A stretch of DNA of 64,000 nucleotides. Origin: Zhihengliuella sp. ISTPL4 (lineage in GTDB: Bacteria; Actinomycetota; Actinomycetes; Actinomycetales; Microbacteriaceae). The notes under the pieces were generated by a model. The model did not search any database. It was not told the DNA's origin and was given only the letters and a program-made list of their open reading frames with translations. Of this stretch, positions 1 through 64,000 are shown piece by piece. Numbering within the stretch: the stretch's first letter is position 1; the number at the start of each line of letters is the position of its first letter. The translations under genes and the position numbers were made by a program. Location: assembly GCF_002848265.1 (NCBI RefSeq), contig NZ_CP025422.1, forward strand, positions 3,440,727 to 3,504,726, in the 5' to 3' direction.

Positions 1-596
1 CGGTGGCCGAGCAGGCCGCTCGCCACGCGCAGCGCCACATCGGCATGGCCCAGCGTCTCGCCACCGACGACGCCGCCCGGCGGCGCCGCGACGAGACCCT
101 GCGCGCGGTGATGGGCGTTCGTGGGGTCAACGACGCCGTCGAGGTCGCAGGCCGCATCATCCAGGCGGCGACGGAGGACGCCAAGGCCCTGACCGCCGAA
201 CGGGACGCGTCAGAACGCGCCGCTCTCCTTCGCACCGTCGGAGTCGCCGAGGGGCAGGCGGTGCCTCCGGCGCTGCGTGCGCAGGTGTCGGCACTGGAGG
301 ACGAGCAGAAGAAGCGGGCGACCCGGAGTCTGCGGGACGGCATCGACCGTGTGCTCACCGACCTGCAGTCCCTTTTCCGCGATGTCGTGATGCTGCAGTA
401 CGGCCGCGGCGACGATCTCATCAATCGCGAACTTCACGCCGAGCTGGCCGGCCTCGCCGCCGCCTGGAACGTGGAGCGTACGCTCGTCGTGCTCGATCAC
501 CTGGCCGAGACCCGTGAGGCGCTGGAGCGCAACGTCGCCCCGCTGCTCGCGCTCGAGAGTTTGCTCGTGACCGTCACGAGCGGGAGGAAACCGTGA
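1..596 (+). CDS. holB: DNA polymerase III subunit delta' (C-terminal part)
   Basis: The 5' end lies outside the window; about 197 codons are visible. The protein is the helical C-terminal region of the clamp-loader delta' subunit, which helps load the beta sliding clamp during replication. The visible part starts after the AAA+ domain, so no Walker or zinc motifs can be checked. The ending (helices around DGIDRVLTDLQSLFRDVV and LDHLAETREALERNV) matches actinobacterial delta' proteins. The stop codon overlaps the GTG start of the next gene (GTGA, 593-596), so the two are translationally coupled, an arrangement common for holB and a following hydrolase gene. The family call rests on the pattern of the C-terminal domain alone. 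Confidence 0.85.
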   Translation, partial: VAEQAARHAQRHIGMAQRLATDDAARRRRDETLRAVMGVRGVNDAVEVAGRIIQAATEDAKALTAERDASERAALLRTVGVAEGQAVPPALRAQVSALEDEQKKRATRSLRDGIDRVLTDLQSLFRDVVMLQYGRGDDLINRELHAELAGLAAAWNVERTLVVLDHLAETREALERNVAPLLALESLLVTVTSGRKP

Positions 597-2146
597 AGAC
601 TCGATCCCTGTCCCGCCTCCGTCGCACCGCGGCCATCGTCGCCGGCCTGGCTGCCGCTTCGGTCGCGCTCTCCGGGTGCCTGTACGCCATGATTCCGGAG
701 CAGTCCTCGAAGCCGGCCGTGGAGAAGACCCCGGACACCGAGGGCGTCGCCGAAGACCTCCTGCCCTACTACTCCCAGGGCCTGGACTGGACCGAGTGCG
801 GCCAGGGATTCGACTGCACCACCGTCACCGCCCCGCTCGACTGGGAAGACCCGAGTGCCGGGGAGATCGAACTCGCCGTGGTGCGGCACCGCGCCGAGGG
901 CGAGGCGGTCGGCTCGCTGCTCACGAACCCCGGAGGGCCCGGTGCCAGCGGTGTCGATCTCATCCAGGGCAGCCTCGAGTACGCGGTGGGTCCGGCCCTC
1001 ATCGAGCACTACGACGTCATCGGCTTCGATCCCCGCGGGGTCGGGGCCTCCACCGCCGTCACCTGTTACGACGCGAAGGAGATGGACGAGTATCTCTACG
1101 GCATTCCGTCGGCCTCACGGGGCACCCCGGAGTGGGAGTCCGAGCTGCTCGACTCGGCCCGTGCCTTCGGTGAGGCGTGCGATGCCAACAGCGAGGGGAT
1201 CCTGCCCTACATCACGACGGTGAACGCGGCGCGCGACATGGACCTGCTCCGGGCCGTGCTGGGGGACAAGGAGCTCAACTACCTCGGCTACTCGTACGGC
1301 ACGTTCCTCGGCGCGACCTATGCGAAGCTCTACCCGGAGAAGGCGGGCCGACTCGTGCTCGACGGCGCGATCGATCCCTCCGTTCCGGGTCTCGAGGTCG
1401 GTGCCACCCAGGCGCTCGGCTTCGAGTCGGCGCTGCGGGCGTACATGCAGAACTGTCTCGACTCCGGCTCGTGCCCCTTCAACGGCACGGTGGATGAGGC
1501 GATGGCCGATCTCGGCGCGCTGTTGGCGAGCGCCGATCGCACACCGCTGCAGAACGGCGACGGTCGCCTCATGGGCGCTGACGCCATGATGACGGCGATC
1601 ATCGCGGCCCTGTATTCGCAGGACAGTTGGGAGATCCTCACCCAGGCGCTGGACGAGGCGCTGCAGGGCGACCCGACGACGGCGTTCCTGCTCGCAGACT
1701 TCTACAACGGCCGGGAGAACGGCACCTACATCGATAACTCGACCGAGGCGTTCCGTGCGTACAACTGCATGGACTACCCGGTCGAAGACGATCCCGCGGC
1801 CGAGGCCGCCACCGAGAAGAAGATCGCCGAGGGGGCTCCGACGATCGCGCCGTACTGGTCCGGACCCGACCCGTGCGAGGTGTGGCCGTATCCGCCCACC
1901 GGCACACGCGAGAAGATCGCGGCGGAGGGCGCCGGTCCCATCGTCGTCGTCGGCACCACCAACGACCCCGCGACGCCATACGAATGGTCGGAGTCGCTCG
2001 CCGACCAGCTCTCCGAGGGCGTCCTCATCACGCGCGTGGGCGAGGGCCACACCGGTTACAACAAGGGCAACGTCTGCGTCGACGAGGCGGTGGAGGCCTT
2101 CCTCCTCCAAGATGTGGTGCCGGAGGACGGCTTGCGCTGCGAGTGA
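593..2146 (+). CDS. Secreted lipoprotein alpha/beta hydrolase, tripeptidyl aminopeptidase type
   Basis: 517 aa. The N-terminus has arginines, a hydrophobic stretch and a lipobox (LSGC, Cys29), so it should be a lipid-anchored extracytoplasmic enzyme. The oxyanion-type motif NPGGPGASG is near residue 115. The nucleophile elbow GYSYG places the serine at residue 234, with Asp458 in TNDPATPY and His486 in GEGHTGY, giving a full catalytic triad. The C-terminal part is the TAP-like domain found in actinobacterial SlpD/SlpE and tripeptidyl aminopeptidases. The GTG start overlaps the holB stop and has GGAGG upstream. It probably releases short peptides or hydrolyses esters outside the cell; the substrate cannot be read from sequence. 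Confidence 0.9.
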   Translation: MKTRSLSRLRRTAAIVAGLAAASVALSGCLYAMIPEQSSKPAVEKTPDTEGVAEDLLPYYSQGLDWTECGQGFDCTTVTAPLDWEDPSAGEIELAVVRHRAEGEAVGSLLTNPGGPGASGVDLIQGSLEYAVGPALIEHYDVIGFDPRGVGASTAVTCYDAKEMDEYLYGIPSASRGTPEWESELLDSARAFGEACDANSEGILPYITTVNAARDMDLLRAVLGDKELNYLGYSYGTFLGATYAKLYPEKAGRLVLDGAIDPSVPGLEVGATQALGFESALRAYMQNCLDSGSCPFNGTVDEAMADLGALLASADRTPLQNGDGRLMGADAMMTAIIAALYSQDSWEILTQALDEALQGDPTTAFLLADFYNGRENGTYIDNSTEAFRAYNCMDYPVEDDPAAEAATEKKIAEGAPTIAPYWSGPDPCEVWPYPPTGTREKIAAEGAGPIVVVGTTNDPATPYEWSESLADQLSEGVLITRVGEGHTGYNKGNVCVDEAVEAFLLQDVVPEDGLRCE

Positions 2147-2215
2147 GCGAGCCTCGATTCGCGAGCGAGCGCGAGACAGGGTAATATCGGTGATCGCGCC
2201 GCTCACGCGTCGCAC

Positions 2216-2288
2216 GCCGCTTTAGCTCAGTCGGCAGAGCATTTCACTCGTAATGAAAAGGTCGTCAGTTCGATTCTGACAAGCGGCT
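2216..2288 (+). tRNA. tRNA-Thr (anticodon CGT)
   Basis: The sequence folds as a 73-nt cloverleaf. The acceptor arms GCCGCTT and AAGCGGC pair, the D arm has GCTC/GAGC, and the anticodon loop CTCGTAA gives anticodon CGT at 2249-2251, reading ACG. The T arm is GTCAG/CTGAC. CCA is not encoded. A second threonine tRNA (TGT) lies at 40001 and is the target of the integrated element there. Confidence 0.95.
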
Positions 2289-2290
2289 CA

Positions 2291-2327
2291 GGAAAACCCC
2301 CGAGATCCTCGTGATCCCGGGGGTTTC
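2291..2327 (+). terminator. Terminator hairpin after tRNA-Thr
   Basis: An inverted repeat of GGAAA-CCCC and GGGG-TTTCC, with further pairing of GATC inside, starts three bases after the tRNA. It would end the tRNA transcript before pncA. Confidence 0.7.
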
Positions 2328-2365
2328 CTCGTTCCCGGTCCGGCCGCGGGGCGTACGCTCGGAGG

Positions 2366-2947
2366 ATGAGCAGAGCGCTTCTCATCGTCGATGTGCAGAA
2401 CGATTTCACCGAGGAGGGCGCCCTCGCGGTCCCGGGCGGCGATGCGGTGGCCGCCGCGATCTCCGCCTACCTCGCGTCCCACGCCGCCGACTACGAGGTC
2501 GTCGTGGCCTCCCGGGACTGGCACGATGCCGACGGGGACAACGACGGGCACTTCTCCGCGGCTCCTGACTACTCCGACTCGTGGCCCGTGCACTGCGTCG
2601 CCGGCACGCCGGGGGCGGACTACGACCCGCTGCTCGTGACGGACAGCGTCACGCACCATGTGCGCAAGGGGCAGGGGCGGCCGGCGTATTCGATGTTCGA
2701 GGGAACCACCGACGACGGTGCGACCGTCGCCGCGGTGCTGAGCGCAGCCGGCGTCGTCACGGCCGACGTCGTCGGCATCGCCACGGATCACTGCGTCCGT
2801 GCCTCCGCGCTCGATGCCATCGCCCACGGCGTGCGCGTCCGGGTCCTCACCGACCTCATCGCCGGGGTCGCGCCCGGGCCCAGCGCCGCAGCCCTCGCCG
2901 AACTCGCGCATGCCGGTGCCGAGCTCCTCGAGAGCGCAGAGGCGTGA
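2366..2947 (+). CDS. pncA: Nicotinamidase (isochorismatase superfamily)
   Basis: 193 aa, normal family length. PncA deaminates nicotinamide to nicotinate for NAD recycling in the cytoplasm; in many actinobacteria it also activates pyrazinamide. The catalytic triad is visible as Asp9 (IVDVQNDF), Lys101 (VRKGQG) and Cys143 (ATDHCVRASALDA). The metal-site residues Asp51, His53 and His62 lie in RDWHDADGDNDGHF. A TACGCT hexamer ends exactly six bases before ATG, so transcription probably starts at the start codon. The stop overlaps the GTG of the next gene (GTGA), so the two are coupled. Confidence 0.93.
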   Translation: MSRALLIVDVQNDFTEEGALAVPGGDAVAAAISAYLASHAADYEVVVASRDWHDADGDNDGHFSAAPDYSDSWPVHCVAGTPGADYDPLLVTDSVTHHVRKGQGRPAYSMFEGTTDDGATVAAVLSAAGVVTADVVGIATDHCVRASALDAIAHGVRVRVLTDLIAGVAPGPSAAALAELAHAGAELLESAEA

Positions 2948-3477
2948 GCCACAGCGTCCTCCTCCTCCGCGCGGTCAACGTCAGCGGACGCAGCAGCGTA
3001 CCCATGACCCGGCTGCGGGAAGCCCTCGGCGCCAAGACCGACCTGGAGGACGTCTCCACCTACATCGCAAGCGGAAACATCGTCTGCGCGACACCGGCGG
3101 AACCGGCGGCGTCCTGCGCGACGGTGCGGGCGCTGATCGCGCGTGAGTTCGGCGTCGACACCCCGGTCATCCACCGCACGCACGCCGAGTTGGCGGCGTC
3201 CGAGACGGCTCAGCCCTTCCCGGAGGGAGATCTGAAGCTTGTGCATGCGATGTTCCTCGAGGGGACTCCGGCATCCGGCGCCCTCGAGGCCCTGCACGAG
3301 CGTCTCGTGCCGGGGGAGCGGCTCGCGCTGGTCGGCGACGATCTGTGGATCGACTACGCCGCCGGGGGAGTGCACTCGACGAAACTCACGAAGGCGGTGC
3401 TCGACCGCGCGCTCGGGGTGGCCGGGACGGCCCGTAACCTGCGCACCGTGCGGAAGCTCATCGCCCTGACGGCATGA
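2944..3477 (+). CDS. DUF1697 family protein
   Basis: 177 aa with a GTG start inside the pncA stop (GTGA, 2944-2947). The N-terminus LLLRAVNVSGRSSVPMTRLREAL and the later blocks TYIASGNIV and STKLTKAVLDRALG are typical of DUF1697, an alpha/beta family of unknown role that is widespread in bacteria. An in-frame extension upstream would run through pncA and has no separate ribosome site, so the overlap start is preferred. Coupling to pncA is seen; any role in NAD metabolism would be speculation. Confidence 0.88.
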   Translation: MSHSVLLLRAVNVSGRSSVPMTRLREALGAKTDLEDVSTYIASGNIVCATPAEPAASCATVRALIAREFGVDTPVIHRTHAELAASETAQPFPEGDLKLVHAMFLEGTPASGALEALHERLVPGERLALVGDDLWIDYAAGGVHSTKLTKAVLDRALGVAGTARNLRTVRKLIALTA

Positions 3478-3676
3478 CCACCGCGCGGCTCAGCGCGGCC
3501 GGTGGCACCCGGGCATGCACGGCGACGTCGACGCGGCGAGAATCGCACTCGACGCAGCGGACGTACAGCACGATGCCCTCGCTGGTGGGATGGCGCGACT
3601 CGACGAGCCAGGCGTGCTCGTGGGTGTCGGTGGGGGAGGCGAGCCGGGGGATCGGATGGGTGTCGGGGGAGGTCAT
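3458..3676 (-). CDS. Small conserved protein with a CxxC pair
   Basis: 72 aa from the ATG at 3676. It is polar and contains HAWLVESRHPTSEG followed by YVRCVEC, a single CxxC that could bind metal or act in a dimer. The pattern is familiar from small uncharacterised proteins of Microbacteriaceae. Its 3' end overlaps the DUF1697 gene on the other strand by 20 bases. It starts only 25 bases from the divergent CGNR gene. CACGCT ends six bases before ATG, so both genes of the pair could be leaderless with promoters reaching into each other. An in-frame ATG 12 codons upstream would lie in the divergent gene. Function unknown. Confidence 0.7.
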   Translation of the reverse strand: MTSPDTHPIPRLASPTDTHEHAWLVESRHPTSEGIVLYVRCVECDSRRVDVAVHARVPPAALSRAVVMPSGR

Positions 3677-3701
3677 GGGACCAGCGTGATGTAATGGTCT
3701 T

Positions 3702-4220
3702 ATGCATCTCAACCCTTACGGCGAGTATGCCGTCCTCCTCGCCGCGTCCCTCGCGAACGACTGGCCGACGGATCGCGCCGGCATCGAGGAGCGCACGCTC
3801 GCGCTGGGGATGACGCAGACCTTTCCTCCCGCGCCGGACGACCACGCGCAGGTGCGTGCCGTGATCGACGACTGGCTGGCCATCGTCGACGAACCGGACG
3901 CCGACGCGCGAGCCAGCCTGCTCAACGATCAGCTCGCCGCCGCTGGTGCCTACCCCCGGCTCACGAACCACGATGACGAGGGCTGGCATCTGCACTATCG
4001 GGACGACGTGCGATCGCTGCCCTTCGTCCTGCGCGCGATCATCAACCTCGGCACCGCGCTGCACCTCGTGACGAGAGGGATGAACCGCCTCGGACGCTGC
4101 GATGCCGCGCCCTGCACGAACGTCGTCGCGGATGTGACGCGCAACGGCCGCCAGCGGTTCTGCTCCGTGAGGTGCGCGAACCGGGCGGCCGTGCGGCGCC
4201 ATCGGGCGCGCGTCAGCTGA
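3702..4220 (+). CDS. CGNR zinc-finger (ABATE-type) protein, probable regulator
   Basis: 172 aa. The C-terminus carries four cysteines in the pattern CDAAPC then CSVRCANRAAVRRHRA, the zinc-binding CGNR finger in which the usual CGNR is CANR. The N-terminal two thirds fit the stress-induced ABATE-like region that goes with this finger. Proteins of this build are thought to be DNA-binding regulators, but targets are unknown. TGTAAT ends six bases before ATG, suggesting a leaderless transcript. It is divergent from the small CxxC protein. Confidence 0.85.
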   Translation: MHLNPYGEYAVLLAASLANDWPTDRAGIEERTLALGMTQTFPPAPDDHAQVRAVIDDWLAIVDEPDADARASLLNDQLAAAGAYPRLTNHDDEGWHLHYRDDVRSLPFVLRAIINLGTALHLVTRGMNRLGRCDAAPCTNVVADVTRNGRQRFCSVRCANRAAVRRHRARVS

Positions 4221-4223
4221 GCG

Positions 4224-4769
4224 TCAGGCGGTCTGTCCCGCGTGCTTGCCCTCGCCGATCTCCTCGACGAGCTTCGCGTTGAACGCCGGGAGGTCATCAG
4301 GGGTCCGGCTCGACACGAGGCCCTCGTCGACGACGACCTCCTCGTCCACCCAGCTCGCGCCGGCGTTGCGGAGGTCGGTCTTCAGGCTCGGGTAGCTCGT
4401 GATCGTCCGGCCGTCCACGACGCCGGCCTCGATGAGGATCCAGGCGCCGTGGCAGATCACGCCGACGGGCTTGTGCTGCTCGAAGAACGCGCGGGCCAGG
4501 TCGATGGAGGCCTGATCCATGCGGAGGTGGTCGGCGTTCACCACGCCGCCGGGAAGCACGAGGGCGTCGAACTGGTCGGCGGAGGCGTCGGCGGCCTTCA
4601 GGTCGACGGCCTGCTCGTGGCCGTTCTTGCCGGTGATGGCCGCGCCGTCGGGGGCGATGAGCGTGGCGCTCGCGCCTTCCGTCGTCACGGCATCCCAGGG
4701 GCTCGTGAGCTCGCTGTCCTCGAAGCCGTCCGTCGCCAGGAATGCCACGCGGTTTCCGGTGAGAGTCAT
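4224..4769 (-). CDS. DJ-1/PfpI family protein (class I glutamine amidotransferase fold)
   Basis: 181 aa. The nucleophile elbow VICHGAW contains the conserved cysteine, with a glutamate in the N-terminal FEDSEL motif. LPGGVVNADHLR is the typical PfpI loop. Members act as proteases, deglycases or stress chaperones of the YhbO/YfkM type; which one applies cannot be told. ATG at 4769 has AAAGGACGG upstream. Longer in-frame starts run into the divergent lipoprotein gene and were rejected. Confidence 0.9.
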   Translation of the reverse strand: MTLTGNRVAFLATDGFEDSELTSPWDAVTTEGASATLIAPDGAAITGKNGHEQAVDLKAADASADQFDALVLPGGVVNADHLRMDQASIDLARAFFEQHKPVGVICHGAWILIEAGVVDGRTITSYPSLKTDLRNAGASWVDEEVVVDEGLVSSRTPDDLPAFNAKLVEEIGEGKHAGQTA

Positions 4770-4926
4770 GGTCCGTCCTTTCCATGGGAAGTCGCCCTGT
4801 TTCGGGGACTCTTCGACCCTCTCGCGGCGCTCAGAGCCCCGCCAGGGGGTGGCCAGTGGAGGGCGACGGTGATACAGGGTGGCGGTGCGGGGCGGAACAG
4901 CGCGGGCGAGTCGATACGATCCGGAC

Positions 4927-5391
4927 ATGCGCCTCCGTCCCGCTTTCCTCCTCCTGCCGGTGCTGGTCGTCCTCGCCGGCTGCACGCCGTCTCCGGAACC
5001 GACGCCGACCGCGACGTCCAGCGCCTCGGCGACGCCGTCGACTTCGCCGGGGCCCACCCCGACCCCGGCACCCACGGAGACGTCGTCGCCGCCCGCCGCC
5101 GGTGCCTTCACGAAGGGGCAGCTGGTCTCCCTCTGCACCGACAAGATCCGCACGATCTCGCCGGATGCGACGTTCTTCGCCGACATGGCGACCGCCGAGT
5201 GGCTGGAGGAGACGGCGGTGTGGTTCGTGGCCGTCCCGGAGACGATCGACGGCCAGGACAACGTCGCGGTCTGCGGTGTCGGGGGGAGCCCGGACGCTCC
5301 CGACTTCGTGCTGCACGGCGAGACGCTGCCGGACGGCGTCGCCGGGATCCGCGACGACCTGCTCTCCGGGAACGCGGGTGGCGACGACTGA
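4927..5391 (+). CDS. Small secreted lipoprotein, function unknown
   Basis: 154 aa. A signal peptide ends in a lipobox LAGC (Cys19). It is followed by about 40 residues rich in proline, threonine and serine, a flexible tether, and then a roughly 100-residue globular part containing two cysteines (LCTDK and AVCGVGG). No family was recognised. TACGAT ends six bases before ATG 4927, giving a leaderless-type promoter; this decided the start over an in-frame ATG 16 codons upstream. Confidence 0.8.
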   Translation: MRLRPAFLLLPVLVVLAGCTPSPEPTPTATSSASATPSTSPGPTPTPAPTETSSPPAAGAFTKGQLVSLCTDKIRTISPDATFFADMATAEWLEETAVWFVAVPETIDGQDNVAVCGVGGSPDAPDFVLHGETLPDGVAGIRDDLLSGNAGGDD

Positions 5392-5399
5392 GGATGCGG

Positions 5400-5472
5400 T
5401 GGGCCCCGTGGGGCTCGAACCCACGACCCGCGGATTAAAAGTCCGATGCTCTGCCAACTGAGCTAGAGGCCC
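5400..5472 (-). tRNA. tRNA-Lys (anticodon TTT)
   Basis: A 73-nt cloverleaf on the minus strand. The acceptor GGGCCTC pairs with GGGGCCC, the D arm is GCTC/GAGC and the anticodon loop CTTTTAA gives TTT (plus positions 5437-5439). The T arm is CGTGG/CCACG. The discriminator is A and CCA is not encoded. Confidence 0.95.
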
Positions 5473-5501
5473 GTGCTCCCAGTCTAGGGGGCGCACGACG
5501 A

Positions 5502-5534
5502 GGGGCCGTCGGCGCTACAGCCGCCGACGGCCCC
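5502..5534 (-). terminator. Terminator hairpin downstream of the fasciclin gene
   Basis: Near-perfect stem GGGGCCGTCGGCG / CGCCGACGGCCCC, about 75 bases past the stop of the fasciclin lipoprotein read on the minus strand. There is no long T run, but the stem strength and position fit a terminator in a GC-rich genome. Confidence 0.65.
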
Positions 5535-5607
5535 TTCACCTGCCCCGTGTCCCTCCTGACAACCGGGGAGGCCGTGTGCCGGTCGGGTCGCCGGCACCGT
5601 CCCTGGC

Positions 5608-6267
5608 TTACTCAGCCGGGGGCATCAGGACCGAGTCGATGAGGTACACGGTCGCGTTCGCGGTCTGCACGCCGCCGCAGATGACGTTGGCATCGTTGAC
5701 CATCCACTCGTCACCGCTGCCGGTCACCTCGACGTCGGCGCCCTGGACGGTCGTGTGCATGCCCTCGATGTCCGACGGCTCGATCTGGCCGGGGACCACG
5801 TGGTACGTGAGGATCGACGTGAGCAGGTCGCTGTCGGTCTTCAGGGTCTCGATCGTCGCGGCGTCGATCTTCGCGAACGCGTCGTCGACCGGTGCGAAGA
5901 CGGTGAACTCATCGCCGTTGAGCGTGTCGACGAGGTTCACGTCCGGGTTGAGCTCACCGCTCACCGCCGAGACGAGTGTCGTCAGCATGGGGTTGTTCGA
6001 GGCGGCGACCGCCACCGGGTCCTGGGACATGCCCTGGATGGAGCCGGCGCCGTCCGGGACCTCTTCCGCATAAGCCGCGCAGCCCGGGCCGACCAGGTTG
6101 GCCGCGGGGTCCATCTCCATCGGCGTCGACTCCGACGACTCCGGCGTCGTCGGCTCCGACGACTCCTCCGTGCTCGTTCCGCTGCCCATGGAACATGCCG
6201 AGAGCAGGAATGCGCTCGCCAGACCCAGGGTGACTGCTGCGGTGACCTTCTTCTTGGTGCTGAACAT
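5608..6267 (-). CDS. Fasciclin-domain lipoprotein (MPT83/MPT70-like)
   Basis: 219 aa. Lysines, a hydrophobic segment and a lipobox (LLSAC, Cys25) mark a lipoprotein. A Ser/Thr/Glu/Pro linker to about residue 55 follows, then one fasciclin (FAS1) domain from about 80 to the end, with the conserved blocks [11 protein letters not shown] and LTYHVVPG. Mycobacterial MPT83 and MPT70 have this build and are SigK targets. The gene is divergent from dipZ-sigK-rskA and shares its promoter motif, which strongly suggests the same control. ATG 6267 has AAGGAG upstream; a longer in-frame start lies inside the promoter region. The likely role is cell-surface adhesion or envelope function. Confidence 0.92.
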
Positions 6268-6316
6268 GTCGAGCTCCTTCGAAACTCCGGCCACGGCCTC
6301 TCCGTGGCGTCGAGGG

Positions 6317-6346
6317 CTGTTCGGAAGCCTTCCGGAATCGGATGGG
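6317..6346 (-). promoter_or_regulatory. SigK-type promoter of the fasciclin gene
   Basis: On the minus strand CCCATCC (6346-6340) is followed after 16 bases by CGAACAG (6323-6317). The mycobacterial SigK consensus, as I recall it, is CCATCC, about 17 bases, then CCGAAT. The same two boxes occur in the divergent dipZ promoter. A 50-base leader precedes the ATG. The motif is seen; use by SigK is inferred. Confidence 0.7.
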
Positions 6347-6350
6347 AGGA

Positions 6351-6370
6351 ATTTCGAGATTCCTCGAAAT
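6351..6370. promoter_or_regulatory. Palindrome between the two divergent promoters
   Basis: ATTTCGAG - ATTC - CTCGAAAT, a perfect 8-bp inverted repeat. It sits in the gap between the -35-like boxes of the fasciclin and dipZ promoters. Its symmetry and midway position suggest an operator for a dimeric regulator acting on both genes. It could also simply extrude as a hairpin. Confidence 0.5.
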
Positions 6371-6380
6371 CCGATCCGAT

Positions 6381-6411
6381 CCAATCCGTTGCGGGGGGTC
6401 GGCGCGAACAG
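6381..6411 (+). promoter_or_regulatory. SigK-type promoter of dipZ-sigK-rskA
   Basis: CCAATCC (6381-6387), 17 bases, then CGAACAG (6405-6411), ending 23 bases before the dipZ ATG. It shares ATCC and CGAACAG with the divergent fasciclin promoter. If real, sigK is autoregulated through dipZ read-through. Confidence 0.65.
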
Positions 6412-6434
6412 CACCCGACAGAGACGAGGACCTC

Positions 6435-8147
6435 ATGGACCTGATCATCATCGGCCTGCTCGGCGGGCTCATCACCGGCATCTCGCCGTGCATCCTGCCC
6501 GTGCTCCCGGTGATCTTCCTCACCGGCGGCGCCCAGTCGGCGTCCTACGAGGGGGAGGCGGTGCCGGCGAAACGCAGCCGCCCCTACTTCGTCATCGCGG
6601 GTCTCGTGCTGAGCTTCACGCTCGTGACGCTCGCCGGCTCGCTCCTCCTGGGTCTGCTGAACCTCCCGCAGGACATCATCCGCTGGGTGGGCATCGCGGT
6701 GCTGGTCATCATCGGAGTGGGACTCATCGTGCCGCGGTTCCAGCACATCCTGGAGCGGCCGTTCCAGCGCTTCGGCCAGCGCGAGGTCAAGAACCGCGGC
6801 AACGGGTTCGGCGTCGGTCTCGCCCTCGGAGCGGTGTTCGTCCCGTGCGCGGGCCCGGTGCTCGCGGCCATCATCGTCGCGGGCTCCACGGGGCAGATCG
6901 GCGTCGGCACCGTGCTGCTCACCGTCTCCTTCGCGATCGGCGTCGCCGTACCCCTGCTGATCTTCGCGCTCGCCGGCCGCAGCGTCATCGAGCGCATCCG
7001 CGCCTTCCGGACGAAGGAGCGGGCGCTCCGGATCGCCGCCGGGGTGGCGATGATCGCGCTCGCCGTGGGTCTCGTGTTCAACGTCCCCCAGGCGCTGCAG
7101 CGGTTGCTTCCGGATTACACCGCCCCGCTGCAGGAGCAGATCGCGGACTCGGAGCAGGTGCAGGACGCGCTCGACCTCGGCGGCCTGGTCAACGAGGAGA
7201 ACAAGGACCTCGACCAGTGCACGAACGGCGCGACCGAGCTGGAGTCGTGCGGGACGGCGCCGTCCATCAAGGGGATCCAGCAGTGGCTCAACACCCCGGA
7301 CGGGGAGGGGATCGACCTGAAGGACCTGCGCGGACAGGTCGTGCTCATCGACTTCTGGGCGTACTCCTGCATCAACTGCCAGCGCTCCATCCCGCACGTC
7401 GTGGCCTGGGATGAGGCCTACCGGGACGCGGGACTGCAGGTGATCGGCATCCACTCGCCCGAGTACGCGTTCGAGAAGGATCCGGGGAACGTCGCGGCCG
7501 GCGCGCGCGACTTCGGCATCGAGTACCCCGTCGCTCTCGACAACACCCTCTCCACCTGGACCAACTACCGCAACCGGTACTGGCCCGCGCACTACCTCAT
7601 CGACGCGGAGGGCACTGTGCGTCACATCTCCTTCGGTGAGGGCAACTATGCCGCGACGGAGGCGATGATCCGGGAGCTGCTGCAGGACGCGGACCCGGAC
7701 GTCGATCTCCCCGCCGCCACGGACGTGAAGGACGAGACCCCGGACGTGGGAGCCACGACCCGGGAGACCTTCCTCGGCTCCTCGAAGGACGTCAACTACG
7801 GCGGCGGTGACGAGTACCGCCGAGGTGAGGGCAGCTTCCGCTTCCCGGACGACCAGCCGGACGACAGCTTCGCTCTGGACGGCGACTGGACGGTGGAGAC
7901 CCAGTACGTCACGCCGACGGCTGAGGGCGCGCGGATCCGGTTGCAGTATCGCGGGGCCGAGGTGCGCATGGTCGTCGCCGGGTCGGGTGAGGTGGTGGTC
8001 ACCGACGCCGACGGGAACGAGCAGACGATCCGGATCGACGGGACGCCACGCTCCTACGGCCTGCTCGAGCAGGACGACATCGAGAAGGGCACGTTCACGC
8101 TCGAGGTCCCCTCCGGCGTCGAGGTGTATTCGTTCACGTTCGGGTGA
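6435..8147 (+). CDS. dipZ: DipZ: CcdA-type thiol transporter fused to a thioredoxin domain
   Basis: 570 aa. The N-terminal ~225 residues form six membrane segments with the CcdA cysteine pair Cys19 (GISPCILP) and Cys138 (FVPCAGPV), which carry electrons across the membrane. An extracytoplasmic thioredoxin/TlpA-like domain follows with CINC at 312-315 in the FWAYSCINCQRS block. The last ~150 residues are a beta-rich domain typical of DipZ. The protein passes reducing power from cytoplasmic thioredoxin to exported proteins. ATG 6435 is preceded by GAGGA. It lies 31 bases upstream of sigK, probably as one operon. In M. tuberculosis dipZ lies between mpt83 and mpt70 and is a SigK target; here it stands next to sigK itself. 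Confidence 0.93.
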   Translation: MDLIIIGLLGGLITGISPCILPVLPVIFLTGGAQSASYEGEAVPAKRSRPYFVIAGLVLSFTLVTLAGSLLLGLLNLPQDIIRWVGIAVLVIIGVGLIVPRFQHILERPFQRFGQREVKNRGNGFGVGLALGAVFVPCAGPVLAAIIVAGSTGQIGVGTVLLTVSFAIGVAVPLLIFALAGRSVIERIRAFRTKERALRIAAGVAMIALAVGLVFNVPQALQRLLPDYTAPLQEQIADSEQVQDALDLGGLVNEENKDLDQCTNGATELESCGTAPSIKGIQQWLNTPDGEGIDLKDLRGQVVLIDFWAYSCINCQRSIPHVVAWDEAYRDAGLQVIGIHSPEYAFEKDPGNVAAGARDFGIEYPVALDNTLSTWTNYRNRYWPAHYLIDAEGTVRHISFGEGNYAATEAMIRELLQDADPDVDLPAATDVKDETPDVGATTRETFLGSSKDVNYGGGDEYRRGEGSFRFPDDQPDDSFALDGDWTVETQYVTPTAEGARIRLQYRGAEVRMVVAGSGEVVVTDADGNEQTIRIDGTPRSYGLLEQDDIEKGTFTLEVPSGVEVYSFTFG

Positions 8148-8178
8148 CGTCTGCACGGGAAGAGGGAGGAGATACGGC

Positions 8179-8781
8179 ATGCTTATGGAGATGGTCATCG
8201 ATGGGATGGACGTCCCCGAGGACGGGACGGCGCCGCAGGATGCTGTCGCCGACCTCCTCGTCCGCGTCGCCTCCGGTGATCAGGCTGCCTTCGCGACGCT
8301 GTACGACTCCCTCTCCTCCCGCGTCTTCGGGCTCATCCTCCGCGTGCTCGTGAACCGCGCGCAGAGCGAGGAAGTGCTGCAGGAGGTCTTCCTCGAGATC
8401 TGGCAATCCGCTTCCCGGTTCGCTCCGAACAAGGGACAGGGACGAACCTGGGTGATGACGATCGCGCATCGCCGGGCCGTGGATCGAGTGCGGGCTTCGC
8501 AGTCGAGTGCGGACCGGGACGTGCGTGCCGGCTACAAAGACCTCGGCGTCGCGCACGACAGCGTGGCGGAACGGGTCGAGCTGGGGATCGAGGGAGAGCG
8601 AGTCGTCGCGGCGCTGACGGGGCTTCCCGAGGCGCAGCGGGAGGCGCTCGTCCTCGCCTACTACGGCGGTTACAGTCAGAACGAGATCGCGGCGCTCGTG
8701 GGAGCACCGCTGGGCACGATCAAGACACGGATGAGAGACGGGCTGACCCGGCTCCGCACGGCGATGGGGGTGACGGCATGA
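8179..8781 (+). CDS. sigK: ECF RNA polymerase sigma factor SigK
   Basis: 200 aa. Region 2 runs from about residue 35 (FATLYDSLSSRVFGLILRVL, then AQSEEVLQEVFLEIW) and region 4 from about 150 (LPEAQREALVLAYYGGYSQNEIA, then GTIKTRMRDGL). The pattern matches the SigK clade of group-4 sigma factors. ATG 8179 has AGGGAGGAG upstream. The stop overlaps the ATG of the anti-sigma gene (ATGA). The neighbours dipZ, fasciclin lipoprotein and rskA are the known SigK targets and inhibitor in mycobacteria, which supports the name beyond the family level. Confidence 0.9.
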   Translation: MLMEMVIDGMDVPEDGTAPQDAVADLLVRVASGDQAAFATLYDSLSSRVFGLILRVLVNRAQSEEVLQEVFLEIWQSASRFAPNKGQGRTWVMTIAHRRAVDRVRASQSSADRDVRAGYKDLGVAHDSVAERVELGIEGERVVAALTGLPEAQREALVLAYYGGYSQNEIAALVGAPLGTIKTRMRDGLTRLRTAMGVTA

Positions 8782-9557
8782 ACGAGAAGGACTTCGCAGA
8801 GCTCGCGGCAGGTGCCGCGCTCCACGCGCTGACGGCAGAGGAGGAGCGCCGTTACCGGCGCGCCCTCGCCGAGCACCCGGAGTGGGCGGCGCAGCACGAC
8901 GCTGATGCGAAGGCGGCCGCACTCCTCGCCGACGGTGTGGCTCCGGTCGCTCCGCCCGCCGGCATCCGTGCGGCTCTGCTCGCGCAGATCGCCCAGGCTC
9001 CGCAGGGCGCCGCCGCGGACTCCGCGTCCGACTCGGGCGAGTCCGACGGACCCGCGGACGAGAGCCCTGCCTCCGGCGCCGCCGCTCCCGCTCCGGCTCG
9101 CCGCTGGACCCGGCTCGCTTTCGCGCTCGCCGCGTGCCTCGCGCTCCTCGTGGGGGTCGGGATCGGTGCGGTCGCCCTGAACGACCAGCTGAACCGCCCG
9201 GCGAGTGTCGTCGCCCTGCAGGAGATCGAATCCGCGGGCGACGCGCAGAAGGCGACGGTCGAGCTCGACGACGGCGCGACGGCGACGGCGCACTGGTCGG
9301 GCTCGGTCGGCAAGGCCGTGCTCGTCACGGACGGACTGCCCGAGGTGGCGGACGGCAAGACCTACGAGCTGTGGTTCGTGCGGGGAGAGGATCCGATCGC
9401 CGCGGGTGTGTTCGACGTCGACGACGGAGAGGCCACCGCTCTCCTCGAGGGTGAGATGCAGGCGGGCGATGCGATCGCCGTGACGGTCGAGCAGGAGGGC
9501 GGATCGCCGTCCGGGCTCCCCACGACCGACCCGGTCATCGTCATCCCCACGGCCTGA
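8778..9557 (+). CDS. rskA: Anti-sigma-K factor RskA
   Basis: 259 aa. The cytoplasmic N-terminus (FAELAAGAALHALTAEEE) is the helical anti-sigma domain. It lacks the HxxxCxxC zinc motif, as expected for RskA. An acidic/alanine linker (about 75-105) precedes one membrane helix (about 112-134), and an extracytoplasmic RskA C-terminal domain follows (YELWFVRGEDPIAAGVF). RskA holds SigK at the membrane and releases it after regulated proteolysis. The ATG overlaps the sigK stop. Confidence 0.92.
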   Translation: MNEKDFAELAAGAALHALTAEEERRYRRALAEHPEWAAQHDADAKAAALLADGVAPVAPPAGIRAALLAQIAQAPQGAAADSASDSGESDGPADESPASGAAAPAPARRWTRLAFALAACLALLVGVGIGAVALNDQLNRPASVVALQEIESAGDAQKATVELDDGATATAHWSGSVGKAVLVTDGLPEVADGKTYELWFVRGEDPIAAGVFDVDDGEATALLEGEMQAGDAIAVTVEQEGGSPSGLPTTDPVIVIPTA

Positions 9558-9586
9558 TCGGCGGCGGTCGGGCGTACCCTGGAGGG

Positions 9587-10216
9587 ATGCCCGAGCAGCA
9601 CCACCGTCCCGTGCGTCGTCCGACGAGCGCCTTCGACAACATCGTCGGCGCCCATGACCCTGCCGAGGAGACGCGCGTCGCGCACGCCACCGCCTCCGCG
9701 CTGCTGACCCGCGTCCGTGAGGACGAGAGCGGGGCGAGCGTCGAGCGGCTCATCGCCTTCACGAGCGAGCACGGTATCGACGAGATCGCGGAGCTGTGGT
9801 CGAAGGCGCCATCGCGCACCCTGCCCGGATCCCTGTGGCGGCTGTACGTCCTTCAGCTCGCCATCCACGGCGATCCGGCCACGGCGGCGCTCCTCTACGA
9901 CCGGGGGAGGGTCGAGCTGCCGTCGGCCGATGCCGTGGTCGCCGGGGCGCCGGTGCCCGCGAGCCCGGACGAGCTCGTGGCGCTCATCGACACGATCCTG
10001 CGCGGCGCCTTCCGCGGAGACTTCGCCGTGGCCCTGGAGCGCGCGGCGGCGTTCTGCCGCGTCCAGGCCTCCGGCGCGACGCACACCGCCGACGACTACG
10101 AGCCGACGGAGCCCGCCCGTGCCAGCGAGCTGACGACACGGGCTCTGCGGCTGAGCAGCTATGCGCAGGACCTCGCGGCGTCGGCGGCGCTGTGGCGCAC
10201 CGGAGCGCTGGCCTGA
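9587..10216 (+). CDS. Conserved actinobacterial protein of unknown function
   Basis: 209 aa, soluble, mostly helical by composition, no signal peptide or membrane segment. It has a conserved block SKAPSRTLPGSLWRLYVLQ and a DDYEP tail. I recognise it as a protein common in Microbacteriaceae but know no assigned function. TACCCT ends six bases before ATG 9587, a leaderless-type promoter that separates it from the sigK-rskA transcript 29 bases upstream. Confidence 0.75.
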   Translation: MPEQHHRPVRRPTSAFDNIVGAHDPAEETRVAHATASALLTRVREDESGASVERLIAFTSEHGIDEIAELWSKAPSRTLPGSLWRLYVLQLAIHGDPATAALLYDRGRVELPSADAVVAGAPVPASPDELVALIDTILRGAFRGDFAVALERAAAFCRVQASGATHTADDYEPTEPARASELTTRALRLSSYAQDLAASAALWRTGALA

Positions 10217-10384
10217 GCCGCATCCGGAGACGGCGTCCGGACAGAGAAAGACCGGGCCGCAAGAACGCCTCTCGGCGGAAGGCCGCTCACAGCGGCGAAA
10301 ATTGGAGCCCGGGGTTATGCGGCCCGGCCACTCCAGTGTAACGCGAGGACGCGGTGGGTATTCCCCGCGGCCTAGGCTCGTCAC
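10217..10384. other. 168-bp intergenic region with hairpins
   Basis: Contains a small stem (GCCGCT-CAC-AGCGGC near 10283) and a larger one in which GGAG and CTCC close around CCGGG/CCCGG (about 10305-10336). On the minus strand the larger stem is followed by AATTTT, like a terminator, although both neighbouring genes run on the plus strand. TAGGCT at 10374-10379 is the promoter of the next gene. No known riboswitch was recognised. Confidence 0.4.
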
Positions 10385-11269
10385 ATGACCCGTCGCTTCG
10401 CCCTCATGATCGATCCCGTCGCCGCCGACGAGCAGCGCGCCGACTACGCCGGCACTTTCACCCAGGTGGACGCCGCGGCCCCGGCGCTCAGCGTGGGCGA
10501 GCTGAGCACACAACGGGGCGACGGGGTGTTCGAATCCATCGGCGTGATCGACGGGCACGCGCAGGAGGTCGTCCCGCATCTGGAGCGCCTTGCGCACTCG
10601 GCGCGGCTCTGCGACCTGCCGGTGCCCAACCAGGAGCAGTGGCGGCAGGCGATCCAGCAGGCCGCGGCGCAGCTCGACGCGGGGGAGTCGGTCATCAAGC
10701 TCATCCTCAGCCGCGGCGTCGAGCACGGGCCGACGCCGACCGCGTGGGTCACGGCGGCTCCGGCAGCGGACTTCGCGGCGGTGCGGCGGAACGGCGTGAA
10801 GGTCGTCACCCTCGACCGCGGGTACGACCTCGGCGCCGCCGAGCGGGCGCCCTGGTTGCTCCTCGGGGCGAAGACGCTGTCCTACGCCGTGAACATGGCG
10901 GCCCTGCGCGAGGCCAAGCGCCGCGGAGCCGACGACGCCATCTTCCTGTCGAGCGACGGCTTCGTGCTGGAGGCCCCGACGGCCTCCCTCATCCTGCGCT
11001 TCGGCGACCGGTTCACGACCCCGGCCCCGAACGGCGGCATCCTGCACGGCACCACGCAGCTCAGCGTCTACGATCACCTCCTCGCGCGCGGCTTCGAGGT
11101 CGGGTACGACCGCATCCCCGCTGCCGACCTGACGCGAGCCGATGCCGCCTGGCTCGTGTCGAGCGTGCGACTCGCCACCGCCATCACCGCGATCGACGGC
11201 ACGCCGGTTCCCGTCGACGCCGCCCTCACGGAGGATCTCAACACCTACCTCCTCTCCCCGCGCGACTGA
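10385..11269 (+). CDS. Class IV PLP aminotransferase, aminodeoxychorismate lyase-like
   Basis: 294 aa, the usual length. The PLP lysine lies in LLGAKTLSYAVNM. The class IV signature continues in EAKRRGADDAIFLSSDGFVLEAPTASL. The group includes PabC (p-aminobenzoate synthesis), branched-chain and D-amino-acid transaminases; the block GDGVFESIGV is closest to aminodeoxychorismate lyases. No pabA or pabB is in the window, so the substrate stays open. TAGGCT ends six bases before ATG, giving a leaderless-type start. Confidence 0.85.
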   Translation: MTRRFALMIDPVAADEQRADYAGTFTQVDAAAPALSVGELSTQRGDGVFESIGVIDGHAQEVVPHLERLAHSARLCDLPVPNQEQWRQAIQQAAAQLDAGESVIKLILSRGVEHGPTPTAWVTAAPAADFAAVRRNGVKVVTLDRGYDLGAAERAPWLLLGAKTLSYAVNMAALREAKRRGADDAIFLSSDGFVLEAPTASLILRFGDRFTTPAPNGGILHGTTQLSVYDHLLARGFEVGYDRIPAADLTRADAAWLVSSVRLATAITAIDGTPVPVDAALTEDLNTYLLSPRD

Positions 11270-11287
11270 GGTCTTCCGGCTCCGCGG

Positions 11288-11369
11288 GCACGACTCCGGA
11301 GATGCCGCACCACACGCCGACACTCACCGCCCGATACCGGCGTGTCCTCGGTGATCTCCGAAGCTGTGC
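11288..11369. repeat. 82-bp palindromic repeat, copy A
   Basis: GGAGAT-N9-CACGCCG-N18-CGGCGTG-N9-ATCTCC with outer arms GCACGACTCC / GAAGCTGTGC. It shares its exact block lengths with copy B at 12325-12406. It lies 19 bases after the aminotransferase stop and just downstream of the AbiEi/DUF559 gene read on the minus strand. Confidence 0.8.
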
Positions 11370-11401
11370 ACGGCACAGGGCGGCAGGATGCTGGGCCGGG
11401 G

Positions 11402-12214
11402 TCAGGGGCGGCGACGCATGGTCTCGAGGATGGCGCGCTCGACGAGGGGCCAGTCGTGGAGGACCATCGCGTAGTCGAAGCGGAGCGTGGGGTGACCCCA
11501 GCCGGCGGCGGTCGCATCGCGGACCAGATCGCGGTGCCGGAGCGAGCTCTCCTCGTGGTTGGCGCGTCCGTCGGTCTCGATGATGAGCCAGCCGTCGATG
11601 AGGAGGTCCACCCGGCCGGTCCCGACCACGCCGACCTGCGTCCGCACGCGCCACCCATACCGCCGGATCCGCAGCCGCACCAGAGACTCCAGCCCGCTGT
11701 CGGCGTCGGCCCGCGAAAACGCGATGAGGTCGCGTCCCTCGGCTCCGAGCCGGTCACCGAGCCGGCGCAGCCCGGCCTCGTCGATGAGTCCGAGCCGGCG
11801 CGCGGACTCCAGCGCGACGAAGAACGCCTCTGGCCCTCGGCAGCCGTAGATCTGCCGGAGCACGAGGGGCACCCCCGGCTGCTCGAAGGCACTGCTCGAC
11901 GTCGCAGCATCCCAGTGCGTCACGCACCGGCAGTCCTCGTGCGGATACTGATGGCGGTCGTGATGCATCCAGACGTGGAGGGCCGGCTCGTCGAGCACCC
12001 AGAGCCCGAGATGCCGCGCTGCGGACCCGCAGCCGAGGACCCCGCCGTGGGCGGCGGCGGTCACGACCTCCACGCACGCGCCGTCCGTCGCATAGACCCC
12101 GCGCCGCGCCCGGACGAGTGTGCCGCCGCGCACCCGACGCTCGATCTGCCGTCGTCCGTGCCGGGCGCGGAGCGCGGCATACGTCCACACCTGCGTCCCT
12201 CGCCCCGTGCACAT
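11402..12214 (-). CDS. AbiEi-antitoxin-like / DUF559 endonuclease-fold protein
   Basis: 270 aa. The N-terminal ~90 residues look like the winged-helix AbiEi antitoxin region (RRQIERRVRGGTLVRARRGVYA). The C-terminal ~110 residues are the DUF559 restriction-endonuclease-like (Vsr) fold, with VDLLIDGWLIIETDGRANH followed by a basic region, so the candidate metal/catalytic residues are present. No AbiEii toxin lies nearby. Such proteins are frequent and variable in number in Microbacterium genomes; a defence or mobile-element role is suspected but not shown. It is flanked on both sides by the same 82-bp palindromic repeat. The start is the farthest in-frame ATG and could be a little further in. 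Confidence 0.82.
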   Translation of the reverse strand: MCTGRGTQVWTYAALRARHGRRQIERRVRGGTLVRARRGVYATDGACVEVVTAAAHGGVLGCGSAARHLGLWVLDEPALHVWMHHDRHQYPHEDCRCVTHWDAATSSSAFEQPGVPLVLRQIYGCRGPEAFFVALESARRLGLIDEAGLRRLGDRLGAEGRDLIAFSRADADSGLESLVRLRIRRYGWRVRTQVGVVGTGRVDLLIDGWLIIETDGRANHEESSLRHRDLVRDATAAGWGHPTLRFDYAMVLHDWPLVERAILETMRRRP

Positions 12215-12324
12215 CCCGCCATCATTCGCGCCGTCTCGGCCTCCCCGGCCGCGACTCGCCTCGGTAGCGCACCGTCTGTGGACGATCCTCCCGACTCGCG
12301 ATCTGTGCAGGAGTCACGACCCGT

Positions 12325-12406
12325 GCACAGCTTCGGAGATCGAAGGAGACACGCCGTGGCCGGAGCCCGGGCGACGGCGTGTCGCGCGGCATCTCCGAAG
12401 TTGTGC
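12325..12406. repeat. 82-bp palindromic repeat, copy B
   Basis: GCACAGCTTC-GGAGAT-N9-CACGCCG-N18-CGGCGTG-N9-ATCTCC-GAAGTTGTGC, an almost complete palindrome with 9/10 matching outer arms. Same architecture as copy A. Located 110 bases upstream of the AbiEi/DUF559 start. Confidence 0.82.
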
Positions 12407-12443
12407 CCGGCAACAGGTCCGGGGACGGGCGGGAGACGGGAAA

Positions 12444-12468
12444 GGCCCGGACGCGAGGCGTCCGGGCC
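12444..12468 (-). terminator. Terminator of the pst operon
   Basis: An 11-bp perfect stem GGCCCGGACGC / GCGTCCGGGCC with a 3-base loop, followed on the minus strand by TTTCCC, 22 bases after the pstB stop. Confidence 0.75.
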
Positions 12469-12490
12469 CGAAGACCGAAGAGAGGGTGGG

Positions 12491-13270
12491 TCAGCCGAAG
12501 CGGCCGGAGACGTAGTCCTCGGTGGCCTGCACGGACGGGGTCGTGAAGATGCTCGTCGTGTCGTCGTACTCGATGAGCTTGCCGGGCTTCCCGGTGCCGG
12601 CGATGTTGAAGAAGGCGGTCTTGTCGGAGACGCGGCTCGCCTGCTGCATGTTGTGCGTCACGATGACGATCGTGAACTCGTTCTTCAGCTCGCCGATCAG
12701 CTCCTCGATCGCGTAGGTCGAGATGGGGTCGAGGGCCGAGCACGGCTCGTCCATCAGCAGCACCTCGGGCGACACGGCGATCGCGCGGGCGATGCAGAGA
12801 CGCTGCTGCTGGCCGCCCGAGAGCCCGGAACCCGGACGGTCGAGGCGGTCCTTGACCTCGTTCCACAGGTTCGCGCCGGTGAGGGACTTCTCGACGAGGT
12901 CGTCCTGCTCGCTCTTCGACATCCGCTTGTTGTTGAGCTTCACACCCGCGAGCACGTTCTCCTTGATGGACATCGTGGGGAACGGGTTCGGTCGCTGGAA
13001 CACCATGCCGACCTGACGGCGCACGAGCACCGGGTCGACGCCGGCGCCGTACAGGTCCTTGCCGTCGAGCAGCACCTCGCCCTCGACGCGGGCGCCGGGG
13101 ATGACCTCGTGCATGCGGTTGAGGGTGCGGAGGAAGGTGGACTTGCCACAGCCCGACGGGCCGATGAAGGCCGTGACGCTGCGCGGCTGGATGTCGAGGG
13201 AGACGCCTTCGACCGCGAGGAAGTTGCCGTAGTAGACGTTGAGGTCGTTGACTTCGATGCTCTTGGACAC
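12491..13270 (-). CDS. pstB: Phosphate ABC transporter ATP-binding protein
   Basis: 259 aa. Walker [10 protein letters not shown], signature [14 protein letters not shown] and Walker [13 protein letters not shown] are all present, with the PstB-specific VFQRPNPFP. It drives high-affinity phosphate uptake with PstA, PstC and PstS. The GTG start (13270) follows AGGAAT. A much longer in-frame start within pstA was rejected. Last gene of pstSCAB, ending at a strong terminator. Confidence 0.97.
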
Positions 13271-13299
13271 GTGGATTCCTATTCTGAGTGGTCGGGCGC

Positions 13300-14397
13300 T
13301 CAGCGGCCGTTGACCTTCGGGGCGAACAGCTTCGCGATCAGGCGGGCGAGCAGGTTCAGCACCATGACGATGAGGATGAGGGTGAGGGCAGCGGCCCAGG
13401 CGCGCTCGACAGCGGCGTCCGGGTTCGTGCCCTGGTTCATGTACTGGTTGTAGGCGAACACCGGAAGGGTCATCATCTGACCGTCGAAGATGTTCGTGTT
13501 GAGGCTCTGCGTGAAGCCGGCGGTGAGCAGCAACGGGGCCGTCTCGCCGATCACACGGGAGATCGCCAGCATGACAGAGGTCATGATGCCGGCGATGGAC
13601 GTGGGCAGGACGACCTTGAGGATCGTGAGCCACTTCGGCACGCCCAGGGCGTAGGAGGCCTCGCGCAGTTCGTTCGGGACGATGCGGAGCAGCTCCTCGC
13701 TCCCGCGGACGACGACCGGGGTCATCAGCACCGCCAGCGCGAGCGCGCCCATGAAGCCCATCGAGATGCCGGGACGGATCAGGAGCGCGAAGACGGCGTA
13801 GATGAACAGACCGGCGACGATCGACGGGATGCCCGTCATGACGTCGACGAAGAACGTGATGGCCTTCGCGATCCTCCCGCGGCCGTATTCGACGAGGTAG
13901 ATGGAGGTCATCAGACCGACCGGCACGGAGATGATCGTCGCCGTCAGCGTGATGAGGACGGTGCCCCAGATCGCGTGCACGATGCCGCCGCCATCGCCGA
14001 CGACGTTGCGCATCGAGTAGGAGAAGAACTCGGCGTCGAAGCGCTCGATGCCGTTCGCCACCACGGTCCACAGCAGCGAGATCAGCGGAAGCAGGGCGAT
14101 GAGGAAGGCCGTCGCGACGAGGGCCGTCATCAGCCGGTCCACGGCTTTGCGGCGGCTCTCCGCGATCGACGAGATCACGGTGATGATCACCATGTAGAGC
14201 AGGATGCCGACGATGACGGTACCGGCGATGTTGAAGTCGGCGAGCGGGGTGTCGGAGCCCGCGGCGGCGACACCGAAGACGGCGGCCGAGACCACGAACG
14301 AGACCCCGAGGAGGGCCCACGGCGCCCACTTCGGCAGACGTCCGGAGGTGAGGGCGGTGGTGCTTGCGGCGGGCGGCGCGCTGGTGAGGACGGTCAT
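13300..14397 (-). CDS. pstA: Phosphate ABC transporter permease PstA
   Basis: 365 aa with about eight hydrophobic segments. The permease loop near residue 230 ([20 protein letters not shown]) is the EAA motif that contacts PstB. An N-terminal Thr/Ala-rich stretch and two extra membrane segments make it longer than the enterobacterial protein, as usual in actinobacteria. Starts next to the pstC stop. Confidence 0.96.
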
Positions 14398-14398
14398 G

Positions 14399-15382
14399 TC
14401 AGTTCGCTCCCGAGAACTCGGCGCGGCGGGCGACGATCCAGCGCGCCAGCGCGTTGACCGCGAAGGTCACGACGAAGAGGATGAGGCCGGTCGCGATCAG
14501 GGTGTTCACGCCGGTGCCGTGCGCCTCCGGGAAGGCGAGGGCGATGTTCGCAGGGATCGGTGTGGGGTTCGTGGCGGTGAGCACGAGGAAGCTCACGACC
14601 GCCGAGGGCGAGAGGACCATGGTGACGGCCATGGTCTCACCGAGCGCGCGACCGAGGGCGAGCATCGCGGCCGACACCATGCCGCCGCGGGCGAAGGGGA
14701 GGACGGCCATCCGGACCATCTCCCAGCGCGTGGAGCCGAGGGCCAGGGCCGCCTCCTCGTGGAGCTTCGGGGTCTGCAGGAAGACCTCGCGGCAGATGGC
14801 GGTCATGATCGGGATGCACATGACGGCGAGGACGAGCGCGGCGGTGAGGATGGTCTTCCCGGTCGCGGAGACCTGTCCGCCGAAGAACGGCACCCACGAG
14901 GCGTTCTCGTTGAGCCAGACGTAGATCGGCTGCAGCATGGGGGCGAGCACGAGGCCGCCCCAGAGGCCGAAGACCACGGAGGGCACCGCGGCGAGGAGAT
15001 CGATGATGTAGCCGAGGAAGGCGGCAAGCCGACGGTGTGCGTAGTGCGAGATGAAGAGCGCGATGCCGATGGCGATGGGCGCGGCGATCAGCAGGGCCAT
15101 GAACGAGGCCCACAGGGTGCCGAAGACGAGCGGCCACACGTACTCCCAGAATGACTGGCCTCGGAGGATGTGGTTGTCCGTGGTGTCCAGTTGGAAGGCC
15201 GGCAGGCTCTGGATGATGAGGAAGGCGGCGACGAGCGCCAGCACGATCAGGATGATGATGCCGGACGCCAGCGCGGTGCCGGAGAAGACCCGGTCGCCGA
15301 GGCGCTGCTTGGCCTTGATCGGTGTAGGCGGCGCCGGGGTCGGTGCCGGTGCCGTTGTCGGCTCCTGCGCTGTCGTGCTCAT
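14399..15382 (-). CDS. pstC: Phosphate ABC transporter permease PstC
   Basis: 327 aa from ATG 15382, which has GGGAGA upstream. The first ~35 residues are a Thr/Pro/Ala-rich cytoplasmic tail, followed by six membrane segments. The EAA loop is EEAALALGSTRWEMVRMAVLP. In-frame sequence upstream of 15382 runs through the intergenic hairpin and was excluded. Forms the channel with PstA. Confidence 0.96.
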   Translation of the reverse strand: MSTTAQEPTTAPAPTPAPPTPIKAKQRLGDRVFSGTALASGIIILIVLALVAAFLIIQSLPAFQLDTTDNHILRGQSFWEYVWPLVFGTLWASFMALLIAAPIAIGIALFISHYAHRRLAAFLGYIIDLLAAVPSVVFGLWGGLVLAPMLQPIYVWLNENASWVPFFGGQVSATGKTILTAALVLAVMCIPIMTAICREVFLQTPKLHEEAALALGSTRWEMVRMAVLPFARGGMVSAAMLALGRALGETMAVTMVLSPSAVVSFLVLTATNPTPIPANIALAFPEAHGTGVNTLIATGLILFVVTFAVNALARWIVARRAEFSGAN

Positions 15383-15434
15383 GATCTCCCTGTTTCGGGC
15401 CGGGTGGAGATGGATCGGGTGCTGACCTGGCGGA

Positions 15435-15464
15435 GCCCCCGCGCCCGCTCGGGGACGCGGGGGC
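15435..15464 (-). terminator. Intercistronic hairpin between pstS and pstC
   Basis: A stem of GCCCCCGCG / CGCGGGGGC in the 106-base gap between pstS and pstC. It lacks a T run. A stem here can stop part of the transcripts and protect pstS mRNA, so that the binding protein is made in excess over the membrane parts. Confidence 0.6.
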
Positions 15465-15488
15465 ACCGTCGTCAGTGGATCGGCAGGA

Positions 15489-16592
15489 TCAGCCGACCTG
15501 GATCAGGTCGATCGCGGCCTGGACCTGCTCGCGCAGGCCGTCCGAGATCGGGGCGCTGCCGGCGTTCTCCGCGGCGGCGTCCTGGCCCTCGGCGCTCGCG
15601 ACGTACGAGAAGTACTCCTTCACGAGCTCCGCGACGTTGCTGTCCTCGTACTGCTCGCAGCCGATGAGGTAGCTGACCAGGGCGATCGGGTAGGCGCCGT
15701 CCGCGGCGGCGGCCGGGTCGACGTCGAAGACGAGGTCGCCTTCGCCACGGCCCTCGGCGAGCGGCGAGCCCTCGACGAGCTTGGCGGCGGCCTCAGCCGA
15801 GTAGGCGACGAAGTCCTCGCCGACGCCCACGGCGACCTGGCCGAGGCCGTCCGCCTGGGAGGCGTCGAGGAAGCCGATGGCGCCGTTGCCGGCGGTGAGG
15901 GCCTGCTTCACACCCGAGGTGCCCTGAGCGGCCTCGCCGCCCTGGATCGGCCACTCGTCCGAGACCTCGTAGGTCCAGACGTCGGGGGCCGTCGCGCTGA
16001 GGTACTCGGCGAAGGTCTCCTGCGTGCCCGAGGGGTCGGAGCGGTGCACCGGCGAGATCGCCAGGTCGGGCAGCTCGACGCCGTCGTTGAGGGCTGCGAT
16101 GGCCTCGTCGCTCCAGTTGGTGATCGTGCCGGCGAAGATGCCCGCGATCGTGGGGGCGTCGAGGTTCAGGGTGTCGATGCCCTCGAGGTTGAAGGCGACC
16201 GCAACGGGGGAGATGTAGAGGGGGACCTCGACGATGTCGTCGGTCGTGCAGGCGCCGAAGCCGCCGGCGGCGATCTCCTCGTCGTTGAATGCGCGGTCGG
16301 AGCCGATGAAGTTGCTGCCGCCCTCGAGGAAGTTCTCGCGGCCGGTGCCGGAGCCGGTGGGCTCGTAGTTGACCGTCACGTCGGGGTTTGCCGTCTGGAA
16401 AGCGGCGACCCAGGCCTCCTGGGCTGCGGTCTGCGAGGACGCGCCGGTCGCGTCGATCGTGCCGGAGAGCGTGGACTCCGAGGGCTCTTCGCTGGAGCCG
16501 CCGGTTCCGCCTTCGTTCGCGGCACAGCCGGCGAGGGCGAGAGCGGCGACGGCGCCGATGGCGCCGATTCGTGCGATTCGGGAGATCTTCAC
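15489..16592 (-). CDS. pstS: Phosphate-binding lipoprotein PstS
   Basis: 367 aa from GTG 16592. A signal peptide ends in LAGC (Cys23), then a Glu/Ser-rich tether. The phosphate-binding blocks are DATGASSQTAAQEAWVAAF, GSGTGRENFLEGG and VHRSDPSGTQETFAEYL. First gene of pstSCAB, under a clear PHO box. Captures inorganic phosphate outside the membrane. Confidence 0.97.
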   Translation of the reverse strand: MKISRIARIGAIGAVAALALAGCAANEGGTGGSSEEPSESTLSGTIDATGASSQTAAQEAWVAAFQTANPDVTVNYEPTGSGTGRENFLEGGSNFIGSDRAFNDEEIAAGGFGACTTDDIVEVPLYISPVAVAFNLEGIDTLNLDAPTIAGIFAGTITNWSDEAIAALNDGVELPDLAISPVHRSDPSGTQETFAEYLSATAPDVWTYEVSDEWPIQGGEAAQGTSGVKQALTAGNGAIGFLDASQADGLGQVAVGVGEDFVAYSAEAAAKLVEGSPLAEGRGEGDLVFDVDPAAAADGAYPIALVSYLIGCEQYEDSNVAELVKEYFSYVASAEGQDAAAENAGSAPISDGLREQVQAAIDLIQVG

Positions 16593-16643
16593 TGTGGATC
16601 CTTCGATCTTGGAGGGGTGGGGCCCGGTGCAGGGCACACAGTG

Positions 16644-16649
16644 ACGCTA
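16644..16649 (-). promoter_or_regulatory. -10 element of pstS
   Basis: TAGCGT on the minus strand, placed so that the PHO box covers the -35 position. The transcript would have a leader of about 45 bases. Confidence 0.5.
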
Positions 16650-16676
16650 GGGGCGACGGTTAACGAGACTCTCCCG

Positions 16677-16698
16677 AGCAGGTGAACGGCAGGTGAAC
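16677..16698 (-). promoter_or_regulatory. PHO box upstream of pstS
   Basis: Two perfectly spaced 11-base direct repeats on the minus strand, GTTCACCTGCC and GTTCACCTGCT (10 of 11 identical). This is the form of the actinobacterial PhoP/RegX3 PHO box (two or more 11-base units starting GTTCA). It implies induction by phosphate starvation through SenX3-RegX3, encoded at 25601-27504. Confidence 0.88.
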
Positions 16699-16831
16699 GA
16701 CCGGCGACTCTCTGGGGGCGATCCCCGTCGTTGTGCGGGTCCCGGGGGCGACGCCTCCCGTCCGCATCCCTCACATGGCGCCCGTCCCGGCCGAGAACCG
16801 GCGAAGTGCGCGACTCGAACGAGGGGGAGCG

Positions 16832-17818
16832 TCAGACCTTCGGCGCGTGCGTCTCGATGGAGATGATGCCGGAGCCGGGGTTGGTCGCCGAGACGTGCAC
16901 GACGGAGAACGCACCGGTCTCCAGATCGGCGGCGCTGCTGACGTACGAACCGTGCACGGTGCCGGTCGCGAGGGCGATCTCCGAGAGGAGACCGGGGAGC
17001 ACAGGGCCGTGACTGCACAGCACAGCGGGCTTTCCGGAGCGGATGCGACGGCCGACGACCGCGCGCAGATCGGCGACGCCCTCTTCCCACGCGTCCTGGC
17101 TGATCTTCTCGGTGAGGACCGGCTTCCGGTCCAGAGCCTTCGCGAGCGGTGCGACGGTCTGCACGCAGCGCACCGCGTCGCTGCTGACGATCTTGCGCAC
17201 GCCGAACGCGCGGAGCGGACCGACGATGGCTTTCGCCTGCCGCTTTCCTCGGTCGGTGAGGGGCCGCGCGGCGTCGGCCTTGTCCCACTCGGACCGGGGC
17301 AGGGCCTTCGCGTGCCGGAGGGCGATCACCGGGAACGTCCGCAGCACGCCGTCATCCACGAGCGCGGCGAACGCATCCAGGATCTCGAGGTCGACGGGAT
17401 AGCTCAGCGCGGTGCGGGCCTTCTTGACACTGACCCACTCCAGCGCGGCGATCTCGCGGTTGGGTACGAAGGTCGAGGCGCGGATCGCCGCGTCCGTCGC
17501 CTCGGCGGCCCAGTAATGCACGACCTTCTGCTTGCGGGACGCGAGGTGGTAGCGGCTGATCCCGACCGGGACCCCGAGCGCGACGCGGATGCCGGTCTCC
17601 TCGTGCACCTCGCGCACCGCCGTCTCGGCGAGCATCTCGCCCGGGTCGACCTTGCCCTTCGGAAGGGTGACGTCCCGGTACTTGGTGCGGTGGATGAGCA
17701 GGATGCGCAGCTTGCCGTCGATCAGCCGCCACACGACGGCCCCGGCCGCGTACACGGCCTTGCTCGCCCACTTCGCGTCGGTGGCGGGCTCCGGGAGCTG
17801 GACCTGCCGCGCCGTCAT
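16832..17818 (-). CDS. Nudix hydrolase fused to a histidine phosphatase domain (MutT1 type)
   Basis: 328 aa. The N-terminal Nudix domain carries the complete box at residues 55-77 (GKVDPGE then REVHEETGI). The C-terminal half is a SixA/phosphoglycerate-mutase-like domain with the RHAK motif near residue 170 and a later SHGPVLPG histidine. Mycobacterial MutT1 has this fusion and cleans 8-oxo-GTP and diadenosine polyphosphates. The ATG overlaps the ppk stop (ATGA), so it is coupled to polyphosphate metabolism, as in several actinobacteria. Confidence 0.9.
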
Positions 17819-19983
17819 CGAACCGCCCGCGCCCGACGACGTCGCTGGATCATCCCCATGGTCTTATCCTGCAGGTCGACGAGCGGCTTGCCGTCGGCAT
17901 CCACGGCGTGGCGCTCCCACACGCCGTCGCGGCCGAGGTGCCACGAGGACGTGCGGTCGTCCATCGCCAGATCGAAGAATGCGGTGAGCTCCTTGAGGTG
18001 CGCGCTGTCGGTGACCCGCACGAGGGCCTCGACGCGACGGTCGAGGTTGCGGTGCATCATGTCGGCGCTGCCGATGTACACCTGCGGGTCGCCGTCGTTC
18101 TCGAACGTGAAGATGCGGGAGTGCTCGAGGTAGCGACCCAGGATGCTGCGGACCGTGATGTTGTCGCTGATCCCGTCGAGGTCGGTCCGCAGGCTGCAGA
18201 TGCCGCGCACCCAGACGTCGACCTTCACGCCGGCGGCGCTGGCCCGGTAGAGCGCATCGATGATCTCCTCGTCGACCATCGAGTTGACCTTGATGCGGAT
18301 GTGCGCGGGCTTGCCCGACTCGGCGATCCGTCGTTCGGCGTCGATCAGCCGGACGAGGCCCTTGCGGAGGTGCAGCGGGGCGACGAGGAGGCGCTTGAAC
18401 TTCTTCTCGATCGCGTAGCCGCTGAGCTCGTTGAACAGCCGCGTGAGGTCCTTGCCGACCTGGGCGTCGGCGGTGAACAGCCCGAAGTCCTCGTAGATGC
18501 GGCTCGTCTTCGGGTTGTAGTTGCCGGTGCCGACGTGGGAGTAGTGACGGAGCATGCCGTCCTCTTCGCGGATCACGAGGGCGAGCTTGCAGTGCGTCTT
18601 GAGTCCGACGAGACCGTACACCACGTGCACGCCCGCCTTCTCCAGCTTGCGCGCCCACACGATGTTGTTGGCCTCGTCGAAGCGGGCCTTCACCTCGACG
18701 AGCGCGAGCACCTGCTTGCCGGCCTCGGCGGCGTCGATGAGGGCCTGCACGACGGGGCTGTCGCCAGAGGTCCGGTACAACGTCTGCTTGATGGCGAGCA
18801 CGTGCGGGTCGCGGGCGGCCTGCTCGAGGAATGCCTGCACGCTCGTGGTGAACGACTCGTACGGGTGGTGCACGAGGACGTCGGACTTGCGGATCGCCTT
18901 GAAGATGTCGGCACGCGTGTTGGAGCCGGTCGGCTGGAACGCGACAGCTGTCGTGGGCAGGTGCGGCGGGTACCGCAGGTCCGGGCGATCGATGCGTGAC
19001 AGGTCGAAGAGCCCGCGCAGATCGAGCGGCCCGGGGAGGCGGTAGACCTCCTGGTCGGTGATGTCGAGTTCGCGCACGAGGAGGTCCATCGTGACCTCGT
19101 CCATGTCGTCGGTGATCTCGAGCCGGATGGGTGGACCGAACCGGCGGCGCAGCAGCTCGGCTTCCAGCGCCTGGATGAGGTTCTCGCTCTCGTCCTCCTC
19201 GATCTCCACGTCCTCGTTCCGGGTGAGGCGGAACGCGTGGTGGTCGAGCACCTCCATGCCGGGGAAGAGATCACCGAGGTGGTTGGCGATGAGCTCCTCG
19301 AGGCGGAGGAAGCGCTTGATCTCGCCTGCCGACGGCACCTCGACGAAGCGCGGCAGCATGGGCGGCACCTTGAGGCGGGCGAACTCCTGCCGACCGGTCC
19401 GCGCATTGCGGATGCGGATGGCGAGGTTCAGGGAGAGTCCGGAGATGTAGGGGAACGGGTGCGCCGGGTCGACGGCCAACGGCATGAGCACCGGGAAGAC
19501 CTGCGCGCCGAAGTAGTCGGACAGCGCGCGGCGTTCGTCGTCGGTCAGATCCGCCCACTCGGTGATCTCGATACCGGAGTCGGCGAGGGCGGGACGGACG
19601 AGCTTCGTCCAGGCATCCGCGTGGCGGAGCTGGAGCGCGTGGGCCTCCCGCGAGATGTCGGCGAGGGCGTCGACGGGGGAGCGCCCGATGTTGGTCGGCA
19701 CGGCGAGGCCGGTCATGATGCGCCGCTTGAGTCCGGCCACGCGCACCATGAAGAACTCGTCGAGGTTGCTGGCGAAGATCGCCAGGAAGTTCGCCCGCTC
19801 CAGCTCCGGCAGCGACGGATCCTCCGCGAGCTCCAGCACGCGCTGGTTGAACGCGAGCCAGCTCAGCTCGCGGTCCAGATAGCGGTGGTCGGGGAGCTGC
19901 GAGTCCGGCGCCTCGACGGCGTCGTCGAAGTCGTCGTCTTCGGCGTCACCGAGTCCGGCGTCGGCGAGTGCGGGATCGATCAT
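17815..19983 (-). CDS. ppk: Polyphosphate kinase
   Basis: 722 aa from the second ATG. The N-terminal domain has [14 protein letters not shown] and [13 protein letters not shown]. The phospholipase-D-like catalytic domains contain [12 protein letters not shown] with the phosphorylated histidine and [17 protein letters not shown]. It makes polyphosphate from ATP reversibly. Start choice: the first ATG (19992) lies within a TTAGAT promoter-like hexamer, while the second (19983) sits seven bases after it, so a leaderless mRNA from 19983 fits better. The two differ by three codons. An acidic N-terminus (DDDFDDAVE) precedes the core. Confidence 0.95.
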
Positions 19984-20028
19984 GGGGTACATCTAAGCAC
20001 CGGCAGGTGTCGAGCGTGTGAACGGCGG

Positions 20029-20718
20029 TCAGCGCGAGCCGACCAGGGTGTCGTCCTCGTAGACGTTGAAGCGGTAGCCGACGTTGCGCACGGTGCCGAT
20101 GATCTGCTCCTGATCGCCGAGCTTCGCGCGGAGTCGCCGGACATGCACGTCCACGGTCCTGGTGCCGCCGAAGTAGTCATAGCCCCACACCTCGCTGAGG
20201 AGCTGCTCGCGGGTGAACACCCGGGAAGGGTGCGTGGCGAGGAAGTGCAGGAGCTGGAACTCCTTGTAGGTGAGATCGAGCGGTCGTCCGTGCAGCTTCG
20301 CGGAGTAGGACTGCTCATCGATCGTGACGCCGGAGGCCTGGACGCGTGCCGGCTCCGCGACCTCGTCCCGCCGGGCGAGCGCGAGGCGCACTCGGGCATC
20401 GATCTCGGCGGGGCCGGCGGTGGCGAGCAGGACGTCGTCGATGCCCCACTCGCCCGACAGCGCACTCATGCCGCCCTCCGTCACGACGAGCAGGAGCGGT
20501 GCGTCCTGTCCGGTGGCCCGCAGCAGGCGGCACAGCGACTTCGCCCCGACGAGGTCGTGACGGCCGTCGACGATCACGATGTCGTACTCCGGAGCGTTGA
20601 TCAGCTGGGCGGGCTCCGCGGGGATCTGCCGTGTCCGATGGCTCAACAGTTCGAGGGCGGGCAGCACCTGCTCCGAGAGCGGAGCATTGGTCAGAACCAG
20701 CACCAGGGCCACGCGCAC
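20029..20718 (-). CDS. glnR: GlnR-type OmpR-family response regulator
   Basis: 229 aa. The receiver-like half lacks the paired N-terminal acidic residues and the conserved lysine but keeps Asp51. The block [19 protein letters not shown] is typical of actinobacterial GlnR, an atypical regulator that works without a partner kinase and controls nitrogen genes. The winged helix ([20 protein letters not shown] then [18 protein letters not shown]) is intact. GTG start with GAGGAG upstream. It lies between ppk and unrelated plus-strand genes, inside a phosphate cluster. Distinguishing GlnR from another OmpR member rests on the receiver signature. Confidence 0.78.
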
Positions 20719-20786
20719 TCCTCACCGGCGGGGGGATCGTCGCCGTGCCGCCATGATAGCGGCCGCCGATGCGCAAGAATGGAGAC

Positions 20787-21077
20787 ATGTCAGAACCGGC
20801 ACTCGCGCCCCGCAACGCCTTCACCGGCGTCATCGCGGTCTGGGCGACCGCGTTCGTCGGCAGCGTCGTCATCGGGATCTTCACTCCGGAGGAGTGGCGT
20901 ATCCCTTGGATGCTGGTGGGCTTCGGAGCCGTGGTGCTGCTCTCCTTCGCGGTGCAGCTCTGGTACGGACGCACGCAGGGATTCATCTTCCGCGTCGCGA
21001 GCAGCGTGACCGGCTCCCTCCTCCTGATGGGGCTCATCTCCGTCGGCTTCGGTCTCGCGGCCCTCGTCCCCGCCTGA
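20787..21077 (+). CDS. Small membrane protein
   Basis: 96 aa with three hydrophobic segments (about 10-30, 41-60 and 72-95) and a basic loop. No family recognised. GGAGAC lies directly before ATG 20787. AAGAAT ends six bases upstream, so it could be leaderless. First gene of a same-strand run to 22959. Confidence 0.75.
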   Translation: MSEPALAPRNAFTGVIAVWATAFVGSVVIGIFTPEEWRIPWMLVGFGAVVLLSFAVQLWYGRTQGFIFRVASSVTGSLLLMGLISVGFGLAALVPA

Positions 21078-21106
21078 CCGCGATCCTCGGGGGTAAGGTG
21101 GAGGTC

Positions 21107-21220
21107 ATGGACATCATGGCGCTCGAAATCTTCTTCATCGGCCTGCTGGGCCTGGCGAGCCTCGCGATCGTTTTCGTCTCGGCCGTGGTGCTGCGCAACC
21201 TCTTCCGCGGCCAGCGCTGA
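21107..21220 (+). CDS. 37-aa single-pass membrane protein
   Basis: ATG 21107 to TGA 21220. Nearly the whole peptide is one membrane helix (FFIGLLGLASLAIVFVSAVV) ending in the basic tail RNLFRGQR. GGAGG lies five bases upstream of ATG. It is located between the small membrane protein and the nitrobindin gene with short gaps. I consider it real because of the ribosome site, codon use and position; function unknown. Confidence 0.65.
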   Translation: MDIMALEIFFIGLLGLASLAIVFVSAVVLRNLFRGQR

Positions 21221-21227
21221 CGACATC

Positions 21228-21830
21228 GTGATCGAGCTCCCCACCGACCTTCCCGCCGACCTCGCCCCGCTGGCGTGGTTGATCGGCGTGTGGGAGGGCA
21301 CAGGGGTGATCGACTACCCGGTCGGCGACGAGCGCCTGCAGGGCGAGTTCACCCATCGCGTCAGCTTCAGTCATGACGGCGGACCGTTCCTCAACTACGC
21401 GGCCACCGCCACCTTCGTGGGGGACGACAGCGCGCCTGCCGTTCCGCTGACCGCCGAGTCCGGGTTCTGGCGGCTCGCGCGTCCGGCGGCGGCGACCGAT
21501 GCCGGTCCGGCCCTGCTCCCACCGACGGCGGCACCCGTCACCCGCACGGTGGACGACGTGGAGACGCTCCGGGCGCCCAACGGTGCGTTCCCGCTCGAGG
21601 TGTCGCTGGCACGCTCGGACGGCATGCTCGAGTACTACCTCGGTGAGATCAACGGACCCCGTGTCGACCTCACGTCCGACGCCATCGTGCGCGGCGCCGG
21701 CGCCAAGGACTACGGCTCCGCCTCGCGGATGTACGGACTCGTCGACGGGCACCTTCTGTGGGCGTGGGACATCGCTGCCCTCGGAACACCGCTGCGGGCG
21801 CACGCCTCAGCGCGGCTCGCCCGCGTCTGA
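21228..21830 (+). CDS. Nitrobindin / FABP-like heme-binding protein
   Basis: 200 aa. The N-terminal GVWEGTGVIDYP carries the GxWxGxG signature of the nitrobindin (DUF1794/THAP4-like) beta barrel. A C-terminal SASRMYGLVDGHLLWAWDIAA block fits as well. Family members bind heme and are proposed to handle nitric oxide or peroxynitrite. GTG start. The gap to the following ygfZ-like gene is 13 bases. Confidence 0.88.
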   Translation: MIELPTDLPADLAPLAWLIGVWEGTGVIDYPVGDERLQGEFTHRVSFSHDGGPFLNYAATATFVGDDSAPAVPLTAESGFWRLARPAAATDAGPALLPPTAAPVTRTVDDVETLRAPNGAFPLEVSLARSDGMLEYYLGEINGPRVDLTSDAIVRGAGAKDYGSASRMYGLVDGHLLWAWDIAALGTPLRAHASARLARV

Positions 21831-21843
21831 ACAGGAGGACACC

Positions 21844-22959
21844 GTGAGCAGCAGCCTCTTCGATGCCGTGCCCGGCGCGACCGCGGCCGACGACGGGATC
21901 GCCCACTTCGGGGATCCGTTCCGTGAGCAGCGCCGCCTGGCCGCCGGGACCGCGATCGCGCCGCTCGACGACCGCACGATCATCGAGGTCTCCGGCCCGG
22001 AACGCCTCCCCTGGCTCGACTCGATCACGTCGCAGGCGGTGGGTCATCTGCGCGCGGGGGAGAGCACCGAGCTCCTCGTCCTCGATCCGCAAGGGCGGGT
22101 GGAGCACGCGGCGGGCGTGCTCGACGACGGCACGTCCACCTGGCTCCTCGCCGACGCCGGGGATGCGGAAGCCCTGGCCACCTGGTTGACGCGGATGAAG
22201 TTCCGCACGCAGGCCACGGTCGAGCTGCGACCCGATCTCGCGCTGCTCGGCTTCGTCGACGGCGGTCCCGCGGCCGAGCGCGTGCGCGGCCTCGACGACG
22301 CGCGGATCTGGGTCGACCCGTGGCAGCAGGTCGCCGTCGGCGGCCATCAGTACGCCGACGTGGCCGCGCACCCCGGGGCGGAATTGGCTTGGCGGATCGG
22401 CATCGTTCCCGAGACGGCGGCGCGCGCGCTCGCCGCGGAGCTCGATCGGGAGGAAGCCGCCGGACTCCTCGCCGCTGAGGCCCTGCGCATCGCCGCTTGG
22501 CGTCCGCGGTGGGCGGCCGAGGTGGATGAGCGGTCGCTGCCGCACGAGTCGGACTGGCTCCGCAGTGCTGTGCATCTGAACAAGGGCTGCTATCGCGGAC
22601 AGGAGACCGTCGCGAAGGTGCACAACCTCGGGCATCCGCCGCGGCGGCTCGCCCTGCTCCACCTCGACGGCAGCGACGCGGTGCTTCCGGAGCCGGGCTC
22701 CCCGGTGTTCGCGGGTGAAGACGAGGTGGGGCACGTCACCTCGTCCGCGCGGCATCACGAGGACGGGCCCATCGCGCTCGCTCTGCTCTCCCGCCGGGCT
22801 CCGGTCGGCGACCTCGTCGTCCGGGCCGAGGGCATCGACATCGCCGCGTCGCAGCAGATCATCGTGCCCGCAGACGCGGGCGCCACGGCGGATGTGCCGC
22901 GGCTGACGCGGCTGTCCCGCCGCCCCACGGCGCCGGACCCCCGCGACGCGGGAGCGTGA
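21844..22959 (+). CDS. ygfZ: YgfZ/GcvT-like folate-binding protein
   Basis: 371 aa. The signature KGCYRGQETVAKVHNLGHPPRRL contains the KGCYxGQE motif of YgfZ, which works with folate in iron-sulphur cluster assembly or repair. Early blocks (GPERLPWLDSITSQ, LDPQGRVEH) match GcvT-like domains. GTG 21844 follows AGGAGG. The C-terminus has a basic, proline-rich tail. Confidence 0.9.
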   Translation: MSSSLFDAVPGATAADDGIAHFGDPFREQRRLAAGTAIAPLDDRTIIEVSGPERLPWLDSITSQAVGHLRAGESTELLVLDPQGRVEHAAGVLDDGTSTWLLADAGDAEALATWLTRMKFRTQATVELRPDLALLGFVDGGPAAERVRGLDDARIWVDPWQQVAVGGHQYADVAAHPGAELAWRIGIVPETAARALAAELDREEAAGLLAAEALRIAAWRPRWAAEVDERSLPHESDWLRSAVHLNKGCYRGQETVAKVHNLGHPPRRLALLHLDGSDAVLPEPGSPVFAGEDEVGHVTSSARHHEDGPIALALLSRRAPVGDLVVRAEGIDIAASQQIIVPADAGATADVPRLTRLSRRPTAPDPRDAGA

Positions 22960-22974
22960 GACGCCCGACCAGGG

Positions 22975-23796
22975 TCAGGCCGGAGCCACCGTGTCCCACG
23001 GCAGGGTGAGCTCGCCCAGCCGCCACCGGCTCCGTCCGCCCTGCACAGGCCAGCCCTGATCGCGCAGCGCGGTCACCGCGGCGAGGAAGCGCTGCGTGGC
23101 CCCGAACGTCGAGAGGGGAGCGGCGCGCTCCCACTCGCGATCCAGATCGACGAGCAGCGCGTGGATGCGCTCACCGGGGACGTTCCGATGGATGAGGGCT
23201 TTGGGCAGGCGCTCGGCGACGATGCTCGGAAGCTCGAGTCCGCGTAGCCGGAGGGACAGGGTGAAGCGGAGCGGGACACCCCCGGGATCGACATCCACCC
23301 AGCTCGCGACGCGTCCGATCTCGTCGCAGGTCCCCTCCACCAGCACCCCGTCGGGCCGGAGACGGCCCGCCATCGTCTGCCACGCGCTCGCGACCTCGGC
23401 CTCGTCGTACTGCCGCAGCACGTTCATCGCGCGGATGACGGCGGGGCGGCGACCGCCGGGGAGGGGCACCTCGAACCCGCCGCGGGCGAAGGAGACGGCG
23501 AGGTCCGTCGGGAAGGAGGTCCGGCCGGCGCGGACCTCCGCGAGCTGCTGCTCGGCGATGGCCACCCGCGCGGGATCGAGTTCGAGCCCGCGGACCTGGG
23601 CGTCCGCGCGCACCCGTCGCAGCCGTGCGGCGAGCTCGAACGCGGTCACCCCGCTGGCTCCGAAGCCGAGGTCGACGACGAGCGGGTCCGCGGCGCGTCG
23701 GAAAGCGGCTGAGGCGGCGATCCAGCGGTCGTTGCGACGGAGCCGGTTCGTCCCGGTCGTGCCGCGGGTCGGCCGACCGAGGGGAGATGACGCCAT
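22975..23796 (-). CDS. Class I SAM-dependent methyltransferase-like protein
   Basis: 273 aa. The SAM-binding glycine loop appears as VVDLGFGASGVTAFELA, with an acidic residue at the end of the second strand (RGLELDPARV). The C-terminal half is specific to an actinobacterial group and no substrate can be named. It converges on the ygfZ-like gene and is divergent from gpmA with 59 bases between starts. Confidence 0.82.
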   Translation of the reverse strand: MASSPLGRPTRGTTGTNRLRRNDRWIAASAAFRRAADPLVVDLGFGASGVTAFELAARLRRVRADAQVRGLELDPARVAIAEQQLAEVRAGRTSFPTDLAVSFARGGFEVPLPGGRRPAVIRAMNVLRQYDEAEVASAWQTMAGRLRPDGVLVEGTCDEIGRVASWVDVDPGGVPLRFTLSLRLRGLELPSIVAERLPKALIHRNVPGERIHALLVDLDREWERAAPLSTFGATQRFLAAVTALRDQGWPVQGGRSRWRLGELTLPWDTVAPA

Positions 23797-23855
23797 GCGT
23801 CCATCCTCCCTCCTCCGCCGCTGTGCCTGCTCCGCGCCCCGGATAAACTGGCGGC

Positions 23856-24605
23856 ATGACTGCGAAGCGCACCCTGATCCTGCTCCGCCACGGCCAGAGC
23901 GAGTGGAACGAACTGAACCTCTTCACCGGCTGGGTGGACGTCCGCCTGACCGAGCAGGGCAAGGGCGAGGCCCGTCGCGGCGGTGAGCTGCTCGCCGAGT
24001 CCGGCATCTTGCCCGACGTGCTGCACACGTCGCTGCTGAGCCGCGCGATCCAGACCGCCGACATCGCGCTGGATGCGGCCGACCGGCTGTGGATCCCGGT
24101 GAAGCGGTCGTGGCGCCTCAACGAGCGTCACTACGGCGCGCTGCAGGGCAAGGACAAGGCGCAGACCCTCGAGGAGTTCGGCCCCGAGCAGTTCCAGCTC
24201 TGGCGCCGCTCCTTCGACGTCCCGCCGCCCCCGCTGGACGACGCGAGCGAGTTCAGCCAGGTCGGCGACGCCCGGTACGAGGGCATCGACGGTGAGGTTC
24301 CGCGCACGGAGTCGCTCAAGCTCGTCATCGACCGTCTGCTGCCGTACTGGGACGCGGAGATCGTCCCCGACCTGGAAGCCGGCAAGACCGTCCTCGTGAC
24401 CGCGCACGGCAACTCGCTGCGCGGCCTCGTCAAGCACCTCGAGGGGATCAGCGACGACGACATCGCCGGGCTCAACATCCCGACCGGCATCCCGCTCGTG
24501 TACGAGCTCGACGAGAACAACGCGCCGACCGGTCCCGGCCGCTACCTCGACCCGGAGGCCGCCGCCGCCGGTGCCGCGGCCGTGGCCGCCCAGGGCAAGA
24601 AGTAA
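23856..24605 (+). CDS. gpmA: 2,3-bisphosphoglycerate-dependent phosphoglycerate mutase
   Basis: 249 aa. RHGQSEWN holds the phosphorylated histidine. [11 protein letters not shown] and [17 protein letters not shown] complete the active site. Interconverts 3- and 2-phosphoglycerate in glycolysis. TAAACT ends six bases before ATG. The C-terminus is an alanine run ([12 protein letters not shown]). The transcript ends at the strong palindrome at 24606-24686. Confidence 0.96.
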
Positions 24606-24686
24606 CCGAGACCCCGGTTTCACGCCGAGACCCCCTGCTGCAGGCGACTGCAGCAGGGGGTCTCGGCGATAAGACGGGGTTTCGGG
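24606..24686. terminator. Bidirectional terminator / nested palindrome between gpmA and phoU
   Basis: A perfect 21-bp stem (24623-24643 with 24648-24668) closed by a GCGA loop of the GNRA class. It is flanked by outer arms CCGAGACCCCG and CGGGGTTTCGG. It fills the whole gap between two convergent genes. The unit CCGAGACCCC occurs twice in the left half. Confidence 0.8.
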
Positions 24687-25385
24687 TCAGGCGTGACCGA
24701 GCTGCTCCTGCTGCTCGACCGCGAGGGCGATGTCCTCCTCTTCGACGTGCCAGTCGCCCGTCGCGAGGTAGACGACCTTCTTGGCGACGGCGACCGCGTG
24801 GTCCGCGAAGCGCTCGTGGTACCGGCTGGCGAGCGTCGCGTCGACCGTGGCGACGGCCTCGCCCTTCCAGTTGTCGCTGAGTACCTTCTCGAAGACGCTG
24901 GCGTGCAGCTCGTCGACGTCGTCATCGGCGTTGCGGATGGCGTCCGCGAACTTGAGGTCCTGCGTACGGAGGAGCTCGGTGAGCGTGCGGGAGATCTCGA
25001 CGTCCAGCTCGCCCATCTTCACGAACGTGCCCTTGAGGCCCTTGGGGATCGCACGCTCCGGGAAGCGCAGTCGTGCGAGCTGGGCGATGTGCTCGGACAT
25101 GTCGCCCATCCGCTCCAGGGACGCGCTGACGCGCAGTGCGGTGACGACGATGCGGAGGTCGCGCGCGACCGGCTGCTGCCGGGCGAGGATCTCGATGGCC
25201 TGCTCGTCCAGCGCGACAGCGAGCTCGTCGATCTTGGCGTCGTCGGCGATGACCTCCTCGGCCAGCGCGACGTCGCTCGTGGCGAAGGCGCGGGTGGCCT
25301 TGTCGATGGAGACGGTGACGAGCTCGGCGATCTCGACGAGGCGGGACTGCAGGTCCTCGAGGGACTGGTGGAAGACTTCGCGCAT
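24687..25385 (-). CDS. phoU: Phosphate signalling regulator PhoU
   Basis: 232 aa, two PhoU three-helix repeats. Metal-binding motifs are visible as DDAKIDELAVALDEQ and in the second half DNADDDVDELHASVF. PhoU couples Pst transport to the SenX3-RegX3 sensor and shuts the regulon when phosphate is plentiful. ATG 25385; upstream in-frame sequence is not needed. Divergent from senX3 with 215 bases between. Confidence 0.95.
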   Translation of the reverse strand: MREVFHQSLEDLQSRLVEIAELVTVSIDKATRAFATSDVALAEEVIADDAKIDELAVALDEQAIEILARQQPVARDLRIVVTALRVSASLERMGDMSEHIAQLARLRFPERAIPKGLKGTFVKMGELDVEISRTLTELLRTQDLKFADAIRNADDDVDELHASVFEKVLSDNWKGEAVATVDATLASRYHERFADHAVAVAKKVVYLATGDWHVEEEDIALAVEQQEQLGHA

Positions 25386-25495
25386 GGTGGGCGCAACCTT
25401 TCGTTCGGATCCCGGCTGACGGTCCAGCGCGGGGCGGCGGGGCGTCCGCATGGGGGAGGACTGCGCGCGCGCAGGCCTGAAGCGATTGTCTGCTC

Positions 25496-25528
25496 CGAAG
25501 GTTAACGAACGGTGCCCAGCGAGTGAAT
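25496..25528 (-). promoter_or_regulatory. Possible PHO box in the phoU-senX3 gap
   Basis: On the minus strand three 11-base units can be laid out: ATTCACTCGCT, GGGCACCGTTC, GTTAACCTTCG. Compared with the pstS box, the first agrees well, the third starts GTTAAC, and the middle one is weak. Confidence 0.4.
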
Positions 25529-25600
25529 AGTACGTCTCCGCTCCCCGTGATGGCGCGGAAACCCGCCGGATCGACGGTGAACGCGCTCTACGCTGGAGTC

Positions 25601-26824
25601 ATGACCCTGCCGCAGCTCGCGCTGTCCTCCCTCGCCATCGGGTTGGCGATCGGCGTGGGCCTTTCGCTCCTCGTCGTCTGGGCCTACCGGGCACGGGCGC
25701 GGGCGGAGGAGGAGACGTCGATGGCGATCCCGGCCGGGATCACCGATGTGCTGCGCAGCATGGACGACGCCGCGTGCGTCGTGGATGTCTCGGGCCTCGT
25801 CCTCGCCACGTCCAAGACCGCGGCGCGGTTCGGGATCGAGGTCGGTTCGACGCTCGACAATCCGGAGCTCCGACAGCTCGTGCGCGGCGTGCGCTCGACG
25901 GGGGAGACGGCGACCGCCTCGATGCGGATCACCCGCGGCGGCCTCAGTCTGGACCCGCGTCTCGTGTCGGCCAGGGCGAGCGCGATCGGCGCGCGCCTCG
26001 TGCTCCTCATCATCCGCGATGTGACGGAGCAGGAGCGTCTCGACCAGATGCGCCGCGACTTCGTGGCCAACACGAGCCACGAGCTCAAGACGCCGGTCGG
26101 TGCGGTGAGTCTGCTCGCCGAGGCCATCGAGTCCGCCGCCGACGACCCCGCGCAGGTGCGGGCCTTCGCGTCCCGGATCTCGGCGGAGGCGGGCCGTCTC
26201 GGGCAGCTCACCGGCCGCATCATGAGCCTGTCCCGGCTGCAAGCGGAAGACGGCCTGACGGAGGTCGCGCCGGTCTCGATCGACGAGGTCATCGCCTCCT
26301 CGATCGAGGCCCACGTCGTGCAGGCCGACTCCGCGGGCGTCGAGCTGGCGCGTGGCGGGGACCGCGGCGTGTGGGTCCGCGGTGACGCGCAGATCCTCAT
26401 CGAGGCCGTCGGCAACCTCATCGCGAACGCCATCGTCTACTCGCCCCGCGGCTCTCGCGTGGGCGTCGGCGTGAAGGCCGACGACGACGTCGTGGAGATC
26501 GCCGTGTCCGATCAGGGCATCGGGATCGCGGAGGCCGATCGAGAGCGCATCTTCGAACGGTTCTACCGCGCCGACGAGGCCCGCTCCCGGCGCACCGGCG
26601 GGACGGGGCTCGGCCTCTCCATCGTCAAGCACGCCACGCAGCGGCACGGGGGAGAGGTGCGACTGTGGTCGCGCCCCGGTCGCGGATCCACGTTCACCAT
26701 CCGGCTGCCCCGCATCGACGCCCCCGCGAACGCCGGGCAGGACAAGAAGAGCAAGAAGAAGCGCACGCGCAAGGCCGCTCCCGTCACCGGGGCGACGCGC
26801 GTCCGAAACGGAGAGACCGCATGA
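25601..26824 (+). CDS. senX3: Phosphate sensor histidine kinase SenX3
   Basis: 407 aa. One N-terminal membrane helix (about 8-30), then a PAS-like domain (about 45-145), the H box FVANTSHELKTP with His160, and ATP-binding N, G1 and G2 boxes (NLIANAIVYSPRG, DQGIGIAEAD, GGTGLGLSIVKH). The single membrane segment and PAS domain are typical of SenX3 rather than E. coli PhoR. A lysine-rich tail KKSKKKRTRK follows. TACGCT ends six bases before ATG 25601, which favours this start over one 26 codons upstream. The stop overlaps regX3 (ATGA). Confidence 0.93.
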   Translation: MTLPQLALSSLAIGLAIGVGLSLLVVWAYRARARAEEETSMAIPAGITDVLRSMDDAACVVDVSGLVLATSKTAARFGIEVGSTLDNPELRQLVRGVRSTGETATASMRITRGGLSLDPRLVSARASAIGARLVLLIIRDVTEQERLDQMRRDFVANTSHELKTPVGAVSLLAEAIESAADDPAQVRAFASRISAEAGRLGQLTGRIMSLSRLQAEDGLTEVAPVSIDEVIASSIEAHVVQADSAGVELARGGDRGVWVRGDAQILIEAVGNLIANAIVYSPRGSRVGVGVKADDDVVEIAVSDQGIGIAEADRERIFERFYRADEARSRRTGGTGLGLSIVKHATQRHGGEVRLWSRPGRGSTFTIRLPRIDAPANAGQDKKSKKKRTRKAAPVTGATRVRNGETA

Positions 26825-27504
26825 CCCGCATCCTTCTCGTCGAAGACGAGCCCGACCTCGCCGACCCCCTCGCGTACCTGCTGCGCCGGGAGGGCTACGA
26901 GGTGGAGATCGCCGAGGACGGCCCCGGCGCGCTGACGGCGTTCCGGGAGCGCGGAGCCGACATCGTCCTGCTCGACCTCATGCTGCCCGGCATGCCGGGG
27001 ACCGAGGTGTGCCGGCAGATCCGCTCCGCGTCGGCCGTGCCCATCATCATGCTGACCGCCAAGGACTCCGAGGTCGACATCGTCGTGGGGCTCGAACTCG
27101 GAGCGGACGACTACATCACCAAGCCGTACTCCTCGCGGGAGCTGCTCGCGCGGATGCGGGCGGTCCTGCGGCGCGTGGTGCAGGCCGAGGGTGAACTGGA
27201 CGAGCGGGTGCTGGAAGGCGGGCGGGTCTCGCTCGACATCGACCGGCACACGGTGTCGGTCGCCGGTGAGCAGATCAACATGCCCCTGAAGGAGTTCGAA
27301 CTCCTGGAGGTCCTCATGCGCAACTCCGGACGGGTGCTCACGCGGGGCCAGCTCATCGATCGGGTATGGGGGAGCGACTACTTCGGCGACACCAAGACAC
27401 TCGACGTCCACATCAAGCGCATCCGCTCCCGCATCGAGGAGAACCCGAGTGAGCCGGTGATGCTCGTGACGGTCCGCGGGCTGGGATACCGCTTCGAAGG
27501 CTGA
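26821..27504 (+). CDS. regX3: Phosphate response regulator RegX3
   Basis: 227 aa. Receiver with Glu8-Asp9, Asp52 (VLLDLMLPGM), and Lys101. The OmpR-type winged helix follows (MPLKEFELLEVLMRNSGRVLTRGQLI, TLDVHIKRIRSRIE). It should bind the PHO box upstream of pstS. Coupled to senX3 by the ATGA overlap. Confidence 0.94.
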   Translation: MTRILLVEDEPDLADPLAYLLRREGYEVEIAEDGPGALTAFRERGADIVLLDLMLPGMPGTEVCRQIRSASAVPIIMLTAKDSEVDIVVGLELGADDYITKPYSSRELLARMRAVLRRVVQAEGELDERVLEGGRVSLDIDRHTVSVAGEQINMPLKEFELLEVLMRNSGRVLTRGQLIDRVWGSDYFGDTKTLDVHIKRIRSRIEENPSEPVMLVTVRGLGYRFEG

Positions 27505-27510
27505 GCGCAG

Positions 27511-27553
27511 ACGAGAAGAGGCCGGCACCCGCGGGGTGCCGGCCTCTTCTCGT
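27511..27553. terminator. Bidirectional terminator after regX3
   Basis: A 19-bp stem from ACGAGAAGAGGCCGGCACC to GGTGCCGGCCTCTTCTCGT with a short CGCGG loop. It separates convergent regX3 and the lipoprotein gene. Confidence 0.85.
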
Positions 27554-27563
27554 CTCTGGGGAC

Positions 27564-28034
27564 TCAGTCCTGGGGAGCGAGGTCCGCGTAGTACGGCAGC
27601 GTGCCGTCGAGCACGGGGATCTCCGTGGTCACGCCGGCGGAGTCGCCGGACTGGAAGTGCATCGGGATCGTCGCGCCGGGCATCGTGTCGAGGCCGACGA
27701 TCTCCACGGGCTCCTCGTCCGCGCCGAAGCTGATGGTTCCGCCGGCGGGCACCGTGATCTTGAAGGGTTCGCCGCCCTCCAGCGACACCGTCAGGGTCGC
27801 ACGATCCTGCGTCGGGTTGACGACGGCACCGACGAAGTTGCCCGCCGTGCCGTCCTCGTTGGCGATGATCAGGGCGTTGCGCACGGCGATGGGGCCGTCC
27901 TGGTCGGAGACGTTGACGCCGTCGGAGGCCGCGTACTCGATCTTCGTCGACTGCGGCGTGATGAACGTGCACCCGGTCGCGCCGAGCAGAACGAGGGCGC
28001 TGATGGCGGCAGACGCGACAAGGCGCGATTTCAC
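27564..28034 (-). CDS. Small secreted lipoprotein, conserved in Microbacteriaceae
   Basis: 156 aa. GTG start at 28034 with a perfect AGGAGG. A signal peptide ends in GATGC. The mature part is beta-rich (GNFVGAVVNPTQDRATLTVSLEG), like a copper-chaperone or Ig-like fold, but no metal ligands stand out. No function known. Confidence 0.8.
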   Translation of the reverse strand: MKSRLVASAAISALVLLGATGCTFITPQSTKIEYAASDGVNVSDQDGPIAVRNALIIANEDGTAGNFVGAVVNPTQDRATLTVSLEGGEPFKITVPAGGTISFGADEEPVEIVGLDTMPGATIPMHFQSGDSAGVTTEIPVLDGTLPYYADLAPQD

Positions 28035-28168
28035 GGGTCCTCCTGAGGTCCGACGGGATATCCGTCCCCATTCTATGGGTAAGTCGCGCCGGCGCAGGGA
28101 CCGGGGAGCGCGAACCTTAGCGCATATCCCCTGTGGTATCCTTGAGGTTGCCGAAAGGACATGTTTTT

Positions 28169-28651
28169 ATGCTTTTTGAGGTTGGCGAGACCGTCGTCTA
28201 TCCGCACCATGGCGCTGCGACCATCATCGAGGTCAAGGAGCGCATCATCAAGGGCGAGACGAAGAAGTACCTGAAGCTCAACGTCACGCAGGGTGATCTC
28301 ATCATCGAGGTTCCGGCCGAGAACGTCGACCTCGTCGGCGTCCGCGACGTGATCGGCAAGGAGGGCCTCGACCACGTGTTCGAGGTGCTGCGCGCCCCGT
28401 TCACGGAGGAGCCCACCAACTGGTCGCGCCGCTACAAGGCGAACCTGGAGAAGCTCGCGTCCGGTGATGTCATCAAGGTGAGCGAGGTCGTGCGCGACCT
28501 CTGGCGCCGTGACCAGGACCGCGGCCTGTCCGCGGGTGAGAAGCGGATGCTGGCCAAGGCCCGGCAGATCCTCATCTCCGAGCTGGCGCTGGCCGAGAAG
28601 ATCGATGAGGACAAGGCGGGCGCGCTGCTCGACGAGGTCCTCGCGTCCTGA
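28169..28651 (+). CDS. carD: CarD-family transcription regulator
   Basis: 160 aa. The N-terminal Tudor-like RNA-polymerase-binding domain begins [19 protein letters not shown]. The C-terminal helical DNA-binding domain includes [22 protein letters not shown] with the tryptophan that wedges the -10 element. It stabilises open complexes, especially at rRNA promoters, and is essential in mycobacteria. The ATG at 28169 gives the classical N-terminus. Followed by a strong terminator. Confidence 0.95.
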
Positions 28652-28661
28652 GACGTCCTTC

Positions 28662-28695
28662 ACGAAAGGCGGGTGCTGCGGCACCCGCCTTTCGT
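28662..28695 (+). terminator. Terminator of carD
   Basis: A perfect 15-bp stem ACGAAAGGCGGGTGC / GCACCCGCCTTTCGT with loop TGCG, 11 bases after the carD stop. Confidence 0.85.
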
Positions 28696-28719
28696 CGTTC
28701 CCGCGGGTAACGTGAAGCT

Positions 28720-29961
28720 GTGAGCATCCTCCCCGTCCCGCGTACCGCGATCATCGTCGTCGCTGCCGGCTCCGGCACCCGTCTTGAGGCCGGGGCGCCC
28801 AAGGCGTTCGTCGGCATCGACGCTCGCACCATCCTCCGGCACGCCCTCGACGGCGTCTTCGCGGCGGAGCCGATGCAGGTCGTGGTCGTGGCTCCGGCAG
28901 GCTACGAGGGCGACGCCGAGACGGAACTGCGGGCGGCCGCCGCGGAGCGTGTCGACCTGGGCCGTGTGGTCACGGGAGGCGCGACGCGGCAGGAATCCGT
29001 CGCCGCCGGGCTCGCCGCGCTGTGGGGGGATGTGACGACGGTCCTCGTGCATGATGCGGCTCGCGCTCTGACCCCGCCCGCGGTGATCGACGCCGTGGCG
29101 GCGGCCGTGGTCGGTGAGGCCGGCGCCGTGCCGAGCCTGCCCGTGGTCGACACCCTCAAGCGCGTCGAGGACGGTCTCGTGGCCGGTGCCGTGGATCGGT
29201 CGGAGCTCGCGGCGGCGCAGACGCCCCAGGGGTTCCCGCGCACGTTGCTGGAGGCGGCCTACGAGATCGCCCGCGCGGATGGGGCGGAGTACACCGACGA
29301 CGCGGCGCTCTTCGCGGCCGCAGGCCATCCGGTGCGGCTCGTGCCGGGGTCGGAGCGGTCGTTCAAGATCACCACGCCCGCCGACCTGGAACGTGCTCGC
29401 CTGCTCCTCGCGGCAGCACCGGCGCCCTCCCCGTCGTCGATCTCGGCGGCGGTCACGGGCGCCCCCCGGGTCGGTGTCGGCACGGACGTGCACGCCTTCG
29501 GCGGCGACGGATCGCTGTGGCTGGCCGGCCTCGAGTGGCCGGGGGAGGCCGCGCTCTCCGGACACTCCGACGGCGACGCCGTCGCGCACGCCATCGTCGA
29601 CGCGCTGCTGGGAGCCGCCGGGCTCGGTGACATCGGGCAGCACTTCGGCACGGCCCATCCCGAGTACGCGGGCGCGCACGCCGACGTCTTCCTCTCCCGC
29701 ACCGCGGAGATGCTGGCCGAAGCGGGCTTCGCGATCGGCAATGTGTCCGTCCAGTTCCAGGGCAATCGTCCGCGGTTCAGCGGGCGCCGCGCGGAGGCCG
29801 AGGCGGCGCTGTCGGCGGCGCTCGGGGGCGCGGCGGTGTCGGTGGCGGCCACGACGACGGACGGGTTGGGGTTCCCCGGACGCGGCGAAGGGATCGCGGT
29901 CACGGCCGTCGCCCTCGTCATCCCGCGACCGGAGCGGGGTCTCCCAGCGCCCGCCGAGTAG
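28720..29961 (+). CDS. ispDF: Bifunctional IspD/IspF of the MEP isoprenoid pathway
   Basis: 413 aa. IspD occupies about 1-235, with the nucleotide-binding [16 protein letters not shown] and VHDAARAL blocks. IspF covers about 248-410, with the metal ligands in GTDVHAF and [19 protein letters not shown]. The fusion performs the cytidylyltransferase step and the later cyclodiphosphate synthase step; the intermediate kinase IspE is not nearby. GTG start with TAACGT ending six bases before it. Fused forms are known in some bacteria, while mycobacteria keep two genes. Confidence 0.95.
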
Positions 29962-29970
29962 GCTTGAGCG

Positions 29971-31377
29971 GTGACTCTCCGCCTCTACGACACCCGCGCA
30001 CAGCTGCTGCGCGACTTCGTGCCTCTCGATCCCGAGAACATCACGATGTACGTGTGCGGACCCACGGTGCAGTCCGGACCCCATATCGGTCACGTTCGGG
30101 CGGCCCTCAGCTTCGACATCCTGCGCCGCTGGCTGACTCACCGGTACGGACGGGTCACCTTCGTGCGCAACGTCACCGACATCGACGACAAGGTGCTCGC
30201 GAACGCTACGCCGTCCGAGCCGTGGTGGGCGCTCGCCTATCGCATGGAGCAGGAGTTCGCAGCGGCCTACGCCGGCATCGGCATCCTGCCGCCGACGTAC
30301 GAGCCGCGGGCGACGGCCTCCGTCCCGCAGATGCAGGAGCTCATCGCGCTGCTCATCGACCGCGGTCACGCGTACCCCGCCCCCGACGGTTCCGGGGACG
30401 TGTACTTCGACGTGCGCTCCTGGTCGTCCTACGGCGATCTCACCCATCAGTCCGTGGACGCGATGGAGGCGGCGCAGGACGCCGACCCGCGCGGCAAGCG
30501 CAACCCGCAGGACTTCGCCCTCTGGAAGGGGGCGAAGGCCGACGAGCCCGCCGACGCGACCTGGACCTCGCCGTGGGGAGCCGGACGTCCGGGCTGGCAC
30601 ATCGAGTGCTCGGCCATGGCGAAGCGGTACCTGGGCGCGGAGTTCGACATCCACGGCGGGGGACTGGATCTGCGGTTCCCGCACCACGAAAACGAGCTCG
30701 CGCAGTCGACCGCGGCGGGTGACGGCTTCGCGCGCTACTGGGTGCACAACGGCCTCGTGACGGTCGACGGGCAGAAGATGTCGAAGTCCCTCGGCAACTT
30801 CACGCTGGCGCGGGACGTGCTCGATGCGCGGGACCCGCTCGTCGTGCGCTATGCCCTCGCCGCCGCGCACTACCGGTCGAGCCTCGACCTGTCAGAGTCG
30901 TCCTGGGCGGAGGCGGAAGCGGCTCTCGGCCGCATCCGCTCCTTCCTGGAGCGGGCGTTCCGCATGAAAGGCGCGCGGATCGGCGCGGACGACGCGCAGA
31001 TCCTCCCCGCCGCCTTCGTCGAGGCGATGGACGACGACCTCGGCGTGCCGCAGGCGCTGGCTGTCGTGCACGAGAGCGTGCGGGCCGGGAACTCGGCACT
31101 GGACGCGGGCGACACGTCAGCAGCGCTGGACGCGGCGCGGGCGGTGCTCGCCATGACCGGGATCCTCGGTCTGGACCCGAGCACGGAAGCTGGAACGGCC
31201 GGGGGCGGGCAGGCAGCGGCGCTTGATGCGCTGGTGCAGGAGATGATTGCGCAGCGCGCAGCCGCGCGTGCGAACAAGGACTGGGCGGCGGCCGATCGCA
31301 TCCGTGACGCGATCGCCGCCGCAGGAATCACGCTGGAGGACACTCCGGCCGGAACTCATTGGAGTATCGATGGCTAA
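29971..31377 (+). CDS. cysS: Cysteinyl-tRNA synthetase
   Basis: 468 aa. The class I signatures are [10 protein letters not shown] and KMSKSLGN. The zinc ligands are the Cys of [15 protein letters not shown] and HHENE. The GTG start at 29971 is six bases after TAGGCT, which overlaps the ispDF stop region, so cysS has its own leaderless promoter. The stop overlaps the rlmB start by eight bases. Confidence 0.96.
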
Positions 31378-32374
31378 GCCAGGGCGCCCCGGCGCGAGCA
31401 AGGGAAACAAGAAGGGCCCCACGAAGGGCACCGGCGGGCTCGGGCGCAAGGCGCTCGAGGGGCGTGGCCCCACGCCGAAGGCGGAGGACCGCGCATGGCA
31501 CCCCGCCGGCAAGCGCAAGGCCGCGGCCGAGCGCTACGCGGCGGCCGGGGGCAAGGGGAAGCCGGGTGGACGTCCGGCCTCCGGCGGCAACCCGAACCGC
31601 ACGGCCCGTTCGAAGGACAACACGAACGACACCGAGACGGTCACCGGGCGCAACTCGGTGCTCGAGGCGCTGCGGGCGAAGATCCCGGCGACCGCGATGT
31701 ATGTCGCGCAGCGCGTGGAGATGGACGACCGCGTCAAGGAGATGCTGTCGATCGCGACCCACCGCGACATCCCGGTGCTCGAGGTCACGCGTCAGGAGCT
31801 CGACCGGATGGCCGGCTTCGACGGCGTGCACCAGGGCGTGGCCCTCAAGGTGCCGCCGTACGAGTACGCCCACCCGCAGGACCTGCTGGAAGAGGTCATC
31901 GACCGCGGCGAGACGCCGCTGTTCGTCGCTCTCGACGGCATCACCGACCCCCGCAACCTCGGCGCGATCATCCGGTCGACCGCGGCGTTCGGCGGTCACG
32001 GGATCATCCTGCCGCAGCGTCGTTCCGCGGGCGTGAACTCCGCCGCGTGGAAGACGAGTGCGGGCGCGGCGGCGCGGATCCCGGTCGCCCTCGCCTCCAA
32101 CCTCACCACGCAGCTCAAGGAGTTCAAGAAGCAGGGCGTGTTCGTGCTCGGGCTCGACGGCGACGGCGACGTCTCGCTGCCGGCGCTGGAGCTGGCCGAT
32201 CGCCCCGTCGTCATCGTCGTGGGCTCGGAGGGCAAGGGCCTGTCCCGCCTCGTGACCGAGACCTGCGACCAGATCGTCTCCATCCCCATCTCCGCGGCGA
32301 CCGAGTCGCTGAACGCCGGCATCGCGGCCTCGGTCGCGCTGTACCAGGTCGCGACCGTCCGCGCCGCGGACTGA
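31370..32374 (+). CDS. rlmB: 23S rRNA 2'-O-ribose methyltransferase RlmB/TrmH family
   Basis: 334 aa. About 85 residues of basic, glycine-rich disordered tail come first. A substrate-binding domain follows ([22 protein letters not shown]), then the SPOUT knot with motif 1 [20 protein letters not shown], motif 2 VVGSEGKGL and motif 3 [24 protein letters not shown] 31370 overlaps the cysS stop, with GGAG upstream. The exact rRNA site is inferred from the family. Confidence 0.92.
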
Positions 32375-32389
32375 CCGAGAGGAACACGC

Positions 32390-33031
32390 ATGGCCCGCAT
32401 CATCGTCCTGGGAGGAACCGGCTACGCCGGACGCCACATCGTCGCGGAGGCGGTGAGCCGCGATCATGCGGTCGTCGCCATCTCGCGCTCGACCCCCGCG
32501 GATCCGGTCGCGGGTGCGGCCTACGTGCAGGGGTCCGCGCTCGACCCCGCATCGCTGACCGAGGCGTTCACGGGAGCCGACGCCGTGGTCTCCGCGCTCT
32601 CCCCGCGCGGCGACATGGAGGATCGCGTCCTCGAGGCGCTGACGAACGTGGTCGGACTGCTCGACGGCACCGAGACCCGGCTGGGCGTCGTGGGCGGTGC
32701 GGGCGGCAGCCTCGTGGCGCCCGGCGGCCCGCGGCTGTTCGACCAGGATTTCCCCGAGGAGTACAAGCACGAGGCGCAGGTCGGCATCGACTCGCTCGCC
32801 CTCCTGGAGCACACGCCGGAGAGCCTGGACTGGTTCTTCGTGCACCCGGCCGAGGTCTTCGGGCCGTGGGCCGAGGGGGAGCGCACCGGACGCTATCGGG
32901 ACGGCGGCGACGTGCTCGTCCGCGACGAGGACGGCAAGTCCTACATCTCGGGGGCGGACTTCGCCGTCGCGATCGTCGACGAGATCGAGCAGGGCAATCA
33001 CCACCGGCAGCGGTTCACCGTCGGCTACTGA
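32390..33031 (+). CDS. NAD(P)H-binding SDR-like oxidoreductase
   Basis: 213 aa. The N-terminal Rossmann loop is VLGGTGYAGRHIV, fitting the NAD(P)-binding atypical short-chain dehydrogenase (YwnB/NmrA-like) group. There is no clear YxxxK catalytic pair. ATG follows GAGAGGAA. Sixteen bases after rlmB, so probably cotranscribed. Role unknown. Confidence 0.85.
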   Translation: MARIIVLGGTGYAGRHIVAEAVSRDHAVVAISRSTPADPVAGAAYVQGSALDPASLTEAFTGADAVVSALSPRGDMEDRVLEALTNVVGLLDGTETRLGVVGGAGGSLVAPGGPRLFDQDFPEEYKHEAQVGIDSLALLEHTPESLDWFFVHPAEVFGPWAEGERTGRYRDGGDVLVRDEDGKSYISGADFAVAIVDEIEQGNHHRQRFTVGY

Positions 33032-33043
33032 CGCCGTCGGGAG

Positions 33044-34345
33044 TCAGACGAGGTCGCGCCAGTCCACCTCGTCGTCGTCGCCGAGCGACAGCGTGCCGGT
33101 GACGACGGGGAGGCCCATCGTCTCCGTCGGCGGTCCCATGATGGTGGCTTCGTCGCGGCGGTGGCGGAGCACGTCGTTGATGTAGCTCGTCAGCACCTCT
33201 GCGAGGGCGACCGAGCGCCCCTGTGCCTGGGACAGGTACCAGCGGTGCTCCAGCACCTGGTGGAACACCTCCGCCGGCTCGAGCTTGGCGCGCAGGTCGT
33301 AAGGGATCGCACGGACGACCGGCTCGAAGACGCGCGTGAGCCACTCGTGCGCGTACATCTCCTCGTCCGCCCACTGCTTGGTGGAGCGGGCGCGGAACTC
33401 GTCGAGGTCGTTGAGGAGTCGCCGGGCCTGGTTCTCCTCGACGTCGAGGCCGGTGAGGCGGATGAGCCGCCGCTGGTGATGCCCCGCGTCGACGACCTTG
33501 GGCTGGATCTCCACCACGGTGCCGTCCGCGGTCGTCGACATCGACATCTCGTCGATGTCGAAGCCCAGGGCGTTCAGACGCTCGACGCGTTCCGTGATGC
33601 GCCAGGTCTCTGCCGCGGAGAAGGACTCCTGCGCGGTGAGCTCGGCCCACAGCGAGCGGTAGGAGGACACGATGCCGTCCGCGATGGCGACGGCGTCGAC
33701 GCCGTGCTCCAGACGCCCGCCCGCGGCGAGGTCCATGATCTCGCCGGCGATGTTCGTCCGAGCGAGGTCGAGATCGTAGGCGCGCTGGCCGTCCGTCAGC
33801 CCTTCCTCGTGCAGCTCGCCGGTCTCCGCGTCGACGAGGTACGCCGCGAACGCTCCGGCATCCCGACGGAACAGGGTGTTGGAGAGCGAGACGTCGCCCC
33901 AGTAGAAGCCGACGTTGTGCAGGCGGACGAGCAGGAGGGCCAGGGCGTCGACGAGACGGGTGGCCGTGTCCGGGCGGAGCACCCGGGTGAAGAGCGCCCG
34001 ATACGGCATCGAGAAGCGCAGGTGTGAGGTGACCAGAGCCGCGGGCAACGGGTCACCCGACGAATCCGTCCGCCCGGCGATCACCGCGACCCGCTCCACG
34101 CACGGCACGTCGAGGCGCGCGAGGTTGCCGAGCATCTCGTACTCCCGCCGTGCCATCTCCGTCGTCGTCTCCTTGACGGCCACCACGCGACCCGAGAGGT
34201 CCGCGAAGCGGACGAGGTGGCGCGAGAGGCCCTTGGGGAGGGAGACGATGTGCTCGGACGGCCACTTCTCCAGGGGCGTCGACCAGGGCAGGGCGAGCAG
34301 CCCGGGGTCGACCGTCTTGGCGGTGATCCGGAGGGATTCCTGCAT
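33044..34345 (-). CDS. DUF4032 protein with a kinase-like fold
   Basis: 433 aa. The N-terminal 200 residues resemble lipopolysaccharide-kinase/RIO-like proteins: VVAVKETTTEMARREYEML offers a lysine and glutamate, and FYWGDVSLSNTLF looks like a catalytic loop with Asp and Asn. The C-terminal DUF4032 region follows. Widespread in actinobacteria; substrate not known. Converges on the SDR gene. It lies downstream of ugpC, but the terminator between them suggests a separate unit. Confidence 0.85.
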   Translation of the reverse strand: MQESLRITAKTVDPGLLALPWSTPLEKWPSEHIVSLPKGLSRHLVRFADLSGRVVAVKETTTEMARREYEMLGNLARLDVPCVERVAVIAGRTDSSGDPLPAALVTSHLRFSMPYRALFTRVLRPDTATRLVDALALLLVRLHNVGFYWGDVSLSNTLFRRDAGAFAAYLVDAETGELHEEGLTDGQRAYDLDLARTNIAGEIMDLAAGGRLEHGVDAVAIADGIVSSYRSLWAELTAQESFSAAETWRITERVERLNALGFDIDEMSMSTTADGTVVEIQPKVVDAGHHQRRLIRLTGLDVEENQARRLLNDLDEFRARSTKQWADEEMYAHEWLTRVFEPVVRAIPYDLRAKLEPAEVFHQVLEHRWYLSQAQGRSVALAEVLTSYINDVLRHRRDEATIMGPPTETMGLPVVTGTLSLGDDDEVDWRDLV

Positions 34346-34374
34346 GGGGGCTCCTGAGGTGCCGGGGGAAAAGA

Positions 34375-34409
34375 CGCGGCGCGGGCGACCGAAGTCAGCC
34401 CGCGCCGCG
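34375..34409 (-). terminator. Terminator of ugpC
   Basis: A 12-bp stem CGCGGCGCGGGC / GCCCGCGCCGCG with an 11-base loop, followed on the minus strand by TCTTTT. Starts about 15 bases after the ugpC stop. Confidence 0.8.
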
Positions 34410-34423
34410 GTGGAGGTGTCCGA

Positions 34424-35527
<1,104 letters not shown>

Positions 35528-35542
35528 CGTGTTTCTCCTTCA

Positions 35543-35560
35543 CCGGCAGGTACGTGCCGG
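35543..35560. promoter_or_regulatory. Inverted repeat upstream of ugpC
   Basis: CCGGCA - GGTACG - TGCCGG, 16 bases before the ugpC ATG and overlapping its probable leader. It could be an operator or a leader hairpin. There is no other evidence. Confidence 0.35.
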
Positions 35561-35755
35561 ACGATCCGTAGTGAATGAAGCGGCGGAGCGACCCGCCGTG
35601 ACCCTCCATCGGGTCGGGATCAGTATGGCACGAACGGCCGCACCTGGGTATTTCTCAGCCTCACTCGTTAGCATCGAACCCGGCCGTGCGCAGCGGCGAT
35701 CGCCGCCCGACGGCGATCGGGGCCAACCCGGACCCCCTGAGACTCAAGAGGAACG

Positions 35756-36706
35756 ATGTCGAGCGACGAAACGCCGAACGTCCCCGCCCCTCGCAATTCG
35801 CGCGAGGCCGTGCGGGAGAAGGCACAGAAGGTGCACGCCCAGCAGTCGCGGGCGCGTCTCATGCGACGGATCATCATCGGCGCGGTCGCGATCATCGCGG
35901 TCGGCGCGATCGGGACCGCCGTGACGCTCGCCGTGACCTCGCAGACCTCCAAGCCCCAGCTCAGCCCGAGTGGCATGGAGGCCGATGGTGTCGTGGTGAC
36001 GGACGTCGCGTCCGCCGCGATCGCCGGCTCGGCCTCGGCCACGCCCGATCCCGAGCCCAGCGAGGCCGCCACCACGGAGACGCCGTCTCCCGAGCCCTCC
36101 GCGGCCGGCGCCGTCGAGGTGCACGTGTACGTCGACTACCTCTCGCCGGACGCGGGCAAGTTCGAGCGTGCCAACGCCCGTCTGCTCTCACAGTGGATCG
36201 AGGACGGCGCCGCCACCGTCAGCTACCACCCGGTCGCGCTGCTGACCGCCAGCTCCAACGGCACGAAGTACTCGCTGCGCTCCGCCGCCGCGGCCGCCTG
36301 CGTTGCGACGCACTCGCCGGACCAGTTCTACGCGTTCAACCACGATCTGCTCGACGACCAGCCCGAGGTGGGCAGCGACGGGATGTCGGATGAGGAGCTC
36401 GCCAACCTCGCGGGCGCCGTCGGCGTGGACAACGTCAAGACCGTGCGCTCCTGCATCCAGGACGGCGACTATGTCAGCTGGGCGAAGGAAGCGACCACCA
36501 GGGCACTCGAGGGGCCGCTCCCCGGCTCCGACGACCTCGTCCTCACCGCCGCCCCGATGATCGTCGTGAACGGCGAGGCGTACGTCGGCGCGCTGGACGA
36601 CCCGCAGGAGCTGTCGACGTTCGTCATGTCCGTCGCGAGCGAGGCGTACTACGAGTCGGCGACCCCGACGCCGAGCCCGACCGCCACCTCGGCGCCGGCC
36701 GAGTAG
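35756..36706 (+). CDS. Membrane-anchored DsbA/thioredoxin-fold protein without active-site cysteines
   Basis: 316 aa. A basic N-terminus and one membrane helix (about 38-62) are followed by a Ser/Thr/Pro/Glu tether to about 118 and a DsbA-like domain. In active relatives the block reads DYxCPFCxxFE. Here it is DYLSPDAGKFE, with Ser130 and Ala133 in place of the two cysteines. The rest of the fold, including the cis-proline block TAAPMIVVNGEAYVG, is kept. Redox catalysis is therefore lost and a binding or chaperone role is likely. ATG follows GAGGAACG. Acidic-proline C-terminal tail. Confidence 0.88.
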   Translation: MSSDETPNVPAPRNSREAVREKAQKVHAQQSRARLMRRIIIGAVAIIAVGAIGTAVTLAVTSQTSKPQLSPSGMEADGVVVTDVASAAIAGSASATPDPEPSEAATTETPSPEPSAAGAVEVHVYVDYLSPDAGKFERANARLLSQWIEDGAATVSYHPVALLTASSNGTKYSLRSAAAAACVATHSPDQFYAFNHDLLDDQPEVGSDGMSDEELANLAGAVGVDNVKTVRSCIQDGDYVSWAKEATTRALEGPLPGSDDLVLTAAPMIVVNGEAYVGALDDPQELSTFVMSVASEAYYESATPTPSPTATSAPAE

Positions 36707-36730
36707 TCCGTCACACGCCCCCGCCATCGC

Positions 36731-36736
36731 TAAGCT
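36731..36736 (+). promoter_or_regulatory. Probable native promoter -10 of tRNA-Thr(TGT)
   Basis: TAAGCT 12 bases upstream of the tRNA 5' end at 36749. It is now cut off from the complete tRNA by the inserted element. Confidence 0.45.
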
Positions 36737-36747
36737 GTGATGGCATC

Positions 36748-36787
36748 CGCCGACTTGGCGCAATTGGTAGCGCACCGTACTTGTAAT
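36748..36787 (+). repeat. attL: 40-bp repeat, 5' half of tRNA-Thr
   Basis: Identical to 40000-40039. It contains the tRNA acceptor 5' strand, D arm, and anticodon arm through the loop, then diverges into element DNA. As a tRNA it is incomplete and nonfunctional. Confidence 0.88.
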
Positions 36788-36891
36788 TCAGATCGGGCGA
36801 ATCTCAGGGGTTTGCGCGGGGTATCGCGAGGTGGACGTAGTCGAGGATCGTCTACTCACTGGGTTGCTGAGGGTATCGCTCGACCGCGCGT

Positions 36892-36903
36892 AATGTGCGG
36901 GGT
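36892..36903 (+). repeat. Arm-type repeat, left end
   Basis: AATGTGCGGGGT, followed by ATATGCGGGG. The same 12-mer occurs at 39924-39935, followed by TTGTGCGGG. Related copies of GCGGGGT-ATCGCGAGG lie at about 36815-36831 and 36909-36925. Confidence 0.55.
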
Positions 36904-36947
36904 ATATGCGGGGTTTATCGCGAGGCTCTGCGAACCGTTTGGGGAGG

Positions 36948-37799
36948 TCACTGCCCGAAGGTCTGCGATGCGAGTTCTCCCTCGTACACGGAGCGGTTAC
37001 CTGCCGGCCACGCTCCGAGGTGGAAGTAGCGAGTCCAAAGAGCCCAGATGAGTTGCCACGACTCGGACTCCGGATCCACCGTGGTGACGGGCAGCCCGAG
37101 AGAGCGGGCCGCGTCGGGGCCCACTGTCGCCCCGTGCATCGTGGCATCGTCGACAAGCGGCCCTTTGAGCTTCTCCGCAATCTGGGATCGCGAATCCTCG
37201 TCGAGACCGGAACAGGAGAGGGCCTCTTCGATGAGCGTGTAACTACGAGCCATCGCGGAACGCGCCTGTTCCACCATCAGCATGTTCACGTCGGCGAGTA
37301 GGCCCGAGTAGAGAGGGAACGTATCGGGGGCCTCGGCAACGCGCGCCTCAGCGTCCTTGACCGCCTGCTCGATCTCCTTCGCCCCTACCAGGCGGCCGTT
37401 GATGGGAAACTGCGGGTCGACGGGGCCGAGGTCGCTCGAAGCTGTCATCAGGATCTCGTGGGCCCCAAGGGCCATGATCGTCGCGGCGGACTTCGCCATA
37501 TCCGGGATGATGATGGTCAGGCGGCTGCACCGAGCCTGCATGGCTCGCACGAGACGCACTGCAACCTCACCATCCCCTCCAGGGCTGGATAAGAGCAGGT
37601 GAAGCTCCTGCTCGGGACTAGCCCCGGACAGGAGTTCCTCAAGGAGCGTTACTGAGTGATGGAACACCTGGTCCACCATCACGATCAGGCGTGCGCGGGT
37701 CAGCTCCTGATAACGCCGGATCAGCTGCTGCCGGTCGTAACGATCGGCGTGTTGAGCGGAGAAAAGATGCGTCCGCTGACGGGGCGCCCCGTCGGTCAC
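36948..37799 (-). CDS. Clp-fold SDH-family serine protease
   Basis: 283 aa. The ClpP/crotonase-fold core runs from about residue 60. HLLLSSPGGDGEVAVRLVRAM forms the oxyanion turn, the nucleophile is Ser104 in DMAKSAATIMALGA, Asp128 lies in LGPVDPQF, and His222 in ATMHGATVG, giving the Ser-Asp-His order that names the family. There is no signal peptide or membrane helix, so it should be cytosolic. The GTG start overlaps the stop of the small upstream gene (GTGA). It is the only enzyme cargo of this element; by location an anti-phage or element-maintenance role is plausible, but no direct evidence exists. Confidence 0.85.
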   Translation of the reverse strand: MTDGAPRQRTHLFSAQHADRYDRQQLIRRYQELTRARLIVMVDQVFHHSVTLLEELLSGASPEQELHLLLSSPGGDGEVAVRLVRAMQARCSRLTIIIPDMAKSAATIMALGAHEILMTASSDLGPVDPQFPINGRLVGAKEIEQAVKDAEARVAEAPDTFPLYSGLLADVNMLMVEQARSAMARSYTLIEEALSCSGLDEDSRSQIAEKLKGPLVDDATMHGATVGPDAARSLGLPVTTVDPESESWQLIWALWTRYFHLGAWPAGNRSVYEGELASQTFGQ

Positions 37800-37984
37800 G
37801 AGGCGATCCGGCCAACCTGGCCCCTGAAGCTGGACGGCTTGCCCGCACGGGCGACGCTTGCTGCGTCTCGTGCCCGCCGAGCGACGGCGGCCTTCTCCTG
37901 CCAGCTGTTGTCCGCTCCGCGCGGTGCGGAGATCACGTTCTGCGAGTTGCGCTTCTGCCGAGTCGCCACCGCACTCACCCCCAT
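37796..37984 (-). CDS. 62-aa basic protein coupled to the SDH protease
   Basis: Starts at ATG 37984 and ends inside the protease GTG (GTGA). The composition is basic and polar (VATRQKRNSQNV, then ARRARDAASVARAG), with no membrane segment. The ATG lies 15 bases after CATAAT (minus 38005-38000), so the leader would be very short. A longer in-frame start at 38038 lies upstream of that hexamer and is less likely. No family recognised; tight coupling suggests a partner, substrate or regulator of the protease. Confidence 0.6.
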   Translation of the reverse strand: MGVSAVATRQKRNSQNVISAPRGADNSWQEKAAVARRARDAASVARAGKPSSFRGQVGRIAS

Positions 37985-37999
37985 CGATTCTGATGGGTA

Positions 38000-38005
38000 A
38001 TTATG
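38000..38005 (-). promoter_or_regulatory. -10 element of the protease unit
   Basis: CATAAT on the minus strand, five of six bases of the consensus and unusually AT-rich for this genome. No good -35 at 17 bases. Confidence 0.45.
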
Positions 38006-38139
38006 CGCACAGGGTACGGACATCGCACAAGATGACACGCTCCGCGTGGAGATGCGGCGTGAGCATTCGTCGTGAATGTCGGTGGTTGGTGGGACATTGA
38101 CCGGGCGGGGAACAGGGCCTCGCAGGAAGCAGGGTTGCT

Positions 38140-38397
38140 ATGTCTGGGTTCAGTCAGACGCCCGCGCAGAAGCGGGCGATGGAGAAGCTGCTGCAGGACG
38201 CCGCAGCGAGGGTGCAGACCGACGCGAACGCGAAGGTGCAGAACATCCTCCGGGAGGTTGACGACGCGTTCAGGGGGCGGCCAGTGGGTGAGGTTCGGCG
38301 GGAGCTTGAACGCCGCCTGATCGCGTTGGGCGCCCGGCCCGGTCGCGACCTGCCGGAGTATGCGCAGGCGATCAGCGACGGGACTCTCGAACGATGA
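38140..38397 (+). CDS. 85-aa helical protein of the element
   Basis: Strongly helical and charged (QKRAMEKLLQDAAARVQTDANAKVQ; keeps heptad-like spacing), probably a short coiled coil. AGCAGGG lies upstream of ATG. The stop overlaps the ATG of the next small gene (ATGA). Function unknown; small helical proteins at this place in integrative elements are often regulatory or antitoxin-like, which is only a guess. Confidence 0.65.
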   Translation: MSGFSQTPAQKRAMEKLLQDAAARVQTDANAKVQNILREVDDAFRGRPVGEVRRELERRLIALGARPGRDLPEYAQAISDGTLER

Positions 38398-38513
38398 GCC
38401 GCGAGTTCGAGCTGAAGATCCCCGAGCATGCGACGCCCGAGGAAGAAGAGCGGCTGGTTGACGAAGCAACGGACCGAGAGATCGCCAAGATGCTGGACGG
38501 GCTCGGCCTCTAG
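38394..38513 (+). CDS. 39-aa acidic protein of the element
   Basis: ATG 38394 overlaps the stop of the 85-aa gene; TAG at 38511-38513. The peptide is acidic (PEHATPEEEERLVDEATDRE) and helical. It sits directly before a terminator stem. Read as real because of the overlap, in-frame codon use and terminator position. No family. Confidence 0.55.
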   Translation: MSREFELKIPEHATPEEEERLVDEATDREIAKMLDGLGL

Positions 38514-38533
38514 CGCATCACACCCGTAGAAGG

Positions 38534-38559
38534 CCCTCACCCGGTTGCTCGGGTGAGGG
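38534..38559. terminator. Bidirectional terminator inside the element
   Basis: CCCTCACCCG / CGGGTGAGGG, perfect 10-bp stem with a short loop. It lies between the convergent small genes ending at 38513 and 38569. Confidence 0.75.
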
Positions 38560-38568
38560 TCTCCTGTG

Positions 38569-38826
38569 TCAGCGACCGGGGGATGATGCGAGTTCTTTCC
38601 CGCGGGCTTTGATCGCGGCGGCAGTGTCTTCGTAGTCGGCGAAGCGGTGGACCCGCTGCACGAGGATCGCGCCGCGGGTGAGAGGGGTCGCGAACAGCTC
38701 GCCGCCGATCGTGACTGTGTCAGGAGCATGGCCGTTTCCGTTCTCCGCCCGAATCCGCGTCGCGAGCTCGATCCACTCTTGCCATTCACCTGACTCGGTG
38801 AGCGTGAACGTCTTCGGCTGTGGCAT
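38569..38826 (-). CDS. 85-aa protein divergent from the integrase
   Basis: From ATG 38826. The mixed alpha/beta block TVTIGGELFATPLTRGAILVQ ends in an ARGKELASS tail. It is divergent from the recombinase with 33 bases between starts, a usual place for a directionality factor or repressor, but no helix-turn-helix is evident. Longer in-frame starts would run through the integrase gene. Function unknown. Confidence 0.55.
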   Translation of the reverse strand: MPQPKTFTLTESGEWQEWIELATRIRAENGNGHAPDTVTIGGELFATPLTRGAILVQRVHRFADYEDTAAAIKARGKELASSPGR

Positions 38827-38859
38827 CGCATAGAAGCCGGCACGCTGTGACCGGTCTGA

Positions 38860-39896
38860 GTGGAACAGACGGTTCAGGTCGGCGTCGGCAAGTGGCGTGC
38901 GCGTACACGGTATCGATTCGATGACGGGAAGCTGCGCCAGGTCGAGCGGTTCGCCCGGTCCCGCGCGAAGGCCGAGGCGGCGCTCAAGCAGGCGCTGACG
39001 ACGATCCAGGCCGGCACCGCGACCGAGGTGAAGCGGGAGACGCGGATCCGCGATCTCGGCGAGCGGTTCCTGCTCTCGAAGGCCGATAGGGCGCCTCGGA
39101 CGCTCGAAACGTACAGGCACAGCGTGCGGAAGGTGCTCGTCCCGCGCATCGGTGACCTCACGGTGTCCGAAGCCAGTCCTGAGCGGCTGCAGCGCACCTC
39201 GACGCGATCGCGAAGGAGAACGGCCCCGGGGAGGCGAAGAAGGCCCGCGCGGTGTTGTCCGGCATGCTGGGCCTCGCCGCGCGCTCGGACGCGGTGAAGG
39301 CGAATTCCGTCCGCGAGCTCGCGCCGATCCAGGCGAAGGCCGTGGGTGCTACCGCCGTCCCTCTTGACGTGCTCCCTGTTCTGCTCAGCACGCTCGCCAC
39401 AGACGAAGCCGCGAGCGAATCGGGGCTCTCCGACCTCGTGACGTTCATCGCCGGCACAGGCGTCCGAATCAGCGAGGCGCTCGACCTGAACGTCGGCGAC
39501 GTCGACGGCAATGTGGTGACGATCCGGAAGTCAAAGACGACGGCGGGTGAGCGACGAATCACCGTGCCCGCGGCTGTCGCCGACATGCTCGAGCGGCGAA
39601 CCCGATCAAACTTGAGCGGGTTGCCGCTGTTTCCCACAGTGCTCGGCAAGCGCCGCGATCGCCGGAACACCTCGGGGGAGTGGCAGGCAGCCCGGGAGCG
39701 TCTCGGGCTCGGCGACTACACGTTTCACTCGTTTCGGAAGACGGTGGCGACAGCCCTCGACCAGGCAGGCCTCTCTGCGCGTGACATCGCCGAGTATCTC
39801 GGCCACGCGAACCCGTCGCTCACGATGAACACCTACATGAGCAAGACCGTCGGCGGCCGGAGGGCAGCGGACGCTCTCGATCCGGCGCTCGGATAG
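38860..39896 (+). pseudogene. Tyrosine recombinase (integrase), frameshifted
   Basis: The first frame (38860 to about 39191) gives an arm-binding domain (KWRARTRYRFDDGKLRQVERF) and the start of the core-binding domain. The homologous continuation (AHLDAIAKENGPGEAKKARAV) lies in the -1 frame from 39192 to 39896. One base is missing near CTGCAGCGC at 39189-39194. The catalytic domain in the second frame is complete: Arg in GVRISEALDL, His-x-x-Arg in FHSFRKT, HANPSL, and the nucleophile Tyr in MNTYMSKT. Either a recent inactivating deletion or a sequencing error. No slippery heptamer is present. Confidence 0.88.
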
Positions 39897-39923
39897 ACTC
39901 AGATCCAGCGCTTACCCAGCGCA

Positions 39924-39935
39924 AATGTGCGGGGT
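39924..39935 (+). repeat. Arm-type repeat, right end
   Basis: AATGTGCGGGGT, identical to 36892-36903 and in the same orientation. It lies 65 bases inside the right junction, a normal distance for an integrase arm site. Confidence 0.55.
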
Positions 39936-39999
39936 TTGTGCGGGATCGGGTACCACCGAACTCGCTAACACCCTGCAAGGTCCGCGGAATTTCGCGGTT

Positions 40000-40039
40000 C
40001 GCCGACTTGGCGCAATTGGTAGCGCACCGTACTTGTAAT
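40000..40039 (+). repeat. attR: 40-bp repeat within the complete tRNA-Thr
   Basis: Identical to 36748-36787. Its last base is in the 3' strand of the anticodon stem. Everything after it (ACGGGGG onward) is the chromosomal 3' half. Confidence 0.88.
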
Positions 40040-40076
40040 ACGGGGGTTACGGGTTCGAGTCCCGTAGTCGGCTCCA
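40001..40076 (+). tRNA. tRNA-Thr (anticodon TGT), CCA encoded
   Basis: Acceptor GCCGACT/AGTCGGC, D arm GCGC/GCGC, anticodon loop CTTGTAA with TGT at 40034-40036, T arm ACGGG/CCCGT, then T and genomic CCA. It reads ACA. Its 5' 39 bases and the upstream DNA come from the integrated element, so its promoter is not the original one. Confidence 0.95.
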
Positions 40077-40227
40077 CACGCGAAGGCCTGCATCCCTTGG
40101 AAACACGGGGATTGCGGGCCCTTTGCGTATCCAGGCGAGGAGCGCTGCCCACGTGTGCGCCCTCAGGGCCCAGCTCGCGCTCGCACCACTCGCCGTCGCC
40201 CCTCGGGCCCAGCGCTAGGCTCTGCGC

Positions 40228-40515
40228 ATGAGCGAACCCGCGGACGAGTCCGGCCCGTCGCTGAGTCAGCAGCGGCTCGCACTGCAGCGACGGAAGACAT
40301 GGGCGATCGTGCTCGCCGTGTTCTGGACGGTGAGCGCCGTCTGGTGGCTGAGCTCTGGTCTTCTGACGGACGCACGCGCCCTCGACGTGATGCGGGTGGC
40401 CGTCGGGGCGGTGAGCGTGGTGTTGGCGATCGCGCACGTGCTCACGTTGAGGCGCGCGCTCCGGGACATCCGAGATTTCGAAGCGCGACACGGCGCGGAC
40501 GCGGGCGGCCGATAG
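40228..40515 (+). CDS. Small two-helix membrane protein
   Basis: 95 aa. A polar N-terminus, two membrane helices (about 25-46 and 56-75) and a charged C-terminal tail (RALRDIRDFEARHG). TAGGCT ends six bases before ATG 40228, so it is probably leaderless. No family recognised. Confidence 0.72.
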   Translation: MSEPADESGPSLSQQRLALQRRKTWAIVLAVFWTVSAVWWLSSGLLTDARALDVMRVAVGAVSVVLAIAHVLTLRRALRDIRDFEARHGADAGGR

Positions 40516-40658
40516 CTGGCCGGTGCTCATCGCACACCCCCAGCAGCAAGCAGTGCGGCGTCGGCGGCACCTCGGGGTTCCAGAGCAGGCCCGTCGTTGG
40601 CTCGGGCTCGCGCCCCGCATATCACGTGTCACGTCGGAGGGTGTTATGTTACTGGGGT

Positions 40659-40691
40659 GCAGGTGGCCGGCACCCCGCCCCGGCCACCTGC
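40659..40691 (+). terminator. 12-bp hairpin upstream of the aldo/keto reductase
   Basis: GCAGGTGGCCGG / CCGGCCACCTGC, perfect stem with a 9-base loop. It follows a possible -10 (TATGTT at about 40644) and lies 58 bases before the reductase ATG. It may end upstream transcription or act in the leader. The rest of the 233-base gap shows nothing recognisable. Confidence 0.5.
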
Positions 40692-40748
40692 GCATCTTTC
40701 CGTTCCGTCGCGGGAATTCTCGCGCCGCTCGCGGTGGTTGTCCCGAAC

Positions 40749-41702
40749 ATGACCCGCATCGGCTCCAGTGACCTCGACGTCTTCCCCCTCGCCCTCGGCG
40801 GCAACGTGTTCGGCTGGACCGCCGACCGTGACGCCTCCTTCGCCGTCCTCGACGCTTTCCTCGACGGGGGCGGTGACTTCATCGACACGGCGGATTCCTA
40901 CAGCTCATGGGCTCCCGGCAACGAGGGCGGCGAGAGCGAGACGATCATCGGAACGTGGCTCGCGGCGCGGAAGCCCCAGGGCGTGGTCGTGGCGACCAAG
41001 GTCAGCCAGCACCCCGCCTTCCGCGGTCTCTCGGCCGGCAACGTCCGCCGGGCGGCGGAGGCGTCGCTTGCCCGCCTCGGCGTGGACGAGATCGACCTCT
41101 ACTACGCGCACTTCGACGACGAGTCCGTGCCGCTGGAGGAGACCGTGGCGGCGTTCGGCGCCCTCGTCACGGACGGTCTCGTGCGCCACGTGGCGGTGTC
41201 GAACTACACGGCCGACCGCATCCGCGAGTGGATCGACATCGCGGACCGCCTCGGCGTCGCGCGTCCCGTCGCCATCCAGCCGCACTACAACCTCGTGCAC
41301 CGCAACGACGTCGAGGACACCATCATCCCCGTCGCCGAGGAGTTCGGGTTGAGCCTCGTGCCGTACTACGCGCTGGCCAGCGGCTTCCTGACGGGGAAGT
41401 ACCGCTCGACGGACGCCGGGGGGGCGGGCTCGCCGCGGGCCGCCGGCGCCGCGAAGTACGCGACCGACGCGGGACTGCGGATCATCGACGAGCTGGAGGA
41501 GATCGGCGGCGCGCACGGCGCCTCGGTCGCCGCGACGGCTCTGGCCTGGCTGCGCGCGCAGCCGACCGTGGTCGCGCCCATCGCGAGCGCCCGGACGGTG
41601 GAGCAGGTGCCGGATCTGCTCGCCGGAGCGCGGCTCGAGTTGTCGTCCGCGGAGGTCGAGCGCCTGAACCGCGTCTCCGCCTGGACGCCGCCGCAGGGCT
41701 GA
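40749..41702 (+). CDS. Aldo/keto reductase
   Basis: 317 aa TIM barrel. FIDTADSYSSW holds the conserved Asp and Tyr, VVVATKV the lysine, and YYAHFDD stands where many relatives have the catalytic histidine. C-terminal NADPH-binding block VVAPIASARTVEQVPDLL. The substrate is unknown; closest in style to YdjG/Tas-like general reductases. ATG 40749 gives the usual N-terminus (MTRIGSSDLDVFPLALGG). Confidence 0.92.
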   Translation: MTRIGSSDLDVFPLALGGNVFGWTADRDASFAVLDAFLDGGGDFIDTADSYSSWAPGNEGGESETIIGTWLAARKPQGVVVATKVSQHPAFRGLSAGNVRRAAEASLARLGVDEIDLYYAHFDDESVPLEETVAAFGALVTDGLVRHVAVSNYTADRIREWIDIADRLGVARPVAIQPHYNLVHRNDVEDTIIPVAEEFGLSLVPYYALASGFLTGKYRSTDAGGAGSPRAAGAAKYATDAGLRIIDELEEIGGAHGASVAATALAWLRAQPTVVAPIASARTVEQVPDLLAGARLELSSAEVERLNRVSAWTPPQG

Positions 41703-41709
41703 CCCGCCC

Positions 41710-42384
41710 TCACCGGCCGACGAGACCGAGCCGGTGCGCGAGGATCACGGCATGGATCCGGTCTCGCGCCCCGAGCTTGGCCAGGATGCGACCCACGTGC
41801 GTCTTGACCGTGGATTCGCCGACGTAGAGGGATGCGGCGATCTCGGCGTTGGTGAGTCCCCGTCCGATCGCGACGAAGACCTCCTGCTCGCGCTCGGTCA
41901 GGGAACGGTATCCGGCGTCTTCGATCTCGTCGACGACGCCGGTGGCGCCTCCGAACTGCGGCCCGACGTGTTCCAGCAGCATGCGGGTCACCCGCGGAGC
42001 CAGGGCCGCGTCGCCGCGGTGCACGGCGCGGAGGGCGGAGAGCATCTCGTGGCGCTGGGCGTCCTTCAGGAGGAAACCGCTCGCACCGGCGCGGATCGCC
42101 CCGAACGCGTATTCGTCGAGGTCGAATGTCGTGAGGACGAGCACCCGGGTCTCGGGGTGCGCGCGGACGATGGCCGTCGTCGCGGCGATCCCGTCGAGCT
42201 CCGGCATCCGGATGTCCATGAGCACGAGGTCGGGGGCGAGGGCGGCGCTCTGCGCGATGGCTGCTTTCCCGTCCGCCGCCTCGCCGATGACGACGATGTC
42301 AGGCTCCGCTTCCAGGACCATGCGGAAGCCCAGCCGGATCAGCTCCTGGTCATCGACCAGAAGCACGCGGATCGGCGACGTCAT
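41710..42384 (-). CDS. NarL/LuxR-family response regulator
   Basis: 224 aa. Receiver with DDQ near residue 11, the phosphorylation Asp in LVLMDIRMPELDG, and Lys in FLLKDAQ. The C-terminal LuxR helix-turn-helix is LTEREQEVFVAIGRGLTNAEI and STVKTHVGRILAKL. Start ATG 42384 overlaps the kinase stop (ATGA). Last gene of the ABC-kinase operon. Confidence 0.93.
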   Translation of the reverse strand: MTSPIRVLLVDDQELIRLGFRMVLEAEPDIVVIGEAADGKAAIAQSAALAPDLVLMDIRMPELDGIAATTAIVRAHPETRVLVLTTFDLDEYAFGAIRAGASGFLLKDAQRHEMLSALRAVHRGDAALAPRVTRMLLEHVGPQFGGATGVVDEIEDAGYRSLTEREQEVFVAIGRGLTNAEIAASLYVGESTVKTHVGRILAKLGARDRIHAVILAHRLGLVGR

Positions 42385-43649
42385 GTTCTCTCCTCTCCGT
42401 CCGGCACCGCGGCCGGAGCTTCGGGCGTGGACGGCAGCACGGCTCGCAGGATCCATCGGCCCGCGCCGTCCGGCCGCGATTCCAGTGTGCCGCGAACATG
42501 GGCGGCGCGCTCCATGAGGCCTCGGACGCCGAAGCCTCCTTCACCGGGCGACCCGGCGACGCCGTCGTTGACGATCTCGACGATCACGGTATCGGGTGCG
42601 TATGCCAGCCGCACCGACGCGATCGTCGCGGCCGGGGCATGCCGCATCGCGTTCGTCAGTCCCTCCTGCACGATCCGGCCCAGGGCGTGCGCGACGTCGG
42701 CCGACACCTCGGGCTGACCGGTCGTCGCGAGGGTGACCGGATACCCCGTCTGCTGCGCGGCCGCCACGGTCTCGGACGGGGGAGCGGGGGAAACCGGTGT
42801 CAGGGGAAGTGGGGCGTCGTCGTCCCGCAGCACGCCGAGCATGGCGCGCATCTGGGTGAGCGCGCTGCGGGCGGTGTCGGCAGCGGAGGTGGCGGCCGCG
42901 CGGGCCTGCACGCGGTCTGCGGTGGCGGCGGCCCCCTCGGACAGTGCCACGACCACCGTGAGGGAGTGCGACACGATATCGTGCATCTCCCTGGCGATCC
43001 GCGCCCGCTCCGCGGCGGCGGCGAGCTGCGCCTGCTGGTCGCGCTCCACGAGCAACTGCCGGGAGCGGTCGATGACGGCGTCCAGGTAGCGTTTGCGGTT
43101 GCCCACGTTCGCGCCGATCAGGGTGCCGATGAGCCCGAGCACGACCGTCCCGAGGAGAGCGTTCACTGCGTCCTGCAGGGTGAAGACCCCGGCCCAGAGG
43201 AGGAGTCCGGCCCCCGAGGCGGTCGTCGCGACACTCACGCCGAAGGCGATCCACGCGGCGCGCACGGAACGGTAGACGGCGAGGGAGTATCCGGCGAACA
43301 GCAGCAGCGGGCTGCTACCCGGGAGGGCGGTGAACAGCAGGAAAGCTTCGAGCAGGATCGCCGCGACCGCGGGGAGCCAGGGCCTCCGCCGGCGGCAGAG
43401 CAGGGTTGCGCACGCGGCGACCACGCACACGGGCAGCAGGGCGGCGAGCACGACGGCGACAGGCCCGAGGTCGGTCTCGTCGATCCGCGCGGCGGGGGTG
43501 ATCGTGAGGACGATGCAGAGCAGCGTGAGCAGGACGTCCGCGAGCACGGGATGGCGTGCCCAGAAGCGCCGGAACACGCCGGGAGGACGAGGGAGCCGTA
43601 GCCCCTCGTCCTCCCGGACCGTGTCCGGTCCGCGTCGCTTCGCCGGCAC
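42381..43649 (-). CDS. HisKA_3-type sensor histidine kinase
   Basis: 422 aa. Several N-terminal membrane helices (about 35-185), the dimerisation/phosphorylation block ERARIAREMHDIVSHSLTVV with His, and the HATPase block EGLTNAMRHAP and GGFGVRGLMERA. Partner of the LuxR regulator directly downstream. With the ABC genes upstream it probably senses membrane-active compounds, as in many actinobacterial kinase-ABC operons (inference). Confidence 0.92.
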   Translation of the reverse strand: MPAKRRGPDTVREDEGLRLPRPPGVFRRFWARHPVLADVLLTLLCIVLTITPAARIDETDLGPVAVVLAALLPVCVVAACATLLCRRRRPWLPAVAAILLEAFLLFTALPGSSPLLLFAGYSLAVYRSVRAAWIAFGVSVATTASGAGLLLWAGVFTLQDAVNALLGTVVLGLIGTLIGANVGNRKRYLDAVIDRSRQLLVERDQQAQLAAAAERARIAREMHDIVSHSLTVVVALSEGAAATADRVQARAAATSAADTARSALTQMRAMLGVLRDDDAPLPLTPVSPAPPSETVAAAQQTGYPVTLATTGQPEVSADVAHALGRIVQEGLTNAMRHAPAATIASVRLAYAPDTVIVEIVNDGVAGSPGEGGFGVRGLMERAAHVRGTLESRPDGAGRWILRAVLPSTPEAPAAVPDGEERT

Positions 43650-43657
43650 CGGACCGC

Positions 43658-44482
43658 CTACGCGTCGCGAGTGCGCAGGACGGCCCAGGCCGCCAGCAGT
43701 CCGCCGACCACCCAGCAGCCCAGGGTGAGGAAGGCGACCGGAGCCTCCAGAGTGGCGGTGTCACCGGGGAGGATGGCGTTCTGCGCGGCGGAGACCGGCA
43801 GGTAGGCCGAGGCGTCGATCACCCACGCCCACGCCTCTCCTGCCATCGAGAAGAAGCTCGCGACGATCGGAAGGACGAACAGCACCCCGACGGTCGCGGC
43901 GATGGCGCCGGCGCCCGACCGCAGGATGAAACCGAACGCCACGCCGATGAGGGCGAAGACGGCCATGGAGAGCGAGGCGACCACGATCGGCAGGACGGAG
44001 GCCGAGGGGTCCGCCCAGTCGATGCCCTGCTCGCGTCCCGCGACCACGGCGGAGACGGCCGCCGCGGCGGCGCCGAAGATGACCAGCGACGACACGAACA
44101 GGAAGACCGCGAGCACGAGCGCCTTCGCCAGCAGCACGGACCCGCGGATCGGGTCGGCCGTCAGCGTCGAGCGGATCATGCCGGTGGAGTACTCCCCGGT
44201 CACCGAGATGGCACCGATGATGCCGGCCAGCAGCATCGTGAACTGGATCGGCATGACGACGGCCTGGATCGGGTCGAAGCCCGGGGCGTCGATCGCCTGC
44301 GCGATGAGCACGGTGATGCCGATCGTGAGCACCGCGGCGATCGCGATGGACCACCACGTCGAGCGGAGGGTGGTGAGCTTGATCGCCTCACCGCGCACGG
44401 CGCGCGCGAACGTGAGGCGGTGGCCCGAGTCGACCGCGGGCGGCGCGGCGGCCGGCGTCGTCACGGCGGGGGCGGCGGTCAT
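43658..44482 (-). CDS. ABC-2 type transporter permease
   Basis: 274 aa, about six membrane helices after a 25-residue Ala/Pro cytoplasmic tail. RGEAIKLTTLRSTWWS is the typical ABC-2 N-terminal helix, and EYSTGMIRSTLTADP is a conserved loop. Overlaps the ATPase gene (ATGA). Confidence 0.92.
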   Translation of the reverse strand: MTAAPAVTTPAAAPPAVDSGHRLTFARAVRGEAIKLTTLRSTWWSIAIAAVLTIGITVLIAQAIDAPGFDPIQAVVMPIQFTMLLAGIIGAISVTGEYSTGMIRSTLTADPIRGSVLLAKALVLAVFLFVSSLVIFGAAAAAVSAVVAGREQGIDWADPSASVLPIVVASLSMAVFALIGVAFGFILRSGAGAIAATVGVLFVLPIVASFFSMAGEAWAWVIDASAYLPVSAAQNAILPGDTATLEAPVAFLTLGCWVVGGLLAAWAVLRTRDA

Positions 44483-45390
44483 GAGAGCTCCTTCGTGCGG
44501 TACTCGACGGCCTCGCCGGTGAGGGCGAGGTAGGCCTCTTCGAGGGATCCGGTGGTCGGGGTGAGTTCGTGCAGCGGAATCCCGCGCTCCGCGGCGAGGT
44601 CGCCGATGCGGGCCGCAGGGAGCCCGGCGATGTCGAGCAGATCGGGAGCGGCACTGACGATCTCCACGTCGGGACCGCCCACGGCGGCCACGAGGTCGGT
44701 CGGGCGAGGCGTCCGCACACGCACGCGGTTCGTCGTCCAGGAGCGGACGAGCTCGGCGAGCGGAGCGTCGGCGAGGACCTTGCCACGCCCCATCACGATG
44801 ACGTGGTCGGCCGTCTGTGCCATCTCGCTCATGAGGTGGCTGGACAGCAGCACCGTCCGGCCCTCGGAGGCGGCATGGCGGACGAACTGCCGCACCCAGC
44901 GGACGCCTTCCGGGTCGAGGCCGTTGACCGGCTCGTCGAGGATGAGGGTGTGCGGGTCGCCGAGCAGTGCGGAGGCGATCCCCAGACGCTGCCCCATCCC
45001 GAGGGAGAACTTCCCGGCGCGCTTGCGGGCGACCGAGCCGATGCCGGCGAGCTCGATGACCTCGTCGACCCGTGAGGTGGGGATGCCGTGGGTGGCGGCC
45101 ATCGCGCGGAGGTGGTCCCGCGCGGTCCGTCCGGTGTGCACGGCCTTCGCGTCGAGGAGCACGCCCACCTCGGTGAGCGGTGCGCGGAGCTTGCGGTACT
45201 CGCGCCCGGACACGGTCGCCTTCCCTGCCGTCGGACGGTCCAGCCCGACGATCATGCGCATGGTCGTCGACTTCCCTGCGCCGTTCGGTCCGAGGAAGCC
45301 GGTGACGCTGCCGGGCTGCACGGTGAAGGACACGCCGTCCACGGCGGTCTTGTCCCCGAATCTCTTGGTGAGGCCTTCTGCGGTGATCAT
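44479..45390 (-). CDS. ABC transporter ATP-binding protein
   Basis: 303 aa. Walker A GPNGAGKST, signature FSLGMGQRLGIA, Walker B LILDEPVNGLDPEG, C-terminal DUF4162-like tail. First gene of an overlapping four-gene operon (ATPase, permease, histidine kinase, LuxR regulator). The build is that of drug or lantibiotic export ATPases. The alternative start three codons upstream (45399) is equally possible. Confidence 0.93.
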   Translation of the reverse strand: MITAEGLTKRFGDKTAVDGVSFTVQPGSVTGFLGPNGAGKSTTMRMIVGLDRPTAGKATVSGREYRKLRAPLTEVGVLLDAKAVHTGRTARDHLRAMAATHGIPTSRVDEVIELAGIGSVARKRAGKFSLGMGQRLGIASALLGDPHTLILDEPVNGLDPEGVRWVRQFVRHAASEGRTVLLSSHLMSEMAQTADHVIVMGRGKVLADAPLAELVRSWTTNRVRVRTPRPTDLVAAVGGPDVEIVSAAPDLLDIAGLPAARIGDLAAERGIPLHELTPTTGSLEEAYLALTGEAVEYRTKELS

Positions 45391-45524
45391 GGTCTCCACG
45401 CTACGGATCGCCGGGCCGCGGCGCGTCCTCCCGTCGGACGATTCCCGACAGCGGTGTGGTCGTCCCGCAGGAGGACGCCGTGGTGGAGGAGGGGCCGCGC
45501 GCCCTGCTCCGATAGTGTCGACAG

Positions 45525-46469
45525 GTGACCCCCACCCGCCGACTCCCCGCTCCTCTGGCGCTCGGCGGAGCCGTCGCGATCGGGGTGATGACCGCGATCC
45601 AGGCCCGTATCAACGGGGTCCTCGGCGTGCGCGTCGACAACGGCATCGTCGCCGGGTTCCTGTCCTTCGCCGTCGGGCTCGTAGCGCTCACCGTGGTCAT
45701 CTCGTTCCTGCCCTCCGCCCGGCGTGGCGCGATGCGGCTGGCTCACGGGGTCCGGGAGAGGAGCATCCCGTTCTGGATGCTCCTCGGCGGTGCCTGCGGT
45801 GCGCTCACGGTCTCCACCCAGGGGCTGACCGCAGGAATCCTCGGCGTCTCCCTCTTCACGGTCGGCGTCGTGGCGGGGCAGACGCTGCACGGCCTCGTCC
45901 TCGACCGTATCGGCTTCGGCCCGGCCGGCGTCGTGGCGGTGACTCCCGGGCGGGTGATGGGCGGCGTACTCGCGCTCGCCGCGGTCGGTATCTCCCTCTC
46001 CGGTGACGTGCTGGCGACCGCGCCGCTGTGGATGCTGCTGCTGCCCTTCGCCGCCGGCGTCGGGATCGCGTGGCAGGCGGCGACGAACGGCCGGCTGGCC
46101 CAGCGCGTGCAGTCGCCGATCGCCGCCACGCTCATGAGCTTCATCGCGGGCACCCTGGTGCTCGCGCTCGCCGCAGGCACCAGCATCGTTGTGCGGGGGT
46201 GGCCGGCGGCCCTGCCGACCGAGCCGTGGCTCTATATCGGCGGATTCCTCGGGGCGGGGTACATCCTGCTCGGCGCGTTCATCGTCGCGCACACCGGCGT
46301 GCTGCTGATGGGTCTCGGCTCGGTCCTCGGGCAGCTCGTGACGTCCGTCGTGATCGACCTGCTCTGGCCGGCGCAGGCGGGGCCGGCGTTGTGGCAGGTG
46401 ATCGCGATGGTCATCGTCGCGGTCGGCTCGGTCCTCGTCGCGGTGCCCTGGCGCCGTCGACGCCTCTAG
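45525..46469 (+). CDS. DMT-superfamily transporter, YdcZ (DUF606) type
   Basis: 314 aa, ten hydrophobic segments in two similar halves (each beginning with an AIQARING or AATNGRLA block), the YdcZ tandem arrangement. Substrate unknown. TAGTGT ends six bases before the GTG start, a leaderless-type promoter. Divergent from the ABC operon and convergent with the nitroreductase (4-base overlap). Confidence 0.88.
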   Translation: MTPTRRLPAPLALGGAVAIGVMTAIQARINGVLGVRVDNGIVAGFLSFAVGLVALTVVISFLPSARRGAMRLAHGVRERSIPFWMLLGGACGALTVSTQGLTAGILGVSLFTVGVVAGQTLHGLVLDRIGFGPAGVVAVTPGRVMGGVLALAAVGISLSGDVLATAPLWMLLLPFAAGVGIAWQAATNGRLAQRVQSPIAATLMSFIAGTLVLALAAGTSIVVRGWPAALPTEPWLYIGGFLGAGYILLGAFIVAHTGVLLMGLGSVLGQLVTSVVIDLLWPAQAGPALWQVIAMVIVAVGSVLVAVPWRRRRL

Positions 46470-47149
46470 GCGTCGTTCCTCTTCGCCGCCTTCTCGGCCT
46501 TCTTGCGGGCTTTCTTCTCGGCCTTCTCGCGAGCCTTCTTCGCGGCCTTCTCGGCCTTCTTCTTCTCGGCTTCCTGCGCCGCCGCTTCCGCGGCCGCCCG
46601 GGCCTCCGCGGTGAGCTTCGGCGGGCGGGTCAGCAGGGCGCGGGCGTCGACGGTCTTGCGACGACCCGGGCTCTTGCCCTCGGGCTTCGCGCCGACGTAG
46701 AGCCAGCCGAGCAGCTCCTCGTCCGGCCCCAGGCCGTGCATGCGCGCGACCGGCTCCGAGCGTGTGTAGTGCCCGGTACGCCAGATGACACCCCACCCCG
46801 CTTCGTCGAGCAGCAGGCTCAGCACATGGGCGACACCGGAGGCCACCGCCTCCTGCTCCCAGCGCGGCACCTTCTCGCTCGGGCGGTAGCTCGCGACCAC
46901 GGCGATGAGGAGCGGGGCCCGCAGCGGCTTCGTCGACGGCTCCGCGTCCCCTTGCGCTTCGGCGATCGCGGCGCCGAGCGCCTCACGGTCTGCGCCGCGC
47001 AACTCGATGAGACGCCAGGGACGCAGCGACGAGTGGTCGGCGACGCGACCGGCGGCGCCGACGAGCGTCACCAGCTCCTCGCGCCCGGGGGCGGTGTCCC
47101 CGACCTTCGACCAGGACTGCCGGGCGCGGACGGCGTCGAGCGCGGTCAC
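46466..47149 (-). CDS. Nitroreductase-family protein with Lys/Ala-rich tail
   Basis: 227 aa. The FMN-dependent nitroreductase fold runs to about residue 168 (DHSSLRPWRLIELRG, EAGWGVIWRTG, LGWLYVGAKPEG). The last ~55 residues are almost only Ala, Lys, Glu and Arg, a long charged helix resembling histone-like tails. The GTG start at 47149 overlaps the msrB stop (GTGA), which fixed the start. Coupling to msrB suggests an oxidative-stress role. Confidence 0.85.
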   Translation of the reverse strand: MTALDAVRARQSWSKVGDTAPGREELVTLVGAAGRVADHSSLRPWRLIELRGADREALGAAIAEAQGDAEPSTKPLRAPLLIAVVASYRPSEKVPRWEQEAVASGVAHVLSLLLDEAGWGVIWRTGHYTRSEPVARMHGLGPDEELLGWLYVGAKPEGKSPGRRKTVDARALLTRPPKLTAEARAAAEAAAQEAEKKKAEKAAKKAREKAEKKARKKAEKAAKRNDA

Positions 47150-47550
47150 GACTCGTCGGGCGTGAAGTTCAGCGCGATCGAGTTCATGCAGTAGCGGTCG
47201 CCGGTGGGGGTGCCGAAGCCGTCGGGGAAGACATGGCCGAGGTGCGAGCCGCAGGACGCGCAGCGGACCTCGGTGCGGACCATGCCGAGGCTGTCGTCCT
47301 CGAGCAGCTCGACCGCGTCCGGGCGGACCGATTCGTAGAAGCTCGGCCATCCGCAGCCGGAGTCGAACTTGGTGCCGCTCTTGAACAGCTCGGCGCCGCA
47401 GGCGCCGCAGGTGTAGAGGCCGGCGCGCTCCTCGTCGAGCAGCTCACCGGTCCAGGCGCGCTCGGTCGCCGCCTGGCGCAGCACGGCGTACTGCTCTTCG
47501 CCGAGCTCTTCGCGCCACTCGTCTTCGGTCTTGTTCACGCTGTAGGGCAT
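47146..47550 (-). CDS. msrB: Peptide methionine (R)-S-oxide reductase
   Basis: 134 aa. Zinc ligands Cys48/Cys51 and Cys97/Cys100, catalytic Cys121 in DRYCMNS, and the SGCGWPSFYE block. Reduces methionine-R-sulfoxide in proteins. ATG 47550 follows AGGAGGAC. Coupled to the nitroreductase gene. Confidence 0.96.
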   Translation of the reverse strand: MPYSVNKTEDEWREELGEEQYAVLRQAATERAWTGELLDEERAGLYTCGACGAELFKSGTKFDSGCGWPSFYESVRPDAVELLEDDSLGMVRTEVRCASCGSHLGHVFPDGFGTPTGDRYCMNSIALNFTPDES

Positions 47551-47621
47551 CGTGTCCTCCTGAGTCCCCTCCATTCTCCCTGGTCCGGAGCCCTCGGGGC
47601 GCTTCGCGTCAGAATGGACGC

Positions 47622-48614
47622 ATGACCGACGCCGTGCGAGAGCGCTATGCCCGATTCGCGGCCGAGGAGGCGCCAGGACGCAGCGCCCTGTACGCCGACT
47701 GGGCTGCGGGGATCGCGGAGGATGAGGAGCTGGGCGATCTGCTCGGCCGCCTCCCCGCGAACCGACGCCAGCCACCGCTCGTCTTCGCCGTCTCCCGCCT
47801 GATCGGCGCGGGTCACGGTCCGTATCGGGAGTGGCGCCGCTTCGTCCTCGCGCACGCCGACCGGCTGGTCGAGGAGTGCACGAGGCGCGCGCTCCAGACC
47901 AACGAGCCCCTCCGCACCGCGGCGCTGCTCCCGGCGCTCTCCGAGATCCGGGAGCCGATCGCCCTGCTGGAGATCGGGGCGTCCGCCGGGCTGTGCCTCT
48001 ACCCGGACCGTTACTCGTATCGCTTCACCGACGAGAACGGACTCCTCCGCCGCGCCCTCGACCCCGTCGACGGCCCATCGACGGTGGTGCTGGAGAGCGT
48101 CGTGACCGGCGATCTCCCCCCGCTGCGGATGCCGGAGGTGGTCTGGCGCTCCGGTATCGATCTCGCGCCTCTGGATGCCGCAGACGACGAGGATCGGCGC
48201 TGGCTGCGCGCACTCGTGTGGCCGGGTGAGGCCGGGAGGGAGCAACGCATCACGGCGGCTCTCGACATCGTGGCGGCCGACCCGCCTCTGCTCATCGCGG
48301 GCGACGCTGCCGGACGGCTGCAGGAGCTGGCGGCAGCCGCTCCGGCGGACGCCACGCTGGTGATCACGACGCCCGGTGTTCTCGTGCACATCCCGCGCGC
48401 GCAGCGGGAGGCGCTGGTGGCGAGGATCGCGGCGCTTCCCGCGCGCTGGGTCACGATCGACCCGCCGGCGATCCTCGACGTGTGGGATCCACCGGTCGAC
48501 CCGGCCGCGTGGCCCGGTTTCGTGGTCGCGCTGGATGGAAGGGTACGTGCCGCGGCCGACCCGCTCGGCGCCCGATGGGAGTGGCGCGCAGGGGATCAGG
48601 CATCGACGACCTAA
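47622..48614 (+). CDS. DUF2332 family protein
   Basis: 330 aa. Family blocks YREWRRFVLAHADRL, QTNEPLRTAALLPAL and LLEIGASAGLCLYPDRYSY are clear; the last resembles a SAM-binding loop, so a methyltransferase-like fold is possible. No function known. CAGAAT ends six bases before ATG. Confidence 0.88.
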   Translation: MTDAVRERYARFAAEEAPGRSALYADWAAGIAEDEELGDLLGRLPANRRQPPLVFAVSRLIGAGHGPYREWRRFVLAHADRLVEECTRRALQTNEPLRTAALLPALSEIREPIALLEIGASAGLCLYPDRYSYRFTDENGLLRRALDPVDGPSTVVLESVVTGDLPPLRMPEVVWRSGIDLAPLDAADDEDRRWLRALVWPGEAGREQRITAALDIVAADPPLLIAGDAAGRLQELAAAAPADATLVITTPGVLVHIPRAQREALVARIAALPARWVTIDPPAILDVWDPPVDPAAWPGFVVALDGRVRAAADPLGARWEWRAGDQASTT

Positions 48615-48623
48615 TCTGAGGGC

Positions 48624-48884
48624 ATGTCCGCAGACCCCCTCACGGAGCGCGACCGCGCGATCCTCGCCCTGGAGGCCGCCTGGCCGCGCCACGGCGGTAT
48701 GAAGGAGGAGGCCATCCGCGCTCGGCTGGGCATGAGCGCGGCCCGGTACTACCAGCTGCTCGGCCGCCTGATCGACTCCGAGGCGGCCCTCGCTTTCGAC
48801 CCGATGCTCGTCCGGCGGTTGCGTCGGCTCCGCGACGCCCGTGGCGCGAGAAGATCGGCGCGGATCCCGGGCTTCACCGGGTGA
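48624..48884 (+). CDS. DUF3263 family protein
   Basis: 86 aa with a helix-turn-helix-like block AIRARLGMSAARYYQLLGRLID, probably DNA-binding. Actinobacterial family usually next to a LytR_C gene, as here. TAATCT ends six bases before ATG. Confidence 0.88.
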   Translation: MSADPLTERDRAILALEAAWPRHGGMKEEAIRARLGMSAARYYQLLGRLIDSEAALAFDPMLVRRLRRLRDARGARRSARIPGFTG

Positions 48885-48955
48885 GCGGGCACCGCACGGC
48901 GGCGTCGGGCTCGTCGCAGGACGGATTGCCAGGCGCCTGCCGCTAGCATCGAGGG

Positions 48956-49522
48956 GTGTCCAAGCCCCCCCGTGACCGTTTCGACGAGGTCCCCCGTTCC
49001 ACCGGGCGTGTAGGAGCGCACCGCGCCGAAGCTCCGGGCATGAACGGCTGGGTCGTCCTGCTGTGGTCGTTCGTCGCCGCCCTCGTGCTCGTCATCGCCG
49101 GGATCTTCGGTGCCCTGGCGGTCATGGGGCGGATCGAGCTCTTCCCCGAGGCGGCGCCGTCCGCCGCTCCCACGCCGGAGCAGACCGGCGTGATCGACCC
49201 GACGTACTCGGTGCTCATCCTGAATGCGACGCCGGACAACGGGCTGGACGACCAGATGCGCGACACCCTCATCAACGCCGGATGGGCAGCGGAGACCGTG
49301 CTCGCCAGCGACAGCGCCAGCGACGACTTCCAGACCACGACCGTCTACTACGTCAGCGCCGAGGACGAAGAGGCGGCGACGGGCCTCGCCGGTGTCATCG
49401 GTGGCGCCGAGGTGCAGCAGAGCGACTACTACGCGGGCCAGACCGAGGACGGGCAGAAGCAGCTCACCATCGTGATCGGGGTCGACAGGGCCGCGTCGGT
49501 GCCCGAGACTCCCGCGCCCTGA
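48956..49522 (+). CDS. LytR C-terminal domain membrane protein
   Basis: 188 aa. A short cytoplasmic N-terminus, one membrane helix (about 31-56), a proline linker and the LytR_C domain (YSVLILNATPDNGLDDQMRDTL). Likely works at the cell wall. GTG start preceded by TAGCAT and exactly six bases. The DUF3263-LytR_C-groEL order is common in actinobacteria. Confidence 0.9.
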   Translation: MSKPPRDRFDEVPRSTGRVGAHRAEAPGMNGWVVLLWSFVAALVLVIAGIFGALAVMGRIELFPEAAPSAAPTPEQTGVIDPTYSVLILNATPDNGLDDQMRDTLINAGWAAETVLASDSASDDFQTTTVYYVSAEDEEAATGLAGVIGGAEVQQSDYYAGQTEDGQKQLTIVIGVDRAASVPETPAP

Positions 49523-49549
49523 CGCCCTTCTCGCCGTCGGACGGCACAG

Positions 49550-49576
49550 CTTGCACTCGATGGTGTCGAGTGCCAG
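49550..49576 (+). promoter_or_regulatory. CIRCE-like operator 1 of groL
   Basis: CTTGCACTC - N9 - GAGTGCCAG, 14 of 18 arm positions as in the CIRCE consensus. It covers the -35 box (TTGCAC, 49551-49556) and reaches into the -10. Confidence 0.7.
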
Positions 49577-49579
49577 AAT
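49551..49579 (+). promoter_or_regulatory. groL promoter
   Basis: TTGCAC, 17 bases, CAGAAT (49574-49579). Both boxes are close to the housekeeping sigma consensus. Transcription would begin inside the second CIRCE. Confidence 0.65.
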
Positions 49580-49583
49580 GGCG

Positions 49584-49610
49584 TTAGCACTCTCTCACTC
49601 TGAGTGCTAA
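49584..49610 (+). promoter_or_regulatory. CIRCE operator 2 of groL
   Basis: TTAGCACTC - N9 - GAGTGCTAA, a perfect match to the HrcA-binding CIRCE consensus. Placed at the start of the transcript, 36 bases before ATG. Confidence 0.93.
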
Positions 49611-51266
<1,656 letters not shown>

Positions 51267-51300
51267 CCCTTCGACAGGATCAGAGACACCGTCTCACCAC

Positions 51301-51332
51301 AGAAAGCCCCCGGCTCCGGCCGGGGGCTTTCT
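51301..51332. terminator. Terminator between groL and the WXG100 gene
   Basis: A 14-bp perfect stem AGAAAGCCCCCGGC / GCCGGGGGCTTTCT with loop TCCG. Works in both directions for the convergent genes. Confidence 0.85.
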
Positions 51333-51340
51333 GCGTGCCG

Positions 51341-51628
51341 TCAGCGGAACAGGCTCGCCGAGTACTGGTCGGCTTCGGCGTATTGGGTGGCCACGGCGCC
51401 GAGGGAGGTGCCGATGCCGTCCAGGACGAGCTCGACGTGCTGCTGTGCGCCCTGCCACTGCTCGGCGCATCCCTGGAACGCGGTGGACGCCGCGCCCACC
51501 CACACGGTCTGCAGCTGTCTGAGCTGCGACATGAGCGTGGCGGATTCGGAGCGCAGGCGCTCGATGGTCGCGCGGGTTGCGGATTCCGCCGCGTGAACGG
51601 CGTCGGTGTCGACGGTGAAGACGGTCAT
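51341..51628 (-). CDS. WXG100 (ESAT-6-like) protein, orphan
   Basis: 95 aa helical hairpin with Trp43-Val44-Gly45 at the turn, the WXG motif. A C-terminal secretion signal YxxxD/E is not exact (QYAEADQY). WXG100 proteins are exported as dimers by type VII secretion. No FtsK/EccC ATPase or partner is in the window. Confidence 0.88.
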   Translation of the reverse strand: MTVFTVDTDAVHAAESATRATIERLRSESATLMSQLRQLQTVWVGAASTAFQGCAEQWQGAQQHVELVLDGIGTSLGAVATQYAEADQYSASLFR

Positions 51629-51755
51629 GGGAACTCCCTTCGAGGAAGCACCGACGCTACGCCGGGCGGCGTCGTGCGACGGCCGGAGCCCGCCCCCGTC
51701 GCGGGAGGGAGGAGAACGGCCAGGAGACCCCGCCTCGTGCAGGAGGGGTGATTCG

Positions 51756-53444
51756 CTATGGCAGGTCGAGCGGATCGATCGGCTGCGTGTCCTCGAGAAG
51801 ATGCTCGGGCGTCGAACGAGCCGGAGCGAGCGGCAGCGTCACGGTGAAGGTGGCTCCGCCGCCCGGGCTCTCGGACACCGCGATGTCGCCGTGGAGAGCC
51901 TTGAGGATGGAGGCGACGATGGCGAGGCCGAGTCCGGAACCGCCGGTCTCGCGTGCGCGGGACGTATCGGCACGCCAGAACCGCTCGAAGATCTGCTCGC
52001 GGATCTGCGGGGGAACGCCCTCGCCGTGGTCGACGATCGAGATGCTCGCGGTTCCCGCGACGCGGTCGGAGTCCACCACGATCTCGATCGGGCTGTCTTC
52101 GGGCGAGAAGCGGCGTGCGTTGCCCAGGAGGTTCGTGACCACCTGGCGGACCTTGTTCTCCTCGCCGAGCACGATCGGCGGCGTCCGGACCGGGATGTCC
52201 GCCACCTCGGTGAAGTCGATGGCGGGGGGCTGCTCCGGCGTGCGCGGGCGACGTCGCAGGCGCGACAGCGTGGCGCGAGGGCGGGTCTTCGGCGCGGGCT
52301 CCGGGGCGATCGGCACGACGGGCATCCGGACGGGGGCGGTCGGAACGTTCTCCAGCGTGCGGTCGATCACGGAGATCACCCGGCCGGGGGCGGCGGCGCG
52401 CACGTCGAGGGCGGCGTCGCGGGCGATGGGGCGGAGGTCGAGAGGGACGATCTGCGGCTCGCGCTCTTCGTCGAGGCGGGCGAGCGCGAGGAGGTCCTCG
52501 ACGAGGACGCCCATCCGGATCGCCTCTTTCTCGATGCGCTCCATCGCCCGGGCGGTGTCCTCCTCGCCCTTGATCGCCCCCATGCGGTACAGCTCGGCGT
52601 ACCCGCGGACGCTGACGAGCGGTGTCCGCAGCTCGTGACTGGCGTCGCCGATGAACCGGCGCATGTGCTGCACGGTCCGGTCGCGCTGCGCCAGGGAGCG
52701 GTCGACCCGGTCGAGCATCGTGTTGATGGCGGCGTTCAGGCGGCCGACCTCCGTGGTCGGCTCGAGGTCGGTGAGCCGCTGCCGGAAGTCGCCGGCGGCG
52801 ATCGACATGGCGGTCTGTTCCACTTGCCCGAGCCGACGGAAGGTCAGGGTCACGAGGCCGCGGGTGAGCAGGGCCGCGACGAAGATCGTGATGAGCGCGA
52901 TGGTGATGTAGATGCCGAAGTACTGGCTGATGATGCGATCGGCTTCGGCGAGGGGGAGCGCCACCATCTGAATGCTGAGCGGGTCGCCCTCCTGCTGCAC
53001 GACCGCGGCGGCGGCGTGGTAGACGCCACCGTTCGCATCTTCGAGTGCGAGAACCTTCTCCTCATTGGCCTGGGCGTCGGACAGCGAATACTCGGCGGGG
53101 AAGACCGGAGCCCGTCCGGACGCGCTGGGCGCGGTCGCGCGGAGGACGCCCTCCGCGTCGTAGACCGCGAACGAGAAGTCCCGCGGCTTCTCGTCTCTCG
53201 GCGTGTACGTGGTGACGCCGTCGATCGTCGTCGTGTCGAAGTAGCGGTTGACGAGGTCGCTGGTCACCAGTGCGGGGAGCTGCGCGTTGATGTTCTCCAC
53301 GAGGGCGTTGCGCAGCAGCGGGACGGTGCCGATCCCCGCGACGAGCAGGCCGAGGGCCAGGACGGCCACGGTGACGCCGGTGACCTTGGCGCGAAGGCTG
53401 ATCCGCCGCCACCACGCGGTGACCGCATCCGGCTTGTGCGCCAT
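51756..53444 (-). CDS. HAMP-containing sensor histidine kinase (TrcS/CseC-like)
   Basis: 562 aa. A membrane helix at about 20-42, a ~130-residue extracellular sensor, a second helix at about 178-198, HAMP, the H box IGDASHELRTPLVSVRGYAEL, and N, G1 and G2 boxes (NLLGNARRFSP, DHGEGVPPQ, GGSGLGLAIV). An unusual ~50-residue basic-proline insert (around 395-430) lies in front of the ATP site. Downstream partner of the OmpR regulator. Confidence 0.92.
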   Translation of the reverse strand: MAHKPDAVTAWWRRISLRAKVTGVTVAVLALGLLVAGIGTVPLLRNALVENINAQLPALVTSDLVNRYFDTTTIDGVTTYTPRDEKPRDFSFAVYDAEGVLRATAPSASGRAPVFPAEYSLSDAQANEEKVLALEDANGGVYHAAAAVVQQEGDPLSIQMVALPLAEADRIISQYFGIYITIALITIFVAALLTRGLVTLTFRRLGQVEQTAMSIAAGDFRQRLTDLEPTTEVGRLNAAINTMLDRVDRSLAQRDRTVQHMRRFIGDASHELRTPLVSVRGYAELYRMGAIKGEEDTARAMERIEKEAIRMGVLVEDLLALARLDEEREPQIVPLDLRPIARDAALDVRAAAPGRVISVIDRTLENVPTAPVRMPVVPIAPEPAPKTRPRATLSRLRRRPRTPEQPPAIDFTEVADIPVRTPPIVLGEENKVRQVVTNLLGNARRFSPEDSPIEIVVDSDRVAGTASISIVDHGEGVPPQIREQIFERFWRADTSRARETGGSGLGLAIVASILKALHGDIAVSESPGGGATFTVTLPLAPARSTPEHLLEDTQPIDPLDLP

Positions 53445-53505
53445 GCGGTCCTCCCTGCTGCGACGGCGGTGCCGTCGATGGACGGCGGGTGCGGGCTCGG
53501 CGGTC

Positions 53506-54198
53506 TCAGACCGTCTTGCCCACCTTGAGCATGTACCCGAAGCCGCGCTTTGTCTGGATCAGCGACTCCTCGGTGTGCGGGTCGATCTTGCGACGAAGGT
53601 ACGAGATGTAGCTCTCGACGATCCCGGCGTCGCCGTTGAAGTCGTACTCCCAGACGTGGTCGAGGATCTGCGCCTTCGACAGCACCCGGTTCGGGTTCAG
53701 CATGAGGTACCGGAGCAGCTTGAACTCGGTGGGGCTCAGGTCGATCGGCTCCTTGCCGACGTGCACATCGTGCGTGTCCTGGTCCATCGAGAGCTCGCCC
53801 GCCCGGATGATCGATTCCTCGTCGGCCTGCATCGTCCGGCGGAGGATGGCCTGGGCCCGTGCGACGATCTCGTCCAGGCTGAACGGCTTGGTCACGTAGT
53901 CGTCGCCGCCGGCGTTGAGGCCCTCGATCTTGTCCTCGGTGCCGTCCTTGGCGGTGAGGAAGAGGATGGGGGCCGTGAACCCGGCGCCGCGGAGGCGCTT
54001 GGTCACGCTGAACCCGTTCATGTCGGGGAGCATGACGTCGAGGATGATGAGGTCCGGCTCCTCTTCGAGGACGGCGGAGATCGTGGCGGCGCCGTTGGCC
54101 ACCGTCTTCACCTGGAACCCGGCGAAGCTGAGACCCGTGGAGAGCAGGTCGCGGATGTTGGGCTCGTCGTCGACGACCAGGATGCGCGCAGCAGTCAT
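53506..54198 (-). CDS. OmpR-family response regulator (TrcR-like)
   Basis: 230 aa. Receiver with DDEPN, phospho-Asp in LIILDVMLPDMNG, Lys in YVTKPFS. The winged helix is LSPTEFKLLRYLMLNPNRVLSKAQILDHVWEYDF, and YISYLRRKID is typical of the TrcR/PrrA branch. ATG 54198 is exactly six bases after CATAAT on the minus strand, so it is probably leaderless, which rejects the longer in-frame start. Confidence 0.93.
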   Translation of the reverse strand: MTAARILVVDDEPNIRDLLSTGLSFAGFQVKTVANGAATISAVLEEEPDLIILDVMLPDMNGFSVTKRLRGAGFTAPILFLTAKDGTEDKIEGLNAGGDDYVTKPFSLDEIVARAQAILRRTMQADEESIIRAGELSMDQDTHDVHVGKEPIDLSPTEFKLLRYLMLNPNRVLSKAQILDHVWEYDFNGDAGIVESYISYLRRKIDPHTEESLIQTKRGFGYMLKVGKTV

Positions 54199-54316
54199 GA
54201 CCCCATTATGGTGACTCCGGCCATGCGCGGGCTGATTATCCTGCGGAACGGCGTGGAGTCGGCGGATCCGTCGGCAGGTGGATGCGCCGCAGAGGTGGCC
54301 AGGGGAGGATCGAGTC

Positions 54317-55324
54317 ATGAGTTCGATCGCGGACGCCACCGCCGCCCCCGCCTCCCCGTCCGCGCCGCCGTCGGAGGTGCCGGAGGGCGGACTCGAGTAT
54401 CACCGTCTGGCGCTCCTCCGCCCGCGCCCGCGGTGGTGGAAGCCGCTGCTCACCGGGCTCCTCGGCATCGCCTTCTATCTGGCGATCCTCGTGGTCGTGA
54501 TCGTGCCGCTCGTGATGATCTCGGCGGTCAACCCCGGCTGGGGAGCCGAGCTGCAGATGCTGTTCCGGACCACCGCCTTCTTCCAGCTCGATCGCCCGTG
54601 GCTCCTCGTCGCGCTCGTGCTGCCGCTCATCCTCATGATCCCCGCTCTGCTGCTGGCCTCGCGGGTGGTCCAGGGCCGGGGCGTCGGTCTGCTGTCCTCG
54701 GTCTCCGGGCGGCTGCGGATGGGGTGGCTCGGCCGGACCTTCCTCCTGGCGCTCGCGGTGTTCGTGGTCTACTTCGCCGTGGTGCTCGGCTGGTCGGCCA
54801 CGGCGGGCGACGCGGTGACGCCGGACTTCTCCCACCCGGGGCTGCTGCTCATGGTGGTGCTCCTGCTCGTGCTGATCCCGTTCCAGGCCGCCGCGGAGGA
54901 GTACGTTTTCCGCGGCTACCTCATGCAACTCGTCGGGAGCTGGCTCCGGCACCCCGCCTTCGCGATCCTGCTGCCGGTGCCGCTGTTCGTCCTGGGGCAC
55001 GGCTACGACGTCTGGGGGGCGGCGAGCGTGGGCCTCTTCGCCGTCGTCGCCGCCTGGCTCACGTGGCGCACCGGCGGGCTGGAAGCGGCGATCTCCCTGC
55101 ACATCATGAACAACCTGCTGATCTTTCTGCTCGGCTCCGTCGCCGTGGTCGACGCCAACGCCACCTCGGGAACGCCGGTCGACCTGCTGGGTTCCGCGCT
55201 GGCGATGCTCGTCTTCGCCGTGGTCGCCGACCGCTGGGCCCGCCGACGGGGGATCGATCGGACCGCGGCGGTCACCGCCGGCGCCGCGGGGACGCATCAG
55301 CTCCCGCCGACGCTGCGCGGCTGA
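54317..55324 (+). CDS. CPBP family intramembrane metalloprotease
   Basis: 335 aa with about eight membrane helices. The catalytic motifs are AAEEYVFRGYLMQ (EExxxR), LGHGYD and HIMNN. Relatives (Rce1/Abi family) cut proteins within the membrane or confer peptide self-immunity. ATG follows AGGGGAGG. Confidence 0.9.
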   Translation: MSSIADATAAPASPSAPPSEVPEGGLEYHRLALLRPRPRWWKPLLTGLLGIAFYLAILVVVIVPLVMISAVNPGWGAELQMLFRTTAFFQLDRPWLLVALVLPLILMIPALLLASRVVQGRGVGLLSSVSGRLRMGWLGRTFLLALAVFVVYFAVVLGWSATAGDAVTPDFSHPGLLLMVVLLLVLIPFQAAAEEYVFRGYLMQLVGSWLRHPAFAILLPVPLFVLGHGYDVWGAASVGLFAVVAAWLTWRTGGLEAAISLHIMNNLLIFLLGSVAVVDANATSGTPVDLLGSALAMLVFAVVADRWARRRGIDRTAAVTAGAAGTHQLPPTLRG

Positions 55325-55339
55325 GCACCCGCACCGCCG

Positions 55340-56980
55340 TCAGGCGGCGATCGCCTCGGCGTCCATGATCGTGTAGCTGTAGCCCTGCTCCGCGAGGAAC
55401 CGCTGCCGGTTCTGCGCGTAGTCCTGATCGATCGTGTCGCGGGCTACGAGCGTGTAGAAGCTCGCGGTGTGACCGGACTGCTTGGGCCGGAGCAGCCGTC
55501 CGAGACGCTGAGCCTCCTCCTGCCGCGAACCGAACGAGCCGGACACCTGGATGGCGACGGACGCCTCGGGGAGGTCGATGGAGAAGTTGGCGACCTTGGA
55601 CACCACGAGCAGCGAGATGTCGCCCTCCCGGAACGCCCGGTACAGCTCCTCGCGCTCCTCGACCGGCGTGGACCCGGTGATCTGCGGCGCGTCGAGCGCC
55701 TGGGACAGCGCGTCGAGCTGATCCAGGTATTGGCCGATGACGAGGATCTGCTCGCCCTCGTGCGCGGCGATCAGCTCGCGCACGGCGTCGATCTTCGCCG
55801 GGGCGGACGCCGCGAGCCGGTAGCGCTCGTCGTCGGTCGCCGCCGCGTACTCCAGGCGGTCCGCCGGGGGCAGATCGACGCGCACCTCGAAGCAGGCGGC
55901 GGGGGAGATGAACCCCTGCGCCTCGATCTGCTTCCAGGGGGCGTCGAAGCGCTTCGGGCCGATGAGGCTGAAGACGTCCCCCTCGCGGCCGTCCTCGCGG
56001 ACCAGCGTCGCGGTGAGACCGATCCGGCGGCGGGCCTGGAGGTCCGCGGTGAGCTTGAACACCGGGGCGGGCAGCAGGTGCACCTCGTCGTACACGATGA
56101 GGCCCCAGTCCAGGGCGTCGAGGAGCGCGAGGTGCGCGTACTCGCCTTTCCGCTTGGCCGTGAGGATCTGGTACGTCGCGATCGTGACGGGCTTGACCTC
56201 CTTCGCCTGACCGGAATACTCGCCGATCTCCTCGGGGGTGAGGCTGGTGCGCTTGAGCAGCTCGTCCCGCCACTGCCGCGCGGAGACGGTGTTCGTCACG
56301 AGGATGAGCGTCGTGGTCTTCGTGGCGGCCATGGCGCCGGCGCCGACGATGGTCTTCCCCGCACCGCAGGGGAGGACCACGACGCCGGACCCGTCCTTGG
56401 CGAACGCGTCGACCGCGTCCTGCTGATAGGGGCGGATGGCCCACCCGTCCTCGGCGAGTTCGATCTCGTGGGGCGTGCCGGGGGTGTAGCCGGCGAGGTC
56501 CTCGGCCGGCCAGCCGATCTTCAGCAGCTCCTGCTTGATCTGGCCGCGTGCCCAGGCATCGACTACGAAGGTCTCCGGCGTGGGGTGCCCGATGAGCAGC
56601 GGCTGGATGCGCTTGTTGTTCGCGACCTGGGCCAGCACGGCGGGGTCGGTCGAACGCAGGATGAGCACGCCCTCGTCGTCGCGCTCGATGACCAGGCGCC
56701 CGTACCGGCTCACCGTCTCGCGCAGGTCGACGGCGACGGAGGGCGGCACGGGGAAGCGGGACCAGCGGTCGAGCGTCTCCAGCATGTCCTCGGCGGTGTG
56801 CCCGGCCGCGCGCGCGTTCCACAGACCGAGTCGCGTGATCCGATACGTGTGGATGTGCTCGGGCGCACGCTCCAGCTCGGCGAAGATCGCGAGCTCGTGG
56901 CGGGCGCTCTCGGCGTCGGCGTGGGCGACCTCGAGCAGCACGGTGCGGTCGCTCTGGACGATCAGGGGGCCATCAGACAT
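55340..56980 (-). CDS. Bacterial XPB-type DNA repair helicase
   Basis: 546 aa. N-terminal damage-recognition-like region, Walker A CGAGKT (205-210), DEVH box (298-301), GLTATLVRED (321-330) containing the RED motif that marks XPB, and the C-terminal helicase half with QRLGRLLRPK. 3'-5' helicase like mycobacterial XPB (Rv0861c). TAGACT lies eight bases before ATG. It lies downstream of its usual partner gene. Confidence 0.93.
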   Translation of the reverse strand: MSDGPLIVQSDRTVLLEVAHADAESARHELAIFAELERAPEHIHTYRITRLGLWNARAAGHTAEDMLETLDRWSRFPVPPSVAVDLRETVSRYGRLVIERDDEGVLILRSTDPAVLAQVANNKRIQPLLIGHPTPETFVVDAWARGQIKQELLKIGWPAEDLAGYTPGTPHEIELAEDGWAIRPYQQDAVDAFAKDGSGVVVLPCGAGKTIVGAGAMAATKTTTLILVTNTVSARQWRDELLKRTSLTPEEIGEYSGQAKEVKPVTIATYQILTAKRKGEYAHLALLDALDWGLIVYDEVHLLPAPVFKLTADLQARRRIGLTATLVREDGREGDVFSLIGPKRFDAPWKQIEAQGFISPAACFEVRVDLPPADRLEYAAATDDERYRLAASAPAKIDAVRELIAAHEGEQILVIGQYLDQLDALSQALDAPQITGSTPVEEREELYRAFREGDISLLVVSKVANFSIDLPEASVAIQVSGSFGSRQEEAQRLGRLLRPKQSGHTASFYTLVARDTIDQDYAQNRQRFLAEQGYSYTIMDAEAIAA

Positions 56981-57016
56981 AGCTGACCAGTCTACCGGCC
57001 CCGGACGGCGGAGGGC

Positions 57017-58720
57017 CTAGGTCGGGACCACGGTCGCGGCACGGATGCTGGACACGGGCAGGGTGCGCTCGACGTCGGCCGCTCTGTCCCTGCCCCGCAG
57101 CCGTCCGCCGCCGAGGCCGGTGGCCTCCAGCAGGAGCTCCCTGGTGGAGCCGTCCGGCATGCCGACCGTCACCTGCAGCACCGCCTTCGCGCGCACGGCC
57201 GCTTCCAGCTCCCGGTCGAGCCAGGCGGCGTCCGCGTCCGGCCCTTGGCGTTCGCGCAGGCGGGCGATCAGCGGACCGTAGTCGGGCGCGGGAGCGGACT
57301 CCGGCACGGCCGCCGGGTGGCGCGTCTTCACCGCCACGACCCCGTCCCGATCGACGAGGCTCGCCGGATAGCGGGCATCGGTCAGCGCCCAGTAGACCGT
57401 GTCCTGACCGACCTTGGTCGTCAACGACCCCACATGGACGGAGAGCCCGAGCGGTCGGAGCGACTGGTCGACGGCCATCGCCTCCAGAAGGTGGGGATCG
57501 GCGCTCTCCACGCGCGTGCGGCCGGTCTCGTCGTCCACGGAGACCCGCACGAGACCGTGGCGCTGCCCGGTCTGCGCGACGAGGTAGCCGAGGGGCTGCG
57601 GGATGCCCGTGAGCGAGATCTCGCCGAGGAACTCCAGAATCGACGACTCATCCTCACCGGCGGCGAACGCATGTGCGACCGACTCCGCGGTGAAGCGGTA
57701 CGACGAGGCCTGCGAAGCGGACTCCCGACGGGCCATGGTGCGCAGCCGCACGTCCAGCGCCGGCTGCAGAGGACCGGGGGCGATCGCCGTGAGGTCGTTC
57801 TGGAGGAAGATCCGGTCGACCTCCGCGGGGAGGAGCTCGGAGAGGGCGGAGGCGTCTGCCGCCTCGCCGCGCCGCAGCGTCTGCGACCACGGCGGCTCTG
57901 ACCCGTCCTCGGCGACGAGGCCGAGGAGACGCGCGGACTCGAGCAGCTGCGTCGCCTGCTCCGGCCAGGCCGGATCCCAAGGGTGCGCCAGGGGCCACTG
58001 CGCGGGGGGGAGCCAACCGCCCGAGGCGGAGCGCACTCCACGGGGGAGGGCGTCGCGGAAGGCGGTGGTGAGGAGGGCCCAACGTTCGGCCGCAGGGGAG
58101 CGGAGCCACCCTTCGGCGGCGGGCGTCGTCCGCAGGAGCCGGTCGACGGGGGCGGCGAGTCCCGCGCGGACGGCGACGGCCACCAGCGGGTCCACGATCT
58201 CGACGTCCAGGCCGGTCTCGGCGAGCTGGCGTTTCTGTCCGGCGCTGACGGCCCCGCCCATCAGCAGGGTGAACGGCTGCTCCCTGGCGAGGAGCAGGAT
58301 GTCGGCGAGCACGCCGACGGTGGTGAAGGCGCGCTCGGCGGCATGCGCGGCGGCGGACTCCGTCGCCGCCGGCGCGGGCGTCTCGTCGAGCGGGGCCGGG
58401 CGCAGGCGCCCTGCCACCGCCTCCGCGACCGGAGCGTGCGGCGTGCCGTCGGGGCGGACCAGGGCGAGCGCCGTCAGACGCTCGCGGCTCGCCCCCGCGG
58501 TGGCGCCCTGCGCGGCGTCGACGAGCGCGGCGGCCTCGTCCGCGGTCAGGGTGGGGAGCACGCGGCCCACGGATGCCGGTTCGAGCAGCGCCTCCGCGGC
58601 ATCGAACAAGTCCTGCCAGCCGACGTCGGGACGCACGCCCCGCGCGGTCAGCAGCGTTGTCAGCTCGTCATCGCTCGCAGCGGCCAGGTGGTCGGCCAGC
58701 GGGCGTGCGTGCGTGCTCAT
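57017..58720 (-). CDS. Helicase-associated C-terminal domain protein (XPB partner)
   Basis: 567 aa. No helicase motifs of its own. It carries winged-helix-like repeats at the N-terminus and the helicase_C_3 domain toward the C-terminus (FLQNDLTAIAPGPL, SYRFTAESVAHAFAAGE). The Rv0862c-Rv0861c pair in mycobacteria has the same order, so it is thought to act with XPB. Strongly alanine-rich. Confidence 0.88.
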   Translation of the reverse strand: MSTHARPLADHLAAASDDELTTLLTARGVRPDVGWQDLFDAAEALLEPASVGRVLPTLTADEAAALVDAAQGATAGASRERLTALALVRPDGTPHAPVAEAVAGRLRPAPLDETPAPAATESAAAHAAERAFTTVGVLADILLLAREQPFTLLMGGAVSAGQKRQLAETGLDVEIVDPLVAVAVRAGLAAPVDRLLRTTPAAEGWLRSPAAERWALLTTAFRDALPRGVRSASGGWLPPAQWPLAHPWDPAWPEQATQLLESARLLGLVAEDGSEPPWSQTLRRGEAADASALSELLPAEVDRIFLQNDLTAIAPGPLQPALDVRLRTMARRESASQASSYRFTAESVAHAFAAGEDESSILEFLGEISLTGIPQPLGYLVAQTGQRHGLVRVSVDDETGRTRVESADPHLLEAMAVDQSLRPLGLSVHVGSLTTKVGQDTVYWALTDARYPASLVDRDGVVAVKTRHPAAVPESAPAPDYGPLIARLRERQGPDADAAWLDRELEAAVRAKAVLQVTVGMPDGSTRELLLEATGLGGGRLRGRDRAADVERTLPVSSIRAATVVPT

Positions 58721-58730
58721 CGGTGCGGCC

Positions 58731-59006
58731 TCAGCGACGCGACTCGGCGCGGCCCTTCCGGACGAAGCTCATCACCAGCAGCACGATGATCATGACGAAG
58801 GCGAGCGGCAGGCCCCAGTAGGGGATCGCCGCGATCACCGGCCACAGGCCCTCGCCGAAGGCGGCGGCATCCATGCCGAGTGCGGTGCCGATGATGATGA
58901 CGAAGAAGCAGATCACCGACGCGGCCGCGATGCCGAGCGCGGTGAACGCCAGGATGCGGTCGATCCGACGGATGGGGACCTCCGGTCCGGGGCTCTTCGT
59001 GCTCAT
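58731..59006 (-). CDS. Small two-helix membrane protein
   Basis: 91 aa. A charged N-terminus, two membrane helices (about 22-42 and 58-82), and a basic tail. TAGGCT lies seven bases before ATG 59006, deciding the start against a far upstream one. Its stop is 10 bases from the XPB-partner start, suggesting one operon. Unknown function. Confidence 0.75.
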   Translation of the reverse strand: MSTKSPGPEVPIRRIDRILAFTALGIAAASVICFFVIIIGTALGMDAAAFGEGLWPVIAAIPYWGLPLAFVMIIVLLVMSFVRKGRAESRR

Positions 59007-59121
59007 CCGCCCCAGCCTACTCGCACCCGCGGAAGCGGTACCGTTCCGCCCGTGACCGGTAGGCTGGGGGCACGCGCACGAGCGCGCTCTGTTCTGCACA
59101 CGATCCCAGCGAGGTTCTCCC

Positions 59122-59502
59122 ATGCCCACCGGCAAGGTCAGGTTCTACGACGAAGACAAGGGTTTCGGCTTCATCGCCAGCGATGACGGCCAGGACGTCT
59201 TCCTGCACGCCTCCGCGATGCCGGCCGGCACCGCGGTCAAGGCGGGTGCGCGCGTGGAGTTCGGCGTGGCCGACGGCAAGCGCGGCCTGCAGGCGCTGTC
59301 GGTGCGGGTGCTCGAGGCACCGCCCAGCCTGGCGAAGGCCAAGCGCAAGCCCGCCGACGACATGGCGATCATCATCGAGGACCTCGTGAAGCTCCTCGAC
59401 GGCATCGGCGGCGACCTGCGTCGCGGCCGCTACCCCTCGTCGAGCCACGGTCGCAAGATCGCCGCCGTGCTGCGCAAGGTCGCCGATGACCTCGAAGCCT
59501 GA
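59122..59502 (+). CDS. Cold-shock-domain protein with C-terminal extension
   Basis: 126 aa. The CSD runs over residues 1-65 with RNP1 KGFGFIAS and RNP2 VFLHASA. The ~60-residue helical extension is as in mycobacterial CspB (about 135 aa) and absent in CspA. Binds RNA or single-stranded DNA. TAGGCT at 59060 lies about 57 bases upstream, so this mRNA has a leader, unlike most genes here. The 3' end overlaps the DUF3027 start. Confidence 0.92.
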   Translation: MPTGKVRFYDEDKGFGFIASDDGQDVFLHASAMPAGTAVKAGARVEFGVADGKRGLQALSVRVLEAPPSLAKAKRKPADDMAIIIEDLVKLLDGIGGDLRRGRYPSSSHGRKIAAVLRKVADDLEA

Positions 59503-60124
59503 CGCCGACGCGCGGCTCGTCGAGGCGCACGACCTCGCGGTCGCCGCGCTGCGCGAGATCACGCCGGCCTCGACCATCGGCCCGGCCGCGGGTTTCGTGC
59601 AGGAAGAGGACGGCTCGATCTCGCTGCGCTTCGAGAACCGGCTCCCCGGGTACCCGGGGTGGTACTGGACCGTGACGGTCGCCCGCGTCGAGGATGAGGA
59701 GCCCACCGTCCTCGAGGTGGAGCTGCTCCCCGGCGACGGCGCGCTTCTGGCGCCGGAGTGGGTGCCGTGGGCGGAGCGCCTTGCCGAGTACCGTGCGCAC
59801 CAGGCCGAACTGGCCGAGGCCGCAGCGGCGGCCGGGGAGACCATCGACTCCGATGCGGAAGATGACGACCCCGACGAGGACGCCGACGACGACGAGCTCG
59901 ATGAGGACGGATCGGACATCCTGCATGCCGGTGACGTCGACGGTGTGGACATCGACGAGCTCGATGACGCCGTCGCGGGTGACGAGGACGAGTCCGGCGA
60001 CGATTCCGACGCGGGGGACGCAGAAGACGACGACCTCGACGAGGATGAAGACGACGACCTCGACGGAGACGAAGACGACGACGCCGACGTCCGCGATGCG
60101 GACGCCGGCGACGAAGAGGAGTGA
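59486..60124 (+). CDS. DUF3027 protein with a long acidic tail
   Basis: 212 aa. The N-terminal ~110 residues are the DUF3027 domain (HDLAVAALREITPASTIG, ENRLPGYPGWYWTVTVARV). The last ~85 residues are Asp/Glu-rich, nearly one charge per residue. The ATG lies inside the cold-shock gene (17-base overlap), suggesting coupling. Unknown role; such acidic tails often mimic nucleic acid or bind cations. Confidence 0.88.
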   Translation: MTSKPDADARLVEAHDLAVAALREITPASTIGPAAGFVQEEDGSISLRFENRLPGYPGWYWTVTVARVEDEEPTVLEVELLPGDGALLAPEWVPWAERLAEYRAHQAELAEAAAAAGETIDSDAEDDDPDEDADDDELDEDGSDILHAGDVDGVDIDELDDAVAGDEDESGDDSDAGDAEDDDLDEDEDDDLDGDEDDDADVRDADAGDEEE

Positions 60125-60133
60125 GCAGGGCGG

Positions 60134-61255
<1,122 letters not shown>

Positions 61256-61312
61256 CTAGGGGGATCGCACGGCGCCGCCCGTCCGTGTGCCGATCCGATG
61301 TCGCCGGGGGAA

Positions 61313-61328
61313 TGTAGGCTTGCCTAAG
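61313..61328 (+). promoter_or_regulatory. Palindromic metal box over the dtxR-type promoter
   Basis: TAGGC-TT-GCCTA (61315-61326). It resembles half of an IdeR/DtxR iron box (TTAGGTTAGGCTAACCTAA) and contains TAGGCT, the probable -10. Its position suggests autoregulation. Confidence 0.5.
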
Positions 61329-61346
61329 AACTTCGGAGGGCCCCAC

Positions 61347-62048
61347 ATGACCGATCTGATCGACACCACGGAGATGTATCTCCGCACCATCCTCGAACTC
61401 GAGGAGGAGAACATCGTGCCGCTGCGGGCGCGCATCTCGGAGCGCCTCGGGCACTCGGGTCCCACCGTCTCGCAGACGGTCGGGCGCATGGAACGCGACG
61501 GTCTCGTCGTGGTCTCCGAGGACCGCACGCTCGAACTCACCGACGCCGGCCGCCGCAAAGCCGTCGACGTGATGCGCAAGCACCGCCTCGCGGAGCGGCT
61601 GCTGTCCGACGTGATCGGTCTGGACTGGGCCTTCGTGCACGAAGAGGCCTGCCGCTGGGAGCACGTCATGAGCGAGCAGGTGGAGCGCCGCCTCGTCGAA
61701 CTGCTGGGGCACCCCACCGAGTCGCCGTACGGCAACCCGATCCCGGGTCTCGACCAGCTCGGCGATCTTCCGGCGCGCACCTTCGACGAGGGTGTCATCG
61801 GCCTCGTGCAGCGACTGAACGCCGCCGGCGAGCCGGTCGAGGGCACGGTCCGCCGCCTCGCCGAGCCCGCGCAGGTCGACCCCGAACTCCTGGAGCAGCT
61901 GCGCGATGCGGGCGTCATCCCCGGCGCCCGCGGGGACTTCCGCTTCAACGAGGGCTACGTGCTCATCCAGATGGACGGCAAAGAAGAGGGCCTCGAGCTT
62001 CCCGTGGAGCTCGCCTCGCACATCTTCCTCGTCGGTGAGCCGGCCTGA
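61347..62048 (+). CDS. DtxR/IdeR-family metal-dependent repressor
   Basis: 233 aa. The winged helix (DTTEMYLRTILELEEENIVPLRARISERLGHSGPTVSQTVGRM) and dimer/metal domain (HRLAERLLSDVIGLDW, HVMSEQVERRLVELLG with Cys, Glu and His ligands) are followed by an SH3-like domain, as in DtxR and IdeR. Starts at ATG 61347 with CGGAGGG upstream. Whether it senses iron or manganese is not fixed, but DtxR-type length and SH3 domain favour iron. Confidence 0.92.
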   Translation: MTDLIDTTEMYLRTILELEEENIVPLRARISERLGHSGPTVSQTVGRMERDGLVVVSEDRTLELTDAGRRKAVDVMRKHRLAERLLSDVIGLDWAFVHEEACRWEHVMSEQVERRLVELLGHPTESPYGNPIPGLDQLGDLPARTFDEGVIGLVQRLNAAGEPVEGTVRRLAEPAQVDPELLEQLRDAGVIPGARGDFRFNEGYVLIQMDGKEEGLELPVELASHIFLVGEPA

Positions 62049-62103
62049 TTCGGCTCACCGAGGATTGTCAGTTTCCCAGGGTGACATGATCGTTATCTTC
62101 CGG

Positions 62104-62250
62104 TAACCTCGGTCAGGTCCTCAGCGAAGAAGCCCGCTGGGGGCGAACCGCGAAGATCCGCCTTCCGGCTCGTCGTCTTCCCGAAAGGGACGCACTCGAA
62201 CCCGAGCAGTGCATCCCTGCCCTGGGGTAGAGCATCGACGGGCCAGCGCC
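62104..62250 (+). ncRNA. Probable c-di-AMP (ydaO-yuaA) riboswitch
   Basis: The 235-base leader of the M23 peptidase gene is structured. It has GGTCAGGTCCTCAGC, a GGGGGCGAACCGC block, and ACTCGAACCCGAGC, all familiar from actinobacterial ydaO elements. The element typically precedes cell-wall hydrolase genes and is turned off by c-di-AMP. Boundaries are approximate; the identification is by eye. Confidence 0.7.
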
Positions 62251-62269
62251 ACCCGAGGTGCGAAGGCTC

Positions 62270-62286
62270 AGGAGGACCACGTTTTG
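62270..62286 (+). promoter_or_regulatory. Ribosome site and TTG start of the M23 gene
   Basis: AGGAGG at 62270-62275, eight bases, then TTG at 62284-62286. No ATG or GTG in frame lies between the riboswitch and TTG 62284, so this start is favoured over an upstream ATG at 62209 that lies within the RNA element. Confidence 0.7.
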
Positions 62287-63114
62287 GCCGCAGACATCGA
62301 ACCGCCCGCGAAGAAATCTGAAGATCGAGGAGTCGCCCGGCGCACCGCGCCGCGGATCAGCGCCCGGAAGATCGCAGCCCCCCTCCGGTCGGTCGCGATC
62401 TTCGGTGCGGTCGGCGCCCTCGTCGCCGCCGTCGCGCTTCCCGCGTATGCGGCGTCGAAGCCGACGGACGCCACCGCCCAGACCGTCCAGCAGCTCGCTG
62501 CGGTCGACGCGCAGTCGCTCGTCGTCGCATCGGAAGCCACGGCCGCTCCGCTCGTGCGCGGTGCGTTCAGCGCGACGACGCCCGAGGAGATCGAGAAGAA
62601 GAAGGCCGAGGAGGCCGCTGCGGCCGCCGCCCGTGCCGCCGCCGCTGCGGCCGCGTCCACCTCGACGTCATCTTCGGGCAACTTCAACACCGCCGGTTAC
62701 GCGCTCGTGGCCCCCGGCTCCGGCCAGGTCCGCTACCCGTTGCCGCTGGGTTCCTGGAACGTCAGCCGCACCGTCGGCGGCGGTCACAACGGCGCCGACA
62801 TGCTCGCCCCGGCGGGCACTCCCATCTATGCCGCGGCCGCCGGTGTCGTCCGCGCCTCCGCCGAGAGCATCGGCGGCTACGGCGTCGCGGTGATGCTCGA
62901 CAGCGTCGTGGGCGGGCAGCGCGTGCAGACCACCTACGGACACATGCTCTACGGCTCGCGTCAGGTGCAGGCCGGGCAGACGGTCGCCGCCGGCCAGCTG
63001 ATCGGCTACGTCGGCAGCACCGGCCGCTCGACCGCGAACCACCTCCACTTCGAGGTCTGGATCAACGGCGGCCTGGTCGAGCCGATGTCCTGGCTCTCGG
63101 TCAACGCCGGCTGA
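62284..63114 (+). CDS. Secreted M23 (LytM) peptidoglycan peptidase
   Basis: 276 aa from the TTG start. A long basic N-terminus with a hydrophobic signal (about 36-56, AYAAS cleavage), then a Lys/Glu/Ala helix (EEIEKKKAEEAAAAAA). The M23 domain has HNGADMLAPAGTP with the first zinc His and Asp, and HLHFEV at the end. Cuts peptide cross-links of the cell wall. The mature protein lacks a LysM domain. Expression is probably set by c-di-AMP. Confidence 0.92.
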   Translation: MAADIEPPAKKSEDRGVARRTAPRISARKIAAPLRSVAIFGAVGALVAAVALPAYAASKPTDATAQTVQQLAAVDAQSLVVASEATAAPLVRGAFSATTPEEIEKKKAEEAAAAAARAAAAAAASTSTSSSGNFNTAGYALVAPGSGQVRYPLPLGSWNVSRTVGGGHNGADMLAPAGTPIYAAAAGVVRASAESIGGYGVAVMLDSVVGGQRVQTTYGHMLYGSRQVQAGQTVAAGQLIGYVGSTGRSTANHLHFEVWINGGLVEPMSWLSVNAG

Positions 63115-63208
63115 CCGGAGACGTTCTCGAGCATTCATCCGTCGTTCCGCCTCGGTCCCCGCGGGATGGGTTAGCCTGAACCCGTCGTCATACAGACGGG
63201 AGAGGCTG

Positions 63209-63319
63209 ATGGAGCGAACACCGAGCATCCGAACCATGGACGCTCTCGGTCGTCACGTCCTTCGGCATTGCCCGCAGGGATGCCGCGGTGCTGCCGCGCG
63301 CGAAAGGCGCCGTCTCTAG
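63209..63319 (+). CDS. Possible 36-aa ORF ending in its own terminator stem
   Basis: ATG 63209 preceded by GGGAGAGG, TAG at 63317-63319 within the loop of the terminator. Peptide contains HCPQGC and a basic end (ARERRRL). A TTAGCCT hexamer lies at 63171. It could be a leader peptide, a small protein, or only the body of a small RNA. Confidence 0.35.
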   Translation: MERTPSIRTMDALGRHVLRHCPQGCRGAAARERRRL

Positions 63320-63333
63320 ACGGCGCCTTTTTT
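63303..63333 (+). terminator. Strong intrinsic terminator
   Basis: AAAGGCGCCGTC / GACGGCGCCTTT followed by six T in a row, the best rho-independent terminator in the window. It lies 190 bases after the M23 stop and does not look like the end of that mRNA only. The rest of the 306-base gap holds the small ORF listed separately. Confidence 0.9.
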
Positions 63334-63420
63334 CGTCCCTGCGAACGCTCTTCCTCCTGCACGACGTCGTGTGAGTCGAGAGTGCCGGGAAGCCGTCCCG
63401 GCGGATCGAGAGGATGACGA

Positions 63421-63918
63421 ATGCGCACACTGGTCCTGAACGCCGGATACGAGCCCTTGGCCATCGTGTCCTTCAAGAGAGCCCTCGTCCTGGTGATGAA
63501 CGACAAGGCGACGGTCATCGAGAGAGTCGAGGACGACCCCGTCTGGGGTACCCACGGCGTCTACGATCGACCGGCGGTGATCATCCTCTCCCGCTATGTG
63601 CGCGTGCCCACGAGCCGACGTGTGCCGGTGACCCGCCGCGGTGTCCTCCGGCGGGACGGCCACCGGTGCGGCTACTGCGGCAAGGCCGCCGCGACGATCG
63701 ACCACGTCCTCCCGCGCTCCCGTGGGGGAGCGGACTCCTGGGAAAACCTCGTCGCGTGCTGCCTGCGCTGCAACAATCTGAAGAGCAACCGCACCCCGCA
63801 GGAGATGCGCTGGCAGCTGCGGTTCACTCCGCGCCCGCCGCACGGGACGGCGTGGACGGTGCGCGGAGTGGAGCGCAGCGACCCCCGCTGGGAGCCGTAC
63901 CTCGCCCTCGCCGCCTGA
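63421..63918 (+). CDS. HNH endonuclease
   Basis: 165 aa. Zinc ligands Cys83/Cys86 (CGYC) and Cys114/Cys117, catalytic Asp94-His95 in IDHVLPRSRGG, Asn109 in SWENLVACC. The N-terminal MRTLVLNAGYEPL domain is typical of a conserved actinobacterial HNH group found as a housekeeping gene, not a homing endonuclease. Role in DNA repair or restriction unknown. Confidence 0.9.
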   Translation: MRTLVLNAGYEPLAIVSFKRALVLVMNDKATVIERVEDDPVWGTHGVYDRPAVIILSRYVRVPTSRRVPVTRRGVLRRDGHRCGYCGKAAATIDHVLPRSRGGADSWENLVACCLRCNNLKSNRTPQEMRWQLRFTPRPPHGTAWTVRGVERSDPRWEPYLALAA

Positions 63919-63967
63919 GCGGGACGGCGCGAGGGCGCGTCGCCGTGGTCCCGTAGACTGGCAGCGC

Positions 63968-64000
63968 GCCCTCGTAGCTCAGCAGGATAGAGCAGCCCTC
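63968..64000 (+). tRNA. tRNA, 5' half only, probably tRNA-Arg
   Basis: GCCCTCG acceptor strand, TA, D arm GCTC/GAGC, then the anticodon stem starts as the window ends. The sequence agrees with actinobacterial tRNA-Arg (CCT) but the anticodon is not visible. TAGACT at about 63954 is a possible -10. Confidence 0.7.

Follow-up and report, generated by a model that had tools for sequence, protein, structure and literature searches.

A phage-related element in tRNA-Thr(TGT) that probably supplies the promoter of the tRNA it rebuilds

Elements in tRNA genes usually spare the host promoter. The locus studied here, part of a 64,000-nt stretch that we call the window, raises the question how a tRNA is still expressed when an element family removes this promoter and must repay it; the tRNA gene concerned is single-copy in the genome of the window. 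We consider it probable (about 0.8) that a phage-related element integrated in tRNA-Thr(TGT) and that the tRNA is now read from a promoter of the element. That is, an element related to temperate phages would use tyrosine recombination to insert in the anticodon loop, in an orientation in which it supplies the 5' half of the tRNA and severs it from its own promoter. In the integrated state, the sole TGT threonine tRNA would be transcribed from the element promoter with a precursor leader of about 95 nt, and the small size and broken integrase of the element in the window probably mean that this host is locked to that promoter.

The insertion is marked by a perfect direct repeat (D1, 40/40 identical, copies 3252 bp apart), which is the longest within 36000-41000; the runner-up spans 39 nt at 72%. 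Repeat search and ARAGORN confirm the first-pass annotation in that the block holds tRNA positions 1-39, plus one base before. The source genome (one contig, 3,529,629 bp) has 46 Rfam tRNA matches, among which ARAGORN types one Thr-TGT, one Thr-CGT and one Thr-GGT, i.e., the count of TGT threonine tRNAs that had been called for yields a single one. The features of the locus are collected in Table 1.

Table 1. Features of the element and its junctions (window coordinates)
Feature	Position	Strand	Evidence
TAAGCT, -10-like hexamer native to tRNA-Thr(TGT), left before the displaced 5' half only	36731..36736	+	several empty-site congeners
Left D1 copy, displaced dead 5' half of tRNA-Thr(TGT), left junction	36748..36787	+	direct repeat 40/40
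Left arm: CAGGGGTTTGCGCGGGGTATC-type sites and TGCGGGGT repeated in tandem, probable arm-binding sites of the integrase	36803..36912	+	
Cargo gene: ClpP-like SDH-type serine proteinase, 283 aa	36948..37799	-	Pfam PF01972 1.3e-12; PHROG 11747 5.5e-36
Small ORF, 85 aa	38140..38397	+	without known family
Tyrosine integrase gene, broken; stop TAG at 39894-39896	38860..39896	+	Pfam PF00589 2.6e-22 on C-terminal ORF
TAGACT, proposed -10 box of regenerated tRNA-Thr(TGT), overlaps integrase stop codon	39894..39899	+	16/16 related right ends
TGCGGGG repeated in tandem, probable arm-binding sites of the integrase within predicted tRNA leader	39928..39946	+	
Hairpin CCGCGG-AATT-TCGCGG, just 5' of tRNA	39982..39997	+	compensatory changes across family
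Right D1 copy, 5' half of regenerated tRNA, probably element-derived	40000..40039	+	direct repeat; relatives' block edges
Intact tRNA-Thr(TGT)	40001..40076	+	ARAGORN

We compared both flanks with seven congeners, i.e., Microbacterium genomes (the genus assignment being inferred), in which the element is missing from the same site. Left-flank homology (79-85% over 634-677 nt) stops exactly at 36787 in all seven, and the best right-flank alignment begins exactly at 40040 in four of them. For G021 and G001, the best right-flank alignment is the region 40736-41420, and for G002 it covers merely 73 nt from 40216. The empty site that the first-pass annotation had asked for thus exists. Its reading of the hexamer at 36731 as an old promoter that now precedes a dead half also agrees with the data: TAAGCT is conserved just before the intact tRNA in several of these empty sites.

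Of 366 genomes of the genus, 14 (that of the window among them) have elements at the same tRNA, with duplications spaced 2.65-36.2 kb apart. Two copies of the tRNA 5' half are present in 12 of the 14 related genomes searched (on two contigs in one). The 36-kb interval of G237 contains portal, terminase and tail genes; at least one family member thus carries phage structural genes. In the window element itself, Pfam and PHROG identified none, and it does not classify as a temperate-phage prophage. Two further loci (G025, G257) have the right end with its arm repeats, while the duplicated half is absent and no integrase is hit. We read these two, the only ones of their kind, as integrase-less remnants and not as counterexamples; an element segment without the duplicated half, or a tRNA duplication, either of which had been named as grounds against integration, was not seen in the genomes examined. 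Records matching the intact G005 integrase in phage and plasmid collections (966 and 80, respectively) are all below 60% identity, and scans of genomes and of viral contigs with this integrase as single query gave two loci each. We also considered serial replacement: in G295 and G130, a stretch reminiscent of integrase tails (GGACGCTCTAGACTC...) precedes the left half and was first taken for a remnant of an older element. The idea was dropped since host tRNA promoters are embedded in comparable sequence (TAGACTCGATGG, TAGACTCGTGTGG).

The window insert is a decayed 3.25-kb relic. A frame-by-frame comparison with the G005 integrase shows that about 15 N-terminal residues of its integrase are gone and that the frame shifts at about 39198-39243. 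ARAGORN finds no second tRNA within the element. The small ORF has no match in Pfam, PHROG or PADLOC, and PADLOC reports nothing for five window ORFs. As the element appears to supply both the 5' half of the tRNA and its promoter, the cell probably cannot easily lose this viral remnant. The left-arm sequences, which have similar counterparts in related elements, may serve as arm-type integrase sites, and a further repeat (D8) pairs 36892-36912 with 39924-39944. On the right, a TGCGGGG repeat match lies at -71 to -73 from the tRNA in 14/16 right ends and at -62/-63 in the other two; these repeats, too, are candidate integrase-binding sites. For the adjacent hairpin, 95.8% of the alignment cells are paired and 12 are changed on both sides, a covariation that 0/500 shuffles equal.

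The lost promoter appears to be replaced by a conserved hexamer. TAGACT (TAGAAT once) is found 87-120 nt upstream of the tRNA in 16/16 right ends, i.e., those of the 14 elements and the two remnants, where shuffles expect 0.245; because most elements share descent, these are not 16 independent events. In 9/14 elements, the hexamer lies within the last integrase codons, and the codon there is the rare leucine codon CTA in eight integrases and GTA in a ninth. CTA accounts for 2/1389 Leu codons in 39 window ORFs, the choice of which at GC3 >0.85 itself depresses CTA. The integrase codons of the window, G005, G316, G141 and G270 do not spell the hexamer, and TAGACT occurs elsewhere in the right end: behind a reverse-oriented Abi-like gene that separates integrase from tRNA in G005, and set apart from the integrase end in G141 and G270. 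The hexamer is retained although the sequence before it varies. These five elements provide the stronger promoter evidence, with the window and G005 sharing one placement. Both remnants keep the hexamer as well; apart from this module, no -10-like site of its type is seen before their single matching tRNA. Regarding host tRNAs, TAGACT precedes 6 of the 30 examined (of 46) and is absent within 70 nt for the other 24. A -35 hexamer was not found, and a sigma-70 scan gave 0 promoters in 36600-40150. The native tRNA-Thr promoters viewed in congeners likewise show no obvious -35. Judged from sequence, the new promoter most likely comprises the putative -10 box at 39894-39899 with a start near 39906, which supports the earlier argument that the element must supply one. 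This start falls inside the range 39897-40000 proposed there.

Alternatively, transcripts from the integrase promoter could read through into the tRNA, with TAGACT as a by-product of conserved integrase codons; integrase and tRNA are indeed co-directional in 14 loci and neighbours in most. However, TAGACT persists outside integrase codons in the five elements just named and without an integrase hit in G025 and G257. Furthermore, what separates integrase from TAGACT in G005 includes, besides the reverse-oriented gene, a strong hairpin (z -2.47), albeit one that the scan does not call a terminator, and integrases with the same C-terminal motif but opposite tRNA orientation (G283, G192, G344) use CTC, CTC and ATC at the respective codon. 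We therefore regard read-through as improbable, although in the window some read-through from a promoter farther upstream may occur.

The place of strand exchange matters for what the element contributed. Were it near the 5' end of the repeat, the intact tRNA would be wholly host DNA with just its upstream promoter replaced, and this would fit with the right copy matching the left one in its host-specific sequence type in 14/14 elements (variant types in G196, G327, G262 and G316 included). Yet, in 14/14 elements the identity also reaches the 3' edge of the anticodon loop, or comes to within 3 nt of it, and then stops, although a function-free left copy needs no such identity; in addition, the anticodon loop is among the known crossover sub-sites in tRNA genes. 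Exchange at the 5' end thus seems even less probable than read-through. Because the block stops at this edge, we infer that the 5' half of the regenerated tRNA is element-derived, as the first-pass annotation had assumed for this half and the DNA upstream; the promoter would be replaced even with a crossover at the 5' end. A partial tRNA duplication or chance landing of a transposon, i.e., no site-specific integration at all, would account for the perfect repeat taken alone, but hardly for an integrase adjoining the junction, different-sized inserts at the same tRNA in related genomes, constant block boundaries and empty sites in congeners; we give it next to no credence.

Replacement of the 5' half is in itself a known, uncommon kind of integration, represented by Islander islands and pTN3-like archaeal elements. 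According to Hudson, Lau and Williams (2014), 3760/3919 Islander islands show 3' replacement, which bears out the annotation's view of the rule, and 159/3919 have a 5' tDNA fragment; anticodon-centred sites are common. Like these 5'-fragment islands, the window element has a tyrosine integrase and an intact tRNA with a displaced 5' fragment that points the same way: the terminal fragment lies on the same replicon 3252 bp upstream (2-200 kb being allowed), the interval contains the PF00589 integrase, though its gene is broken, and congeners provide the empty site. The accessible text of that study is silent on tRNA expression, whereas a conserved replacement module and, in the window, a broken integrase are found here. 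The pTN3/TKV4 integrases of Thermococcales also use the 5' half of a tRNA gene as attB (41-bp block) and part the tRNA from its original promoter. In contrast to the window family, their integrase gene is split on integration, and expression of the tRNA is attributed to the integrase promoter; here, the att site is outside the integrase gene, whose open frames stop short of the right att site in those relatives that were read, and the -10-like box is at or near the integrase 3' end. Mycobacteriophage Fionnbharth with its tRNA-dependent lysogeny likewise takes over host tRNA supply as a prophage, but in that system the host tRNA is not rebuilt and the phage brings a complete tRNA gene together with a promoter for it, while the window tRNA is rebuilt and the element has no further one. 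What is new here is the manner in which the lost promoter appears to be replaced.

Taken further, and at somewhat less than even odds, a temperate family might encode the promoter of an essential tRNA in its last integrase codons, such that the DNA is protein code and promoter at once and selection keeps the rare codon. With arm sites in the transcribed leader, bound integrase could limit tRNA output. For the host, this would mean dependence on the right end of the element; clean excision would restore the old promoter, while decay could not remove the module. Such a system may have arisen when an integrase lineage using 3' halves switched tRNA orientation. Integrase codons, rare codon, varied hexamer placements and integrase-less remnants form a natural series to follow the repayment, and the switch between 3'-half and 5'-half use can be placed on a tree within one integrase family. 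The rarity of 5' use also becomes testable, since it needs a promoter while 3' use needs none.

Related integrases in the same genus and family face the 3' end of tRNA-Met, -Phe, -Lys, -Arg and -Thr(TGT), and homologous ones in other genera reach 44-54%. In several of these relatives, comparable TGCGGGGT-type repeats stand in tandem ahead of the tRNA, but the tRNA is reversed, so that the 3' half would come from the element. None of 21 related right ends with this opposite orientation shows TAGACT or TAGAAT in 140 nt. Distances from arm to anticodon (about 107 nt for the 5' types vs. 104-116 and 159-170 nt in seven 3'-oriented elements, where a value of 230 nt for G283 stems from a second, farther match) were too unclean to keep the idea of one distance for both orientations. 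A far 3' tRNA fragment adjoining the integrase was found in two of the nine 3'-oriented genomes searched (G283 and G265), and G219 has two tRNA-Met matches 9.5 kb apart.

The direct-repeat search recovered the 40-bp repeat as an exact match at the positions proposed by the first-pass annotation, with an intact tRNA-Thr(TGT) at the right end, i.e., the proposed structure (element ends that duplicate a tRNA 5' half) is confirmed. The right copy consists of one preceding base and the first 39 nt of the tRNA. The annotation had also suggested counting the TGT threonine tRNAs: the genome, one contig of 3.53 Mb, yields 46 tRNA matches, one of which is typed Thr-TGT. Genome-wide, tRNA-Cys(GCA) occurs twice and tRNA-Met(CAT) three times; all other anticodons found are single copy. 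The empty site, predicted by the annotation for related genomes, is present in congeners. Here, seven of the congeners that share the 5' half were compared in detail. Homology on the left flank reaches 36787 in all seven (79-85% across 634-677 nt), i.e., the left junction is exact in 7/7, and the best right-flank alignment begins exactly at 40040 in 4/7. For genomes G021 and G001, the best right-flank alignment is the downstream region 40736-41420; for G002 it covers just 73 nt from 40216. The congeners' tRNA is whole, with a -10-like TAAGCT (TATGAT in G033) shortly upstream. The 3252-bp interval is thus an insertion. In several congeners the -10 box of the native tRNA-Thr(TGT) is flanked by an inverted repeat, e.g., GGCGCC-ggtagactg-GGCGCC (loci L018, L019 and other empty sites).

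Features of the element and of related loci
Feature	Position	Strand	Remark
Left repeat copy	36748-36787		40 bp
ClpP-like SDH-type serine proteinase	36948-37799	-	sole cargo gene with family match
Integrase frame change	about 39198-39243		
TAGACT	39894-39899		proposed -10 box
Right repeat copy	40000-40039		40 bp
tRNA-Thr(TGT)	40001-40076		intact
Second related integrase, window's genome	G000:C1:2034270-2035400		L069, L209
Abi-like gene, G005	L034 16462-17148	-	
Second integrase, G237	L213 11278-12501	-	

A search with the C-terminus of the window's integrase (E<=1e-20) found matches in 25 of 366 genomes of the genus, the window's own included. The downstream tRNA is a same-strand tRNA-Thr(TGT) in 14 of the 25 and lies on the opposite strand in nine (tRNA-Met in 3, tRNA-Phe in 6); none was found downstream in 2/25. 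A pattern in which tandem TGCGGGG repeats precede the tRNA 5' half matches in 15/366 genomes. It missed G237, where the first repeat differs, and picked up G025 and G257, both without integrase match. We then looked for half-tRNA copies with at most 2 mismatches in 14 genomes, 12 that have the integrase and the two without an integrase match. Two copies lie on one contig, in the same orientation, in 11 genomes and on separate contigs in G270, and both G025 and G257 have a single copy. The copies are 2.65 kb apart in G141, 3.25 in the window, 3.36 in G262, 7.96 in G119, 9.0 in G316, 9.1 in G327, 9.2 in G196, 9.6 in G295, 12.1 in G293, 15.9 in G121, 16.3 in G005, 16.4 in G130 and 36.2 kb in G237. 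The identity block stops at tRNA position 38-41 in 14/14 elements, i.e., 0-3 nt from where the anticodon loop ends on its 3' side; its 5' start is near tRNA position 1 in most, with five to seven extra matching bases in G130 and G196. In G141, a D-loop point change is present in the left copy and absent from the right one. Given the portal, terminase and tail genes of the G237 interval and the tail tape measure gene of the G005 element, the family travels, as judged by gene content, at least partly with temperate phages. A second integrase lies in the 36-kb G237 interval, which may hold more than one element, perhaps two in tandem. In the 2.65-kb element of G141 (L051), the integrase frame ends with CTC and a separate integrase-tail-like stretch with TAGACT follows about 0.8 kb on; this element is possibly a composite.

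With regard to the promoter, we compared 16 right ends (14 elements and the remnants G025 and G257). At 87-120 nt ahead of the tRNA, all 16 contain TAGACT (TAGAAT in G237), compared to 0.245 of 16 expected from dinucleotide shuffles, where the hexamers are related by descent such that independence is confined to few placements outside shared codons. In 13/16 it is the sole TANNNT within 140 nt. Neither TAGACT nor TAGAAT occurs in the 21 control right ends, which combine related integrases with an opposite-orientation tRNA (9 from the genus, 12 from the family). Among the 30 host tRNAs examined (of 46), six have TAGACT upstream, at -14 to -36, and 24 do not. A sigma-70 scan returned no match and no -35-like hexamer. 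The first-pass annotation, which held that the element must supply a promoter, was right on this need as well as on structure.

The hexamer lies inside the last integrase codons (A-L-D-S type) in 9/14 elements, with a CTA codon in eight (G237, G295, G119, G121, G196, G262, G130, G327) and GTA in G293. Of the 1389 leucine codons in 39 ORFs of the window, two are CTA, a background that is low by construction since the ORFs were chosen for GC3 >0.85; in the six of these integrases that were counted, CTA accounts for 9/195, six of the nine being at the hexamer position. CTC or CTT takes that place in the window, G005, G316 and G141, with TAGACT elsewhere in the right end: it overlaps the integrase stop codon in the window and G316, and the G005 integrase is separated from it by an Abi-like gene in reverse orientation (Pfam PF07751 match below cut-off). 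PADLOC matches this gene to PD-T4-5 (5.2e-11). In G270 the integrase end is farther off, with TAGACT between integrase and tRNA. Where this C-terminal motif occurs in opposite-orientation integrases, the codon is ATC (G344) or CTC (G283, G192).

Where integrase and tRNA adjoin, it is possible that the tRNA is expressed by read-through from the integrase promoter. For G025 and G257, neither an integrase match nor a left half was found, and both retain TAGACT, repeats, hairpin and tRNA. These two loci come closest to an experiment, each with a tRNA that apparently lives on this module. In L111 (G295) and L090 (G130), the DNA ahead of the displaced half looks like an integrase tail with TAGACT; this may be left over from an earlier element or may simply reflect host promoter context.

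With a transcription start about 6 nt past TAGACT, the precursor leader would measure 75-108 nt. A 6-bp hairpin that shows compensatory changes directly adjoins the tRNA; paired cells make up 95.8% vs. 37-58% for slid control versions. Three of its six pairs are changed on both sides (reached by 23 of 500 shuffles) and 12 cells are changed on both sides vs. 4.5 in shuffles (0/500 as high), counts that are inflated by related rows and thus provide support, not proof. Because similar hairpins are found directly upstream of several of the 30 host tRNAs (e.g., L128, L136, L137, L146, L152, L154), the element resembles the host leader design. Counted back from the tRNA, the tandem repeats begin at 71-73 nt in 14/16 right ends and at 62-63 nt in 2/16. 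These two positions differ by about one helical turn, as expected of integrase arm sites, which the repeats presumably are.

Within a family-wide sample of 398 genomes from 85 genera (E<=1e-60), integrase matches are found in 16 genomes and 11 genera. Besides the window's site this gives 18 loci: 12 with a reverse-oriented downstream tRNA whose 3' end faces the integrase (1.3 kb away in L195), five without tRNA, and L207 with a same-strand tRNA-Lys about 1 kb downstream. In G493 (L198), a 49% identical integrase faces tRNA-Thr(TGT) itself in reverse orientation, i.e., the other half. We placed 36 integrases in a midpoint-rooted tree (leaving out L063, L064, L067, L068, L206, L210 and L211), labelled 3' or 5' by tRNA orientation with five rows unlabelled. 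The 5'-users fall in one clade of the genus (100/99), together with three 3'-oriented rows (Met); 3'-oriented rows are also observed outside this clade. The fewest orientation changes on the tree are two, one change being found in 8% of bootstrap trees, and at least one is required by the starred branches. Probably 3' use came first, followed by 5' use with promoter gain and perhaps by a later return from 5' to 3' use. Of nine genomes searched for a far 3' tRNA fragment, only two, G283 and G265, had a verified one.

The kind of element is already known. Islander lists 159 islands with 5' fragments and 3760 with 3' fragments (PMC4383910); a Sinorhizobium survey gives 9 of 88 (PMC11476347), and the pTN3 paper notes the separation from the original promoter (PMC5495485). 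tRNA-dependent lysogeny, as described in PMC10865867, is a different solution from that of the family studied here. Passages of PMC9030533 and PMC2951348 proved not relevant to this question. No description of an integrase gene whose 3' end holds a tRNA promoter was found in the open-licence literature searched; what is new is the proposed arrangement of the promoter, together with how it evolved.

Judged by its reading frames, the window's element is a relic. Compared with the G005 integrase, its own aligns to residues 16-140 and, in a different frame, to 126-358; about 15 residues are lost at the N-terminus, and intact copies are present in relatives. The cargo proteinase has no PADLOC match; seven phage records match it, all below 60% identity (30% in Gordonia phage BeeGee). 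GC content is 65.5% in the element vs. 70-72% in the flanks. The second related integrase of the window's genome has an open frame with 51% identity to the G005 integrase; no tRNA was detected in its flanks of roughly 1.5 kb, and in the tree it falls in the tRNA-Phe clade.
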